Shown here: piece after piece, positions 1 through 53,973 of the stretch
How the letters are laid out: every line of letters begins with the position of its first letter
How positions within the stretch are numbered: the first letter of the stretch is position 1
Source of the DNA: an uncultured Pseudomonadota bacterium
GTDB lineage: Bacteria > Bdellovibrionota_B > Oligoflexia > Oligoflexales > CAIMVM01
Direction: 5' to 3'
Assembly (NCBI GenBank): GCA_903844895.1
Contig: CAIMVM010000198.1
Coordinates: forward strand, 1 to 53,973
DNA length: 53,973 bases
Position numbers and translations under genes: made by a program
Notes under the pieces: model-generated
The model's input: only the letters and a program-made list of their open reading frames with translations
The model's database searches: none
Told to the model about the DNA's origin: nothing

Positions 1-119
1 ATGAGAGGGAATGGTCATTTTTTTCTCCTAATCACGATGAAGGTTATCAGCCGTTGACAATTATGGGTTGTCTTAACATGCGGCTCGAATTACAACATAT
101 AGCCCTTACACTAAATTAA

Positions 120-1397
<1,278 letters not shown>

Positions 1398-1406
1398 ACG
1401 CAGAAT

Positions 1407-2432
1407 ATGAAATTTCTTTGGGTTTGTTTTTTTATATTTGGTTGTACCTGTCAAACAGAATCTCAGAAACTATCGGTTCTAAAGTCGGTGGATTTTGACG
1501 AAAAAGTCACCCAGGTAGTTCTTGAAATGATGACGCAGCAAAGCCACCCTTTTGGTTCAGAGAATCAAAGAAAAGTAGCTGAGGAACTTATTGCTCTGCT
1601 TCAGTCAGGAGGAATCGTCGTAGAAGAGCGTCCTTTTACTGCGAATACACCTAATCCAAATGAATTGACAAATAATACGGAGTCTTCCCCTCAGAAGGGG
1701 GAGGCGCCGCCCCTTACCATTTCTAAAAGCGGCAAAAACATTTTAGCCATATCCAAAGAAGATTTTGATAAACCCTGCATAGTAGCTATTGCAAGTCATT
1801 ATGATACGAAGCATTTAAGTGGCATAGAGTATGTCGGAGCTAATGACTCCGCCTCGTCAAGTGCGGCGCTTGTTGCCATTTTAAAGAGCATAGCGAGTCT
1901 TAAATGGAATTCTAACGCGTGCGGTATTCTAGGGATTTGGTTTGATGGAGAGGAATCTGTGTTACCAAATTGGACGGATGGTGAGCTCAATCATCCAGCC
2001 AGGATGAAAGATAACACTTATGGATCACGCCAATTAGCTTCAGAGCTTTCTGAGTGCGCTCCAGACTATTGTATCAATATAAAAGGGAGTCTTAAGTCTG
2101 TGAAGGCAGTAGTTCTTTTAGATATGATTGGTTCTCCTAATCTAAAATTATCATTGGATGCTGCAACTCATCCGGACTTAGAAAAAAAACTCTTGCTTGC
2201 GGCTGAGTTCCACCAGTTGACTCATGCGATAGGCGATCGAAAGGACTTGATTGATGATGATCATGTCGCGTTTAGGAAGCTTGGAATACCCACTATAAAT
2301 CTAATTGATTTCAACAACCTACAGCACTGGCACCAGCCCTCGGATACCCTTTCTGAGATTTCCCAAAAAAGTATTAAAGAAGCTATGATTCTTGCTAGTT
2401 CAGTAGCCTTCTTGGTGGCCAGTCAACCTTGA
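1407..2432 (+). CDS. M28-family metallohydrolase, glutaminyl-peptide cyclotransferase-like lipoprotein
   Basis: Predicted zinc enzyme of the M28/glutaminyl cyclase fold, 341 residues. The N-terminus is a short hydrophobic stretch ending in IFGC, a plausible lipobox with Cys13 as the lipidated residue, so the protein should be exported and membrane-anchored. Visible metal and active-site motifs are SHYDTK (130-135), GANDSASS (145-152), FDGEES (179-184), LLDMIGSP (237-244), DDDHVAFRKLGIPTINLID (283-301) and HWHQPSDT (307-314). By analogy with glutaminyl cyclases, Asp147, Glu183 and His309 would bind zinc. Such enzymes form N-terminal pyroglutamate; an aminopeptidase role cannot be excluded. It lies 9 bases after eno and 50 bases before a STAS gene. 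The start has only a weak ribosome site. Confidence 0.8.
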   Translation: MKFLWVCFFIFGCTCQTESQKLSVLKSVDFDEKVTQVVLEMMTQQSHPFGSENQRKVAEELIALLQSGGIVVEERPFTANTPNPNELTNNTESSPQKGEAPPLTISKSGKNILAISKEDFDKPCIVAIASHYDTKHLSGIEYVGANDSASSSAALVAILKSIASLKWNSNACGILGIWFDGEESVLPNWTDGELNHPARMKDNTYGSRQLASELSECAPDYCINIKGSLKSVKAVVLLDMIGSPNLKLSLDAATHPDLEKKLLLAAEFHQLTHAIGDRKDLIDDDHVAFRKLGIPTINLIDFNNLQHWHQPSDTLSEISQKSIKEAMILASSVAFLVASQP

Positions 2433-2455
2433 GATTGCCATTCATTCTCCGATCA
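2429..2455 (+). promoter_or_regulatory. Weak sigma-28-like promoter candidate before STAS-cheA-cheW
   Basis: TTGAGATT (2429-2436), 11 bases, TCCGATCA (2448-2455). Compared with the flagellar sigma consensus TAAAGTTT-N11-GCCGATAA the match is 5/8 and 6/8 with correct spacing. The -35 core is poor, so this is only a candidate. It is listed because two much better copies of the same element precede other signalling genes in the window. Confidence 0.25.
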
Positions 2456-2482
2456 GTGAGAGTGGAGGATGAAAAGCAAGAC

Positions 2483-2995
2483 ATGACTACCAAAAAGACA
2501 ATTGAATTTTCTTCTCTTGTAGTTGAAATTTCGACATTTGAAGACAAGTCAAAATACACTTTTAAAGGGGCCCTTGATGACAAAATTAGGGAGCACGACA
2601 TTCCTCGCGCCCAAAACAAAGATGTAATTTTTGACCTGAGCCAGATTCAAAGAATTTCCTCAACGGGTATTAGGGAATGGATTAAAATAGTTTCTGCCTT
2701 TAAAAATACAAAATCGCTCATTTTTGAAAAATGCTCAGTAATTATGGTCGACCAGTTTAATATGGTACCTGAGACTATAGGCACTGCCCAGATTGAGTCT
2801 TTTTATGCCCCATACTTTCATGAGGCAACAGGGAAAGAAATCATTTGTCTTATCAAAGTAGACTTTCACGGCCCTTTTTTGGCTAAGAGAGAAGCGCCCC
2901 CTATGGTCAACGAAGCGACGGGCGATGCGCTTGAATTTGATGCACTGGAAGACAGCTATTTTTCATTTCTAAAACATGCCAATCGAGGAAGCTGA
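2483..2995 (+). CDS. STAS-domain protein (paralogue lacking the zinc ribbon)
   Basis: 170-residue protein with an anti-sigma-factor-antagonist-like STAS domain. The beta-strand/turn VIFDLSQIQRISSTGIREW (48-66) is the characteristic region, with Ser60 at the place of the usual phosphorylatable serine. It is clearly paralogous to the protein at 34086-34568: matching segments are STGIREW/SCGVRAW, QFNMVP/QVNMIP and the acidic tail before a final SFLK/GFLQ. The two CxxC pairs of that paralogue are absent here. The ATG at 2483 is preferred over a TTG at 2429 that would overlap the upstream stop. It ends 5 bases before cheA, so it is probably translated and regulated with the chemotaxis kinase. Partner and output are unknown. 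Confidence 0.75.
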   Translation: MTTKKTIEFSSLVVEISTFEDKSKYTFKGALDDKIREHDIPRAQNKDVIFDLSQIQRISSTGIREWIKIVSAFKNTKSLIFEKCSVIMVDQFNMVPETIGTAQIESFYAPYFHEATGKEIICLIKVDFHGPFLAKREAPPMVNEATGDALEFDALEDSYFSFLKHANRGS

Positions 2996-3000
2996 ATCTC

Positions 3001-5646
3001 ATGGACAAAGACTCACAAATGAAGCTTATTGAACTAATTAAAACGGAAATGCCGGAGCTGCACAAGGCTCTAAAAAACTTGGTTAAGTCCGGTTCCTATG
3101 AAGATTTGCCAGCAGAGCTTATTGAAAATATTTCGGCCTTCCATAAACCCTACTGCGATTTTGTTGCTTGGATGCTTGACAAAAATAGAAATGAAGATGG
3201 ATTTACTTTAAAGATTAAAGACGCCCAATCCCAACTAGATTCGCAACTTAGTAGTGGTTTGTTGTCTAATCAAGTGAATATAGAGAGCTCTCATACCGAT
3301 GAAATTTCATCAAACGACTCAGATTTTGACCTAATGGAAGGTGAAGGCAGCTTTGCCAGTGAAGATCCGCTCAAAAGTGTTGACGAGTTGGTAGAGGCTA
3401 TGGAAGTTGAATCCATTGAAAACGCACCTTCAGGTGAAATCGACGATGACGAAGCTATGCGCCTTCTCGCTTCGATGGATGAGCCATTAGTGGAAGAGAA
3501 AAGTCAGGAAATCGATGACGATGAAGCAGCCAGGCTTTTGGCAGACATGGATGCGCCTGTGTCCGCCAACTCTGAAATTGACGACGACGAAGCGATGAGG
3601 CTTCTCAATGAAATGGATTCACCAAGCCAGCCCGAAGCTAATGCGACCAAGGTTTTGGCTGAATCTTTAAAAAGCAAAAAAGACTTCTCCCAAACTAATG
3701 CTGACGAAGAAGCTCTAGAGCTCCTGTCCGCGTTGGGGGGTGATGAAAGCAATTTAGGCGCTGAGTCAAAAAGAACGCCAGTAAATGTATCAATTCCCGT
3801 TGTTTCCCCCAAGGAAACGCGAAAAGAGTCCGCTGAACATGAAGAACATGAAGAAGAAATTGAAGAATTTAGTGGTTCTGAATTCGCAAGTGATCCCGAA
3901 ATGATGAACGACTTTCTGTCGAATGCTGATGATTTAATGGAAAATCTTGATACACAAATTCTTGCTCTTGAACAAAATCCTACAAGTAAAAACGTGATTG
4001 AAGAAATATTTAGAGCCGCTCATACCTTAAAGGGCGCTGCAGGAATGTTTGGATTTAAAGCTCTCGAAAGAGTTATGCACCGTCTAGAGAACTATTTTGA
4101 CTTAGTTCGCAAGGGTAAATCCGTTGCAAATCCCGATACTATCGACGTCGTATTTCAAGCCATGGATGTGATGAGAAAGCTTTTAGATGGGGTAAGAAAT
4201 AATCGTCCTTCCGGGGTTCTAACAAGTCAACTAATCACCAAGCTAAACAAGGTATGTGCGGGGACATACACGCGTGATGCAAGTATTCCTGAAGTCCAAA
4301 ATGGTGAAAATTCTGGGCAGAAAAAAGAAAGTCGCACTGAGCATAAAGCAGAGTTGCCAACTGGAGGCGCCGAACCAGCAGCGAAACAACAAGAAAGTTC
4401 TACAATAAAGGTAGATATTGAGAGACTTGATGCTTTGGTGAACTTGGTGGGTGAGCTTGTAATTGACCGTGGTAGATTTGTTAATATCGAAGAGGATATA
4501 CGGGTAAAGACCAAAGAGCATGGCATAACAGCGAAAATGTCAGAAACGGTGCAATTATTCGGGCGTCACATGAATGAAATACAAGACATCATCATGAAAG
4601 TACGAATGGTTCCTATTGGAAACACGTTCAACAAATTTACTAGAATAGTTAGAGATATTTCGCGTCAGCTTGGTAAAGAAATTGAATTGACGATAATTGG
4701 AGAGGAAACTGAACTTGATAAGACACTCGTCGAACAACTAGGTGATCCTTTGGTCCATTTGATTCGAAATGCTTGTGATCATGGTTGTGAAACTCAAGCT
4801 GAACGACAAAAAAATGGAAAGCAAGGGAAGGCCTCCATAGAACTTTCTGCAAGGCAAGAAGGCAATCAAATTATAATTTCCATTACGGATGATGGAAAAG
4901 GCATGGACAGCGCGCGAATAAAAGCTAAAGCCGTCGAAAAAGGGATTATAAAAGAAGACGCCAATCTGTCACCTAAGGAATGCCTAAATCTTATCTTTGA
5001 AGCAGGATTCTCTACTGTAGAAAATGTAACCAATCTCTCTGGAAGAGGCGTCGGGATGGATGTCGTAAAACGACAGATCTCTAAGCTAAAGGGCAATATC
5101 GATATTCAAAGTGCAGTTGGAAAAGGAAGTACGATTACCATAAATCTTCCATTAACACTTGCTATCGTCCAAAGTCTTTTAGTAAAAAGTGAGTCTGACG
5201 TCTTTGCGATACCTTTGAGTACAGTAGTCGAATCTATTCGTATTCACCCCAGTGAAATTCAGCATATCGGCAACTCAGAGGTTATCAAACGCCGTGATTC
5301 CATATTGCCTCTTGTCTACCTTAACAAAGTTTTGGACCTAGATCATAAAGATAAAAAGATCTGGTATAAGTTCAATCCAATTGAGAACAATCTGGAACGC
5401 AACAAGCGTCACAAAAGATTATTTGTAGTGGTTATTGGAACTGGCGACAAGAAATTTGGAATTGTCGTTGACCACCTCTTAAATCAGCAAGAAATGGTAA
5501 TCAAGCCCATGGGGGCTCTTTTAAGACAGATTCCTTGCGTCGCCGGCGGGGCTATCTTGGGCAATGGTGAGGCAGTTCTGGTACTAGACATGGCTGAGGT
5601 TGAGTCTTTTGTGAGACAGCAAGGTCGTCAAAACATAGCAGCATAG
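3001..5646 (+). CDS. cheA: Chemotaxis histidine kinase CheA with an N-terminal acidic repeat extension
   Basis: Cytoplasmic autokinase that signals from chemoreceptor arrays, 881 residues against about 650-700 for typical CheA. Order: a novel N-terminal part (1-290) with near-identical repeats EIDDDEAMRLLASMD (146-160), EIDDDEAARLLADMD (170-184), EIDDDEAMRLLNEMD (192-206) and a weaker fourth copy (about 233-246); then an Hpt domain with phospho-acceptor His341 in HTLKGAAGMFG; a short linker (about 400-466) with no room for a normal P2 response-regulator-binding domain; dimerisation domain (about 467-530); ATPase with N box HLIRNACDHG (586-595) and DDGKGMD (630-636); and a CheW-like coupling domain (about 720-870). 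The ATG at 3001 has GAGGA at 2985-2989. It is flanked by STAS and cheW genes in one operon. Confidence 0.95.
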   Translation: MDKDSQMKLIELIKTEMPELHKALKNLVKSGSYEDLPAELIENISAFHKPYCDFVAWMLDKNRNEDGFTLKIKDAQSQLDSQLSSGLLSNQVNIESSHTDEISSNDSDFDLMEGEGSFASEDPLKSVDELVEAMEVESIENAPSGEIDDDEAMRLLASMDEPLVEEKSQEIDDDEAARLLADMDAPVSANSEIDDDEAMRLLNEMDSPSQPEANATKVLAESLKSKKDFSQTNADEEALELLSALGGDESNLGAESKRTPVNVSIPVVSPKETRKESAEHEEHEEEIEEFSGSEFASDPEMMNDFLSNADDLMENLDTQILALEQNPTSKNVIEEIFRAAHTLKGAAGMFGFKALERVMHRLENYFDLVRKGKSVANPDTIDVVFQAMDVMRKLLDGVRNNRPSGVLTSQLITKLNKVCAGTYTRDASIPEVQNGENSGQKKESRTEHKAELPTGGAEPAAKQQESSTIKVDIERLDALVNLVGELVIDRGRFVNIEEDIRVKTKEHGITAKMSETVQLFGRHMNEIQDIIMKVRMVPIGNTFNKFTRIVRDISRQLGKEIELTIIGEETELDKTLVEQLGDPLVHLIRNACDHGCETQAERQKNGKQGKASIELSARQEGNQIIISITDDGKGMDSARIKAKAVEKGIIKEDANLSPKECLNLIFEAGFSTVENVTNLSGRGVGMDVVKRQISKLKGNIDIQSAVGKGSTITINLPLTLAIVQSLLVKSESDVFAIPLSTVVESIRIHPSEIQHIGNSEVIKRRDSILPLVYLNKVLDLDHKDKKIWYKFNPIENNLERNKRHKRLFVVVIGTGDKKFGIVVDHLLNQQEMVIKPMGALLRQIPCVAGGAILGNGEAVLVLDMAEVESFVRQQGRQNIAA
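3436..3738 (+). repeat. Degenerate in-frame repeats encoding an acidic helical motif in CheA
   Basis: Three near-identical 15-codon units at 3436-3480, 3508-3552 and 3574-3618, and a diverged fourth at about 3697-3738. Each encodes a run of aspartates followed by EAxRLLxxMD. The copies differ at many synonymous positions, which suggests the peptide rather than the DNA is under selection. Role unknown; a docking helix for a partner protein is an inference. Confidence 0.85.
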
Positions 5647-5656
5647 GAGATCTAAC

Positions 5657-6220
5657 ATGGAATATTTGGCGAATTCAATGACGGAAGAGTTAGGGTTTTT
5701 CTCTCCTAGAGGAAGTTTAGATGGTGAGCTCGAGGGTGACTTTACAGAAAAAGAAAGGTTTATTGGGTTTAAGATAACAGATGAAATCTTCTATCTTCCA
5801 ATTTCCAATGTCTCTGAAATTATTATGCTGGTACCCATAACTTATGTACCCAGAAGTATGGAATTCATTGAAGGAATTATCAATGTTCGCGGAACTATAA
5901 TTCCTACCATAAATTTGCGCAAGATGATGGGATATAGTCGAACGGAAGCAAGCATGTCATCAAGAATCATAATCGTGAAAACAGAAAAAGCTTATGCCGG
6001 CTTGCTTGTCGATGGAATCACAGTGGTAGCATCATTTTCACCATCGGAAATCGAAATTCAAGCCCTACCCACAAAAAATCCAAATATCGATATTATCACT
6101 CGTGTAACCAAAGTTGAGGGCAAAATAAGCGGGATTCTGGACAGCTCTAAAATACTAGATTGTGCCAGCTATGAAAGAAACAAAAACGCCTCAGAGATTT
6201 CTGAAAAAGCTGCTTCCTGA
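5657..6220 (+). CDS. cheW: Chemotaxis coupling protein CheW
   Basis: Adaptor that links CheA to chemoreceptors, 187 residues. A nonconserved acidic leader of about 30 residues precedes a complete CheW fold: RFIGFKITDEIFYLPISNVSE, then PRSMEFIEGIINVRGTIIP with the GIINVRG signature, VKTEKAYAGLLVDGI and a final KISGILDSSKIL. The AGGAGA Shine-Dalgarno at 5645-5650 overlaps the end of cheA and sits 6 bases before the ATG, so the two genes are translationally linked. It is the last gene of the operon. A single-domain CheW is the simplest reading; a CheV is excluded because there is no receiver domain. Confidence 0.93.
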   Translation: MEYLANSMTEELGFFSPRGSLDGELEGDFTEKERFIGFKITDEIFYLPISNVSEIIMLVPITYVPRSMEFIEGIINVRGTIIPTINLRKMMGYSRTEASMSSRIIIVKTEKAYAGLLVDGITVVASFSPSEIEIQALPTKNPNIDIITRVTKVEGKISGILDSSKILDCASYERNKNASEISEKAAS

Positions 6221-6748
6221 AATAGGTTCTAAAATCCGTCACGATCCGACTCTAAAGAGCAACTTTACGCCGAGCTAGTTATAATGCTATAGGCAGGGTT
6301 TCCAGGAGCCAACGTAGAGTGGGCTCAAGGATCTTAAGTGGAATCCCTCTCCTTTTCCCAGTAGAGTGCCGCCAGGCTAACTAGAAGCGCTATGTCATTT
6401 TCTGATACCCAAAAAAATCAGCTTGAAATCTATCGAGCGTTTGCTCTAGAAAGAAGCAGCAGACCTTACAAAATATAAAATGTAGTGCCCCAGTAAAAAC
6501 TTAACAGCATGATATTATTTGCTTTTGAATCTTTTACTGTCGAAGTTGAGAGTCCGACGGCCTGCCCTTAGTCGATATCCGGATGACTCTAATCTTCGTT
6601 GTAACTTCAGAACATTTTTGGTTCTCTTTCGCAAATGATCTTTGTCTATCAAACTATAGAGATTCGCACTAGGTCCCTGCCCACACAAAAGTCGGAAGAA
6701 CTGAAAAAAAGGATTTTGGTACCTCATGGCCAGAGAGCTTCTCAGAAT
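6221..6748. other. 528-base gene-free spacer between convergent cheW and TPR genes
   Basis: No convincing gene. It holds a TATAAT hexamer at 6280-6285 without a good -35 box, an inverted repeat GAGCC/GGCTC (6306-6310 and 6322-6326) that could be part of a cheW transcript end, and a 28-codon ATG frame at 6392-6478 with no Shine-Dalgarno. A longer antisense frame at 6515-6727 has no recognisable features. The length is unusual for a convergent junction in this otherwise compact window. Confidence 0.5.
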
Positions 6749-9700
6749 CTATTGCGCAATCTCCATTGCTGCTGGACTATCAGGGGAGGCATCAAGTTGA
6801 AGAACAAATTTGAAAAGAGGCTGAAAGAACCGGGATGACTTGAAAAGTTCGTGTAGGGATATTCCTTCAGACTCTATAAGATTAAGCCCTGTTAAATATT
6901 CTAAAAGTCCCACAATATCTAAAGTTTCTGCGGCCGATATTCTATAAAGATGTGATTGCATAGCGAAGTACGTCTTCAAAAAGTCACTTTGACGAAACGT
7001 GCCCATTTCCTTTAAATGAAAGGATATCTTTTTAAAATCGATTCTTTCTAGAAATTCACCTAGCTCTCTATTATTGCAAATTGTTGCCGCCAGGACATCT
7101 CTAGTTATCTTCTTGTCAGATAAAAAGTCGATCAAAAGTTTCACAATAGGCCAAAGCTCTTTAATAGGATCGAGTAAAAAATAGATTTGAAACTTAGTTT
7201 TAATCTCCCAGAATTTAATCAATAGACCATGAAAAAGATGACTTGGAGGCATTTTGTGGTAGTAGCCTTCATCAAAGATAATTTGTCGGGACTTAACATC
7301 AAAGTAAATATTCTTCCCCAAATCTGGAAGACTTGCAAAAGACAACTGGCGGTTGTCAAATCTTTCCCTTACAACTGAAATACCCGAGCGGACGATAATG
7401 GGGGAATTCCAAGTGAGTGGGACGAGACTATGGTTGAAGCTATCAAGGCTTATGCCCATATGGCTAGTAATTTGATTTACTGCCAGTCGTTCTCTATATA
7501 CAAGAGACAAAAAGTGATTAAGCTCCATAAAAATCTTAGCCATCGGACCAACAAGAGAAGGTGAAAGTTGATTCTCTGGATATCGAGCCCCTACACTAAT
7601 CGGGTAATTGGCGGAGTTTCTATTTCGCCAAACGGGCATATGCCAGTCTTTTAGGCGCTCGATTTGGCCTGTTAGTACGGCCACAACTTGCACAGAAACA
7701 TGATGGTCTAAGCTATTGGAAAACTTTTGATTCCATAGCTCCGAAAGGTCTTGAGGGCGTAGCAGATTGCTTCGCGCAAGCTCACGCCAATTACTTGCAC
7801 TTATACTTGGACGACTTTCGATAGAAGTAGCTTCGAGATCTTCACCAATAGCTATCGAGCCATCGTTTGAGGCTTCAAGTCTGGCAGGGCTAGCCCCTAA
7901 TATTTTGGTATTCTCGTTCACTTGAAAATTTAAAGCTGCGCGCCCCACCTCGCCTACTGTTTTTGAACTATCTGAATCACCTACCATCACGTCTTCGGAT
8001 TTGGACTCAACCTGCTGGGTGTGTACTAATCGGGAATCTGCACCAGTTGCACTGTTGTTTTCTTTCGATTGTGGTTCTACTATACCTAGATAGGAGTTGA
8101 GTCGTTCTAACGCTTCCTTGGAGAGGTCGGTTTGCAGGGCAGAAGTCTGAAGTATAGAATATATACGCCCTGCTAGATCCTTGCACGCTGAGGTTTCTTG
8201 TAGACGGCTATAAGCTTCACAGATAACCATTTGGCTTTCAATGGGATCCTGGTAAGTGAAGGTTTCTAAGCGATGTAATAGTGAAACACTAGTGGTTCTA
8301 TTTGCGCGGTCCAAGGCAGCAATTTTGAGGAAACTATAAGTTTTTTCATCATCCGCCAAATCATCGAGGGCCTCCATTAGATATTTAAAAATAATGTCGA
8401 CATCAGCCAGTTCGCAATTCCTAGTGCTTTGAATGACTCGGTGGAATGAAGCTCTTATAGGCGCAAACTGCCTTACATTAAAGAACGACATTCGCCTCAA
8501 ATGAGGTTCTGTGGCTCGCATGTCCTGGTGAATTATGGCCTCCACCACATTCTGAACTCCTTGCCAAATAAAGGAGGGTGAAAGCGTATCTAGCGTTTCA
8601 AAAAAACGAGTAAAACTGATAGTTTGGTCCCCGAAAACCTTGCCCGTGTTCAAAAAATCTATAGCTATATCGATTATCTTTCTAGGGTTTCGTGAAATTA
8701 CAGCTTTGAGAAGAAACGTATATTTTTGAGAGGGGTCGAGGATTGCCTTGGATAGATAAATTCGAATGGTATTCTCATCCAAACCATCAGCCAAAAAAGC
8801 TATTTTGGTTAGTATGCTTTCTGATTCGCTGCCCGTAATGATGTTGTCTAGGCTGGCGAATGTGTTGGCTAAATCCTCAATCGAATGAGACATAAGATCT
8901 AATAGTAGCAGTAAAGCAAACTGCTTTTCTTCTGACAAAAGTAAGGGGATCCAATACTTCAAATAGAAGTATATTTGACTTTCAAATTCAGGGATTTTTG
9001 AAATGCGTGACGCCTTATGAACTCCATACCACTCCGAGGCCAATGGAGCGCCAAACAACTGGTTAATAATGGCAATTTCAAGGGGCGTTGGTGAGTATGT
9101 AGTAGGCAGATTGATGGCGCTGACAATATATTCAGACTTTTGCTGCAGATCTAAAGCATTCTGCGCCATGACGCCAAAATAGAGCCTGAGGTGACTCGGA
9201 TTAGTCCTTAGAACTTCTTCAGTTCGGTAAGGCTCTAAATTCGGAATTTCGCCACTATGTAATACTATCAATAGGAAATCCAATAACTCAAAGTCAGACA
9301 CTCGGTTCTTGAGTTTTTCAATGGCTTCGAAACAGACTTGCAAAGGGTCTTCGCCGTTACAAACAAACCAATGAAATGCTGCTTTCATTTCGTCCCAATG
9401 GCGTTCCTCTATCAAAAATTCGGTAATGCTATCAAAAAGCCTTTTCCGCCTAAGGGGACCAACATCGATTTCATTTACAGTTTTCCAAAGTTTTAGCGTG
9501 CAAATTGCATTCTTATTCCGCTGATGAGTGTGCAAGCGATGCTGTATTAGGTCATAGTTACCATGATTAAGTTCAGTGGCCTGTATAGCCCATTGGTCTA
9601 GTATTTCAGATTCGATGAAATAGTTGTTTTCTATGCATTCGCGCACAATTTCCATCCGCTCAGAAAATCCCAGTTCAACCCATCTCATACATAGGTTTCC

Positions 9701-11896
9701 CAGCATCTTAAGGTTGTCACTAGATCTTAAAAAATTGTAATTGTAGTTAAAAATGTTAGGTGAAAGAAACGAATATTCTAGAGCTTTCTTCCTGCATCTG
9801 CTTGCCAAATCTAAATCACCTGCAATGGCCTCCGCTTGATCAGCAACATAATCTAAGACTTTTCCAGTTTCCCAATCTGTTTCTATCTCATTTAATCGAT
9901 TGAGGACTGCTTCTATTATTGTTTTCCAGTGTTCTGCTCTAGAAAAAAATTTTGCCATATTTTTTAAAGATTCAAGGCTAACGGGGTAAGTTTCGAGCAG
10001 CTTATTTAAATGTAGTGCTTTTTGAAGTCCAAGCGCGCTTTCGTTTGAAGCATATATCTGGTTTAATTTTTCATTCGCCCAACCAACTTTTTCTGGGTCA
10101 TCGTATTTAGTCATGAGTGTCACGTAGAGTTCAAGTGACTTGACTTGATCTTCAATTCTGCCCAAAACTTCTTGAGAATTTGCTAGGCTATGTAGATACT
10201 CCGGCCGATCTTGATCGAGACTTGCAGCCAATGATAAGCGTTCCGCGGCGATTTCTGGTGTATCGCAATAGGAAAACCAGATGCCTCCCACCATAGCGTG
10301 AAGTTCCGCCTGTTGTCTCCCAGAGAAACTTGGGTGGGACTCTTCAATAAAGTCGTCAAGCACTCGTATAGCCTCAGAATATTTTTCTGCTTTAACTAAT
10401 CCTGCTGCCAGCGCTTTAACTGCACAAAAAGAATGCCTGTCAAAGCTAAGCGCCTTGAGGGCTGTAGAGCAAGCACCTTCGATATCCATTTTTTTTTGCA
10501 AGATAGCAGTTTTCTCTAAAAGAAGTTTTGAAACTTCAACTTTTCTAGGTTCCCTATTTATAAGGTCTTCTAAGACTATCAGCATATTATCTTCATCGCC
10601 CATTTCTAAAAACAGCTCTTTCTTCTTTCTGAGAAGGCGTCCAGGGTGGCCAGAATATTCCAATGCTCTGTCGTAGCAATGATTGGCTGTAGTTCTATTT
10701 TCAAAGCGCCAGAGGTCACCTAGGTATTCAGAAAAAACCTGGCCTATATAGGGATCTGATTCAGCACCTGGCCATTTTTCTGCAAATACTTTTATTTTTT
10801 TGCTAAGTAGAGAGAGTTTTGTTTCTCGACTAGAAGCCAAGCGTAGGCGAGCGCTTAGCGACTCAAGTTCCGTAGTACATGTACTTACATGACTCATAAG
10901 TGATAGGTACTTATTAGGAGTTCGGGTCATCAGAGCAAAGTAAGAAGCTCTTAATTGTAAGTAATAGTTATTTTCAGATGATTTGATATTGCTTAAGTAT
11001 TCAGCCACAGCAGACCATCTACCTTCAGAGAAATCTAGTTCGAAATTGTGATGGTGCCTTACCTGTTCGCGAATTTTTAGCAGTGACATTGGCATGCGAG
11101 ACAGTTGACTGACTTCAGCAATATTGCTTGATTTAACCACGAGGAGATTATTGTCAGAATCCAACTCTATAATAATATCTTGTTTCTCGGAAGTTTTGTC
11201 TTTCCAAGCTTGCATAAGTTGAACGGCTCGTTTTCTTTCCGTATTTTTCACTTCAATTTTAGAAAAAAGTAGTGCGGAAAATGGGATAAAGACTTCATTT
11301 ATGTTGAAGGAGTGTGGATTTTCATCTGTAAATCCTTCAACTCCTATTGCTGTCCTAATCCACTTCGGAAACTGTAAAATGAAATCAGGAGGAGAATAGC
11401 CAAGGCAGTACAAATCTCTATAACTTAGGTTTATTCCAAAGTTGGAAGGCAATGCTTCGAGCACAAAGCCAAATGTACCCAAAGGAAGATCGTCCGCCAT
11501 GGGAAGTGAGTTGTATCCTCTTTCTTGCGTCTTTGTTGATGGCTGCGTACACAAAACCGAAATGTGAAACTTATTGATATTGGTGGGAGTCACTTTGCAT
11601 TCACTCTTAAAACCAAAGAAACTTGAAACTAACTCAGTTAAGTTTCGTTCTAATCTAGAAAGCTCCAGGCTGACTTCGCCCTGGATTCTACCGTCGCTGA
11701 AGATGATCCATTCTTTAACTGACGCAGCAGGCTCTATTGAGCCAAGGTTGTTGCGTTTCTTTTGCAAAGATCCTGCGTCGTTCTTGTCAGGCTTAAATTT
11801 TAAATAAGAGTCAGAAAACTCGAAGGGAAGCTTGATCAAGTGTTCTGTCAAACCAGAAAAGCTGTTTTCTGTTTTAGATTTAGTATCTGCTGTCAT
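6749..11896 (-). CDS. Giant TPR-repeat protein, function unknown
   Basis: 1715 residues from the ATG at 11896; a TTG at 11917 would add seven residues but neither has a strong ribosome site. No signal peptide or membrane segment is visible, so it is probably cytoplasmic. The N-terminal 350 residues are unrecognised. Residues of about 350-700 are helical repeats of TPR type (for example YDRALEYSGHPGRLLRKK, and segments with AIRVLDDFIEES spacing); further helical repeats follow to about 1250. A Ser/Glu-rich linker (about 1270-1370) leads to a distinct C-terminal domain of about 340 residues. The architecture recalls large TPR proteins of predatory and myxobacterial species. It is divergent from the orphan gene at 12006, with about 110 bases between their starts. 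I assign no function. Confidence 0.85.
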   Translation of the reverse strand: MTADTKSKTENSFSGLTEHLIKLPFEFSDSYLKFKPDKNDAGSLQKKRNNLGSIEPAASVKEWIIFSDGRIQGEVSLELSRLERNLTELVSSFFGFKSECKVTPTNINKFHISVLCTQPSTKTQERGYNSLPMADDLPLGTFGFVLEALPSNFGINLSYRDLYCLGYSPPDFILQFPKWIRTAIGVEGFTDENPHSFNINEVFIPFSALLFSKIEVKNTERKRAVQLMQAWKDKTSEKQDIIIELDSDNNLLVVKSSNIAEVSQLSRMPMSLLKIREQVRHHHNFELDFSEGRWSAVAEYLSNIKSSENNYYLQLRASYFALMTRTPNKYLSLMSHVSTCTTELESLSARLRLASSRETKLSLLSKKIKVFAEKWPGAESDPYIGQVFSEYLGDLWRFENRTTANHCYDRALEYSGHPGRLLRKKKELFLEMGDEDNMLIVLEDLINREPRKVEVSKLLLEKTAILQKKMDIEGACSTALKALSFDRHSFCAVKALAAGLVKAEKYSEAIRVLDDFIEESHPSFSGRQQAELHAMVGGIWFSYCDTPEIAAERLSLAASLDQDRPEYLHSLANSQEVLGRIEDQVKSLELYVTLMTKYDDPEKVGWANEKLNQIYASNESALGLQKALHLNKLLETYPVSLESLKNMAKFFSRAEHWKTIIEAVLNRLNEIETDWETGKVLDYVADQAEAIAGDLDLASRCRKKALEYSFLSPNIFNYNYNFLRSSDNLKMLGNLCMRWVELGFSERMEIVRECIENNYFIESEILDQWAIQATELNHGNYDLIQHRLHTHQRNKNAICTLKLWKTVNEIDVGPLRRKRLFDSITEFLIEERHWDEMKAAFHWFVCNGEDPLQVCFEAIEKLKNRVSDFELLDFLLIVLHSGEIPNLEPYRTEEVLRTNPSHLRLYFGVMAQNALDLQQKSEYIVSAINLPTTYSPTPLEIAIINQLFGAPLASEWYGVHKASRISKIPEFESQIYFYLKYWIPLLLSEEKQFALLLLLDLMSHSIEDLANTFASLDNIITGSESESILTKIAFLADGLDENTIRIYLSKAILDPSQKYTFLLKAVISRNPRKIIDIAIDFLNTGKVFGDQTISFTRFFETLDTLSPSFIWQGVQNVVEAIIHQDMRATEPHLRRMSFFNVRQFAPIRASFHRVIQSTRNCELADVDIIFKYLMEALDDLADDEKTYSFLKIAALDRANRTTSVSLLHRLETFTYQDPIESQMVICEAYSRLQETSACKDLAGRIYSILQTSALQTDLSKEALERLNSYLGIVEPQSKENNSATGADSRLVHTQQVESKSEDVMVGDSDSSKTVGEVGRAALNFQVNENTKILGASPARLEASNDGSIAIGEDLEATSIESRPSISASNWRELARSNLLRPQDLSELWNQKFSNSLDHHVSVQVVAVLTGQIERLKDWHMPVWRNRNSANYPISVGARYPENQLSPSLVGPMAKIFMELNHFLSLVYRERLAVNQITSHMGISLDSFNHSLVPLTWNSPIIVRSGISVVRERFDNRQLSFASLPDLGKNIYFDVKSRQIIFDEGYYHKMPPSHLFHGLLIKFWEIKTKFQIYFLLDPIKELWPIVKLLIDFLSDKKITRDVLAATICNNRELGEFLERIDFKKISFHLKEMGTFRQSDFLKTYFAMQSHLYRISAAETLDIVGLLEYLTGLNLIESEGISLHELFKSSRFFQPLFKFVLQLDASPDSPAAMEIAQ

Positions 11897-12005
11897 TTGC
11901 TTCCATACAACTTGCAAAAATTAAAACCATAATGCTCTATTTTACATGAATTCACCTAATAAGTGTAGATGCCCCTTTTCATTTTTTAAGCCTATAAAGG
12001 ATATA

Positions 12006-13157
12006 ATGGAATATATAGCACCTGGGAGTCTTGGTTTGTTTGATTTTCATATGAACGTTTTGGTCTACAAGAGCCAATGGATAGATCGTTCGCTGCCAAA
12101 GTATATTGGCTTGCGAATGAGTAGTCTCCTAAGTGTTGAACTGGGTCAAATGGACTCATCATCGCAACTTTCTAAGTCGGCTTGCGTTATAGATGTTATT
12201 TATGCTTTTGCAAAAAATGCGAGATGGCACTCTAGTAGATTATTTATAGAGGCTCTCTCGCTTCATATCTACGCGAGATACCAATTTATATGTCCCAAAA
12301 CCATTGAATTAGCCTCAGACCTGTTAGGAAATACTACTACCCTCACTTCAGAAGCAGACCGTTGTTTCTTACTTAACTACCTTTCAGTCTGGTATGATTA
12401 CCCTTTTGCGGAATCTTCCGAGATTATTTGTGGACTTTCTAATGATTGGTATGAGGATTTAAAGAATATCCATAAAACCTCTAACAATAGCGCAGCTTTT
12501 GAGGTGTTGGGCTGGTTTAAAGGCTTACAATCACAACAAAGTCTTTGGCAGGTAGATGAGCAGAAGTTTCAGATGATTTCGTCATCTACTCTCGAGGCTG
12601 GTTTCGTTCCAGGAAGACTTTTTTCAGATTTCTTTGAAGAACTTCAAGATTCGAAGCCAAAAAATTCTCTTTCGGAAAGATTTAAAGACTGTGAGAAACA
12701 TGGCATTGTCTTTAGAGTGGAAGACGAGAGTAAAATCTTTGATTTGTCGATAGATGGGCAACGGTTGACGGCAAGATTTGTAGTGTCTCAAAGTCAAAAT
12801 TTGTCTTTGCAGGAATTTTTGGAGTGGTGTGAGCCGTGGCAAAGATGCTTTTTTCAGACACCGAGTCCTCAAAGAAAACTCATCCTCTCCGGTTTAGTTC
12901 GTTCCGAAAATTTGCCTAAAATTTCGGTACTTGGTGAGTTTATAGCCTGTTTAGAAGATGAGTTTCCCGAGGATTTTTGCCGAAATTACTTGATAAGTGC
13001 TCTCAATGTTCAGGCCTCAAACTGGACGAGAGCTGCTTTACTCGTAGCTGGTAAGCATCTCATAGATCAGGAAATATTGGATGAGACAGCGGCGAGTCTT
13101 CTTGATTTGCCGTCAAATGACATTCAGAGGCTAGCTGCCGACCTACTCTTTACCTAA
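12006..13157 (+). CDS. Orphan cytoplasmic protein, function unknown
   Basis: 383 residues, no signal peptide, membrane segment or catalytic motif that I recognise. It is mostly helical, with several Trp/Cys-rich segments and a C-terminal half that resembles HEAT-like helical pairs. I chose the ATG at 12006 because AAAGG at 11996-12000 is spaced 5 bases from it; the longer ATG at 11946 has no ribosome site and would add a Cys-rich leader. It is transcribed away from the giant TPR gene, and the two may share a regulatory region or act together, but that is only suggested by position. A 10-bp hairpin follows 39 bases after the stop. Confidence 0.7.
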   Translation: MEYIAPGSLGLFDFHMNVLVYKSQWIDRSLPKYIGLRMSSLLSVELGQMDSSSQLSKSACVIDVIYAFAKNARWHSSRLFIEALSLHIYARYQFICPKTIELASDLLGNTTTLTSEADRCFLLNYLSVWYDYPFAESSEIICGLSNDWYEDLKNIHKTSNNSAAFEVLGWFKGLQSQQSLWQVDEQKFQMISSSTLEAGFVPGRLFSDFFEELQDSKPKNSLSERFKDCEKHGIVFRVEDESKIFDLSIDGQRLTARFVVSQSQNLSLQEFLEWCEPWQRCFFQTPSPQRKLILSGLVRSENLPKISVLGEFIACLEDEFPEDFCRNYLISALNVQASNWTRAALLVAGKHLIDQEILDETAASLLDLPSNDIQRLAADLLFT

Positions 13158-13195
13158 TTTTCTTAACGATTTCAGTTAGAACTTTCTTACCGATT

Positions 13196-13218
13196 GAGCC
13201 TAGTTAGCAATTAGGTTC
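13196..13218 (+). terminator. Hairpin between orphan gene and small HTH-like gene
   Basis: Left arm 13196-13205 and right arm 13209-13218 pair over 10 positions (two G-U) around a 3-base loop. There is no clean T-run after it, so it may be a weak terminator or an operator. A second inverted repeat, GTTCAT (13215-13220) with ATGAAC (13230-13235), overlaps its right side just before the next gene. Confidence 0.4.
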
Positions 13219-13250
13219 ATAATTATCTCATGAACATTTGAGGGGACTTC

Positions 13251-13514
13251 ATGTTTCAAGTTGATAGACAGGTATTCATTTCAGCACTCATTGAAATTGG
13301 TCATGATCCGCTTCAGTATGAAGATTTGACTATATCAACAGTCGAAGCTGCACAATTCTTTAATATAGATATGGACTTTTTTGAGTATGCTCTTGAAGAC
13401 GGGTTTATCGGCCAAACTTCAAATGGAGAAGTGTCGCTTTTAGACGCGGCATGGATTCATTACTGCTTCAAGTGCGACGCTGAGATATCACAGAAGCTCT
13501 CCGTCTTGAGTTAG
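13251..13514 (+). CDS. Small protein with possible MerR/excisionase-type helix-turn-helix
   Basis: 87 residues. The middle segment STVEAAQFFNIDMDFFEYAL (about 30-49) followed by EDGFIGQTSNGEV has the spacing of a MerR/excisionase-like winged helix, where the first helix-turn-helix is followed by a short beta wing. This is only a fold guess; no family was recognised. The ATG at 13251 has a GAGGGGA ribosome site about 6 bases upstream. Inverted repeats at 13196-13218 and 13215-13235 precede it and could be autoregulatory sites. It follows the orphan gene at 12006 on the same strand. Confidence 0.6.
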   Translation: MFQVDRQVFISALIEIGHDPLQYEDLTISTVEAAQFFNIDMDFFEYALEDGFIGQTSNGEVSLLDAAWIHYCFKCDAEISQKLSVLS

Positions 13515-13722
13515 GCGCTCGATTGTCTTGTTGATGGTATGGAAATTCGGTCATGAGTCTTAAATTGCTTTTTATGTGGCTTCATTAGAAATTTTTGCCA
13601 GATATCTTTTTTAAGACATCGGTGGAAAACTCAAGACACTTTAATACGCAAATTTCGAGAATCAGATTCGCCTGAATCGGTAACTTACATGGAATCTTTT
13701 TTCACAAAATGAATTCTGAGGA

Positions 13723-14469
13723 CTATGTGGATCCTAGGCGGCATACCACCCACGATTCGAGATTTCCCATTCTGCCTTTGAGGCTCGAATCTCGGTTTGC
13801 GAGAATTTCAAAATTTTGACCTTTAATAGATTCAATGGTTCGTTCTATTATTTTTGCTCGAGTAGTCTCATCGGTAATCAATCCTCCGGACTCCACGTCT
13901 GCCCTATCCGCTTCAAATTGGGGTTTAATTAGCATAAAGAGATAGGTTGTTGGAGAGGCTAAAACCTTGATAGACTCAAGGATAAAGGCAATGGAAGTAA
14001 AGCTGACATCGCATACAATCACATCAAAACAAACATGTGGGGGTTTTTCAAACTTTTTAATGTCGGTTTTTTCAAAGACATGAACTCGCGTATCATTTCT
14101 TAGTTTCCAATGAATTTGATTCGTACCTACATCGACCGCGTAGACCTCTTTTGCCCCATTTTGCAAAGAAAAGTCAGTGAATCCACCAGTAGAGGAACCC
14201 ACATCAAGGATGATTGCAGAATTGAAAATACGAACGAGATCAAGATCTTTAACGATGCCTTCTAGCTTTTCGCCGGCTCGGCTCACGTATTTAGTTGATG
14301 CACCTTTAATACGGAGAATGGAGCTTGCCTTTATTTTGGTGCCAGGCTTGTCTATTTTTTGCTCATCTACGAGGACTTTCCCAGAGATAATTAACGAGGT
14401 AGCTTCTTTAACGTCCAAAGCTAAGGCACGGGCCACAAGTAGGTCTTTTAGTGAGTAATATTCCGCCAT
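13723..14469 (-). CDS. tlyA: TlyA-family rRNA 2'-O-methyltransferase
   Basis: Predicted SAM-dependent ribose methyltransferase acting on rRNA cytidines, 248 residues. An N-terminal S4 RNA-binding domain (LLVARALALDVKEATSLI, then GKVLVDEQKIDKPGTKI) is followed by an FtsJ-like Rossmann domain with the SAM motif ILDVGSSTGGFTD. The K-D-K residues appear in SRAGEKLEG, VCDVSF and LIKPQFE. The ATG at 14469 is chosen over a TTG at 14484; neither has a clear ribosome site. It is divergent from the REC-PilZ gene. TlyA proteins were first described as haemolysins, and that label should not be used here. Confidence 0.9.
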   Translation of the reverse strand: MAEYYSLKDLLVARALALDVKEATSLIISGKVLVDEQKIDKPGTKIKASSILRIKGASTKYVSRAGEKLEGIVKDLDLVRIFNSAIILDVGSSTGGFTDFSLQNGAKEVYAVDVGTNQIHWKLRNDTRVHVFEKTDIKKFEKPPHVCFDVIVCDVSFTSIAFILESIKVLASPTTYLFMLIKPQFEADRADVESGGLITDETTRAKIIERTIESIKGQNFEILANRDSSLKGRMGNLESWVVCRLGST

Positions 14470-14515
14470 TAGGTAACATGCCAATATATTTGGTTAATTT
14501 TTTTCATATTTTGAG

Positions 14516-14542
14516 TAAATGAATTTAATTTCATGCCGATAC
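14516..14542 (+). promoter_or_regulatory. Sigma-28 (FliA)-type promoter for the REC-PilZ gene
   Basis: TAAATGAA (14516-14523), exactly 11 bases, then GCCGATAC (14535-14542). The flagellar sigma-28 consensus is TAAAGTTT-N11-GCCGATAA, so the -10 matches at 7 of 8 positions and the -35 keeps TAAA. The predicted transcript start is about 43 bases before the ATG at 14592. The tlyA gene on the other strand is read from the opposite side. Confidence 0.7.
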
Positions 14543-14591
14543 TTCTCATAGAAGGACTCATTCAAGGGTAATATCAGGGAGTGCGAAGCAG

Positions 14592-15299
14592 ATGTCTATG
14601 TTAAAACTTCTAATGGTCGATGATCGAACAGTGGCTGCAGATTTGGCGCGGGCGGGGTACCGTAAAATGGGTGTCCAGGTAGCCTGCGTTCATGATGTAA
14701 AGTCTTGCTTTGATCAGTTGGTAGAGAAGCATTATGACTTATTGGTTATAAATCTAGACTATACAAAAATTGATCCTGCTAGACTCTTGAAGACTGTTAA
14801 AAGTTCCAAAGAATTCTCGGACCTGCCAGTAGTAGTAACTTCAGTTCAGTCATCGGCTAAGATTAAGGCAAAGGCTCTCGATCTTGGCGCAATTCTCTTT
14901 ATTGAGCAGCCCGTACCTGTCAGCTTCTTTATTGAAAAAATTAAGTCGCTCTTGGATAAGCAGGTACGCACCAACGCGAGGGTGGAAGTATACGGAAAAG
15001 CAACCGTGCTTGCGTCTGGCCACTCGACGGAGTTTGGAATCATTGACATATCAAATACAGGTGTCTTGATTTCTGGTCAGCATTTAGAGGCTGGTGCTCA
15101 AGCATTGGTAACGCTAGAACTCGATGGTCTTAATAAGCCCATTAAAATCAACGGCGAAGTTGTTCGCTCCCTGTCTGGCACTAAAAACGAGGGAACTGCA
15201 CTTAGATTTTCTGAATTTATTGGTGATGGAGAGGAGCGATTGTCAAAGTTTATTGACAAACATAAGATTGAATCTTCTCAAATAAAGTACTATTTCTAG
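14592..15299 (+). CDS. Response regulator with receiver and PilZ (c-di-GMP-binding) domains
   Basis: 235 residues. Receiver domain (1-122): acidic pair Asp10-Asp11 in MVDDR, phospho-acceptor Asp56 in INLDY, Thr83/Ser84. The near-invariant lysine before the cis-proline is replaced by Gln106 in FIEQP, so phosphorylation chemistry may be altered. PilZ domain (about 124-225) with both c-di-GMP motifs: RxxxR as R126-R130 and DxSxxG as DISNTG (152-157). It should therefore bind c-di-GMP and change motility, adhesion or another surface behaviour. Expression is predicted from a sigma-28 promoter at 14516-14542, tying it to flagellar regulation. A second ATG at 14598 is possible. No sensor kinase is adjacent. 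Confidence 0.88.
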   Translation: MSMLKLLMVDDRTVAADLARAGYRKMGVQVACVHDVKSCFDQLVEKHYDLLVINLDYTKIDPARLLKTVKSSKEFSDLPVVVTSVQSSAKIKAKALDLGAILFIEQPVPVSFFIEKIKSLLDKQVRTNARVEVYGKATVLASGHSTEFGIIDISNTGVLISGQHLEAGAQALVTLELDGLNKPIKINGEVVRSLSGTKNEGTALRFSEFIGDGEERLSKFIDKHKIESSQIKYYF

Positions 15300-15930
15300 T
15301 TTTCGGTTCTATGATTATTAACATGAGCCTGTTGTATTCTTGCTCTGTCGTATCGACGTACTAGATACAGGCATGATTCACTTTTTACAAAAGCTGGTTG
15401 AGGATTCAGCAGCCTAAAATTTCTGCGAATTACACTGATTCCTCGGGAATTAATGGCTGTTAGCCCTTCTCGCGTCCTGTCTTTATACTGCATTGCTTGT
15501 TTCATTCTGAGTTTTGCTAAGATTAGCCGCCTAGTAACTCGCCAGAATAAGAGTTTCTGTTTAGAGGAATTGCGTATGACAAAGGCTCATTACGGACGAT
15601 TTTGCTCTATGTATAGGAATTCTAGGTTCCATGCCGCATTGCCAAGCTCAAGATCGTGACAGAAAGTGAAATTACCGGGGGGCATGCATCTTATGGGTTC
15701 ACCCACCTCAAATAGGCTATCTGTAGAACAAAGCTTTAATGAAATGGAAGATTTTCCGGTTTTAAATCTCAAAACATGTAAAAAAAATGCTTGTTAAGGT
15801 GACAGAGTCCATGTCAGAGAAACTGCGATTTGAAACTTAAGTGAAAAGAGCATGCCAGCTTGCGGTTCCTTGTCTCCTCATCGATGCAAGTTACCTTGTA
15901 TCAGATGGAGATCGTCAAAAGTTTTCTAGA
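15300..15930. other. 631-base gene-free spacer between convergent genes
   Basis: No intact gene. An open frame at 15453-15659 is Cys/Ser-rich and lacks a ribosome site. Immediately beyond its stop, in the same frame, is a segment resembling the N-terminal part of a formylglycine-generating-enzyme (sulfatase-modifying factor) domain, described separately. The rest shows no recognisable signal. Confidence 0.5.
15660..15839 (+). pseudogene. Decayed fragment of a formylglycine-generating-enzyme (SUMF1/FGE) domain
   Basis: The frame starting just after a TGA at 15657-15659 reads QKVKLPGGMHLMGSPTSNR, then within about 10 residues NEMEDFPVLNLKTC, and ends at TAA 15837-15839. The pattern PGGxFxMGSPxxNR...NExE-PVxxVxLxxF is the standard opening of FGE-sulfatase domains. 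The rest of the roughly 250-residue domain, including the C-terminal catalytic part, is missing and there is no start codon with a ribosome site. I read it as the remnant of a lost gene; chance similarity is possible because the match is short. Confidence 0.4.
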
Positions 15931-18288
15931 CTATTTCTTATTTGCAATTTGTAAAGCTTCTGCCTTAGTTCTTTTAGCTTCTAGGAATTCTTGTAGGCTA
16001 ATGATATAGCCGTCCTTGCCCAGCTTAGATGTAATTGCTACCTCACGATAGTCATTTGCGATAGGGACTGATTTGTTGGCAAGCTTGATTTGAGCAGTAG
16101 TAAATAACAAGTTGTGAACAAGAATTTCTGCATTAGGGTTTATTGTGATTTTAGATTTTAAATTTTGGATCCGATTTGTCAGTTTTTCTATAATTTTTCT
16201 AGATTTAACCAGTCTTTTTTGAAGCTCTAATTTCATTTCTGAATGCTTCTTGGCAATTTGGTTCGCCTTTCGGCTGGTTAAATCTCGTAGGTTAGCTCTG
16301 TCTTTCTCAGCCGAGGTAGTGACTCGCTCCAGGCGTGCCTCGGCTAACTGGCAGGAATACTCGGTTTTCCAATCGCAACCTATATTAACAAAAGTTGTGG
16401 TTCCATGTTTAAGACCGAGATTAAAAGTATGCAGGTGCCCCGTCGCCGCAAGTCTTCCTCCTGCTATAATCCCACCGTCTTTTGGACTGACTTGGATTCC
16501 AATACCTGCGAATACATTTGTGTTTAATAGGGCCTTTTCTACCTTAAGAGTGCCACCACAATATATGCGGGAATTTTCTATGTGATAAGCAGTGATGTTT
16601 TCTACTGCGTCAAGCTTACCTCGTTCCGTCGTAATCACTCCCCCTTCAACAAAAATCGAGGTTTGACTTTTTACGATGCCACCATCGACATTGCCAAAGA
16701 TTGAAATGGGGCCAGTTCCAATAACTGAGGCTCCTTGATCCACGTTTCCACGAATTTCTATAGGGCCATCATATACAATATTTCCCGATTTAAGTGAGAC
16801 ATCTCCCTGGTGGATATAGATTTTTTGGAGTGAGATGCTAAGTCCTTTGATAACTGGAGTGCCAGGTTCTGTTGCAAAAAAACGTCCCCCTTTTTTAGCC
16901 TGTAAGCCAGGACCTATAGTAACATTGAGCCTTGTTCCGGCAGGTGGATCAAGAATTTCGCCAAAAACATTTCTTCCAGGTTTGGCGGGTTTTTGGTAGA
17001 GAGTCTCTGCAACAAGATCTCCTGGTTTAACAACTTCTGAAGAATGTAAATTTCTAAGATCAATAAAGTCGCCATCATGTTCTTTGATGAATTTTTCTCT
17101 AGCATGTTTGTAAGATGGGTAGAGATAAGGTTCCTCACCTGAAACACCAATTTCCCCTGTCGCAAGGGTCATTCCATTCAAGTCCTTTTGATTTTCTAAG
17201 GCTAAAAGAAGCTGAATTTTGTAAGGTATGAATAATTCTTGTGCGAGTTTTAGTTGTGATATTTGCAACTCAAGCCACTCTTCGTCGAGAACCAAGCTTT
17301 TGTTTTCATATATAGATTTTTTGAAATTTGCTACTCTCGCAATCATATTGTTATCGCTAACTTTCATCTCGAGATCTGATTTTTCTACCTTTTCCTGTTC
17401 TGGCTCTTTTTCTGGTAAAATGTTTCTACTTTCACCTAATGAATGGGAGCTGACTGGGCTAGGCTGGCGGGCGGGACTTGAAGAAGATGAGTTTGGCTCA
17501 GAGGGCCACTTACCGTAGGCAATGACAACTGCCTTAGGAATACCAATCCCAAGACTTAAAGGGCCTGTGCTAAATTCTTTCCAAATTTCTTTAAATATTT
17601 CGGGGTTTGTTCTAACTTCGACGCCGGTCTCTTCGCTCAGTGTATGTGCACTCTTTTTGCCTAAGGCAAGCAAGGATTCTTCTGAAAGAGTTAGGAACGC
17701 ATTTGAATTTCTAATCACAAGAGAAACTTCTTGCCTAGATTTATTTACAGATACTGTAACAGTTTTATTTTGACCTTCAGAAAATGGCTGTTGAGCGGTG
17801 ATGGGAATATTTTCCACTGGCCATCCAGACGCCAAACGTAGAAAGCATGCCTGTAGCTGCGATTCGTTGGGGAGTTCTTTGATATTAGCGCGCTGCAATT
17901 TGCGATGGACTATCTTAATAAATGAGTGAACGCCAAGTGTCTGAGCCGCTTCTCGATCTAGTATCGAGACTTTGCACAAAGCTCCACTTCCGCCTTGTTT
18001 GATCACGAGCCACTTTTGGGTGGGAATTCCCAAGCCTAAAGTAAACCCTACGGATTCTACTTGACACTCTGGCTTAGAAAGGAGTTCCCATATCTGACGG
18101 TAGACGCTTTCGTCAATCAAGTGATCTTCAATGGTTTTTTCTGAAATCAATTGAGAAAGTTTCGATTTGCATCGTTCCATGACGTTTTCTTGTGGGGCTG
18201 GATGCTGTTGGCAATACTCTCTGTGAAGTAGTACGCGAAAGCGAAACTGCTTTGATTGATAGAGTAGTTTTGGCCCTTTGTCCGACAC
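15931..18288 (-). CDS. DUF342/FapA-domain protein
   Basis: 785-residue cytoplasmic protein of the FapA (DUF342) family, known as flagellar-assembly protein A in some bacteria. The N-terminal half (about 1-260) has two related segments with the patterns VGFTLGLGIPTQKWLVI and GPLSLGIGIPKAVVIAYG, which look like an internal duplication of a small domain. A Ser/Pro/Glu-rich linker follows, then the FapA core from about residue 400 (FIDLRNLHSSEVVKPGDLVA, GPIEIRGNV, GPISIFGNVDGGIV) with glycine-rich beta-helix repeats, and a coiled coil at about 640-710. The start is a GTG with AGGG upstream. No flagellar structural gene is near; the family's molecular role is unclear. Confidence 0.82.
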   Translation of the reverse strand: MSDKGPKLLYQSKQFRFRVLLHREYCQQHPAPQENVMERCKSKLSQLISEKTIEDHLIDESVYRQIWELLSKPECQVESVGFTLGLGIPTQKWLVIKQGGSGALCKVSILDREAAQTLGVHSFIKIVHRKLQRANIKELPNESQLQACFLRLASGWPVENIPITAQQPFSEGQNKTVTVSVNKSRQEVSLVIRNSNAFLTLSEESLLALGKKSAHTLSEETGVEVRTNPEIFKEIWKEFSTGPLSLGIGIPKAVVIAYGKWPSEPNSSSSSPARQPSPVSSHSLGESRNILPEKEPEQEKVEKSDLEMKVSDNNMIARVANFKKSIYENKSLVLDEEWLELQISQLKLAQELFIPYKIQLLLALENQKDLNGMTLATGEIGVSGEEPYLYPSYKHAREKFIKEHDGDFIDLRNLHSSEVVKPGDLVAETLYQKPAKPGRNVFGEILDPPAGTRLNVTIGPGLQAKKGGRFFATEPGTPVIKGLSISLQKIYIHQGDVSLKSGNIVYDGPIEIRGNVDQGASVIGTGPISIFGNVDGGIVKSQTSIFVEGGVITTERGKLDAVENITAYHIENSRIYCGGTLKVEKALLNTNVFAGIGIQVSPKDGGIIAGGRLAATGHLHTFNLGLKHGTTTFVNIGCDWKTEYSCQLAEARLERVTTSAEKDRANLRDLTSRKANQIAKKHSEMKLELQKRLVKSRKIIEKLTNRIQNLKSKITINPNAEILVHNLLFTTAQIKLANKSVPIANDYREVAITSKLGKDGYIISLQEFLEAKRTKAEALQIANKK

Positions 18289-18468
18289 TGTCTCATCCCT
18301 TTATGAACCGTAGAGAGCGCAATTCCTTCTCGGTAACTCTAGGATTTCTTTGAGTTTTTGTGCAGTGGGCGCAAATCCTCCTCCCGTAACTGGCTGAAAA
18401 AATTGCGTTAATAGGGCTAGGCAGTGAATTGTTATAGAGTTAGGGGTTATTGAAGTGTGTCGTAGAGA

Positions 18469-19536
18469 CTACGAAGGAAGGCGATTTGTGACCAATTGTC
18501 CACATGCGGCCATTATGTCCTGGCCCTTGCTGTAACGAATCATCACACGGATTCCTTTTTCATATAGAAAGTCTCGAAAGGCTTCTAATCTTTTGGGATC
18601 AGGTGAGTTTAGTCGGGAGGGTTCGATGGGATTAAGCGGTATGAGATTTACCTTTACGTTGATGTCCGCTAGCAGTTGAGCAAGCATGGCTGCATCTTCA
18701 AGAGAGTCATTTACATTATGAATAACAGTATATTGAATTAAAAAGTCTTTTTCGTAGGATTTACTTTTTTCTCTAAGAAAGTCGAGTATGTCACCAAGGG
18801 GAAAGCGTCGATTAATGGGCATTAATTTTGAACGTTCTGATTCAGACGTGGCGTGCATACTTAAAGCGTAGGAAATGTTTGGCATTGATTCTAACGCAGC
18901 TTTTAATCCATCTAAATGTCCAGCAGTTGATATTGTTATTTTTCTTGCAGCTAGATTTAATCCCCATGGATCTTTCATAATAGAAATAGCTTTCGTAACT
19001 TCATTGAGATTGTCCAAGGGCTCGCCCATTCCCATAAAGACAACGTTTGTGATGCGTTGAAAACTTGGTAAGTTTAAAGCTTTAAGCCAATTCGCGTTTT
19101 CTTCAATCCATCGGTTAGCTTCGATGACTTGAATTAAAATTTCACTGGCGCGTAGGTTGCGTTTTAAGCCCATTTTTCCTGTGAAACAAAAAATGCAGCC
19201 TTGAGCACATCCTACCTGAGACGACAAGCAGATGGTAATGCGGCTTGATTCCGGCATTAAAACCGATTCCACTTCATAGCCGTCAGCGAGTTTAAAGAGA
19301 AACTTTACGCTACTGTCATACATTGACACTTGAATCTTTGAACGCTCAACTTTGAGAACCTGGGCATGCTCGTCTAGCCAATTTTTAAGCAACCTTGGGG
19401 GGGTGGCCTCTGCCCACGGGCAAGAACTTAGTTTCTTATAGGCTCCTGCCATAATGGTACGCACATGCGCCTGGCTTACCCCTAGCCTTCCCCACTCACT
19501 GGTTAAGTCTTCCCGATTTTGAGAATAAAAATCCAA
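18469..19536 (-). CDS. rlmN: Dual-specificity 23S rRNA/tRNA adenine-C2 methyltransferase RlmN
   Basis: Radical-SAM enzyme methylating C2 of adenine in 23S rRNA and tRNA, 355 residues. The radical cluster is GCIFCFTGKMG within CLSSQVGCAQGCIFC; VVFMGMGEPLDN, ITISTAGHLDG and the C-terminal YSKGQDIMAACGQL with the methyl-carrying cysteine are all typical. The start is TTG at 19536: AAGGAG (19548-19543, minus strand) lies 6 bases upstream, an almost ideal ribosome site, and no ATG is near. It is divergent from the phosphofructokinase gene. Identification is secure. Confidence 0.96.
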   Translation of the reverse strand: MDFYSQNREDLTSEWGRLGVSQAHVRTIMAGAYKKLSSCPWAEATPPRLLKNWLDEHAQVLKVERSKIQVSMYDSSVKFLFKLADGYEVESVLMPESSRITICLSSQVGCAQGCIFCFTGKMGLKRNLRASEILIQVIEANRWIEENANWLKALNLPSFQRITNVVFMGMGEPLDNLNEVTKAISIMKDPWGLNLAARKITISTAGHLDGLKAALESMPNISYALSMHATSESERSKLMPINRRFPLGDILDFLREKSKSYEKDFLIQYTVIHNVNDSLEDAAMLAQLLADINVKVNLIPLNPIEPSRLNSPDPKRLEAFRDFLYEKGIRVMIRYSKGQDIMAACGQLVTNRLPS

Positions 19537-19663
19537 AAATAGCTCCTTAAGACCTCGTTAGGTCAGCTCGGCGGGTTATTAACATATTACGAGACTCATT
19601 GCCAACTTATAAAAAATCTGGGAGTCTGGTGACTTACAGCACGGATGTGGGGGAGTTTAGATC

Positions 19664-20983
19664 GTGGCAGATATGGAAAGACAATTTGACTTTGATGTAC
19701 CTAGTCTGAGATCTATTGGAATTAAAAATCCTATTGCAATGCCAATTGGCAAAGATTTTGTGGATGACGAAACTAAGCTCTTATGCAATCCGCATCTCCC
19801 AGATGCGGAGGCGATGTTTAAGTCAAAACAAAAGTGGCCTGCATTTGAAGTGGCTGGCCCGAGGAAAATGTTAGCCTTTGATCCTGCAAGCACTAAGATG
19901 GCAATTGTGACCTGTGGAGGCCTTTGCCCTGGAATTAACACTGTTGTTAGAGCTATTGTTTTACAGGCGTTTGACCGCTATGGAATCCGATCTATTGTTG
20001 GTGTGCGCTTTGGGTATCATGGTTTAGGGCAGAAACGTCGATCTTTTAAAATACTCAATCCAGAAGTGGTTGCAGATATTCATGATATGGGCGGTACGAT
20101 CCTTGGCACAAGTCGCGGCACTCCGCCGGCCACTGAGATTGTGGACTGCTTGGTAGAGCAAAATATCCAGATACTTTTCACCGTCGGTGGAGACGGAACT
20201 ATGCATGGGGCCCGCGCCATTCAAAAAGAAGTTGAAAGACGAGGGCTTCAAATTTCTATCGTGGGAGTGCCCAAGACCATTGATAATGACATACCCTTCG
20301 TGCGTAAGTCATTCGGATTTGAAACAGCGACTGAAGTGGCCTGTCAAGCGCTGCATGCGGCCCATGTCGAAGCTCAAAGCTTTGATCGATGTATTGGCTT
20401 AGTAAGGTTGATGGGGAGGCATTCAGGATATATTGCTGCCACCGCTACGTTGGCTAGCGGCCACGTGAATTATTGTTTGATCCCCGAGGCCGATTTTGAC
20501 CTCGAAGGAAACGGAGGCCTCTTAAAGATTCTAGAGGCTCGTCTGGAAGAAAAACATAACGCGGTTATTGTCGTTGCTGAGGGAGCAGGGCAGAAATACT
20601 TTGATGCCATACAAGGGGAAAAGGATCCCAGTGGCAATCAAGTTTTAGGTAATATTGGTGAGTTCCTTAAAAAGAGAATTACAGACTATTTTGCAAAGAC
20701 AGGTAAACCTGTGACGATAAAATATATCGATCCAAGCTATATGATTCGCTCGGAAATTGCTAATCCAGCAGATCAGCTGCTATGTGCTCGCTTTGCCCAA
20801 ATGGCAGTTCATGCAGCAATGGCCGGTAAAACTGGCGTGATGATAGGCTATTGGCATGGGAGAATGACTCACGTGCCTTTGGCCGCTTTAGAGGGACAAT
20901 CCCAAAGAATTAAAGAGCATGGTGAGCTTTGGTTTAATGTATTGGAGACTACTGGCCAGCCTGCCAGGCTAACTGGTAAGTAG
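19664..20983 (+). CDS. pfkA: 6-phosphofructokinase (TP0108/plant-like group)
   Basis: Converts fructose 6-phosphate to the 1,6-bisphosphate, 439 residues, longer than the 320-residue E. coli type because of an N-terminal extension of about 75 residues. Motifs: CGGLCPGINTVVR (84-96), GGDGTMHGA (175-183), PKTIDNDIPF (203-212), MGRHSGYIA. The glycine in GGDGT combined with lysine in PKTIDND is the pairing found in ATP-dependent plant/Treponema group-X enzymes; pyrophosphate-dependent enzymes usually have a second aspartate there. So ATP use is more likely than PPi use, but sequence alone does not settle it. The GTG at 19664 is supported by GGGAG at 19651-19655; an ATG at 19673 is too far from it. 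Confidence 0.92.
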   Translation: MADMERQFDFDVPSLRSIGIKNPIAMPIGKDFVDDETKLLCNPHLPDAEAMFKSKQKWPAFEVAGPRKMLAFDPASTKMAIVTCGGLCPGINTVVRAIVLQAFDRYGIRSIVGVRFGYHGLGQKRRSFKILNPEVVADIHDMGGTILGTSRGTPPATEIVDCLVEQNIQILFTVGGDGTMHGARAIQKEVERRGLQISIVGVPKTIDNDIPFVRKSFGFETATEVACQALHAAHVEAQSFDRCIGLVRLMGRHSGYIAATATLASGHVNYCLIPEADFDLEGNGGLLKILEARLEEKHNAVIVVAEGAGQKYFDAIQGEKDPSGNQVLGNIGEFLKKRITDYFAKTGKPVTIKYIDPSYMIRSEIANPADQLLCARFAQMAVHAAMAGKTGVMIGYWHGRMTHVPLAALEGQSQRIKEHGELWFNVLETTGQPARLTGK

Positions 20984-21029
20984 TATTTTTTACTATCAAA
21001 ATCCCAGGTGTTACTTTTAGTGAAATCAA

Positions 21030-21563
21030 TCAACTCCCGCTAGGGGTCTCATTTTTGCGGCGCCGAATGGTTTGACCATCTTTGTCGACTAGGGAGCCAT
21101 GTTTGCGCTCCAGCTCTGCTGCCATAGCATTCAATTTGGCAGCTAGGCGGCCAAGCTCATCGCCCTTTCGTACTTGAACGCGTTCGAAATATTTTCCTTG
21201 ACTGATCAAATCTGAAAAACGTTCAACGGAAACTAAAGGCCCGTAATATTTATGAGTCATTCGAAAGACTACAAAAAGCATTGAGGAAATAAAGCCTAAT
21301 AATAAAGCGATAAGTATTTTCAGGTTGCTCTTGTAGATATCATTATTGAGGACCTGCCATTGCATGTCAGGGTCTGTAACTGCAAATATTTTCATAACAT
21401 TCTGATACTGCTCATCAAACGAACGATGAAAGACGTAACCCGCCAAAGCCATAAAGATCAAAGAGACAGCAACGACATAGACGCCGAGCTTGACCTGCTG
21501 AAAGGGTTCTATAACTAGGGAGCGCAGGGATCTTCCAACCCTATCTTTTGTTTGGCGAGCCAT
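21030..21563 (-). CDS. Two-TM HAMP-domain protein without an output domain
   Basis: 177 residues. Two hydrophobic segments (about 29-50, and about 82-102) frame a short extracytoplasmic loop of about 30 residues; after the second comes a HAMP-like region (YYGPLVSVERFSDLISQG, then KGDELGRLAAKLNAMAAELE) and a charged tail. There is no kinase, GGDEF or methyl-accepting domain. It may act in trans as an adaptor or modulate a partner. The ATG at 21563 has GGAGGAG 7 bases upstream, far better than the TTG at 21587. It is convergent with pfkA. Confidence 0.78.
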   Translation of the reverse strand: MARQTKDRVGRSLRSLVIEPFQQVKLGVYVVAVSLIFMALAGYVFHRSFDEQYQNVMKIFAVTDPDMQWQVLNNDIYKSNLKILIALLLGFISSMLFVVFRMTHKYYGPLVSVERFSDLISQGKYFERVQVRKGDELGRLAAKLNAMAAELERKHGSLVDKDGQTIRRRKNETPSGS

Positions 21564-21752
21564 GGATATCTCCTCCGTAAATGGCAACGTGCGAAATTTC
21601 TAGGACTATTTTACATCGTTCTACTTATTTTAGGTAGCTCTTCAGGTCTCGTTGACAAGTATCTTTTTACCCTGTAGATTGCGTTTTTCGTGGAATCCAA
21701 TCAAAGCTTGGTAAACCAAGCGACACTAACGCTTGTAAGATATGGAGTTAAA

Positions 21753-21863
21753 GTGCACGGTTCAAGACATAAAAGAAAGCATCCTAAAGGCCGCCGTAAA
21801 GTTGGACAGAAGAAGCGCAAAATGATGCGAAAAAGACGTAAACTGCGCACAAACGCCAAGTAA
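21753..21863 (+). CDS. Very basic 36-residue protein (COX24/AURKAIP1- or ribosome-associated-like)
   Basis: Reads VHGSRHKRKHPKGRRKVGQK, then KRKMMRKRRK and LRTNAK. More than half the residues are Lys, Arg or His. The GTG at 21753 has TGGAG at 21743-21747, 5 bases upstream. A 23-codon ATG frame at 21742 overlaps in another phase but lacks a ribosome site. Such tiny polybasic proteins in bacteria are usually ribosome-associated or nucleic-acid binding; the RK-rich end resembles the short AURKAIP1/COX24 domain, but this is a loose match. A strong hairpin lies at 21940-21973. It sits alone between the HAMP gene and an orphan gene. Confidence 0.6.
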   Translation: MHGSRHKRKHPKGRRKVGQKKRKMMRKRRKLRTNAK

Positions 21864-22239
21864 TGGAATCCTAGTCAGTTAAGACTTTCAGCCCATGCGT
21901 TGCTATAAAACGGAGGGGCTGGAAGACTCCAACATTTAGAAACCACGCCTACCATTTTTGATAGGTGTGGTTTTCGGCTATCCAGAGCAGACCCCGTCCC
22001 TTAGATAGGCTAGCAGCATTTTGCTCAATTTGTCCCCTACCAGTCCTAACGTACAAGGCTTTTGAAAAAAAAAACCTTAGAACCAAGGCAAGTTCAAGTC
22101 GTTTGGAAAATTATTTTCAATCAGCCTCCTCAGCTTCCCTTATACTCAATGAAATAAACATAAGAGCATGAACCAGGACACCCTAGTGTAAGGGTCAGGT
22201 TACTTTTGTCTCAAAACAACGGTATGGGGGACCAAAACA
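21864..22239. other. 376-base spacer holding a strong hairpin
   Basis: Contains the hairpin at 21940-21973 and, further on, a TATACT hexamer at 22141-22146 that could be a -10 box for the gene at 22240, though no good -35 box is spaced correctly. A small stem ACCCT/AGGGT lies at about 22180-22195. No gene seen: frames here lack ribosome sites. Confidence 0.5.
21940..21974 (+). terminator. Hairpin terminator downstream of the small basic protein gene
   Basis: AAACCACGCCTA (21940-21951) pairs with TAGGTGTGGTTT (21962-21973) over 12 positions with one non-Watson-Crick G-U pair and a 10-base loop, followed by TTTT. It can form on either strand. Confidence 0.65.
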
Positions 22240-22932
22240 ATGATCGACTTTGTCTACAGGCTTAATCAAATGATCCCGCAGTGGCCAGCGGGCACCAAAA
22301 TGTCCCTTTCCCAGCTTTCCCATGCAACGGACACCTCAGTTCCCCATATCATTCAGTTTGTGTCTGAAGGACTGGGACGAGACTTAGATGTTGCGGCTAT
22401 GGTGGGGTTAGATGAAGCCTACGAAGCGCTTTCTAGCTTAAAGGCTCGAGTCAGACCAGAACTAGAAGCGAGAGAAAGGGCAGAAGCTGAACAACGAGCT
22501 AAGACCATTGAAGCCTATGAGCGCATGATGGAGCGCATTCGTATTCATTTGGCTGCCAAAAACTGGTACCAGGCCTTTAGAACGCTTTCTTACTTCACTG
22601 GTGAGCATCGAGATTGGCTTCCCGATGGCCATTTGACTGCTCTTTGCAATGATACTGTACGTATTGGCATCAAAGCTAAGGCCAATCCACAAGAACTTGG
22701 CATTTGGCTTGAAATGGGCGTTGCGGTTGCCATTCACCGACATTCCCATGATGGTATACAAGAAGCACTTGATTTTATTGATGCTTACGGCGAACATTTC
22801 TTGAATGAAGAATCTGGCAAAGGTGCGTTGATTCTTGGCAACCTTCTGGCTGTTCTTGAGGAACCAGCTGCAAGATTTGAACTTTGGGAAACTTACAAAG
22901 CTCTAATCAACCAGCTCTATCCCATGGATTAA
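22240..22932 (+). CDS. Orphan helical protein upstream of Lon-like protease
   Basis: 230 residues, no signal peptide or membrane segment. The N-terminal part (about 18-60, SLSQLSHATDTSVPHIIQFV) could be a helix-turn-helix. Residues 70-100 form a highly charged coiled coil (ARVRPELEARERAEAEQRAK), and the rest is helical with Trp/His-rich turns. No family recognised. The ATG at 22240 has GGGGGA about 9 bases upstream. It is 35 bases before the protease start and probably in one operon, so a role as substrate, adaptor or regulator of that protease is possible but unproven. Confidence 0.65.
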   Translation: MIDFVYRLNQMIPQWPAGTKMSLSQLSHATDTSVPHIIQFVSEGLGRDLDVAAMVGLDEAYEALSSLKARVRPELEARERAEAEQRAKTIEAYERMMERIRIHLAAKNWYQAFRTLSYFTGEHRDWLPDGHLTALCNDTVRIGIKAKANPQELGIWLEMGVAVAIHRHSHDGIQEALDFIDAYGEHFLNEESGKGALILGNLLAVLEEPAARFELWETYKALINQLYPMD

Positions 22933-22967
22933 TTAAGCCAGGAGACTTTTGGAAAGGCTATATAAAC

Positions 22968-25541
22968 GTGACAACCAAAAAGACTCCGGCTCGATCTACT
23001 GTTCAAAAACTTCCCGCATATTTAAAGGCGGACCAGGTATTTTTACCTTGTCCGCCAAGTCTATTTAAGTTCAAGTCGACAAAGACCTTAAAGGCTACCC
23101 ATGACTTTATTGCACAAGAACGAGCTATAAAGGCCATAAATATGGGATTGGGCATTCGAAAGCCTGGCTATAATATTTACGTTGCAGGCATCCAGGGAAC
23201 TGGCAAAACAAGTGTTATTCGCACTTTTTTAGAAAAATGGTCTAAAGATACAGAAACCCCTCCAGATTGGATATACGTCTATAATTTTGTCCAATCCGAT
23301 CGACCAAAAGCCATTGAGATGGAAACTGGTACTGCCTGGAAGTTTTCTAAAACTATGGAAGCTGCTGTTAAAACATTAAAGCAAGAAGTGCCCAACGCAC
23401 TTCAAAGTGAAGACTATGAAAATGCAGTAAATTCAGCTGTGTCTAGAAGCAATGAAATTCAGGCGAAGATGTTTGCTGAACTCGAAAAAATGGCCAAAGA
23501 AAAAAACTTTCAAATTAAATCCACGCGCGTTGGCATTGAAACCATTCCAGTGATCGAAGGTCGTCCTTTGACGGAAAAAGAATACGCAAAGCTATCGTCT
23601 GAAGATCGGGAGCGCGTTGAGGCTACTCGATCCGCTTTAGAGCCCGAAGTGCTGGATTTTGCGAGAAAAGTCCGATCTATCGAGATTGAAACGAAACAAT
23701 ATATCGAAAATCTTCAAAAAGAAATTGGACGCCAAGTAATTGCAGCAATACTAGGGCCAGTAAGCGAAAGTTACAAAAAAAACAAAGAGATTGAAAAATA
23801 TTTGGATGAAATTGCCACCCATATTCTAGACAACTTGTCGGAATTTTTTGAGACGGATTCAGACTCTTCTGGTGGCAAATCAGACGAGCAAGAGCTGGTG
23901 GTTCTAGCCGGCGGTGAAAGAGATAAGTTTAGAAAATATAAAGTCAATGTCTTCGTAGACAACCGCGGGAATAAGGGTGCTCCTGTTGTCATAGAATCAA
24001 ATCCCACCTATTACAACTTGTTCGGTAAGATTGAGAAAAATGTTGAACATGGCATGTATCTCACCGACTACTCGATGGTTCATGCGGGCGCGCTTCATAA
24101 AGCAAATGGGGGTTATCTCGTTTTAAATGCCCAGGATATGTTTAAAACAGGAACAGTGTGGGACACTCTTAAACGTGTCCTTAAAAATCGCAAGGCTTAT
24201 ATTGAGGATCTAGGTGAGCAGTTTTCTTTACTTCCAACTTCTGGCCTCAGACCTGAACCAATACCGCTAGATTTAAAAGTGATCCTCATTGGTAATGATG
24301 AAATTTATCATGTGCTTTACGGGCTAGATGAAGACTTTCAAAAGATTTTTAAAATTAAAGCAGACTTCGAACATAAAATGGTCCGAGCTCCCAAGAATAT
24401 AAATGCATATGCTTCCTTTATTGCAACAAGAAGCAAAATAGAAAACCTATTGCCGTTTGATCCGACAGCAATCTCTTCTATCGTTGAGTATGGCGGGCGA
24501 TTGGTAGATTCCCAAAAACATCTCACGACCCAATATGGAAAACTAAAAGATCTTACTATTGAATCAGACTATGTGGCTCGCAGCTATAATGCGCGTGCGA
24601 TTCGAAAAGAGCATGTGGAAGAAGCCCTAGAATTGCAATGGAATCGCGTCAACATGGTTGAAGATCATATGCAGGAAATGATCGTTAATCGTGATATCAT
24701 GCTGAGCTTTGAAGGAAAAGTTATCGGTCAGGTAAACGGATTGGCTGTTTATGACCTAGGTGATTATTCCTTTGGAAAGCCTAGTAGAATAACTTGCAGT
24801 GTATCTATGACAGAGGGGGGAATCTTAAACATTGAGAGAGCATCAAAACTCTCAGGCAATATCCATGACAAGGGTATTTATATCTTGACTGGATTTCTCA
24901 ATTCCCTGCTTTCTAGAACAAAAATTTCAGGATTCACTGCGAGTGTCGCTTTTGAGCAGTCCTATGGAATGATTGATGGCGACAGCGCCACATGTGCCGA
25001 GTTGCTCGTTGTTATTAGTGCCCTCTCAGGTATTCCGATTTCCCAAGATTTTGCAGTAACCGGCTCCTTAAATCAATTTGGCGAAGTCCAGCCAGTTGGC
25101 GGCGTCAATGAAAAAATTGAAGGATTTCTGAAGGCTTCTGAGAGTGTCAAAACCAAAAAAGCCTGTCACATAATTATGCCCGTTCAAAATCAAAATCAGC
25201 TCATGCTCCACCCCCAGGCCAGAAAGGCTGTCGCAGAGGGGCGATTAAAGATTTATCCTTGTACTTACTTTTGGCAGGTTTTTGAATTAGCCACAGGCAA
25301 GCTATTTGGAGCTCATTCGGTATTAGATAAAACCTTTACCCCAGGATCTGCACTCGATATTATTGCAAAGAGACTTTCTGCAGCCGACAAGGAACGAGAT
25401 AAAGAGCAAGATAAAGCAAAGAAACCCAAAACAGAAACGATTCAAAGCACTTCAAAAAAGGTTCCGTCGAAGAATCCCGTTAAATTAAGCATGAAGCCAA
25501 GGGGCAAGCGCTCCCTAGCGAAGAAAAAAGCGTTCGTTTGA
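22968..25541 (+). CDS. ATP-dependent Lon-like (S16) protease
   Basis: 857-residue AAA+ serine protease of the Lon-related single-chain family that lacks the long N-terminal LAN domain of classical LonA. Walker A is GIQGTGKTS about 80 residues in; a long coiled-coil insertion (about residues 150-290) follows, then sensor and lid regions, and a C-terminal S16 domain with the nucleophile serine in GDSATCAELL and the lysine in VGGVNEKIEGF. The tail is Lys-rich. It should degrade selected cytoplasmic proteins. The GTG at 22968 is chosen because the longer TTG frame overlaps the upstream gene. Its TGA overlaps the epmA-like ATG (TGATG). Confidence 0.88.
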   Translation: MTTKKTPARSTVQKLPAYLKADQVFLPCPPSLFKFKSTKTLKATHDFIAQERAIKAINMGLGIRKPGYNIYVAGIQGTGKTSVIRTFLEKWSKDTETPPDWIYVYNFVQSDRPKAIEMETGTAWKFSKTMEAAVKTLKQEVPNALQSEDYENAVNSAVSRSNEIQAKMFAELEKMAKEKNFQIKSTRVGIETIPVIEGRPLTEKEYAKLSSEDRERVEATRSALEPEVLDFARKVRSIEIETKQYIENLQKEIGRQVIAAILGPVSESYKKNKEIEKYLDEIATHILDNLSEFFETDSDSSGGKSDEQELVVLAGGERDKFRKYKVNVFVDNRGNKGAPVVIESNPTYYNLFGKIEKNVEHGMYLTDYSMVHAGALHKANGGYLVLNAQDMFKTGTVWDTLKRVLKNRKAYIEDLGEQFSLLPTSGLRPEPIPLDLKVILIGNDEIYHVLYGLDEDFQKIFKIKADFEHKMVRAPKNINAYASFIATRSKIENLLPFDPTAISSIVEYGGRLVDSQKHLTTQYGKLKDLTIESDYVARSYNARAIRKEHVEEALELQWNRVNMVEDHMQEMIVNRDIMLSFEGKVIGQVNGLAVYDLGDYSFGKPSRITCSVSMTEGGILNIERASKLSGNIHDKGIYILTGFLNSLLSRTKISGFTASVAFEQSYGMIDGDSATCAELLVVISALSGIPISQDFAVTGSLNQFGEVQPVGGVNEKIEGFLKASESVKTKKACHIIMPVQNQNQLMLHPQARKAVAEGRLKIYPCTYFWQVFELATGKLFGAHSVLDKTFTPGSALDIIAKRLSAADKERDKEQDKAKKPKTETIQSTSKKVPSKNPVKLSMKPRGKRSLAKKKAFV

Positions 25542-26521
25542 TGCAAAATTTCCAAAGGCAGCGCCATTATTTGAAAACTTGTATTCGAGATTTCTTTAAT
25601 GAGCGCGGGTATTTGGAGGTTGAATCTCCTGTGGTTGTTATCACGCCCGGCTCCGAAGATCATTTACGGTATTTCGGTACGAAGTGGCTGGATTACCAAA
25701 ATGCCTCCCATGAGTTCTGGTTAAGATCAAGTCCTGAAATCCATATGAAGCAAATTTTAGCTCAAGGTGAAGACAGGATTTATCAAATAGCTCCCTGCTT
25801 TAGAAACCATGGTGAGCATTCCGATTGGCATCATCCAGAATTTTCTATGTTAGAGTGGTATGAAAAAAACCTAAGCTTTTCCAACTTCATCGAACAAATC
25901 GAGCTTTTTTTAAGATTTACAAATGAGCGATTTTCAAAGATGAATCACTCCCATCATCTAGCAATGCCTAAGGTGGTGCCGCGCCTCTCAGTCTATGAAG
26001 CATTTGCACATGTAGGCATCGAACTGGTAGATTTAGACCCAGAGTTGCCACAAAAGGCAAGACACGCTGACATACTTTCCGTAAATGAAAATGACGATTT
26101 TTTTTCGACATTTTTTAAAGTATTGCTTGAAAAAGTTGAGCCTTTGTTAGCTAAAGAAGACATAGCAGTTCTCTATGACTATCCACCTTCCCAGGCGGCG
26201 CTAGCAGAGGTTGACGATGGAGTTGCTAAAAGAGTTGAGTTCTATGTGCGGGGGATCGAGCTTTCAAACGGATTTAAAGAATGCCTTTCCCCTGAAGAGA
26301 ATGCCCGAAGATTTGCTAAAACAGACGAATATCGTCGGTTGCAGGGCTATGAGACTCCTCGCCAAGATCCTCAGTTTTTTGAGTGTTTGAGGCAAGGTAT
26401 AGGAAGTGCATGTGGCAATGCCTTAGGTCTTGATCGTTGGCTTGCACTTCTTTTAGGTCATAAATCGATTCATCAAGTCATCCCATTTAGAAATTCAGAC
26501 CTTTACCGTAACCATAAATAG
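25541..26521 (+). CDS. epmA: Elongation factor P lysine ligase-like protein (EpmA/PoxA/GenX)
   Basis: Class-II lysyl-tRNA-synthetase-like enzyme of 326 residues, the same size as EpmA (325), lacking the anticodon-binding domain. EpmA attaches beta-lysine to a lysine of elongation factor P. Motif 1 is around YLEVESPVVVITPGSE, motif 2 is FRNHGEHSDWHHPEFSMLEW, and motif 3 is GNALGLDRWLALLLG. The ATG overlaps the protease stop, showing translational coupling. EpmB (the lysine 2,3-aminomutase) and efp are not in this window, so whether the product is beta-lysine cannot be told. Confidence 0.9.
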   Translation: MQNFQRQRHYLKTCIRDFFNERGYLEVESPVVVITPGSEDHLRYFGTKWLDYQNASHEFWLRSSPEIHMKQILAQGEDRIYQIAPCFRNHGEHSDWHHPEFSMLEWYEKNLSFSNFIEQIELFLRFTNERFSKMNHSHHLAMPKVVPRLSVYEAFAHVGIELVDLDPELPQKARHADILSVNENDDFFSTFFKVLLEKVEPLLAKEDIAVLYDYPPSQAALAEVDDGVAKRVEFYVRGIELSNGFKECLSPEENARRFAKTDEYRRLQGYETPRQDPQFFECLRQGIGSACGNALGLDRWLALLLGHKSIHQVIPFRNSDLYRNHK

Positions 26522-26561
26522 AATATTTTTGTTGTGGCGCTTATCTCGATCCTCTTGTATT

Positions 26562-26583
26562 CCACTTTTTGAAAAATAAGTGG
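26562..26583 (+). terminator. Hairpin between epmA-like gene and next small ORF
   Basis: CCACTT (26562-26567) pairs perfectly with AAGTGG (26578-26583), and the arms are flanked by A/T-rich bases that can extend the stem. There is no clear T-run after it on the plus strand. It is either a weak terminator of the protease-epmA operon or a site before the gene at 26595. Confidence 0.35.
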
Positions 26584-26594
26584 TAGGTATAAGT

Positions 26595-26825
26595 ATGAAT
26601 TATGTGAGCGCTATTCTTAGCTTTACAGTCGCATGCGCCATCCACTCGGAAGTCAGAGAAATCAAAAAATTAGCGGACTGTTATACAGAACTTGAAATCC
26701 TGCATAAAGAGTTTTGTGCGAGTGATTCGTCTCAGATGTTTTCATGGGATAAGGCATGTCTTGGATGGTCCTTAGAGTCAAGACGCTTGCCGTCAGGGTG
26801 CTATTTCAGAATTAAAAAACCATAA
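26595..26825 (+). CDS. Small exported or membrane-anchored protein, possibly pseudopilin-like
   Basis: 76 residues. The N-terminus MNYVSAILSFTVACAIHSEV is a hydrophobic helix that could be a signal or a prepilin-like stalk; after it come charged helices with four cysteines (LADCYTEL, KEFCASD, KACLGW, SGCYF). No G/E+5 prepilin cleavage site is obvious, so the pseudopilin reading rests mainly on the secretin-like gene downstream. The ATG at 26595 is preferred to a GTG at 26580; ribosome site weak. An AGGAGGG signal just past its stop serves the next frame, so the genes probably form an operon. Confidence 0.5.
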   Translation: MNYVSAILSFTVACAIHSEVREIKKLADCYTELEILHKEFCASDSSQMFSWDKACLGWSLESRRLPSGCYFRIKKP

Positions 26826-26827
26826 AA

Positions 26828-26834
26828 AGGAGGG
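26828..26834 (+). promoter_or_regulatory. Strong Shine-Dalgarno that favours the 57-codon frame
   Basis: AGGAGGG lies 4 bases before the ATG at 26839 but 11 bases before the ATG at 26846. It therefore favours translation of the short frame 26839-27012 over the longer one that starts at 26846. Confidence 0.6.
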
Positions 26835-26838
26835 AAAA

Positions 26839-27012
26839 ATGAACTATGGAGAAGGAATCACCTGGATTATTGTTTTCAAATGCAGCATCCAAATGGTGGC
26901 AGCAGTGGGGCGAAAAATTGAGACACAAGATGCTCTCCAAGTTGAGTCATCCTATGATTCTTTTAGTGATGGTTCTACTTCTATGGAACTCTTTAAAGAA
27001 GAAAAACCCTGA
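26839..27012 (+). CDS. 57-residue protein in a frame overlapping the next ORF
   Basis: Starts MNYGEGITWIIVFKCSIQMV and continues AAVGRKIETQDALQ with an acidic C-terminal half ending in ELFKEEKP. It has the better ribosome site (AGGAGGG at 26828-26834). The N-terminal hydrophobic run and short length resemble a minor pilin or TadE-like N-terminus, but there is no clear family match. It is read in a different phase from the 154-residue frame at 26846. The two may be alternative reading frames of one locus, or a frameshifted single gene. Confidence 0.4.
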   Translation: MNYGEGITWIIVFKCSIQMVAAVGRKIETQDALQVESSYDSFSDGSTSMELFKEEKP

Positions 27013-27310
27013 CGTGCCCGCCGATAGTCCTCGCATTGAGATAGATACATCTCTAAAAGTGGATATTTCATGTGATGACAAAACAAAAGTTACTGGTGCT
27101 CTTCTAAGTGCTTCCGACATACTATGTGTACTATTGCCTAATGTTGAGTTTAATTGCAGAGAGAATTCTATAAAAATAAAGTCCTCACAAATGAGTCTGC
27201 TTCCACTCAATAAGTGGAATCTATTGAAAAATACCAGATTTGTCCAAAATATTCCATCTGGGGTTGGATCATGCAAGAATATAAAAAAAATATATTACGA
27301 ATCCTGGTAA
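26846..27310 (+). CDS. Single-TM protein, overlapping-frame candidate
   Basis: 154-residue frame. A hydrophobic segment PMILLVMVLLLWNSL (about residues 36-50) is followed by a cysteine-containing domain (DISCDDK, DILCVLLPNV, NCREN, GSCKN), consistent with a one-pass protein carrying an extracytoplasmic domain. The ATG at 26846 has a poor spacing to the Shine-Dalgarno; an internal ATG at 26930 would still include the membrane segment. Its 5' part overlaps the 57-codon frame at 26839, and its 3' end overlaps the secretin-like gene by 40 bases. Function unknown; context suggests a secretion or pilus accessory part. Confidence 0.45.
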   Translation: MEKESPGLLFSNAASKWWQQWGEKLRHKMLSKLSHPMILLVMVLLLWNSLKKKNPDVPADSPRIEIDTSLKVDISCDDKTKVTGALLSASDILCVLLPNVEFNCRENSIKIKSSQMSLLPLNKWNLLKNTRFVQNIPSGVGSCKNIKKIYYESW

Positions 27311-28389
27311 CAGCGACTTTGTACTCGAGCGCAAGCCTGAAAGCTGGCGAATTTTATGAAACTCTCTCACTCAACATTGGAGACGTAAAAGAGCTAACAA
27401 TAGATTCCCCAGAGGGAATTAAAGTGAAAGGAAGCTCAGTGCATTTGTTTCAAACCTCAATTTCGACTTACAAAGCGATTGCTTTGAAAGAAGGGCATTC
27501 TGTTATTGACCCAACACCTATATCAAGAACTCAGGATCCCATCTTAATACGTGTGGAAAACAATAGCAGAAAAGATTTCGAATGCCAGGAGATGCATTTT
27601 AGATGTAAAGGAAATGTAGTTTTAAACGAAGTGCGAACCATCGATCAAATTTACGCGCTAAATTCTTTTATCGACGAGAGATGGGTTGATCAGACCAAAG
27701 GTGAAATACATTTTGGTAGGAATCCTATAGAAATATTGGGGATTGAAGTGGAATCCGTAAGCAAGCTGCCTGGCCGAGTTCTCATCGTTAAAGGGAGCAT
27801 TCCTAAAGCCGAACAAGATTTGATTTCAAGGGCACTAAGCCGTTTGATCATCATATTTCCGCAGAGAAACGTGCCTTCAAAATTTATCAAGATTAATTTT
27901 GAATTCTCTTCTGACCGTGAGGATCACGCCAAGGACTTTGGAAGGCTAGCCGCGAAACAGTTAGATCTGCCTCCACATCTAGGAGAGGAGTCCAACCAAG
28001 GTCACGACTCGAGTTCGACAAAAATCATAAAAATTGAGCACGACAAAAAGTTTTCTTTTGCCGAGTCTTTTGTCCTCAATAACGGTGAGTTCTTGAGAGT
28101 AGAAGGCCACGGGAGCGTTCTTTGGGATTCTCACTTGGGATATGCGAACTTTCGCGTCAAGTTAAAATCGGATTCTGGGGAGAGTGAAGTAGATACTAAT
28201 TTTCAAACTAGATTCAACGATAGAAATATTATCGCGGATTCGATTTTGAATGGAAACAAACTCGCTGAAGCAAGGCTTGAGCCATGGGGTAGGATTCCTA
28301 TAATTAGCGTTCTTTTTAAAATCTTCTTTAAGAAGACTTTTGATACGAGGTCAATTGTAGCGGTTGAAATTATGGACAGTCACCAATGA
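27271..28389 (+). CDS. Divergent secretin/CpaC (RcpA)-like exported protein
   Basis: 372 residues. The N-terminus is a signal peptide (YKKNILRILVTATLYSSASL ending in KA). Residues of about 30-75 (ETLSLNIGDVKELTIDSP, GSSVHLF) follow the pattern of the pilus-assembly N-terminal domain of CpaC/RcpA secretins. A BON-like stretch (GRVLIVKGSIPKAEQDLI) follows, and the C-terminus (LEPWGRIPIISVLFKIFF, then IVAVEIM) resembles the secretin core end, where a proline-glycine turn precedes the last strands. The secretin core looks shorter than usual, so it may not form a full pore. The ATG at 27271 is chosen for the signal peptide; the longer GTG frame at 27214 would bury it. Confidence 0.45.
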   Translation: MQEYKKNILRILVTATLYSSASLKAGEFYETLSLNIGDVKELTIDSPEGIKVKGSSVHLFQTSISTYKAIALKEGHSVIDPTPISRTQDPILIRVENNSRKDFECQEMHFRCKGNVVLNEVRTIDQIYALNSFIDERWVDQTKGEIHFGRNPIEILGIEVESVSKLPGRVLIVKGSIPKAEQDLISRALSRLIIIFPQRNVPSKFIKINFEFSSDREDHAKDFGRLAAKQLDLPPHLGEESNQGHDSSSTKIIKIEHDKKFSFAESFVLNNGEFLRVEGHGSVLWDSHLGYANFRVKLKSDSGESEVDTNFQTRFNDRNIIADSILNGNKLAEARLEPWGRIPIISVLFKIFFKKTFDTRSIVAVEIMDSHQ

Positions 28390-28424
28390 ATAGAAGCGAA
28401 GCGTTATCAGGTAGATAGCAGCCC

Positions 28425-30572
28425 TTAGCGCAATTCCTTCGAGGCACCTAGGGAAATTTGCGTAGACGTCCAGGTGGCATTGAGCAGGTTAGCTTTGGAG
28501 ATAGTGTGATCTAACTTAAGAAATGATGAGTAATCAGGTGAAAAACTCCAAAGACTTTTCCCTGAAAGTGTAAGTAGAGATCCCGAGCGAGATTCAATGT
28601 AGTTTCTTTTTTCGTATTTAAAGCCGAAACTGATTTGGACAAGTTTCATCACTTCGAATTGGGAATCGCCCCCAACTGCAATTGCCCTAAAGCTTTGATT
28701 GTTTTCTACATGTTTTAAGTAACGTGATCGCAAATAATCCAAATAGATGAGGTTGCTTGTTTTAGAAGTAGCGAGCTCATAGGCAATCGAAGTCTTTCTC
28801 GTCATGTAGGGACGATCCGATTTTGCCGTAGACGCAAAGGTGATGGGGTTTCCTGAAATATAATCAATGATCTCAGATTGGTCATTGAAATCGTCAGTGT
28901 TTATCACATCGGTTTTAATACTAAAGAAGTCGACTTTTATTTTGGCATACATACCAGCGCCGATGGTTTCTAGAGGGAAGCCGTTTCCCGAAATTTTTAC
29001 TATTGGGGAAAGCTCAACTAAAGAATCTTTTGAAATATGAAATGTCACGGGTAGCGTGATATCTTCGAGATGCCTGGCGAAAGGAATTTGCTTTTCCACT
29101 AAATAGGCTTTGGCGTCAATAGATACTTGAAGCCTAAAGTCAATGGGATCTTCCTTAAAAAGCAGCCACTGGCGATTTAGAGTGCCGCCAAAAAATGGCA
29201 TAAATGTCGTATCGTAGGCGTTGAACGGGGAGTAAGTTGGTTGGGACTCTTTTAGAAATCCATTAGAATCTCGGCCGACAAATAGGCTTAGAGTTTCTTT
29301 TGGCAAGGGCTTGATCCAATCCGATTTTAGAAGTGTGTCTACAGATTGGCCTAAGCTTTCATCCGTAATTTTTGGCTTGACCCAAAGAAGGCTGTTCTTG
29401 GCGCCGCTGTGGTTGGATGCTCGTATTGAACAAATACTATTGTAATAGATCTTAAGTTGCTTTTCTTGGTCGTTTTCAGGTGAGGCCTTTTTGACGGCGG
29501 CACAGTCGTTTTTAGCTAGATAGGCACGCATTCTCACTTGAAATGGATCAGTCGCATGAACTGTATCCAGAGTTCCCAAAATAATTTTTTGCTCGGCGCC
29601 AATGCCTAGGTTCAAAAGAGAAGAGTGAGACCATGGCAGCTTCCACTCTTGGGAGATTTTGTTTGAAACTATGATAGTGTCTTTTGTTAGGATTTTAGAA
29701 CTTATACCTAAGCTATTGAGCCTCACTTCTTTGCATTCCGCTGTAAATGCAATCCCTGCCTTTATGAATTCCAAGGGATCGTCGCAAGAAAGACGAGATA
29801 TCAATTGAGTATTTTCGTCATCTAAGATCAGTCCGAAAGGTGCCGAGATTTTTAGGTTTGAGTTCTTCGACTTGATTTCGTATTCCCCTTCAAAGGGTAA
29901 AAGAGCTATTCCTTCTTGGCTTTCATAGATTAGGATTCGCCCGCCTTTTTTGCTTGATTGTATTTTTGAATTTCCAACCTGAAAAAAAGACTCTTTTGAC
30001 GAATTCAAAGTTCCTGTTCCACTGAGCCATACATGCGGATTAACAAAGGTATCAGGTCCGCCTATTTTGATGAGAGTATCCTGGCGAATCAGAGCGGATT
30101 CGGCCTTTGAAAGGTTGAGGTAGATTGTAGAGTCGCCGGCGCTTTTTACAGTATCATTAGGATTCAAAATTTCAGGATAGTTCTTTAAGATAATTTTTTT
30201 TTGGTCTCTTTGGATAAATCCAACCCCAGAGATTACGGAAGCAAATTTGTCCTCAGGGTTGATTTTTCTTTCAAGTGGCAACTTAAATTCCAATTTTTTT
30301 CGGACATTATCTGACGTCATTTCTAGAATTTCAGATCCAAAAAAAAGACTTTGATTTTCTTCTCGGAAGTAGAAGATAGGATAGTAGCCTTTAGAAAACT
30401 TGTTAGCATCAAATAGGCAGCTCGAGCTTTTATGACAAGCAAGATTAAATCCGTCTCCCTGCCAGTTGACGACTTGGTCTCCGGAAACTTTTAGTTCTAC
30501 CAGGTCGTTGGAGCCTATTTCTAGCGCAGCAGCAGACGTTGAAATCCATGCAAGGAAGATCAAGGATTTCAT
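28425..30572 (-). CDS. Exported outer-membrane-type protein, function unknown
   Basis: 715 residues with a signal peptide (MKSLIFLAWISTSAAA, cleavage near residue 16). The sequence is rich in alternating polar/hydrophobic beta strands throughout. The second half is a succession of aromatic-rich strands with short turns ending in TQISLGASKELR, as expected for an outer-membrane beta barrel, whereas the first half, with FYFREENQSLFFGSEIL near the N-terminus, may be a periplasmic beta domain. Three cysteines cluster in the middle. No family recognised. The ATG lies 3 bases past the coaD stop, so it is probably cotranscribed with rsmD and coaD, although no functional link to them is evident. It faces the secretin-like gene. 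Confidence 0.65.
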   Translation of the reverse strand: MKSLIFLAWISTSAAALEIGSNDLVELKVSGDQVVNWQGDGFNLACHKSSSCLFDANKFSKGYYPIFYFREENQSLFFGSEILEMTSDNVRKKLEFKLPLERKINPEDKFASVISGVGFIQRDQKKIILKNYPEILNPNDTVKSAGDSTIYLNLSKAESALIRQDTLIKIGGPDTFVNPHVWLSGTGTLNSSKESFFQVGNSKIQSSKKGGRILIYESQEGIALLPFEGEYEIKSKNSNLKISAPFGLILDDENTQLISRLSCDDPLEFIKAGIAFTAECKEVRLNSLGISSKILTKDTIIVSNKISQEWKLPWSHSSLLNLGIGAEQKIILGTLDTVHATDPFQVRMRAYLAKNDCAAVKKASPENDQEKQLKIYYNSICSIRASNHSGAKNSLLWVKPKITDESLGQSVDTLLKSDWIKPLPKETLSLFVGRDSNGFLKESQPTYSPFNAYDTTFMPFFGGTLNRQWLLFKEDPIDFRLQVSIDAKAYLVEKQIPFARHLEDITLPVTFHISKDSLVELSPIVKISGNGFPLETIGAGMYAKIKVDFFSIKTDVINTDDFNDQSEIIDYISGNPITFASTAKSDRPYMTRKTSIAYELATSKTSNLIYLDYLRSRYLKHVENNQSFRAIAVGGDSQFEVMKLVQISFGFKYEKRNYIESRSGSLLTLSGKSLWSFSPDYSSFLKLDHTISKANLLNATWTSTQISLGASKELR

Positions 30573-30575
30573 CGG

Positions 30576-31064
30576 TTACTTAAACTTATCACGGAGTGCA
30601 GAAGCAACATGAGGTGGGACTAAAGCGGAGACGTTTCCGCCGAGCCTTGCGATTTCTTTGACAAGTGTTGAGGATATATGTCCAAAGTCTTGTCTTGAGG
30701 GTATGAATATAGTTTGAAGTTCCGGCTTTAAAACTCGGTTCATTATAGCCATTTGCATTTCATACGTAAAATCTGCCTCAGTCCTTAGCCCCCGAATCAA
30801 AACACTCACTCCACGACTGCTAGCAAAATCAACAGCCAGACCGTTAAAGAGTTCGAAGGAGACATTGGGAAAGCGGACCTTAAGAAATTCTAAATGCTCT
30901 AATTTCTCAGGATTGGAAAACAGAGAATTTTTAGTAGAATGGGTGCCAATGGCTATGACGAGCTCGTCTAACAGTTTGCAGGCCCTCTCCACCACATCCA
31001 GATGACCGTAGGTAAAGGGGTCGAATGAGCCCGCATACATGCCAATAAGTGGTTTTCGACTCAA
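30576..31064 (-). CDS. coaD: Phosphopantetheine adenylyltransferase
   Basis: Fourth step of coenzyme A synthesis: 4'-phosphopantetheine plus ATP to dephospho-CoA. 162 residues, the family length. Motifs: AGSFDPFTYGHLDVVERA with the nucleotidyl-transferase TxGH, IRGLRTEADFTYEMQMAIMN and FGHISSTLVKEIARLGG. The start is TTG at 31064: GAGGGGG lies 4 bases upstream, and the first in-frame ATG (residue 9) would cut off the first strand of the Rossmann fold. It is 15 bases after rsmD, an often-seen neighbour pair. Confidence 0.97.
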   Translation of the reverse strand: MSRKPLIGMYAGSFDPFTYGHLDVVERACKLLDELVIAIGTHSTKNSLFSNPEKLEHLEFLKVRFPNVSFELFNGLAVDFASSRGVSVLIRGLRTEADFTYEMQMAIMNRVLKPELQTIFIPSRQDFGHISSTLVKEIARLGGNVSALVPPHVASALRDKFK

Positions 31065-31079
31065 ACTGCCCCCTCGGAC

Positions 31080-31673
31080 TCAATGGACTCTTTCCATAAA
31101 TATTATAGAGGTTTCGCCATACTTCTTGAAATTCTTTAACTTAAAGGCCTGGCATTTTTGAAATAGCTCTTGAATCTGGCTTGTGTCAGCGGTTCTATGC
31201 TCTACTATAGCGATACCCCCAAGCTTTGGGTAGAGGTCCGGGCGGGCTAAAAACTGAGATAGCCAGGTGGGAGCCAGCTCATAGGGCGGGTCTACCCAGA
31301 GGATGTCGGGGTTCTGGTAGCCCTCGGGCCAGACCCATGCGGCAGTCATTAGGTCGCGGTCAAAGGAGGCGATGTCCAGTTTCCCTATGCCAGCTCCTAG
31401 CGCTCGCCCCCTCAGAGACTTGATGTTTTTGGAAAGGACGCCCCGCGCCTCAGAGTTGTTTTCCGCAAAGAGGCAGCTTTTGGCCCCCCTGCTCAGCATT
31501 TCCAAGCCCATAGCTCCAGAGCCAGCAAAGGCATCTATAGCGATTTTGTCCTTGAGTTCAAACTGGAGGATAGATAGGACTGCCTCCCTGACCCGGGTCC
31601 GTGTAGGCCTTGTTTTAACGCCAGAGGGAGCCAATAAAGGAAGATTTTTTGCCCATCCAGATGTAATTTTCAT
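31080..31673 (-). CDS. rsmD: 16S rRNA (guanine966-N2)-methyltransferase RsmD
   Basis: 197 residues from the ATG at 31673. Motifs: TRPTRTRVREAVLSIL, the SAM-binding DAFAGSGAMGLEMLSRGA, the catalytic DPPY in ILWVDPPYELAP and the C-terminal KKYGETSI. The ATG at 31694 would add seven residues and also has a good ribosome site (AGGAG); I prefer 31673 because family members begin directly at the M-[RK]-I-x-x-G strand and AAGGA precedes it. First gene of the rsmD-coaD-OMP run on the minus strand. Confidence 0.94.
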   Translation of the reverse strand: MKITSGWAKNLPLLAPSGVKTRPTRTRVREAVLSILQFELKDKIAIDAFAGSGAMGLEMLSRGAKSCLFAENNSEARGVLSKNIKSLRGRALGAGIGKLDIASFDRDLMTAAWVWPEGYQNPDILWVDPPYELAPTWLSQFLARPDLYPKLGGIAIVEHRTADTSQIQELFQKCQAFKLKNFKKYGETSIIFMERVH

Positions 31674-31819
31674 AGGATCCTTCAAAACAATCATCCCCTC
31701 TCCTATAGCCCATGTTAGAAGTTTTTAAAAGACCCTAAAAAGTAGTTGTATTTTCAGCTCAGGACATTATGTTGGGCCCTATTTTGGCGCCGGCTAAAGA
31801 TGCCTTGAGGAGACTAGTT

Positions 31820-33745
31820 ATGAATATTCATCAAATTCAAGAAGCTCGCGAAAATTCAGGTATAGAGTCTTGGGGTGCTGGGTATTATGGTGTTGACGAT
31901 CAAGGGAATGTGATTTGCTATCCTGATGCAGATGATAAAAATTTTGTTTCTCTCCCAGAAATCATGGAAGAAGCAAAAAAACTTGGCATTTCGACTCCAT
32001 TGATCATAAGGTTTCCGCAGGCGATTAGGCGACAGCTTAGACGTATGCATCAAGCTTTTGCTAACAGTGTGAAAGAGTACAATTATCAGGGACGACATTT
32101 AGGAGTCTTTCCTTTTAAAGTAAATCAACGACGTGAGTTTATTGATGCCATTATTTCTTATGGTAGAGAGGTAGACTGGGGCTTAGAAGTAGGTTCAAAG
32201 ACAGAATTTATGGCCGCTTTGAGTTATCCCATGTCCAAAGAGTCGCTTCTCATTTGTAATGGCTTTAAAGATTCGGAATTCATTCAAATTGCCTTTACAG
32301 CGGCAAGCCTAGGCCGCAAAGTGGTTTGCGTGGTCGAGGGTCCAGACGAACTTGAAATGATTGTGCAGCAATCAAAGATACCTACTGAAGGAGTAACCCA
32401 TCACCCTGAAGTGGGATTAAGAGTGCGTTTATCCTCAAAGGGGTCGGGGAAGTGGGAAAAATCTTCGGGCGAGTCTTCAAAATTTGGGCTTACCACTGTC
32501 GAACTTCTTCATGCGCTCCATTTGCTGGAAAAAGCGGGCATGCAAAAGCAACTCAGTATGCTTCATTTTCATATTGGCTCTCAGATTACGGCTATTAAGC
32601 GCTTTAAGAACGCACTTAAGGAAGCAGCCATCGTGTATGCTAAAGTCATTAAGATGGGTTTCAGTCCTAAGTATTTGAATATTGGCGGTGGTGTCGGAGT
32701 AGATTATGACGGAAGTCGCACTACAGCAACGTCATCGGCAAACTACAATTTGCAAGAATTTGCTAATGACGCAGTCTATGTAATCAGTGAGGTCTGCAAG
32801 GCAGAAGGTGTAAAAATGCCTGACATTGTGACTGAATCTGGCCGAGTTATCGCTGCCTACCACAGTGTGGTTGTAACTGATATTAGAGAGATTCAAGGTG
32901 AGGAGACTCTTGACACCATCGAAGGGTTCGATATCGAAAAAGAGGTCATAAACGCCCAGCGTGCGACCCGCGAGCTTAAATATATATTAGATAATGTTTC
33001 TCGAAAGAATTACGCAGAATACTACCATGATGCGGTAGAATTCAATGAAGAGCTTCAGACGCTATTTAATCTTGGCTACATTCCATTGAAAGAACGAGCA
33101 GTTGCCGAGCATATGTTTCACTTGATTTGCAGACGAGCCTTGTATTTTTCTTCTTTTGAAAAAGGAGATGGGGATGAATTTGAATCTCTACAACGTTTAA
33201 AAGTAAGTAAATATCTTGCAAATTTTTCAATTTTTCAATCTATCCCGGACTCTTGGTCTATTGACCAGCTTTTTCCAGTCATGCCTCTTTCAAGGCACGA
33301 TGAAAAGCCAACTCTAAAGGGAACGATTGTAGATATTACATGTGATTCAGATGGATGTTTGGAACGATTTATAGATAGTACCGACCAAAAGAATTTCCTT
33401 GATTTACATACTATGTCAAATGCTCCTTACTATTTAGGCTTCTTTTTAACGGGCGCCTATCAAGAATCTCTTGCTAATGAGCACAACCTTTTTGGGGCCA
33501 TTCACGAAATCGAGGTCGTTTTTAACGATCAAGGTGACTGGAAGATATCAAAGGTAACTGAAGGCGACCCTATTCATGAGTTATTGACTTCCAGAAATTA
33601 TGACATGTCTGAAATGATTGAGAGTTATCGAGACCAGATTTCAGAGGCTCAGTTGTCTCATGATATTTCGTCAACAGATGGTCCGGTTATCTTTGAACGT
33701 CTTAAGGGATATCTTAGCTCGTATCCTTATCTTAAAAGAGACTGA
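31820..33745 (+). CDS. speA: Biosynthetic arginine decarboxylase
   Basis: PLP enzyme making agmatine from arginine for polyamine synthesis, 641 residues, the usual SpeA size. PLP lysine in VFPFKVNQRRE, HFHIGSQI, NIGGGVGVDYDGSRT, ESGRVIAAYHSVVVTDI and the active-site cysteine segment CDSDGCLERF are present. The ATG at 31820 is chosen because GGAG is 7 bases upstream and the resulting N-terminus (MNIHQIQEARENSGIESWG) matches SpeA; an ATG at 31769 has no ribosome site. Ends before a terminator at 33947-33977. No speB or other polyamine gene is adjacent. Confidence 0.96.
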   Translation: MNIHQIQEARENSGIESWGAGYYGVDDQGNVICYPDADDKNFVSLPEIMEEAKKLGISTPLIIRFPQAIRRQLRRMHQAFANSVKEYNYQGRHLGVFPFKVNQRREFIDAIISYGREVDWGLEVGSKTEFMAALSYPMSKESLLICNGFKDSEFIQIAFTAASLGRKVVCVVEGPDELEMIVQQSKIPTEGVTHHPEVGLRVRLSSKGSGKWEKSSGESSKFGLTTVELLHALHLLEKAGMQKQLSMLHFHIGSQITAIKRFKNALKEAAIVYAKVIKMGFSPKYLNIGGGVGVDYDGSRTTATSSANYNLQEFANDAVYVISEVCKAEGVKMPDIVTESGRVIAAYHSVVVTDIREIQGEETLDTIEGFDIEKEVINAQRATRELKYILDNVSRKNYAEYYHDAVEFNEELQTLFNLGYIPLKERAVAEHMFHLICRRALYFSSFEKGDGDEFESLQRLKVSKYLANFSIFQSIPDSWSIDQLFPVMPLSRHDEKPTLKGTIVDITCDSDGCLERFIDSTDQKNFLDLHTMSNAPYYLGFFLTGAYQESLANEHNLFGAIHEIEVVFNDQGDWKISKVTEGDPIHELLTSRNYDMSEMIESYRDQISEAQLSHDISSTDGPVIFERLKGYLSSYPYLKRD

Positions 33746-33946
33746 AGTTGATTCTGTTAACTTAATGCGAGTTGTATTTATTTAATAATAGTTGCTACTT
33801 GCGGCGCGGATTTGGAGAGCTCCATAGAGTCACCTAGCAGCTTGTTCGTTTTGCGTCCTAGTTAAGGACGGAGAATCGTCTTCGCAGCTTGTGATTTGCC
33901 AAGCATTTGGATAGGCGTAACTATTATAAACTATTTACTTTTTCAG

Positions 33947-33977
33947 GAGGTGCTCTCAGAGTGAGGGCGCTTCTTTT
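33947..33977 (+). terminator. Rho-independent terminator after speA
   Basis: GTGCTCTC (33950-33957) pairs with GAGGGCGC (33963-33970) with two G-U pairs around a 5-base loop, can extend by a few further pairs, and is followed by TTCTTTT. Confidence 0.65.
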
Positions 33978-34001
33978 AAGTCTATAATATCCATTTTAAA
34001 C

Positions 34002-34028
34002 TAAAGATATTGGTATTACGCCCGATAC
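34002..34028 (+). promoter_or_regulatory. Sigma-28 (FliA)-type promoter for STAS-GGDEF operon
   Basis: TAAAGATA (34002-34009), exactly 11 bases, CCCGATAC (34021-34028). Against TAAAGTTT-N11-GCCGATAA both boxes match at 6 of 8 positions. The predicted start gives a leader of about 50 bases. The -10 region lies within an inverted repeat (TTGGTAT 34010-34016, ATACCAA 34025-34031), which could be a repressor site. Confidence 0.6.
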
Positions 34029-34085
34029 CAAAATAGGGCCTAAGTTGACCCTAGGTTGAAAACAAGAATCTCGAGAAGGTGTACT

Positions 34086-34568
34086 ATGGATTTTAGCTAT
34101 CGAGTCGAAAAGAAAGACGGTTGGGATTGCGTTTATATTTCAGGCAAGATTAACGAAGATTCTGAGTCTCAACTCATCGATATGGGTCAACATTTGGAGA
34201 AAAAGGTTATTATAAACTTTTCAGGAATTAAGATGGTTAATTCTTGCGGGGTAAGAGCGTGGATTTCGTTTATTCGAGAGGCTCAAAAATCTAGAGAAAT
34301 ACAATTTGAAGAATGTACGCCTGAAATCGTAAGTCAGGTCAATATGATTCCAAATTTTCTTGGTTCTGCGAAGATTAAAAGTGTCTATGCTGAATATGGT
34401 TGTGAGCATTGTGGGCATTCGGCTTGGCGGATTTTTGAACGGGGAAAAGATCTTCCTGAAAATAGCGGCTCGATTTCGGTTTCAGATTTCAATTGCGAGA
34501 AATGTGGACAAAAAATGGAGATGGAAGAAATCGAAGATGAATTTTTTGGATTTCTTCAAGCTGGCTAA
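34086..34568 (+). CDS. STAS-domain protein with a C-terminal zinc ribbon
   Basis: 160 residues. The STAS core is VIINFSGIKMVNSCGVRAW (41-59) with Ser53 at the usual phosphorylation site. The tail carries two CxxC pairs, C106-C109 (GCEHCGH) and C137-C140 (NCEKCGQ), likely a zinc ribbon, then the acidic MEMEEIEDEFFGF. It is paralogous to the STAS protein before cheA (2483-2995), which has lost these cysteines. The ATG at 34086 has AAGG upstream and is preferred to a TTG at 34056. It is 32 bases before a diguanylate cyclase gene and is transcribed from a predicted sigma-28 promoter. A role in partner switching or in regulating the cyclase is plausible. Confidence 0.78.
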   Translation: MDFSYRVEKKDGWDCVYISGKINEDSESQLIDMGQHLEKKVIINFSGIKMVNSCGVRAWISFIREAQKSREIQFEECTPEIVSQVNMIPNFLGSAKIKSVYAEYGCEHCGHSAWRIFERGKDLPENSGSISVSDFNCEKCGQKMEMEEIEDEFFGFLQAG

Positions 34569-34600
34569 TAATTTGAGTAGATGATTTATTTTGGAGAAGG

Positions 34601-35659
34601 ATGATGGAAGCTCTAAGACTCGACGAACGAAATGCCAAAGATTTCTTTGAACAGTATTACGGAGAATTTTCTAAATCTCTATTAGATGCTTGGGCCGTCG
34701 TGGACGCGCAAGGTAGGCTTGTAAAGTGCAATATGGGGCTAAGCAAAGTTACAGGCCTGAAATCGAAGGAGATGCTAAAGGCCGAGACTTTTGACCATTG
34801 CATCAGGCTAGAAGTTGATGGAAAAGGGTATTCCATATTGCAGTTGGTCAACATGCCGGCGCCTGGGCGCCTCGATGAGGTTTCTGGATCTAGCGAGGCA
34901 CATTCCTACCTCAATCTGATCATCGGGTACTTTCCATTTCTTGGAAGTGACCAAAAACCATTTGGAGCTTTTTTGCTGTTTCGTGATGTTACTGCGGAAA
35001 CTCAATTGCAGGGTAAGTACGTTGATAAATCTAAACAGTCTGTGACTGACAAATTGACGAGTCTATTTAATCGAAACTATTTTGATCAAGCCTTTCCTAA
35101 GTTGGCCGAGGAAGCAGGATTGGCACCTATCGGCTCCGTAAGCGCAAAGATTGCGGTGATCATGTTTGATATAGATAAGTTTAAAAGTATTAATGACAAT
35201 TATGGCCACCAAGCAGGCGATTTGATCATTTCCAGAGTGGCTTCGATTTTAAAGGGAAGCTTTAGAAAATCAGATATTGTCTGCCGGTATGGTGGCGAAG
35301 AGTTTCTTGCCATTCTCCCAGGATCGGGCTTAGAAGAGGCGGGAAAAGTCGCAGAAAAAGTTAGAAAGAAAATAGAATTGGAAACCTATCTTTGGAATGA
35401 TGAGGCTATTCCCAATAGTATTTCCATCGGCGTTGCAGCGATGGCAATTGGCAGCGAATCCACGGATCAAGCCGTAGCGAGGGCTGATGCGGCTCTCTAT
35501 CATGCTAAGCATTCAGGTAGAAATAGAGTTATGATTCACCGCGGTGGAACTTCAATAGAGCAAGTGACCAATATAGGGGACATAGTCGTAAATGTCGAAG
35601 CCCATCGAGCTTCGATTAAGCCTAAGAAACGTGTAGAGGATGATACAGATTCCCACTAA
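34601..35659 (+). CDS. PAS-like/GGDEF diguanylate cyclase
   Basis: Makes cyclic di-GMP from two GTP. 352 residues. An N-terminal PAS-like sensor (about 20-135, AWAVVDAQGRLVKCNMGLSK) precedes a GGDEF domain (about 148-315) with an intact active site: metal ligand Asp190 in FDIDKFKSIND, signature GGEEF at 231-235, and the inhibitory I-site R222-D225 (RKSD) exactly five residues before it. No membrane segment, so a soluble cytoplasmic sensor-cyclase. GGAGAAGG lies directly before two consecutive ATGs (34601 and 34604). Same transcript as the STAS protein, under the predicted flagellar sigma promoter. Confidence 0.94.
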   Translation: MMEALRLDERNAKDFFEQYYGEFSKSLLDAWAVVDAQGRLVKCNMGLSKVTGLKSKEMLKAETFDHCIRLEVDGKGYSILQLVNMPAPGRLDEVSGSSEAHSYLNLIIGYFPFLGSDQKPFGAFLLFRDVTAETQLQGKYVDKSKQSVTDKLTSLFNRNYFDQAFPKLAEEAGLAPIGSVSAKIAVIMFDIDKFKSINDNYGHQAGDLIISRVASILKGSFRKSDIVCRYGGEEFLAILPGSGLEEAGKVAEKVRKKIELETYLWNDEAIPNSISIGVAAMAIGSESTDQAVARADAALYHAKHSGRNRVMIHRGGTSIEQVTNIGDIVVNVEAHRASIKPKKRVEDDTDSH

Positions 35660-35722
35660 CCAAGGGATTGAATTGCGGGCTCCTCCCTCTTGCTTTGAGG
35701 ATAGACTCTTGTAGCGCTGCGT

Positions 35723-36172
35723 TCACTTCAAGGCGGAGATAATTTCATCCCGATTTATTTTTCCATCTAAAAATAAATCAGCAAGTTCTTCAGTGCGTTT
35801 ATTTAGGACCTGTCCTTTGAGCTCAAATTCGAAGCCTTCAAAATTGAATCCAGCCCAATCTATCGGTAGCCATGTGTCTTGACGATCGTGAAAGAACTCT
35901 TCGAAATAAACGTCGATGAAATCTAAAAGAAGCATGGCTCCATCTTTGGGGGATAGCTCTTGGGATTTACATGCTATTCGTCCTTCTACGGGATAGTAGA
36001 AGGATTCTTGTGCATTACGGAGTGTAACTGTTACAAAGGCCTTGCTCTCATCGGAGTCGACCTTTATCGAAAAGAATCTATCGCCTAAAGATGCTGCATG
36101 TTTGCGGTCAAGTATATGAGTGAGCTCGGCGATTTCGCTAGCCATAAGTTTTTCGTTATTCATCTTGGGCAT
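35723..36172 (-). CDS. Conserved-looking small acidic protein paired with a DUF6178-like gene
   Basis: 149 residues, acidic, no membrane segment. It has a central aromatic-rich part (ESFYYPVEGRIACK, DFIDVYFEEFFHDRQDTWL, DWAGFNFEGFEFELKGQ) and a helical C-terminus (ADLFLDGKINRDEIISALK). No family recognised. The ATG at 36172 has GAGGAGG 6 bases upstream and lies inside the 3' end of the upstream gene (17-base overlap), so the two are translationally coupled and probably work together. It is convergent with the GGDEF gene. Confidence 0.7.
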   Translation of the reverse strand: MPKMNNEKLMASEIAELTHILDRKHAASLGDRFFSIKVDSDESKAFVTVTLRNAQESFYYPVEGRIACKSQELSPKDGAMLLLDFIDVYFEEFFHDRQDTWLPIDWAGFNFEGFEFELKGQVLNKRTEELADLFLDGKINRDEIISALK

Positions 36173-37895
36173 AAGAATCCTCCTCTTGATTAGGGCCAGC
36201 TTCTATCAGGTTAAAGAGCGCATCGAAATGCCCCTGATCTTTGATGAATGTTAATCCAGCTGCGAGCTCTGAAAGCGCGGACATCAAGGTGTCTGTTTTT
36301 CTGTTGTCACTAAGTGACCAACGTCTATCACTTATGAGCAGTTCATCTAAGCCAGAGTACAGCTTTTCATTTGCCTCAGTATAGGCCTCGTTGCTCATAG
36401 AGCGCCAGGTATCAACCTGATTTTGAGTCAAGAATCGATTGATGAAATGCCCACCAAGCTGTACTGAAACCATGGAGCGCTGGATGTGGGCATCTAATTC
36501 AGTAAGTTCTTCAGCATGGGTCATAGACACCAATTGAAGCTTCATAAGCGCGGTTTCAAGGGTATCTTGTAAAGCATCTAAGGCGTCTAAACTATCGACA
36601 GGTCTAAAGATAATTTTTCCCTCATGAGTATGGGACATGACCATGGGGAAACGGCTGTAGATAGCTTTAAGTCTTTCTGTAAGTTCAGACCCAAAGATTT
36701 TAACAAAGTGGATATCCATTTGTTTCTGAGCCAATCCGAACTTTTGAAGTTCCAGATTCGTTCGAATGAAGCTCGTCTCAGGGATAAAGGTCTCAAGTTT
36801 CTTTAGACCTTTGTGACGGAGTCCTTCAATTAAGGTGCAGGCTGTTTGAAAGAGAGTTTTGGGGTGCTCTTCTCTTAGAATTAAAGCCGCTTGCTCGATG
36901 TTTCCAGAGGCTAACCATTCCAAAGCTAAGCCGTTTAAAGACCATACTTGCTCAAGGGCTTTGTCTAAAGATTCAAGATCTCCAGGATCCACTCTTGCGG
37001 CAGAACATAGGGCATTGGCTAAGTAAGCATGTCTAGATCGTACTTCATTTAATGTCGAGGGATCCCAGCTCTTGGATGCAAGAGTTATGACCAATTGCAT
37101 AAAGGATTCTTTTGTCGTGGAAGCAAGAGCTGTCTTATTATGGGCACCCCATTTTTTTTGCAGCATATCCAAAGATATGGGATGAAAAATAGATAGAGAT
37201 TCCTCATAAGTCACAAACCCATCATCTTCCATCCTGGCATTTCGAAACTGTGACATTAAGGCTTCTTGCTCATTGGGCGGCATAAAGCCAGCATGGGCCA
37301 GAACCGACATGGCGTATTCCATGTTTTCACCCATAGTCACCTCTAAGAAATCTGCAAAGAACTGCCTAATTTCTGGGTCTTCAGATTTAACTTCATAATA
37401 GAGAGCGCCGCCTGGAAACGATTCAAGTCGATCCTGCTCCTCATCGGAAAGCTGCTCAAAATCTTCGGGATCCACGGCTCTAATAAAGGGCCCTACCAAG
37501 GCAATTTGCATTTCCTCTTCGAGGTCTCTAAAGCGCGTATAGATTTGCTCCCGGTCGGCTTCCCGAAATTGCTGGAGCCATTGAAACACCTTCCGGTGCT
37601 GAAGCTCGCCGTCAGCCCATGCTTCATAGTCTAAAATGGCAATAAACTGCTCTTGACTCATCAGCGGCAGTATCTCAAGGCAGTCAGATACGCCCTGGTT
37701 CATTAAGGATCTATATAAAACCTGCGGGGCTAGACTTTGAATGCGCTCTTGGGCTTTTTCTAAAGTTAGCATGGCAAGCAGATCTACGGTTTCAGATCGC
37801 AGGGCAAGGGCAGATAAACGTGCCTCCCAACGGAATGCTTGAAGACCGCCATCATAGACGCGTACCAGAGATTCTTCCGACAATCGACTTGCCAT
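36156..37895 (-). CDS. DUF6178-like helical protein
   Basis: 579 residues, predicted soluble and nearly all helical, acidic. The N-terminal half contains the repeated loop pattern around LLAMLTLEKAQERIQSLAP, DCLEILPLMSQEQFIAIL and QIALVGPFIRAVDPEDFE, and then GFVTYEESLSIFHPI. These features fit the DUF6178 family of deltaproteobacteria-type genomes, whose function is unknown; I recall this from pattern, without a search. The ATG at 37895 has AGGA upstream. Coupled to the 149-residue gene behind it. Confidence 0.6.
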   Translation of the reverse strand: MASRLSEESLVRVYDGGLQAFRWEARLSALALRSETVDLLAMLTLEKAQERIQSLAPQVLYRSLMNQGVSDCLEILPLMSQEQFIAILDYEAWADGELQHRKVFQWLQQFREADREQIYTRFRDLEEEMQIALVGPFIRAVDPEDFEQLSDEEQDRLESFPGGALYYEVKSEDPEIRQFFADFLEVTMGENMEYAMSVLAHAGFMPPNEQEALMSQFRNARMEDDGFVTYEESLSIFHPISLDMLQKKWGAHNKTALASTTKESFMQLVITLASKSWDPSTLNEVRSRHAYLANALCSAARVDPGDLESLDKALEQVWSLNGLALEWLASGNIEQAALILREEHPKTLFQTACTLIEGLRHKGLKKLETFIPETSFIRTNLELQKFGLAQKQMDIHFVKIFGSELTERLKAIYSRFPMVMSHTHEGKIIFRPVDSLDALDALQDTLETALMKLQLVSMTHAEELTELDAHIQRSMVSVQLGGHFINRFLTQNQVDTWRSMSNEAYTEANEKLYSGLDELLISDRRWSLSDNRKTDTLMSALSELAAGLTFIKDQGHFDALFNLIEAGPNQEEDSYAQDE

Positions 37896-38074
37896 GCAGA
37901 GTTCCTAAGGTTAAGAGTAGAGTAGCAAGATCAAGCCGGTTACGGCAGGTCTTCTTAGAGGGTCTTACATATCAAGGTAGCTAAGAAAGTGCAAGCTCCA
38001 CTGTGCTCCTTCGTGTATAAGATATAGAATGTTCGCCTTTTGTTTATATTAGGCAAAATTATCAGGTGGTTATA

Positions 38075-39112
38075 TTGCGCCTTGACTATAAAGAGCAGTA
38101 TTTAGAGGGTTCCTCACAGGGAAGGGCTACCCCTATTTCTGTATTTGAGGCTCTAGGCCCTATCCAAGAGGACTTAGAGCGACTGCACGGAATCCTTCCG
38201 ACTTTGATTGAGGCGGAGACAGAAACAGGGCGAGAAATCTTAAATTACTTGTTTGCCCAGCCAGGAAAACGAATTCGGCCCTCACTTTTTTTACTTACAG
38301 CAAAATTAGTTGGGTATGACGGACCCCATAAGCTCCAAGTGGCAGCGATTTGTGAATACATACATACAGCGAGCCTTCTTCATGATGATGTGGTTGATAA
38401 CAGTATGCTTAGGCGGGGTATCGCGACCGCTAACTCCAAATGGGGCAACCAAGCTGCTGTACTGGTCGGAGATTTAGTTTATTCCACGGCCTGTGAACTC
38501 ATGGCTTTAACGGGTTCTAGGGATCTTATCAAAACTTTTGCACATGCCATCTGTCGCATGAGCGACGGGGAATTGTTACAGCTGGAGAATATAGGCAATC
38601 CCTATATAAGCCGTGACGTTTACTTTAAAGTTTTAGAGGGAAAAACAGGGATGCTTTTAGGGGCCTCGGCAGCAGCAGCGGGCTATCTGAGTGGTAGTAG
38701 CAACGAGGTTACTGACGGTCTTTTTGCCTTCGGAAATAATCTTGGAATGGCATTTCAGCTCATTGACGATATCTTAGATTATTCATCTTCTTCGCAAAAA
38801 CTTGGAAAGCCTATACTGCAAGATATTCGAGAAGGTAAAGTCACCATCCCGCTTCTTATAACGCGCGATCTAGCCACGTCTTCCGAGCAAGGAGAGTTGT
38901 GTCGCATCATTTCCAATCGCCGTCAAAGCGAAACAGAACTAGCCTACATATCCTTATTAATTGAAAAGTATAATGCGCTCGCTCTAGCTTCAAAAATTGC
39001 AGATTCCTATACTGAAAAAAGTCTGGCAGGACTCAGGTCTGCATTTCCTAAGTCTAAAGAACGCGATGAACTTGAGTCCCTTACACTAGCTTTACTTGCA
39101 AGAAAATACTAA
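38075..39112 (+). CDS. ispB: Polyprenyl diphosphate synthase (octa-/heptaprenyl type)
   Basis: Chain-elongating trans-prenyltransferase, 345 residues from TTG 38075. The first aspartate-rich motif is in LLHDDVVDNSMLRRG, the second in FQLIDDILDY; the chain-length region just before the first motif (ICEYIHTASL) has small residues, as expected for a long-chain enzyme. The likely role is the menaquinone side chain, in line with mqnA 1.2 kb away. The TTG at 38075 is preferred since AGGTGG (38064-38069) is 5 bases upstream; the GTG at 38066 lies inside that signal. The symbol is used for the family; product length cannot be read from sequence. A terminator follows. Confidence 0.9.
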   Translation: MRLDYKEQYLEGSSQGRATPISVFEALGPIQEDLERLHGILPTLIEAETETGREILNYLFAQPGKRIRPSLFLLTAKLVGYDGPHKLQVAAICEYIHTASLLHDDVVDNSMLRRGIATANSKWGNQAAVLVGDLVYSTACELMALTGSRDLIKTFAHAICRMSDGELLQLENIGNPYISRDVYFKVLEGKTGMLLGASAAAAGYLSGSSNEVTDGLFAFGNNLGMAFQLIDDILDYSSSSQKLGKPILQDIREGKVTIPLLITRDLATSSEQGELCRIISNRRQSETELAYISLLIEKYNALALASKIADSYTEKSLAGLRSAFPKSKERDELESLTLALLARKY

Positions 39113-39115
39113 GAG

Positions 39116-39147
39116 CTTTGATTTTTTTCAGAGATCAAGGTTTTTAT
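39116..39147 (+). terminator. Rho-independent terminator after the polyprenyl synthase gene
   Basis: CTTTGAT (39116-39122) pairs with ATCAAGG (39134-39140), one G-U pair, 11-base loop, followed by TTTTTATT. It lies between convergent genes. Confidence 0.7.
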
Positions 39148-39153
39148 TAAAGG

Positions 39154-39693
39154 TTAAAGTGAGGATTTAAAGAGATCCCACTTCACATGGCTCAGTTCCG
39201 CCCAAGTTGTGTCGGCCCTTAAAACCGCATATTGAGCAGGCGCAAAACTGATTTCGGTCTGAACAAGATGGCTTGCAAAAATGGAAATCCCAGGATTATG
39301 ACCCACGAGAATGATCCCTTGCTGGGCTTCATCGACGTGAATGGAAACGTCAAGCCAATCTTCCATCTCGCCACGATAGAGATGATTTTCTTTGTCAATT
39401 TTACCGTCAGTTTTACCGTCAGTTTTACCGTCAGTTTTACCGTCAGTTTCACCGTCAAAGAACCTTTGCCTTTGAAACTCTTTAAGAATGTAGCTGCATG
39501 TCTGTAGGGTGCGCGTGGCCGGGCTAGATATGATAAGCGGTGGCTTGAGTGTGTTAGATCGCCATATCTCGATGAGGTTAAGAGCGGTATGATGGGCTTC
39601 AGCATGCCCAACATCTGTCAAGCAGCGCTCAAAATCTAACTTTATAAGATTGCTTTCTGCCGTGGCATGTCTCACTAAGACTAAATACTTCAT
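39154..39693 (-). CDS. SixA-like phosphohistidine phosphatase with a tandem-repeat insertion
   Basis: 179 residues against about 160 for SixA. Histidine-phosphatase signature LVRHATAES at the N-terminus, then a second conserved histidine in ILVGHNPGISIF. SixA proteins remove phosphate from histidines of phosphotransfer proteins. Between the two halves lies an acidic repeat of D-G-K-T units (ETDGKTDGKTDGKTDGKID, about 80-99) encoded by a 12-base tandem repeat. The insert is at a surface loop position, so the fold should survive. The ATG at 39693 has AAAGG 7 bases upstream. Confidence 0.85.
   Translation of the reverse strand: MKYLVLVRHATAESNLIKLDFERCLTDVGHAEAHHTALNLIEIWRSNTLKPPLIISSPATRTLQTCSYILKEFQRQRFFDGETDGKTDGKTDGKTDGKIDKENHLYRGEMEDWLDVSIHVDEAQQGIILVGHNPGISIFASHLVQTEISFAPAQYAVLRADTTWAELSHVKWDLFKSSL
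39397..39456. repeat. 12-base tandem repeat, five copies, in the SixA-like gene
   Basis: Unit AGTTTTACCGTC on the plus strand, at 39397-39408, 39409-39420, 39421-39432, 39433-39444 and 39445-39456. The outer copies carry single changes; the inner three are identical. Being a multiple of three, copy changes stay in frame. Confidence 0.9.
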
Positions 39694-39707
39694 AATTGAC
39701 CTTTGAC

Positions 39708-40283
39708 TTAAATAGTATGGGAGGCTTCAATCATGCCTATTAAAAACACCGCTAGCTCAGACACCGTGCCCAAGGTACTTACCGTAGAATATTTTCTTTT
39801 AAAAGTCTTCGAATTTACTTCTTTCACTCTAGAAAAATCAATTTCATGAGGTCGTTCAAAGTCTTTCAGCTTATCCAAAATTTGGAGCCTACTTTTAAAA
39901 CCAAGACTATACAAAGAAAGGGATGAAAATATTAAAATAACGATACAAAAATACAAATTGGATTCTACCTTTAAGGAGTTCATGACCACAAAAACTACTA
40001 GTATATTGCATGATTTAGCGCCGTAACAGGACAGAAGTTTTCGATTTTCAAAACGAATCTCCTCACCAAGTTCACAGAGGCTATTCAAAAAAGGTAAGTA
40101 ACTAAAACCGGCCAACTCAAAATCTAAAATAAAGTCTCGAAGCCACTCTGGCGCGCCGTTTGAGCCCGCAAGAGAGCGCGAAAGCGCTTTGGTTTCCGTA
40201 TATATTATTTTAAGTTCCAAGTCTCGTTTTTTCCATTCTACAAAAACGAGAGTTGAGATACATAAAAAACAAAAATAGAACAT
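39708..40283 (-). CDS. Membrane protein with possible T2SF/TadB-C-like segment
   Basis: 191 residues with an N-terminal hydrophobic segment, a pair of adjacent membrane segments in the middle (CNILVVFVVMNSL and YFCIVILIFSSLSLYSLGF) and a last hydrophobic run near the C-terminus. The segment DFELAGFSYLPFLNSLCELGEEIRFENRKLL loosely follows the spacing of GspF/TadB cytoplasmic domains, a weak impression only. No other secretion genes are adjacent here. The ATG has GGGGGA 4-5 bases upstream. Function not assigned. Confidence 0.55.
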   Translation of the reverse strand: MFYFCFLCISTLVFVEWKKRDLELKIIYTETKALSRSLAGSNGAPEWLRDFILDFELAGFSYLPFLNSLCELGEEIRFENRKLLSCYGAKSCNILVVFVVMNSLKVESNLYFCIVILIFSSLSLYSLGFKSRLQILDKLKDFERPHEIDFSRVKEVNSKTFKRKYSTVSTLGTVSELAVFLIGMIEASHTI

Positions 40284-40345
40284 CTATCCCCCTAGGTGCT
40301 AACCAGGGTGGCTTAAATGTTCTCATATTTCTAACAAACAAATAA

Positions 40346-41338
40346 TTAGCTGGGGGCCATGCGGCTAGATAGTTCTTGAAGCCGAATGATTTTGAGGAGG
40401 ATTTGATCCGATCTCTCCACAGGCCGAAAATGTTTTGCTAAGTATAAGAAAGCGATGAGTCCCCTAATCTCTTCAAGACCCAATCGATAATCTATGAGTT
40501 TCCAATATTCTGCCAACGGGAGTTGTCGGCCGGCAGTATCGACAGGCATGATTTCTGGAAAATATACTGAAGGCTCAAGTTTCATGCGCATTTCAGCGAG
40601 TTCTGAAGCTTTGAGGATCTTTGACCGTAGAGCGGGTGCAATAGGTGTTCGACTCTGCCATACTGCAAAAACAAAGGGAAGCTTTGTGATGTCCCACCAA
40701 GCTTGGCCTAAGTCGATCACATGTGAAAATTGAGAACGTCTTTCTAAAGCTTCATCGCCGATTAAGAGCTCAATGGGTTGGTCAGTGCCAAAGGGCTTGT
40801 CACTGATTCTTCCATGTCCTTGTGCTTCAATATAGTTTTGATGGCCAAACCACATAATATAGAAGATTCTTGCTAAGACTGAGCTAGATGCAGAGTGACT
40901 AGAAAGTTTCATTTGTGGTGAAAGAATCATAGCGGGAGGCAAGCTGAGAATATTACTCCAAATTTGCTCCATACTTTTTCGGATGTCCTCTTCGTGGAAT
41001 GAAGATTGCCACAACAACTTCAAGAGCATGGTGCGCTCATGAATAAATTCATACAAGTATTGATGCTCGTGCTTTAAACCCAAATAGACACTCATGACTT
41101 TGCCGCGAGAAACCATACCGCAAGGGACGGCCATCTCATGTTCTGGAATAAACGCCATGCATACGCTAGAGCAAGGAGCTACATCAATTTGGTTTTCTGC
41201 TAAAAGTCTGTTGATCCCTGAAGGATGGCCGCTTTTAATGTCAAGCGAGGTATCCCTAGTGAGCCTAAGTTCCTGGCCTAGTGGGCGAAAGTTTAAATAA
41301 GGTATCCAACCTACTTTTAAAGGGAGATCGATAGTCAT
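40346..41338 (-). CDS. mqnA: Chorismate dehydratase, futalosine pathway (MqnA)
   Basis: First enzyme of the futalosine route to menaquinone. 330 residues, longer than the usual 270-285. The N-terminus VGWIPYLNFRPLG has the conserved N/P-x-N pattern, SGHPSGINRLLAENQIDVAPCSSV carries the substrate-pocket segment and LLIGDEAL is the late conserved motif. An extra helical stretch of about 45 residues (about 135-180, SLPPAMILSPQMKLSSHSAS) appears between them. The ATG overlaps the hemL stop (ATGA), so the two are coupled. Other mqn genes are not in the window. Confidence 0.85.
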   Translation of the reverse strand: MTIDLPLKVGWIPYLNFRPLGQELRLTRDTSLDIKSGHPSGINRLLAENQIDVAPCSSVCMAFIPEHEMAVPCGMVSRGKVMSVYLGLKHEHQYLYEFIHERTMLLKLLWQSSFHEEDIRKSMEQIWSNILSLPPAMILSPQMKLSSHSASSSVLARIFYIMWFGHQNYIEAQGHGRISDKPFGTDQPIELLIGDEALERRSQFSHVIDLGQAWWDITKLPFVFAVWQSRTPIAPALRSKILKASELAEMRMKLEPSVYFPEIMPVDTAGRQLPLAEYWKLIDYRLGLEEIRGLIAFLYLAKHFRPVERSDQILLKIIRLQELSSRMAPS

Positions 41339-42663
41339 TTTAATGCGCCCAATACACGATCAAAACAGGATAGCGCATTCTGAATGTCTTCGGGCTTGTG
41401 AGCTAGGCTCACAAATCCTGCTTCAAAAGCTGAAGGCGCAAAGTAGCAGCCTTCATCTAAAAGAGCATGAAAGACTTTTTTAAAAAATTCTGCATCGCAT
41501 TTTTTGGCATCTGTAAAATTGAAGACTGGGGATTTTGTAAAAAAGAAACCAAACATTCCCCCCTCGTGATCAGCTTGCAAGGCGATTTGATGTTTTGCTG
41601 CAATATCTATCATTCCCGTTACAAGCTCCTGGGTTCGCAAGGAAATTTGGGCAAAGTTTCCTGGCCTGCCCAATACTTCTAGGGTTTTTAGGCCGCAAGC
41701 AACTGCGACTGGATTCCCTGAAAGGGTTCCAGCCTGGTATACGGAACCCAGTGGAGCTACCATTTTCATAATATCACTGCGTCCGCCATAGACCGCAAGG
41801 GGCATCCCTCCGCCCACAACTTTTCCAAGAGTAACGAGGTCTGGCTTGATGTTATAGAGCGCTTGAACTCCGCCCAAATGGGTTCTAAACCCAGTCATCA
41901 CCTCATCAAATATCAAAAGGGCCCCTTCCCGGGAGCAAAGATCTCGTAGGTCCGAGAGAAAGGATTTTTGCGGGCGAATAAATCCAGCGTTTCCGACGAT
42001 GGGCTCTAGGATTATAGCTGCTATATCACCGGGATTTGCTGCAAATAAGGCTTCTACTGCCTGAATGTCATTATAGGGAGCCGTTAAGGTGCTTTGAGCG
42101 ACTCCAGAGGTAACTCCAGCACTGTCGGGTAAGCCAAAGGTGGCCACACCGGAGCCAGCTTTAACAAGGAGCATGTCCCCATGACCGTGATAGTTGCCCT
42201 CGAATTTAATGATCTTAGAACGACCCGTAAATCCGCGAGCTAATCTTATACTTGCCATGCAAGCTTCCGTACCTGAAGAGACAAATCTCATCATCTCGAG
42301 GGCTGGAAAATAGTGTCTTACTTTTAAGGCAAGCTCTGTCTCTTCCTTTGTCGGTGCTCCAAAAGACAAGCCGTTGTCCATGCGATGTTTGACAAAGTCA
42401 AGGACCTCATCATGGGCGTGCCCAAGAATAGCTGTGCCCCAGCTGCCCACAAAATCAAGATAACGATTTCCATCTTCATCCCAAATATAGGCGCCTTTAG
42501 CGCGCTTTACAAAAACAGGAGTACCACCAACTGAGCGGAAGGCTCTTACCGGCGAGTTGACCCCACCAGGAAAGCACGTTTGTGCTTCGACAAAGTGATT
42601 TTCAGATTGCTTCCGTGATAAACTTCTAACAGGCTGTCTATGGTTTTTTGACTCGCTTGACAA
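41335..42663 (-). CDS. hemL: Glutamate-1-semialdehyde 2,1-aminomutase
   Basis: PLP enzyme making 5-aminolevulinate for haem in the C5 pathway, 442 residues. Motifs FPGGVNSPVRAFRSVGG, NYHGHGD, LIFDEVMTGFR and the PLP-lysine segment LVTLGKVVGGGMP are all present. The start is TTG at 42663: GAGGGAG (42675-42669, minus strand) is 5 bases upstream and no ATG is near. It is coupled by ATGA overlap to mqnA. Secure. Confidence 0.96.
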   Translation of the reverse strand: MSSESKNHRQPVRSLSRKQSENHFVEAQTCFPGGVNSPVRAFRSVGGTPVFVKRAKGAYIWDEDGNRYLDFVGSWGTAILGHAHDEVLDFVKHRMDNGLSFGAPTKEETELALKVRHYFPALEMMRFVSSGTEACMASIRLARGFTGRSKIIKFEGNYHGHGDMLLVKAGSGVATFGLPDSAGVTSGVAQSTLTAPYNDIQAVEALFAANPGDIAAIILEPIVGNAGFIRPQKSFLSDLRDLCSREGALLIFDEVMTGFRTHLGGVQALYNIKPDLVTLGKVVGGGMPLAVYGGRSDIMKMVAPLGSVYQAGTLSGNPVAVACGLKTLEVLGRPGNFAQISLRTQELVTGMIDIAAKHQIALQADHEGGMFGFFFTKSPVFNFTDAKKCDAEFFKKVFHALLDEGCYFAPSAFEAGFVSLAHKPEDIQNALSCFDRVLGALK

Positions 42664-42747
42664 TGTTTCTCCCTCAATGCCGTGACACCGACCTTGCAGA
42701 ATGTCTCACGGGCGCAGAGCCTTGTAAAGATATTTAAACGTATGATA

Positions 42748-43308
42748 TTACTTGTGAATTTGATTTAATATCTCAAGCTTCCGCTCGGTTACATACCCAC
42801 CTAATGGAATGTCCCAAGGCTCTAATGGCAGGGATTCAACGACAAATTCATCAAAAGCGACTCCTAAGGTTAAAGGGGTCTTAACCTTGTTAAGATAGCG
42901 ATCGTAATAGCCTTTTCCTAAGCCGACTCGATTTCCTTGTCGATCTAACAAAAGCGAGGGAACCAAAATAAGTGTTTTTGCGGTGGGAATAGCAAGGCCT
43001 CCAAGTCCTCTAGGCTCCAGAATTCCAAAGCTTTGCTTAAATAGCTCACTGGTTGCTTTCACCCCAAAAAAATCCATGTCGCTGCCATTTACTTTCGGAA
43101 AAGCAAAGCGAGACAACCCTGTTGATAGGAGATCCGTGAGATCCACTTCGCCTACCATGGGGCTATAAAGGAAAACCTGATCAAACTTTCTCTGGGAAAT
43201 AAAGTCTTTTACTAAATTCACAATCTCCAGAGACATTTTTTGGGTGACTGCTGGGTCTAAAGACTTGCGTCTAGCAATTGCATTTTTTCTAAGTAATAGC
43301 TTATCCAT
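42748..43308 (-). CDS. fau: 5-formyltetrahydrofolate cyclo-ligase
   Basis: ATP-dependent conversion of 5-formyl-THF to methenyl-THF, 186 residues from ATG 43308, the family size. Motifs: FAFPKVNG-type sequence in RFAFPKVNGSDMDFFGV, FGILEPRG, and VPSLLLDRQGNRVGLGKGYYDRYL with the nucleotide-binding GKGYYDRYL. A longer frame to 43422 would run into the previous gene, and an ATG at 43323 lies in a hairpin loop. A stable hairpin (43312-43338) sits just in front of the ATG. Confidence 0.9.
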   Translation of the reverse strand: MDKLLLRKNAIARRKSLDPAVTQKMSLEIVNLVKDFISQRKFDQVFLYSPMVGEVDLTDLLSTGLSRFAFPKVNGSDMDFFGVKATSELFKQSFGILEPRGLGGLAIPTAKTLILVPSLLLDRQGNRVGLGKGYYDRYLNKVKTPLTLGVAFDEFVVESLPLEPWDIPLGGYVTERKLEILNQIHK

Positions 43309-43311
43309 AAG

Positions 43312-43338
43312 AAATCCCGCCATTGTCTGACGGGATTT
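43312..43338 (-). terminator. Hairpin before fau, terminator or attenuator-like
   Basis: AAATCCCG (43312-43319) pairs perfectly with CGGGATTT (43331-43338) around an 11-base loop. Read on the minus strand the stem is followed by CTTATGG, so the fau ATG comes 4 bases after it. It may end the upstream transcript or limit access to the fau start. Confidence 0.55.
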
Positions 43339-43382
43339 TATTAGGATTGAAGCTGGAAAGAAAGGCCTTTTTAAAAGGCGCA

Positions 43383-44360
43383 TTATTGAATGGTTACAGC
43401 CATCGGTGCGGTGTATTCCCATCTACCTGCTACATCTGACCATGCTCCTACACGCATTTGGTAGGAACCGGGAGCTACCCCTGATAGCTGAAGATCTGTA
43501 CCGACCGTTTGTTGTCTATGCACTGGATTGGCCCAGTCGCCACTGGAAAGTTCCACTTTATACCTGGAAACGCTTTGGTCGGCATTCCAAGATACTAAGC
43601 CACCATTGCCGGGCAATGTAGCACCTGGCTGCGGGCTCGAAACCGCAATGTTTCGTCTGACGGGAGCGGTGACGCTAAAAGATTGGATAGAAGACTTGCC
43701 AGCGCCATTTTCGACCTGCCAATACCAAGTACCTGGCCAAGGATGTCTAAACACATAACTATTTCCTTCTACTTTAGATCTACGGACAGAGCTCTTCATT
43801 TCAGCTGATCTAGAGAAAGTTATAAATCCGCCTGGAGAGCCACTCCAAGAAAACTCAGCATCAGAACTCGTCTCGTCATAAAATCTGGTTTTCCCATTTT
43901 CGGGCATGAGGGCGCTGGGAGCATCGGTTGCCACCTGGGGCTCCCCTTTCGTCGGAACAGCGCTGTCTTTCGTTAACTCTCCGGCACCATCAGCATCGTT
44001 TTGAGCAAGTTCTTCTTTCGCAGTACCATCACTGTTGATTGCATCTTCAGCTAGAGGATCTTTATCAGGTGCTGCAGCTTCTGAACCGTCATTGGCAAAC
44101 TCATCTTCACTTGTTTCCGTAGGGAAATAAAGATAAAGACCACCTGCCAACAAAGTGACTGCTAAAATAGCGCCCCCAAAAATTTTCATTCGATTACCGT
44201 TGTTACCGCTTTTAAGAAGATCGCTCACAGCATTGGTATTGGTTCCAAAATTGCTCGTAAACTCACCCTTTAAATCTGCAGTGAAAGGATTTGAGTCTCC
44301 TCCAGCTTTTGTTTGGCCAGCAGGCATCGATGTATCAACTTCACTCTTGTTCTTTGACAT
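43383..44360 (-). CDS. Single-TM protein with an extracytoplasmic beta-sandwich (FnIII-like) region
   Basis: 325 residues from the ATG at 44360 (GGGGAG about 6 bases upstream; an upstream frame to 44414 lacks a ribosome site). An N-terminal cytoplasmic part of about 55 residues precedes one membrane segment (MKIFGGAILAVTLLAGGLYLYF), an acidic linker (about 80-150), and two beta-rich repeats each with a W-containing pattern: AEFSWSGSPGG...WPGTWYWQVENG and GLVSWNADQSVSRYKVELSS...GSYQMRVGAW. These resemble fibronectin-III-like or FecR-associated carbohydrate or protein-binding modules. Function unknown. It sits between lpxK and fau on the same strand. Confidence 0.7.
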   Translation of the reverse strand: MSKNKSEVDTSMPAGQTKAGGDSNPFTADLKGEFTSNFGTNTNAVSDLLKSGNNGNRMKIFGGAILAVTLLAGGLYLYFPTETSEDEFANDGSEAAAPDKDPLAEDAINSDGTAKEELAQNDADGAGELTKDSAVPTKGEPQVATDAPSALMPENGKTRFYDETSSDAEFSWSGSPGGFITFSRSAEMKSSVRRSKVEGNSYVFRHPWPGTWYWQVENGAGKSSIQSFSVTAPVRRNIAVSSPQPGATLPGNGGLVSWNADQSVSRYKVELSSGDWANPVHRQQTVGTDLQLSGVAPGSYQMRVGAWSDVAGRWEYTAPMAVTIQ

Positions 44361-44436
44361 GGGTCTCTCCCCTGTAAACTTATGTTCTGGTCTAATCATC
44401 GACGCGCACAACAAAAACTTTACCTAAAGGATCTAG

Positions 44437-44514
44437 ATGACAATAGAAATGATAAATTTAAAACCGGCCGCTAGGCAGCAGGCAGAATTTGCCAAGCGAT
44501 TGGAAGAGGCCTAA
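44437..44514 (+). CDS. Possible 25-residue microprotein
   Basis: Reads MTIEMINLKPAARQQAEFAK then RLEEA, an amphipathic helix. AAAGGA (44426-44431) is 5 bases upstream of the ATG, a good ribosome site. It lies on the plus strand within a 180-base gap between two minus-strand genes. Short enough to be chance. Confidence 0.25.
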   Translation: MTIEMINLKPAARQQAEFAKRLEEA

Positions 44515-44539
44515 ACTAAGAGAGATTTCCCGCTTATTC

Positions 44540-45517
44540 TCAATTTATATATTGCCGATATAGTTTTTCTATAATTTCCAAAAATTTCGAAGGTAAGTCT
44601 GCATGATGCGTCACGCGAATCACTTTGCTTCTATAATTATTCCAAAATTCAGGCTGGCGCCAAAAATCTTTTTCAGTAATGGCAATTTGATCTACCTTTT
44701 CAAAAATAGGATCGATTTCAGCAGCTAAAAAAGGATGATGATCCGGCTTAAAACTCAAACTGACTACGTTCAAGCCTATGCTTTCCGCAGTAAGGCGAAA
44801 GGACTCAGGGTGAGCAATGGCAGTTACTAGCGCAACATTTTTTAAAGACTCAAATAATACAACTGAGCCATCAGTATCAAGAAAGGGTCCCCTATGAAAT
44901 TCTAACTTAAATTGAGTCTCAAATCCCGCCACAGGTTGTTCTCTGTAGAGTATGATGTCAGCTCGCTTTAAAGCCTTTGTAGGCTCTCTCAAAAGACCAA
45001 TGGGAAAAGTCCAATCATACGGTTTAAGGCCCAATTTGTGTGTCAACGCTATATTACAGTTGCGAAGAATGGATCGATGTTGAAATCCGTCGTCGAGTAT
45101 CCAAATGTCAGGGGTAATCTGTAATTCACTTACTAGCTTGGTGCTATTTTGAAACCGTTTAGCCCCCAGTATGACGTAACAATCAGGGAGAGCCTGCGAA
45201 AGCATCATGCCTTCGTCAGCATTTTTTAAATCCTTCTTTCCAAGAATCACTTGCCCTTGTTTTAAAATGGCAAATTCTCCTCGCCGGAGATTTGACTTAT
45301 AGCCACGAGAAAGAATTGCGACACAACGCTTTTTTTGCAAGAAATAGGAAGAGATTGCCATTACTAGGGGGGTCTTTCCAGTGCCCCCTGCTTCGATATT
45401 GCCAATGGAAATCACAAATCCTGGGAGTTTTTGGGGTGTTGAGAATTGAAAATACAGGTCTCTCATAGCGAGGACTAAATTGTAAATAAAATAGAGGGGC
45501 AGAAGGATCCACCTCAT
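44540..45517 (-). CDS. lpxK: Tetraacyldisaccharide 4'-kinase
   Basis: Phosphorylates the 4' position of the lipid A precursor at the inner membrane, 325 residues. Walker A in ISIGNIEAGGTGKTPLV preceded by an N-terminal membrane-associated helix (LLPLYFIYNLVLAMRDLYF), then ILSRGYKS and the metal motif DDGFQHRS. The ATG at 45517 overlaps the stop of the upstream exporter (ATGA), with GGAGG 7 bases upstream, so it is chosen over the GTG at 45532. Last gene of the envelope operon. Confidence 0.95.
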   Translation of the reverse strand: MRWILLPLYFIYNLVLAMRDLYFQFSTPQKLPGFVISIGNIEAGGTGKTPLVMAISSYFLQKKRCVAILSRGYKSNLRRGEFAILKQGQVILGKKDLKNADEGMMLSQALPDCYVILGAKRFQNSTKLVSELQITPDIWILDDGFQHRSILRNCNIALTHKLGLKPYDWTFPIGLLREPTKALKRADIILYREQPVAGFETQFKLEFHRGPFLDTDGSVVLFESLKNVALVTAIAHPESFRLTAESIGLNVVSLSFKPDHHPFLAAEIDPIFEKVDQIAITEKDFWRQPEFWNNYRSKVIRVTHHADLPSKFLEIIEKLYRQYIN

Positions 45518-47298
45518 TTTTCCACCTCCCACTTTTCACCCTCCAAGAAGAGCCTAAAGTCATGATTTAAACTTACCTGAGCTGGGCTTCCTTGGAGTTG
45601 AATTCTACCGCCAACGAAAAAATAAACTTGGTCAAATAAATTCAAAAAGTCGAAGCGATGGCTCACGACCAAAATGATTTTACCAGAATTTTGAGCAAGT
45701 TTTCGTAGAGAGTCCAAAATTTCTCTTTCTTTGTTCAAATCAAGTGATGCTGTAACTTCATCTAAAGCCAATATATGGGACGGTCTCAGAAGCCCTCGGG
45801 CTATCGATAACCTCTGGATCTGGCCCCCTGAGAAACAGGGCTTTATGGGATCAAAAAACAAATCTAGCCCACCGAGAGCCAAGAGCTCTTCATAAATTCC
45901 AACCATCTCAAGGGACTTAATCATGTCTTCATCTGAGAAAGGAGCATTTTGACCATAATTCAGATTTTCTCTGACGGTTCCTTTAAAGAGAAAAGGCGCT
46001 TGTCCGACGTAAGAAACAGCGGAACGAAGCATGGGGACTGATACGTTCCCGGTGTATTGAGTCGGATCTACAAGGCCAGCTAATACTTTAAGTAAGCTGC
46101 TCTTACCAGCACCACTTCGCCCAGCTAATAGAATGAGTTGTCCCGTATTTAAAACGAGATTTTCGCAGCGTAGCGAAAATCTATCATATGCAACTGCGAG
46201 TGAATCTATTTTGATCTGAGTCACATTCCAATCAGGGACTTGAATGGAGGTGGGCCTTTGTATGGGAATACGTAAAATTTGTAATGACTGGGAGAGAAGT
46301 CCCTTTATTTGCTCTAGGCCAACATACTGTTCCCCAATTCCTCTTAAGGGCTTAAAAACCATGGCAAGAGCTCCGAAGAAAGCCACGAGCCTTGTACCAT
46401 GGAGATGTTGTTCTACAAACGGCAGAAGTAGGATCACTCCTGCTAGAGAAGCGAAACCAAAAAATTCAAAGCTTGGCGCAAAGAGAGCACGGGTGAAGAT
46501 GGACTTATTGACAGCACGAAGATAGTTTCTATTCATCGTTTCGAATTGACCCAGCTCCACTTCTTCACCATTTTGCGCCTTTACAAATTCAAAGCGAGAT
46601 CTAAAATCATGAGCAAAAGCCTGGAAATGAGCTTGGGAGCGTTGAAACTCCTCACTCCATTTGGAAATTTTTCGACCCGTGCGGCCTGTCCAAAATGCAA
46701 TAAAAGGCGCGATCCCCAATAAAACTAGGGCCGCTGGCCACCACACAAAGAGGAGCCCTACAAAAGAAGCTACTAGAGCCAAAAGATCTCTAAGGAGTCC
46801 ATTGACGATTTGAGATATTTTCTCTTGCAAGGCAGCTACGTCGTTCATTATAACGGACATCCATTCGGCCGGTGACCTTCTAGCGCCCTCCATATAGTCT
46901 ACACTGACGATATGTTCAAATAACGTAGAACGAAATTTAGCGGAAATTTCAAGGGACAAATAAGTTTGTTCTACATTGTAGATGTAGCCACAGAAACTTC
47001 TACCTAATCCCAACCCCAATAATCCTAGCGGGATGGCCAGCATTAAAAATGAACGCGTGATTTCTATGTTTGCAGCTGTTTCAGGAAGAAGAGAAATGAA
47101 TTCTCCAAGCTTAAATACTTCATTCTCTCCGACAAAAAAGACTTTTAGCATAGGGCCAATAATAATAACTAGCCCTGCTTGAGACAGACCTAAGAGGGCG
47201 AGAGCTACACCCATTCTCAAAAGAGATGATTTATCGTCTTTTATGGCTCTCCACACATGCTGCTTAAAGAAGGCTACCCACATAGACTGGAGTCCCAT
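45514..47298 (-). CDS. msbA: MsbA-like lipid A/lipid ABC exporter
   Basis: Full half-transporter of 594 residues: membrane domain (about 1-330) with predicted TM segments including LLRMGVALALLGLSQAGLVI, FLMLAIPLGLLGLGL, LLALVASFVGLLFVWWPAAL, LVLLGIAPFIAFWTG and the late SLAGVILLLPFVEQ, then an ATPase domain with Walker A LAGRSGAGKSSLL, signature FSGGQIQRLSIARG (Phe instead of Leu in the usual LSGGQ) and Walker B ILALDEVTASLD. Its place between lpxB and lpxK indicates a lipid A or core-lipid flippase. An ATG at 47283 is an alternative start; the longer one overlaps lpxB by 25 bases. Symbol given by context. Confidence 0.85.
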   Translation of the reverse strand: MGLQSMWVAFFKQHVWRAIKDDKSSLLRMGVALALLGLSQAGLVIIIGPMLKVFFVGENEVFKLGEFISLLPETAANIEITRSFLMLAIPLGLLGLGLGRSFCGYIYNVEQTYLSLEISAKFRSTLFEHIVSVDYMEGARRSPAEWMSVIMNDVAALQEKISQIVNGLLRDLLALVASFVGLLFVWWPAALVLLGIAPFIAFWTGRTGRKISKWSEEFQRSQAHFQAFAHDFRSRFEFVKAQNGEEVELGQFETMNRNYLRAVNKSIFTRALFAPSFEFFGFASLAGVILLLPFVEQHLHGTRLVAFFGALAMVFKPLRGIGEQYVGLEQIKGLLSQSLQILRIPIQRPTSIQVPDWNVTQIKIDSLAVAYDRFSLRCENLVLNTGQLILLAGRSGAGKSSLLKVLAGLVDPTQYTGNVSVPMLRSAVSYVGQAPFLFKGTVRENLNYGQNAPFSDEDMIKSLEMVGIYEELLALGGLDLFFDPIKPCFSGGQIQRLSIARGLLRPSHILALDEVTASLDLNKEREILDSLRKLAQNSGKIILVVSHRFDFLNLFDQVYFFVGGRIQLQGSPAQVSLNHDFRLFLEGEKWEVEK

Positions 47299-48455
47299 AA
47301 TTTTAGTATCATTTTGCTAGCTTCAATTTCTGCTTCACCCTTAAATTTCGAGCGCAGAAGCATCAATTCATTTTTAGCGTCGGCGTAGCGCAAAGGATCA
47401 GACAAAATTTTTTGAATATGTAACGAAATCTCATGGGTATTGAAATATTGAATAAATTCTTTAGCAATTTCTCGGCCAGCACTGAGATTTACAAGCCCAA
47501 CCCAAGGAACTTTGAGCAGGCGCCTCCCGATAGCATAGGAGAGAACGGAAGTTTTATAGACAACCACTTGGGGCGTCCCTAGGAGGCCGCACTCTAGAGT
47601 AGCAGTACCCGAGGTTACCACAGCGAAGTCGGAAGCTTTCATGACTTCTAAACTCTGTCCTGAAACGATACGTATAGGACCAATTTCGCTGTGGTCTTCT
47701 GCGGAAACTATCTCTGCGCCCCAAAAAGAGGCGACTGCATCTACCAGGTCTTGAGCCTTGAGGTTAGAAGCAACAGGGATTAGAAATCTCAAAGTAGGAT
47801 CGCGCTGAATCAAGTCTTTGGCAATACTTAACAGGGGAATCAGAAGTCGTTTGATTTCTCCTCTTCTGCTGCCTGGAAGTAATGCGATCAATTTTCCGTC
47901 AGTTTTCATGGTCGTGAACTTATCTAAGGTAACAACATCATTAACTCTATCTAGATGCGGTGATCCCACATAGTGATAGTTGACCCCATGCTCTTTAAAG
48001 AAAATCTCCTCAAAAGGCAGGACCCCTAGAACTAAATCAAAATTTTTCTTTAACTTTTGAACTCGACTTTGCCCCCAAGCCCAGACTTTGGGGGCAACAT
48101 ATTGGACGACTTTAATACCTCGAGCTTTCAGTGCCGGTGCAATCCTAAAGTGAAATCCAGGGTAATCGACTAATATCGCAATGTCGGGCTTAATCTCATC
48201 AAGCGAGCGAAAGACTTCTTCCTCAAGCCGGACAAGTTTCGGGAGCATGGCTAAAACTTCCCCAAATCCTATTACAGACAAATCTTTATTGTCCAAAATG
48301 CGGATGACGCCTTCAGCTTCCAACAAATCACCTGATATTCCAAAAAACTCCAAATGTGGGTCATTAGCTTTGAGCTCTCGAACCAAACTTACGGCAAGCA
48401 TTTCACCGGACAATTCTCCGGTTGAAATGAAAATCCGCTTGGTTTGAGGACTCAT
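47274..48455 (-). CDS. lpxB: Lipid-A-disaccharide synthase
   Basis: Glycosyltransferase joining lipid X to UDP-2,3-diacylglucosamine, 393 residues, normal size. Motifs: IFISTGELSGEMLA at the N-terminus, PDIAILVDYPGFHFRIA, KVVQYVAPKVWAWGQSRV, FFKEHGVNYHYVGSP and LIALLPGSRRGEIKRLL. Its ATG overlaps the lpxA stop (ATGA), so it is coupled to lpxA. Confidence 0.97.
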   Translation of the reverse strand: MSPQTKRIFISTGELSGEMLAVSLVRELKANDPHLEFFGISGDLLEAEGVIRILDNKDLSVIGFGEVLAMLPKLVRLEEEVFRSLDEIKPDIAILVDYPGFHFRIAPALKARGIKVVQYVAPKVWAWGQSRVQKLKKNFDLVLGVLPFEEIFFKEHGVNYHYVGSPHLDRVNDVVTLDKFTTMKTDGKLIALLPGSRRGEIKRLLIPLLSIAKDLIQRDPTLRFLIPVASNLKAQDLVDAVASFWGAEIVSAEDHSEIGPIRIVSGQSLEVMKASDFAVVTSGTATLECGLLGTPQVVVYKTSVLSYAIGRRLLKVPWVGLVNLSAGREIAKEFIQYFNTHEISLHIQKILSDPLRYADAKNELMLLRSKFKGEAEIEASKMILKLWDSSLCG

Positions 48456-49234
48456 CTCGCTAAGCCTCGCTTACTTCTTTCTACTGCGCTAAGCCAAAGG
48501 GCCCTGTCCGGAGACTCTTTGATCGTTTCCTTAATCTGGGCTACAGCTTGCTCGAGGGGAAGATTGGACCTGTAGACCCAACGGTACATTTCTTTAATAT
48601 CAGCGAGGCGTTTAGCATCAAAACCTTGACGCCTTAGTCCCGTAAGATTTAAACCATGCGGTTTTGCATGGTTGCCCTGGACTAATATAAACGGAGTGAC
48701 ATCTTGCACGATAATGGAACCACCAGCAGTCATGGAGTAGGAGCCTATTTTACAAAATTGATGAATGGCAACATGGCCCCCCACAACAGTTTGGTTACCT
48801 ATTTCCACATGTCCAGCTAAAGAGACTCCATTTGCAAAAACGCAATGATCGCCGATGATACAGTCGTGGCCCACGTGGACGTTGACCATAAACAGGCTGT
48901 GGGATCCAATCTTAGTCAACATTCCGCCGCCTTCTGTGCCGATGGAAATATTTACATACTCTCGGATCTGATTAGAATCACCGATAATTAAAGCAGCATC
49001 TTCTCCACGAAACTTCAAATCTTGTGGCGAAGTTCCAATGCTTGAAAAACGCCAAATCTTATTGGCGCGACCAATTGTTGTCCGTCCTTCGATGACCACA
49101 TGAGAATCGATCCATGTGTCATCTCCAATGGTAACTTTGGGGCCAATTATGGACCAAGGTCCCACGCGAACGCCTTGCCCTAAAACGGCACCTTTGTGCA
49201 CCACTGCTGTGGGATGTATAAGACTATCTGTCAT
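48452..49234 (-). CDS. lpxA: UDP-N-acetylglucosamine acyltransferase
   Basis: First step of lipid A synthesis, 260 residues of a left-handed beta-helix with the isoleucine-patch hexapeptide repeats through the first 190 residues and a helical C-terminus. The catalytic histidine lies in NVHVGHDCIIGDHC. The ATG at 49234 is 7 bases after the fabZ stop. Order fabZ-lpxA-lpxB is conserved in many Gram-negatives. Confidence 0.97.
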   Translation of the reverse strand: MTDSLIHPTAVVHKGAVLGQGVRVGPWSIIGPKVTIGDDTWIDSHVVIEGRTTIGRANKIWRFSSIGTSPQDLKFRGEDAALIIGDSNQIREYVNISIGTEGGGMLTKIGSHSLFMVNVHVGHDCIIGDHCVFANGVSLAGHVEIGNQTVVGGHVAIHQFCKIGSYSMTAGGSIIVQDVTPFILVQGNHAKPHGLNLTGLRRQGFDAKRLADIKEMYRWVYRSNLPLEQAVAQIKETIKESPDRALWLSAVERSKRGLAR

Positions 49235-49241
49235 GGAATCC

Positions 49242-49694
49242 TCAATTTACCAAAGCCGAAAGTTCACACTCAACGGCAACTTCATTGCCAACGCGCGCTT
49301 CACCGGAAAACCAAAAAAACTTACCTCTAGATTTTAGCAGGCGGACAGAATAGGTGATGGTATCCCCTGGAATGATTTGTCTTCTAAATCGTGCATTTTG
49401 AACCTCCGTAAGCAACATGGAGGAAATGCCTTTCTCAGGGCTAACATAACTTAAAATACCTGCTGCTTGAGCGAGTCCTTCCACGGTCATGACTCCAGGA
49501 TATATAGGTGATCCTGGAAAGTGCCCTTGTAAGACCGGTTCGCTGACAGAGATATTTTTTATCGCTAAGACAGATTCCCTGGGAACCAATTCTAATACTC
49601 GATCAATAAGCAAAAATGGATAACGATGCGGTAAGGCTCGTTCAATCTCTTTAATACCCCAAGGCATCGTTAGACTTTGTATAGAATCGCTCAA
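49242..49694 (-). CDS. fabZ: 3-hydroxyacyl-ACP dehydratase FabZ
   Basis: Hot-dog-fold dehydratase of fatty acid synthesis that competes with LpxA for hydroxyacyl-ACP, 150 residues. Active-site histidine in HRYPFLLIDRV and the FPGSPIYPGVMTVEGLAQAAG segment with the catalytic glutamate. Start is TTG at 49694, since GAGGAGG (49708-49702, minus strand) is 7 bases upstream; the first ATG (49667) has no such signal. Confidence 0.96.
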   Translation of the reverse strand: MSDSIQSLTMPWGIKEIERALPHRYPFLLIDRVLELVPRESVLAIKNISVSEPVLQGHFPGSPIYPGVMTVEGLAQAAGILSYVSPEKGISSMLLTEVQNARFRRQIIPGDTITYSVRLLKSRGKFFWFSGEARVGNEVAVECELSALVN

Positions 49695-49742
49695 ATCGTG
49701 TCCTCCTCATAATTCATGCGGCCTTAAAAATGGCGTAGGTGT

Positions 49743-50261
49743 CTATTTTTTCGCTTCTTTTTTACCAACATCGCTCACAAAGGCCTTAATGACATCTGGA
49801 GTTAAATCAATCGGATCTTTTACATAAACCAAGCCCGCATTGCTGGCTTCAAATACGATGTCAAGACCTTTGGCAACAGCGAGAGTTTCCGTGATTTTCG
49901 CAACTTTCACGGCAATTTTTTGTGTAGCTTGGCTTTCTTTTGACTTCATTTCATTTTGAAATTTCATCTCATCATTTCTTAAGCTCATCGCCTTTTCTTG
50001 AAAGTCTTTTTGCTTATTCATTTTGGCTTCTTCTGACAAAAGAGATCCCTGCTTTTGGACATCTTCCATGATTTTATCTAATTCTTTTTTCCTAGATAGA
50101 AGCTCAGCCTCTTTTTTCTTAATTTCCACTTCGAGGCTCTTTCGGGCTTGAACTCCTTCATCCACTGTCAAGATAACCTTTTGGATATCTACAACTCCAT
50201 AGCCTGCAGCAAAAGCTTTAAAGCCAACTAAACCTGCAAACAATGCGACATAAATTCTCAT
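49743..50261 (-). CDS. skp: Skp/OmpH periplasmic chaperone
   Basis: Holds unfolded outer-membrane proteins between the Sec channel and BamA. 172 residues: signal peptide (MRIYVALFAGLVGFKAFA, cleavage near residue 18), a short beta strand YGVVDIQKV, a long charged coiled coil (about 40-115), and the C-terminal strand GLVYVKDPIDLT. The ATG at 50261 has AAAGGA 6 bases upstream. It sits 21 bases after bamA. Confidence 0.93.
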   Translation of the reverse strand: MRIYVALFAGLVGFKAFAAGYGVVDIQKVILTVDEGVQARKSLEVEIKKKEAELLSRKKELDKIMEDVQKQGSLLSEEAKMNKQKDFQEKAMSLRNDEMKFQNEMKSKESQATQKIAVKVAKITETLAVAKGLDIVFEASNAGLVYVKDPIDLTPDVIKAFVSDVGKKEAKK

Positions 50262-50281
50262 TTCAAATCCTTTCAAAAAAA

Positions 50282-52606
50282 TTAATATCCGATGTTAAAG
50301 ATAAGTTTCATATTTCCAATTTTTCCATCTTCATTTATAGGCCATGCCCATTCAAACCTAAAAGGTGCGATCGGAGTAATCCATCTAAAACCAACCCCGA
50401 TATCTTTACTTAAACCATCAAAGCTTAGTTTCTCTTCATCGTCATACACTCGGCCTGCGTCGGCAAAAAGAAGGGATTTTATCCCAGCTTCAGGGATAAG
50501 AGGAATAAAGTATTCTAACTGAGCAAACATCTCTCGGTCTCCCCCTTTTCGGAAGTCTTCGGGGGGGGCAAATGGAGATCTCATAATCTTAAACAGCGGA
50601 GAAATCATTCCATAGTCAAATCCCCTAATGTTATTAACACCGCCTAATCGATAGCGATCAGCGTAGGGTATGGCATTACCCATCCACGGCCATAACTTTG
50701 CAAGTTGAAAGTTAAGCCTGAAATTTGTCTTAAACGTGTCCGTAAACTCTACGGGATAGTAAAAGGTATTGTTAAATACCGTTTCCATATATTCAAAGTC
50801 GCCTCTTAATAAAGGACCGCCTACCAATTTATGGGAGAGTGAAGTTGAAACGCCAGAAGTGGGGTCTAAGTAATTATCAAGCTTATTTCTAAAGAGTCGG
50901 AATGTCACGGAGCGTCTTAGACCGTCACTTCTAAATCTTTGGATTAAGCCAAGATCCTCGTTGTTTAACACTTTAACTTGCCGCCAATTGTATGAGACGG
51001 AGCCGCGAACGTCTTCAAAGAGTTCGCGACCGATGGTCACGCCAGAAGAAATTCTTTTTTCCTGGGCAGTCACCCCCACAAGTGGATTGGTCTCCTGCTG
51101 TTCATATCCTAAATTTAAGCCTAGTGACCATTGGCTGTCATTGATGCGCGGATTAGTAAATTCCGTGTCAGCTTGATAAGACTTCGGACCGCTCCATTTT
51201 CCAGTAAAGTTAGTACCCCAACCCTTACCTGAAAGATTTCTCTCATCAAATCTACCTTGCCCAAACCACTTAGCAGACGAATCTCCTGCGGGCGAATATC
51301 CGACAGCAGCTTGTAGCTGGCCAGTTGGTTTTTCTTTAAGGCGAATTTTTAAATCGAGAACCTCATCGTTTTTTTCGTCCCGCTCTTTAAGAACTTGCAC
51401 GCTTTCAAAGAAGCCTAATCGATTGATGTTTTCTTTAGACTCTCGCATTCCGGTGCCAGAATAAAGCTCTGAATCAGCAATTTTGAGTTCACGACGCACG
51501 ACGTTGTTTCGTGTTTTATCGTTGCCTACGATGTCAATATTTCCAAAATAGACTTTTTTGCCTTTTTCAATACTGAAGTCTAAGGAGACTGTTTTGTCTT
51601 TTTTGTTAAATGAAGTCTTAGGATTCACATCTACAAAGGCATATCCAAGATCTCCATATTTATCTATAAGGTGATCAATATCTTTTTGTAGTCTAGAAAG
51701 TCTAAATAAAGCGCCGGATTTTAGCGTGATCTCTTTAACAAGCTCATCTTCGGGGAATAATAAGTCGCCGCTAAATTTAATATCAGCAACAGAATACTGA
51801 ATTCCTTCTTCCAAGGAAAAAGTGATTCTCGCATGCTTTCGATCTGAATCCATAATAGAAACTGGTTTGCCGACTTTGACCTCTGCGAATCCCCAATCTT
51901 GATACCAAAAAGATAGAAATTCTAAGTCGCGTTTCACAAAATCATCTTGGTAAAAAGATGAAGACGAAATCATCGTCGAACGCGTGACAGGCCTTGTAGA
52001 CATTTTTTCTGCGAGCTCTTCGTCAGAAAAGTATTTATTCCCAACGATTTGTACATCGCCTACTAAGACTTTGGCGCTTTCATCGACAATGAAAACTAAA
52101 TCTACTTCAGATTCGCCTGCTTTTCGAAGTTCAGTTTTTGCAGCAGCTAGATAGAATCCTTTATCGGAATAAATTTTTTCTATTGCGGCAGTGTCTTTAG
52201 TTAACTTGGCTTCATCAACAATTGTAAATGGTTTTGTGGAAATTTTGTCTTTAAATTCATCTTCGGTAAACTCTTTTAAACCTTCATATTTTATGGCTAC
52301 AATCGAAGGCTTTTCCACGACGGAAATAATTATGACTGAACCCGCTGATGAGTCTTCTTTTGAAATTCTTAAATCAGAAAAATAACCTAAGCCAAAAAGA
52401 GTCCTGATTTCAGAAGCTATGGATTCTTCCGTCCAAGAGTCACCCTTTCGGAGTTTTATTGCATTTAAAATCGCATCGGCCTCTACTTTCTTATTGCCGG
52501 TAATCCTTATTTCAGAAACAGTTCCGGCGCCTAACGCAGAATCTACCAATAGCATTATTACCGGAAACAACCATGCTGTCAGAACACGTTTTGATTTTTG
52601 ATTCAT
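50282..52606 (-). CDS. bamA: Outer-membrane protein assembly factor BamA
   Basis: Essential insertase of beta-barrel proteins, 774 residues: signal peptide (about 1-26), five POTRA repeats (starting EIRITGNKKVEADAILNAI; later segments VGDVQIVGNKYF, VADIKFSGDLLF and VYFGNIDIVGNDKT), and a 16-strand Omp85 barrel with the conserved IRGF in RLGGVNNIRGFDYG. The last residue is Tyr rather than Phe, still an aromatic beta-signal. The ATG at 52606 overlaps the lolD stop (ATGA), which decides the start against a longer frame. Confidence 0.96.
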   Translation of the reverse strand: MNQKSKRVLTAWLFPVIMLLVDSALGAGTVSEIRITGNKKVEADAILNAIKLRKGDSWTEESIASEIRTLFGLGYFSDLRISKEDSSAGSVIIISVVEKPSIVAIKYEGLKEFTEDEFKDKISTKPFTIVDEAKLTKDTAAIEKIYSDKGFYLAAAKTELRKAGESEVDLVFIVDESAKVLVGDVQIVGNKYFSDEELAEKMSTRPVTRSTMISSSSFYQDDFVKRDLEFLSFWYQDWGFAEVKVGKPVSIMDSDRKHARITFSLEEGIQYSVADIKFSGDLLFPEDELVKEITLKSGALFRLSRLQKDIDHLIDKYGDLGYAFVDVNPKTSFNKKDKTVSLDFSIEKGKKVYFGNIDIVGNDKTRNNVVRRELKIADSELYSGTGMRESKENINRLGFFESVQVLKERDEKNDEVLDLKIRLKEKPTGQLQAAVGYSPAGDSSAKWFGQGRFDERNLSGKGWGTNFTGKWSGPKSYQADTEFTNPRINDSQWSLGLNLGYEQQETNPLVGVTAQEKRISSGVTIGRELFEDVRGSVSYNWRQVKVLNNEDLGLIQRFRSDGLRRSVTFRLFRNKLDNYLDPTSGVSTSLSHKLVGGPLLRGDFEYMETVFNNTFYYPVEFTDTFKTNFRLNFQLAKLWPWMGNAIPYADRYRLGGVNNIRGFDYGMISPLFKIMRSPFAPPEDFRKGGDREMFAQLEYFIPLIPEAGIKSLLFADAGRVYDDEEKLSFDGLSKDIGVGFRWITPIAPFRFEWAWPINEDGKIGNMKLIFNIGY

Positions 52607-53289
52607 ATTAAACTCGTTGATATTATTTTTCCATCTTCCATACAAATTGCATTCGGAAGTCTTGACGCTAAACTTGGATCATGGGTGACCATGAGCATTG
52701 TAACTCCATTCTCATGACAAAGATTCATCAATAGTTCTTCGATGCTAGCCGAGGTTTTCTTATCTAAATTGCCCGTAGGCTCATCAGCTAGGAGAATGGG
52801 CGGAGCCATTAACAAGGCGCGAGCGATAGCGACTCTCTGTTGTTCTCCCCCGGAGAGTTCTCCAGGGCGGTGAGAGGCTCTATGACCGAGGCCCACAGAC
52901 TTTAAAAGAAAATTGGCTCGCTCTCTAACAGCCTCATCTTTTGATCCAGCAATAATACCGGGAAGCATTACATTCTCTAATGCCGAAAACTCCGGCAGAA
53001 GATTGTTCATTTGAAACACAAAGCCAATCGTACAGTTGCGAAAGACGGAAAGCATCTGATCCGAAAGTGTTGCGACATTTGTAGAATTGATCGAAATCAC
53101 GCCACTGGTGGGACGGTCTAAAGTACCAATTATATGAAGGAGCGTGCTTTTACCAGAGCCAGAAGGGCCTGTAATAGAGCAAATAGCTCCTTTAGGAATC
53201 GACAAGTCAATCCCTCTCAGGGCGTCCACCTCTTGGGAGTCAAGCTTATAAGTTTTATAGATGGATTTCAGGGTGATTAGCGTTTCCAT
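52603..53289 (-). CDS. lolD: Lipoprotein-releasing ABC ATPase LolD
   Basis: Cytoplasmic ATPase of the LolCDE complex that extracts lipoproteins from the inner membrane, 228 residues. Walker [13 protein letters not shown]-loop [18 protein letters not shown] (typical MacB/LolD family), signature [15 protein letters not shown], Walker [13 protein letters not shown] and the H-loop [11 protein letters not shown]. It is 2 bases after the lolC/E stop and coupled to bamA by overlap. The symbol is by context with lolC/E. Confidence 0.93.
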
Positions 53290-53291
53290 AT

Positions 53292-53973
53292 TTAGGAGTA
53301 CCTCAATCCAAGGCCTGGATCTTGTTGTGCAGCTTTGTAGGCTGGATAGACAGATGCGACTAAGGAAAGGAAAAACGCCCCAATCCCAATAATTACATAT
53401 TCAACATCTAAAAATCGGACAGGCAATTTTTTAATAAGATAAACTCCCTGGGGTAGTTTTAATAGCTCACTATTTTGTATCAGAAAACATGCAGAGAGTC
53501 CCAATGCAAATCCCAGAAAAACCCCTATCCCGCTTATAATAAGACCATGCGTTATAAACAGTTGCATGATATCTGACCTCCGCATTCCCAGTGCGCGAAG
53601 GAGAGAAACTTGATTGCGTTTGTAGTAAACCGTCATCATAATCGTTCCCGAAACGGAAAAAGCCGCTACCAAAACAATTAGAAATAAGACGGCTCCCATC
53701 GCAAATTTTTCGAGTTTTAATGCTACAATTAAGGATTTATTTACGTCTTTCCAGGTGACTGTCTTAAGATCTGACGGCACAAGACCTAAATGAAGATCCT
53801 TTTCAATGTGTTCCGGATCGCTAAACGAAGTGGCGACACCTGAGACATAATTTTCTTGGTCAAGAGATTCTTCATATTCTTCCATAAACTTGCGACCAGA
53901 ACTTAAAGTGGTAGCAGCATATTTGGAATCATAATTAGGAATATCCGTTTTAAATGTTGCGACAACTTCATAG
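53292..53973 (-). CDS. LolC/LolE-type lipoprotein-releasing permease, C-terminal part (5' end outside window)
   Basis: The frame is open to the window edge, so the N-terminal part is missing; 226 codons are seen. The first residues (YEVVATFKTDIPNYDSKYAA) belong to the periplasmic domain. After it come an FtsX-like permease with three membrane segments (AVLFLIVLVAAFSVSGTIMM, IISGIGVFLGFALGL, VIIGIGAFFLSLVASVYPAY) and the conserved coupling motif SLLRALGMRRSDI. It is followed after 2 bases by lolD. Whether LolC, LolE or a merged LolC/E cannot be decided from the fragment. Internal ATG at 53885 is not the true start. Confidence 0.92.
   Translation of the reverse strand, partial: YEVVATFKTDIPNYDSKYAATTLSSGRKFMEEYEESLDQENYVSGVATSFSDPEHIEKDLHLGLVPSDLKTVTWKDVNKSLIVALKLEKFAMGAVLFLIVLVAAFSVSGTIMMTVYYKRNQVSLLRALGMRRSDIMQLFITHGLIISGIGVFLGFALGLSACFLIQNSELLKLPQGVYLIKKLPVRFLDVEYVIIGIGAFFLSLVASVYPAYKAAQQDPGLGLRYS

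Follow-up and report, generated by a model that had tools for sequence, protein, structure and literature searches.

The window analysed here is a stretch of 53,973 nucleotides from an uncultured bacterium of the order Oligoflexales, and it carries a cheA gene between a STAS-like gene and cheW (Table 1). The encoded protein is a CheA histidine kinase, with an Hpt domain containing the phospho-acceptor histidine (His341, within the motif HTLKG) and with the P3 dimerisation (residues 466-534), P4 ATPase (583-719), and P5 CheW (725-867) domains recognised by Pfam. The Hpt domain was modelled with confidence and matched the CheA P1 crystal structure 1i5n. From the N-terminus onward, the protein consisted of an N-terminal helical region, an array of repeated motifs, Hpt, a linker, P3, P4, and P5; the canonical five-domain layout, in which P2 lies between P1 and P3, was not seen. 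The stretch N-terminal of Hpt spanned about 298 residues, in agreement with the 290-residue extension described in an earlier sequence-only reading of this DNA, the Pfam Hpt match starting at residue 300.

Table 1. Features of the cheA locus in the window
Feature	Position	Strand	Residues	Basis
STAS-like gene, directly upstream of cheA	2483..2995	+		ORF from 2429, ATG at 2483 inferred; Pfam STAS E=0.075 (weak)
cheA	3001..5646	+	881 aa	ORF, Pfam, structure models
N-terminal helical region	3001..3261	+	1-87	Modelled helices 3-30, 38-66, 72-87
Docking-like unit 1, EIDDDEAMRLLASMD	3436..3480	+	146-160	Modelled helix 149-160
Docking-like unit 2, EIDDDEAARLLADMD	3508..3552	+	170-184	Modelled helix 173-184
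Docking-like unit 3, EIDDDEAMRLLNEMD	3574..3618	+	192-206	Modelled helix 195-206
Degenerate unit 4, TNADEEALELLSAL	3694..3735	+	232-245	Modelled helix 234-245
Hpt (P1)	3898..4197	+	300-399	Pfam E=1.8e-18
Hpt-P3 linker, usual place of P2	4198..4395	+	400-465	Pfam, models
Kinase core P3-P4-P5	4396..5601	+	466-867	Pfam
cheW, directly downstream of cheA	5657..6220	+		Pfam E=5.3e-30

The N-terminal helical region (residues 1-87) was kept in the CheA orthologs of Oligoflexales, and no Hpt or PDB relative was found for it. Residues 1-88 were also considered as a degenerate Hpt domain, which was rejected because they resembled neither the Hpt domains of the sister order nor the protein's own Hpt, while the control was strongly positive. 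Relatives of the STAS-like protein carried a C-terminal cysteine pair and an FDALEESYF segment and were weakly recognised by Pfam. Elsewhere in the window, the gene at 34056-34568 resembled the STAS-like gene by eye, sharing the G[IV]R.W and NM[VI]P segments; its product kept CxxC pairs, which the copy upstream of cheA lacks although its relatives have them. The ORF at 39154-39693, judged by eye to be probably histidine-phosphatase-like, contained an insert of tandem TDGK repeats.

Tandem units N-terminal of the Hpt domain

Units 1-3 were near-identical, with the consensus EIDDDEAxRLLxxMD, and unit 4 was weaker, which confirms the three near-perfect copies and weaker fourth one reported by the sequence-only reading. 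On the family profile, units 1-3 scored 37-40 and unit 4 scored 14.9, compared with 7.3 for the best of 30,862 background 14-mers, and on a BLOSUM-smoothed profile units 1 and 4 outscored all 33,434 background 14-mers; since the units themselves went into the profile, these scores show membership of one family and are not independent proof. At several residues that they have in common, units 1 and 2 were encoded by distinct synonymous codons, and no DNA-level repeat family was reported, which together imply that their likeness is kept at the protein level, as had been proposed before. Chance and DNA-level repeat expansion were ruled out as origins of the units by the profile scores, the codons, and the lack of a DNA repeat family.

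In the AlphaFold model made with 15 sequences, every unit formed a short helix on its own amid disorder. The mean confidence was roughly 50-80 in the unit-bearing blocks and below 50 in the segments between them, and the full-length model agreed with that of the 15 sequences, the units lying in a low-confidence chain; these models are single-chain, have modest overall confidence, and carry no information on partners. Isolated short helices within disordered sequence are as expected of a docking array, and it is very likely that the array is one.

Absence of a P2 domain

Neither PF07194 nor PF09078 matched the CheA of the window, even at E<=1, and in the AlphaFold models its sole Hpt-P3 gap, 66 residues long, was largely disordered beyond the final helix of Hpt. 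A P2 domain hidden in the N-terminal part was ruled out by Pfam, the PDB sequence search, and the structure model. The window's genome contained seven CheA genes, located on contigs C155, C163, C198, C247 (two), C299, and C340. Pfam detected P2 in none of these seven proteins, and the PF07194 search across 58 genomes of the class gave 0 matches, with a tool that showed P2 in control CheAs but misses some P2 domains (L209).

The earlier claim that P2 is missing was therefore borne out by the Pfam results and the structure models. About 52% of CheAs are without P2 (PMC10782961), so that its loss is in itself ordinary and is no finding. Moreover, P2 of E. coli CheA is dispensable (PMC10782961), so that no substitute for it need exist.

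Distribution of the array

When the first 295 residues of the protein served as the query, 17 of 56 genomes, including the window's own, proved to contain relatives, and the named relatives were Oligoflexales, Oligoflexus, and Pseudobacteriovorax metagenome assemblies. In the orthologous Oligoflexales CheAs, a regular expression for [ML]SDDEAxRLLAEMDxP matched two to six units per genome and, once one spurious match had been removed, 65 in total over 19 genomes; looser copies exist beyond the pattern. The search for the motif in other CheA proteins, suggested by the sequence-only reading, thus found it in Oligoflexales orthologs in variable copy number; its presence beside a normal P2 domain, which that reading had named as counter-evidence, was seen in none of the CheAs read. 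The motif-bearing orthologs spanned several families of the order, and in several relatives the last unit was a weaker one akin to unit 4 (for example SADDEAMALL, SADEEAEALL, and SAEEEALALL). Likeness among units was higher within a genome (63%) than across genomes (53%), which is as expected if the copies turn over by duplication.

Across 43 genomes of the order, confident matches to the motif were confined to CheA, and no other protein of the order and no plasmid carried it with confidence; an extra match at E<0.01 (G024:C70) was the N-terminal piece of a CheA split by a contig end. In the window's own genome, the CheA described here was the only protein with the motif. No relevant earlier account of units of this kind turned up in the literature searched. 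The gene order STAS-CheA-CheW was kept in nearly all readable Oligoflexales loci.

The array was absent from the ortholog in genome G006 (L073, CheA at 3969-5891), which retained the N-terminal region, Hpt, and the core. This genome represents a natural deletion of the array, with the STAS, CheW, and ParA-like neighbours kept and with FliM and CheY encoded in the genome. The array was also absent from the sister-order CheA orthologs. The sister-order proteins (L066, L068-L072, L074-L080) mostly had two Hpt domains with a domain of about 100 residues between them; the reading of this alpha/beta domain as a P2 domain was not supported, with p=0.11 in the profile comparison against 0.0004 and 0.0029 in the P2-to-P2 controls.

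Resemblance to FliM and CheY as candidate partner

The N-terminal CheY-binding peptide of FliM carries an "EIDALL" motif (PMC9126983), and the FliM peptide of the window's genome is VLSQSEVDALLSAV. On the BLOSUM-smoothed unit profile, this peptide ranked among the top 8 of 33,434 background 14-mers (top 0.024%), on the log-odds profile 40 of 30,862 background 14-mers scored as well, and the shuffle test gave p=0.0026; as FliM was picked for comparison after the motif had been seen, these ranks are supportive and do not amount to a blind test. The likeness was restricted to the expected register, the neighbouring registers scoring far lower. Among E. coli peptides, the CheZ C-terminus ranked in the top 0.22% and FliM in the top 1.3%. 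The predicted unit helices partly recall the FliM and CheZ peptides, which are likewise short and follow an [ST]xxE.xxLLxx[hydrophobic]-like pattern without a shift of register. Those peptides occur in single copy at a protein end, and the array is more acidic than they are and ends in M-D-x-P. Position 7 was Ala in all units, compared with Val or Ile in FliM and CheZ, a uniformity that is partly by construction, the pattern having allowed only A or D, although the alignments agree. Ala at this position, an expected CheY contact, implies that the affinity could be low or that the partner could be different.

A canonical CheY, closely similar to its E. coli counterpart, adjoined fliA in the window's genome, and the FliM-face residues (N94, I95, Y106, K109, and K119 in E. 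coli numbering) showed little or no variation among 24 CheYs of the order. CheY was present in 19 of the 21 genomes with the CheA ortholog and in 7 of the 22 without it (Fisher p=1.2e-4, phylogeny ignored), and this association was weaker when only flagellated genomes were compared (p=0.015, phylogeny ignored). Flagellin was encoded in all 21 genomes with the ortholog. Genome G009 had the array and eight flagellin genes, with no FliM or CheY found; it was rejected as a counter-example because, given the flagellin genes, the most likely cause is that a linked cluster fell into a gap of the assembly. No match to CheZ over the cut-off was found in the order. The array-less ortholog of G006 coexisted with FliM and the same CheY, which indicates that the array is not essential.

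A similar array in Aeromonas caviae

The CheA of the gammaproteobacterium Aeromonas caviae (L208) also had no Pfam P2 and contained three units, EISADEFERLLDEL, DITDDEFEALLDQL, and LIDDDEFERLLDEL, whose 14-mers start at positions 176, 209, and 247 of the open frame. Each of them outscored every background 14-mer on the Oligoflexales unit profile. This linker array, of the ITDDEFEALLDQLHG type, resembles that of Oligoflexales in that its three units follow one another in a P2-less CheA and share the register, and differs in lying between Hpt and P3, in having Phe at position 7, and in ending in LHGxG. The remaining control CheAs, taken from beyond the order and mostly equipped with a P2 or P2-like domain, contained no such tandem units, and the literature searched gave no function for the A. 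caviae array. The sequence of this one genome suggests convergence and does not indicate a common origin. A wider reading, in which P2-less CheAs of distant phyla independently exchanged P2 for tandem FliM-like docking helices, so that multivalent and tunable capture of CheY would mimic the motor site, is unlikely.

Possible function of the array

The order-wide conservation of FliM-like repeats in a P2-less CheA suggests that these repeats probably serve to capture CheY, or else some other protein, beside the phosphate-transfer domain. CheY is the best single guess as the partner, and we tentatively favour an array that docks CheY and does the job of P2. The extension would be an acidic and flexible stretch of docking peptides in tandem, in which each EIDDDEAxRLLxxMD unit would become a short amphipathic helix on binding, like the N-terminal peptide of FliM, and would capture CheY at its alpha4-beta5-alpha5 face. 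A number of such sites, each of them weak and placed immediately before Hpt, would increase the local CheY concentration around phospho-His341 and in this way perform the task of the missing domain. We infer CheY as the partner, the reversibility of its binding, and the faster phosphotransfer. Like P2 (PF07194, PF09078), the array would keep CheY close to P1 through a flexible stretch of chain. The two differ in form and place: P2 has an alpha/beta fold and sits between P1 and P3, whereas the units are short helical motifs that precede P1. The sequence-only reading had proposed that the repeats replace P2 as docking helices; the modelled helices, the conservation, and the FliM-like register make such a P2-like role plausible.

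The array may instead dock a different partner, one that gives the chemosensory array its place in the cell as a polar or scaffold tether. Vibrio provides a precedent for this, as an extra segment in the CheA linker ahead of P3 binds ParP there and serves polar localisation; this segment, the LID, docks the CheW-like ParP, whose anchor is the ParA-like ParC (PMC5706961, PMC7534058). Compared by description and not by sequence, the LID is similarly a protein-interaction segment added to a flexible part of CheA, but its place is between P2 and P3, and it is confined to systems with ParP/ParC (PMC7534058). A ParA-like gene directly followed cheW in G018, G022, G026, and G006, yet only 3 array-bearing loci had it as a neighbour, the array-less G006 had it too, and no ParP-like protein was identified; we consider a tether unlikely. 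For the neighbouring STAS protein, another partner named by the sequence-only reading, which the array would bind to sequester or recruit the kinase, the evidence is mixed. The gene order STAS-CheA-CheW is conserved throughout the order, and no STAS gene was recognised beside the sister-order CheA, which lacks the array, but G006 keeps the STAS gene beside an array-less CheA, and the N-terminal helical region, which G006 retains, fits an association with STAS better than the array does. Binding of STAS by the array is judged quite improbable.

P2 domains of CheA can dock more than one regulator, as in E. coli, which favours the view that the array binds another receiver domain or pathway protein, such as CheB or another single-domain regulator, and not the motor CheY. 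The 40 strong receiver-domain matches in the window's genome, several of them on single-domain proteins, point the same way, but the FliM-like register points to a motor-type CheY and nothing singles out another regulator, which leaves this the least probable of the alternatives. The units could also act inside CheA, for instance restraining the kinase by docking on P4 or P5 of the dimer, or could be a spacer of little function, as the varying copy number and the loss of the array in one ortholog would allow. The strong conservation of the units amid free spacer sequence across families opposes a neutral spacer, and the full-length model leaves the units in a low-confidence chain; an internal or spacer role is considered very doubtful.

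If CheY docking by the array is true, the kinase and the flagellar switch would contend, through related peptides, for one and the same CheY face. Conserved motor-like docking peptides on the kinase would then be a direct answer, for one order, to how P2-less CheAs find their regulators, and the array motif would provide a search pattern for other orders.
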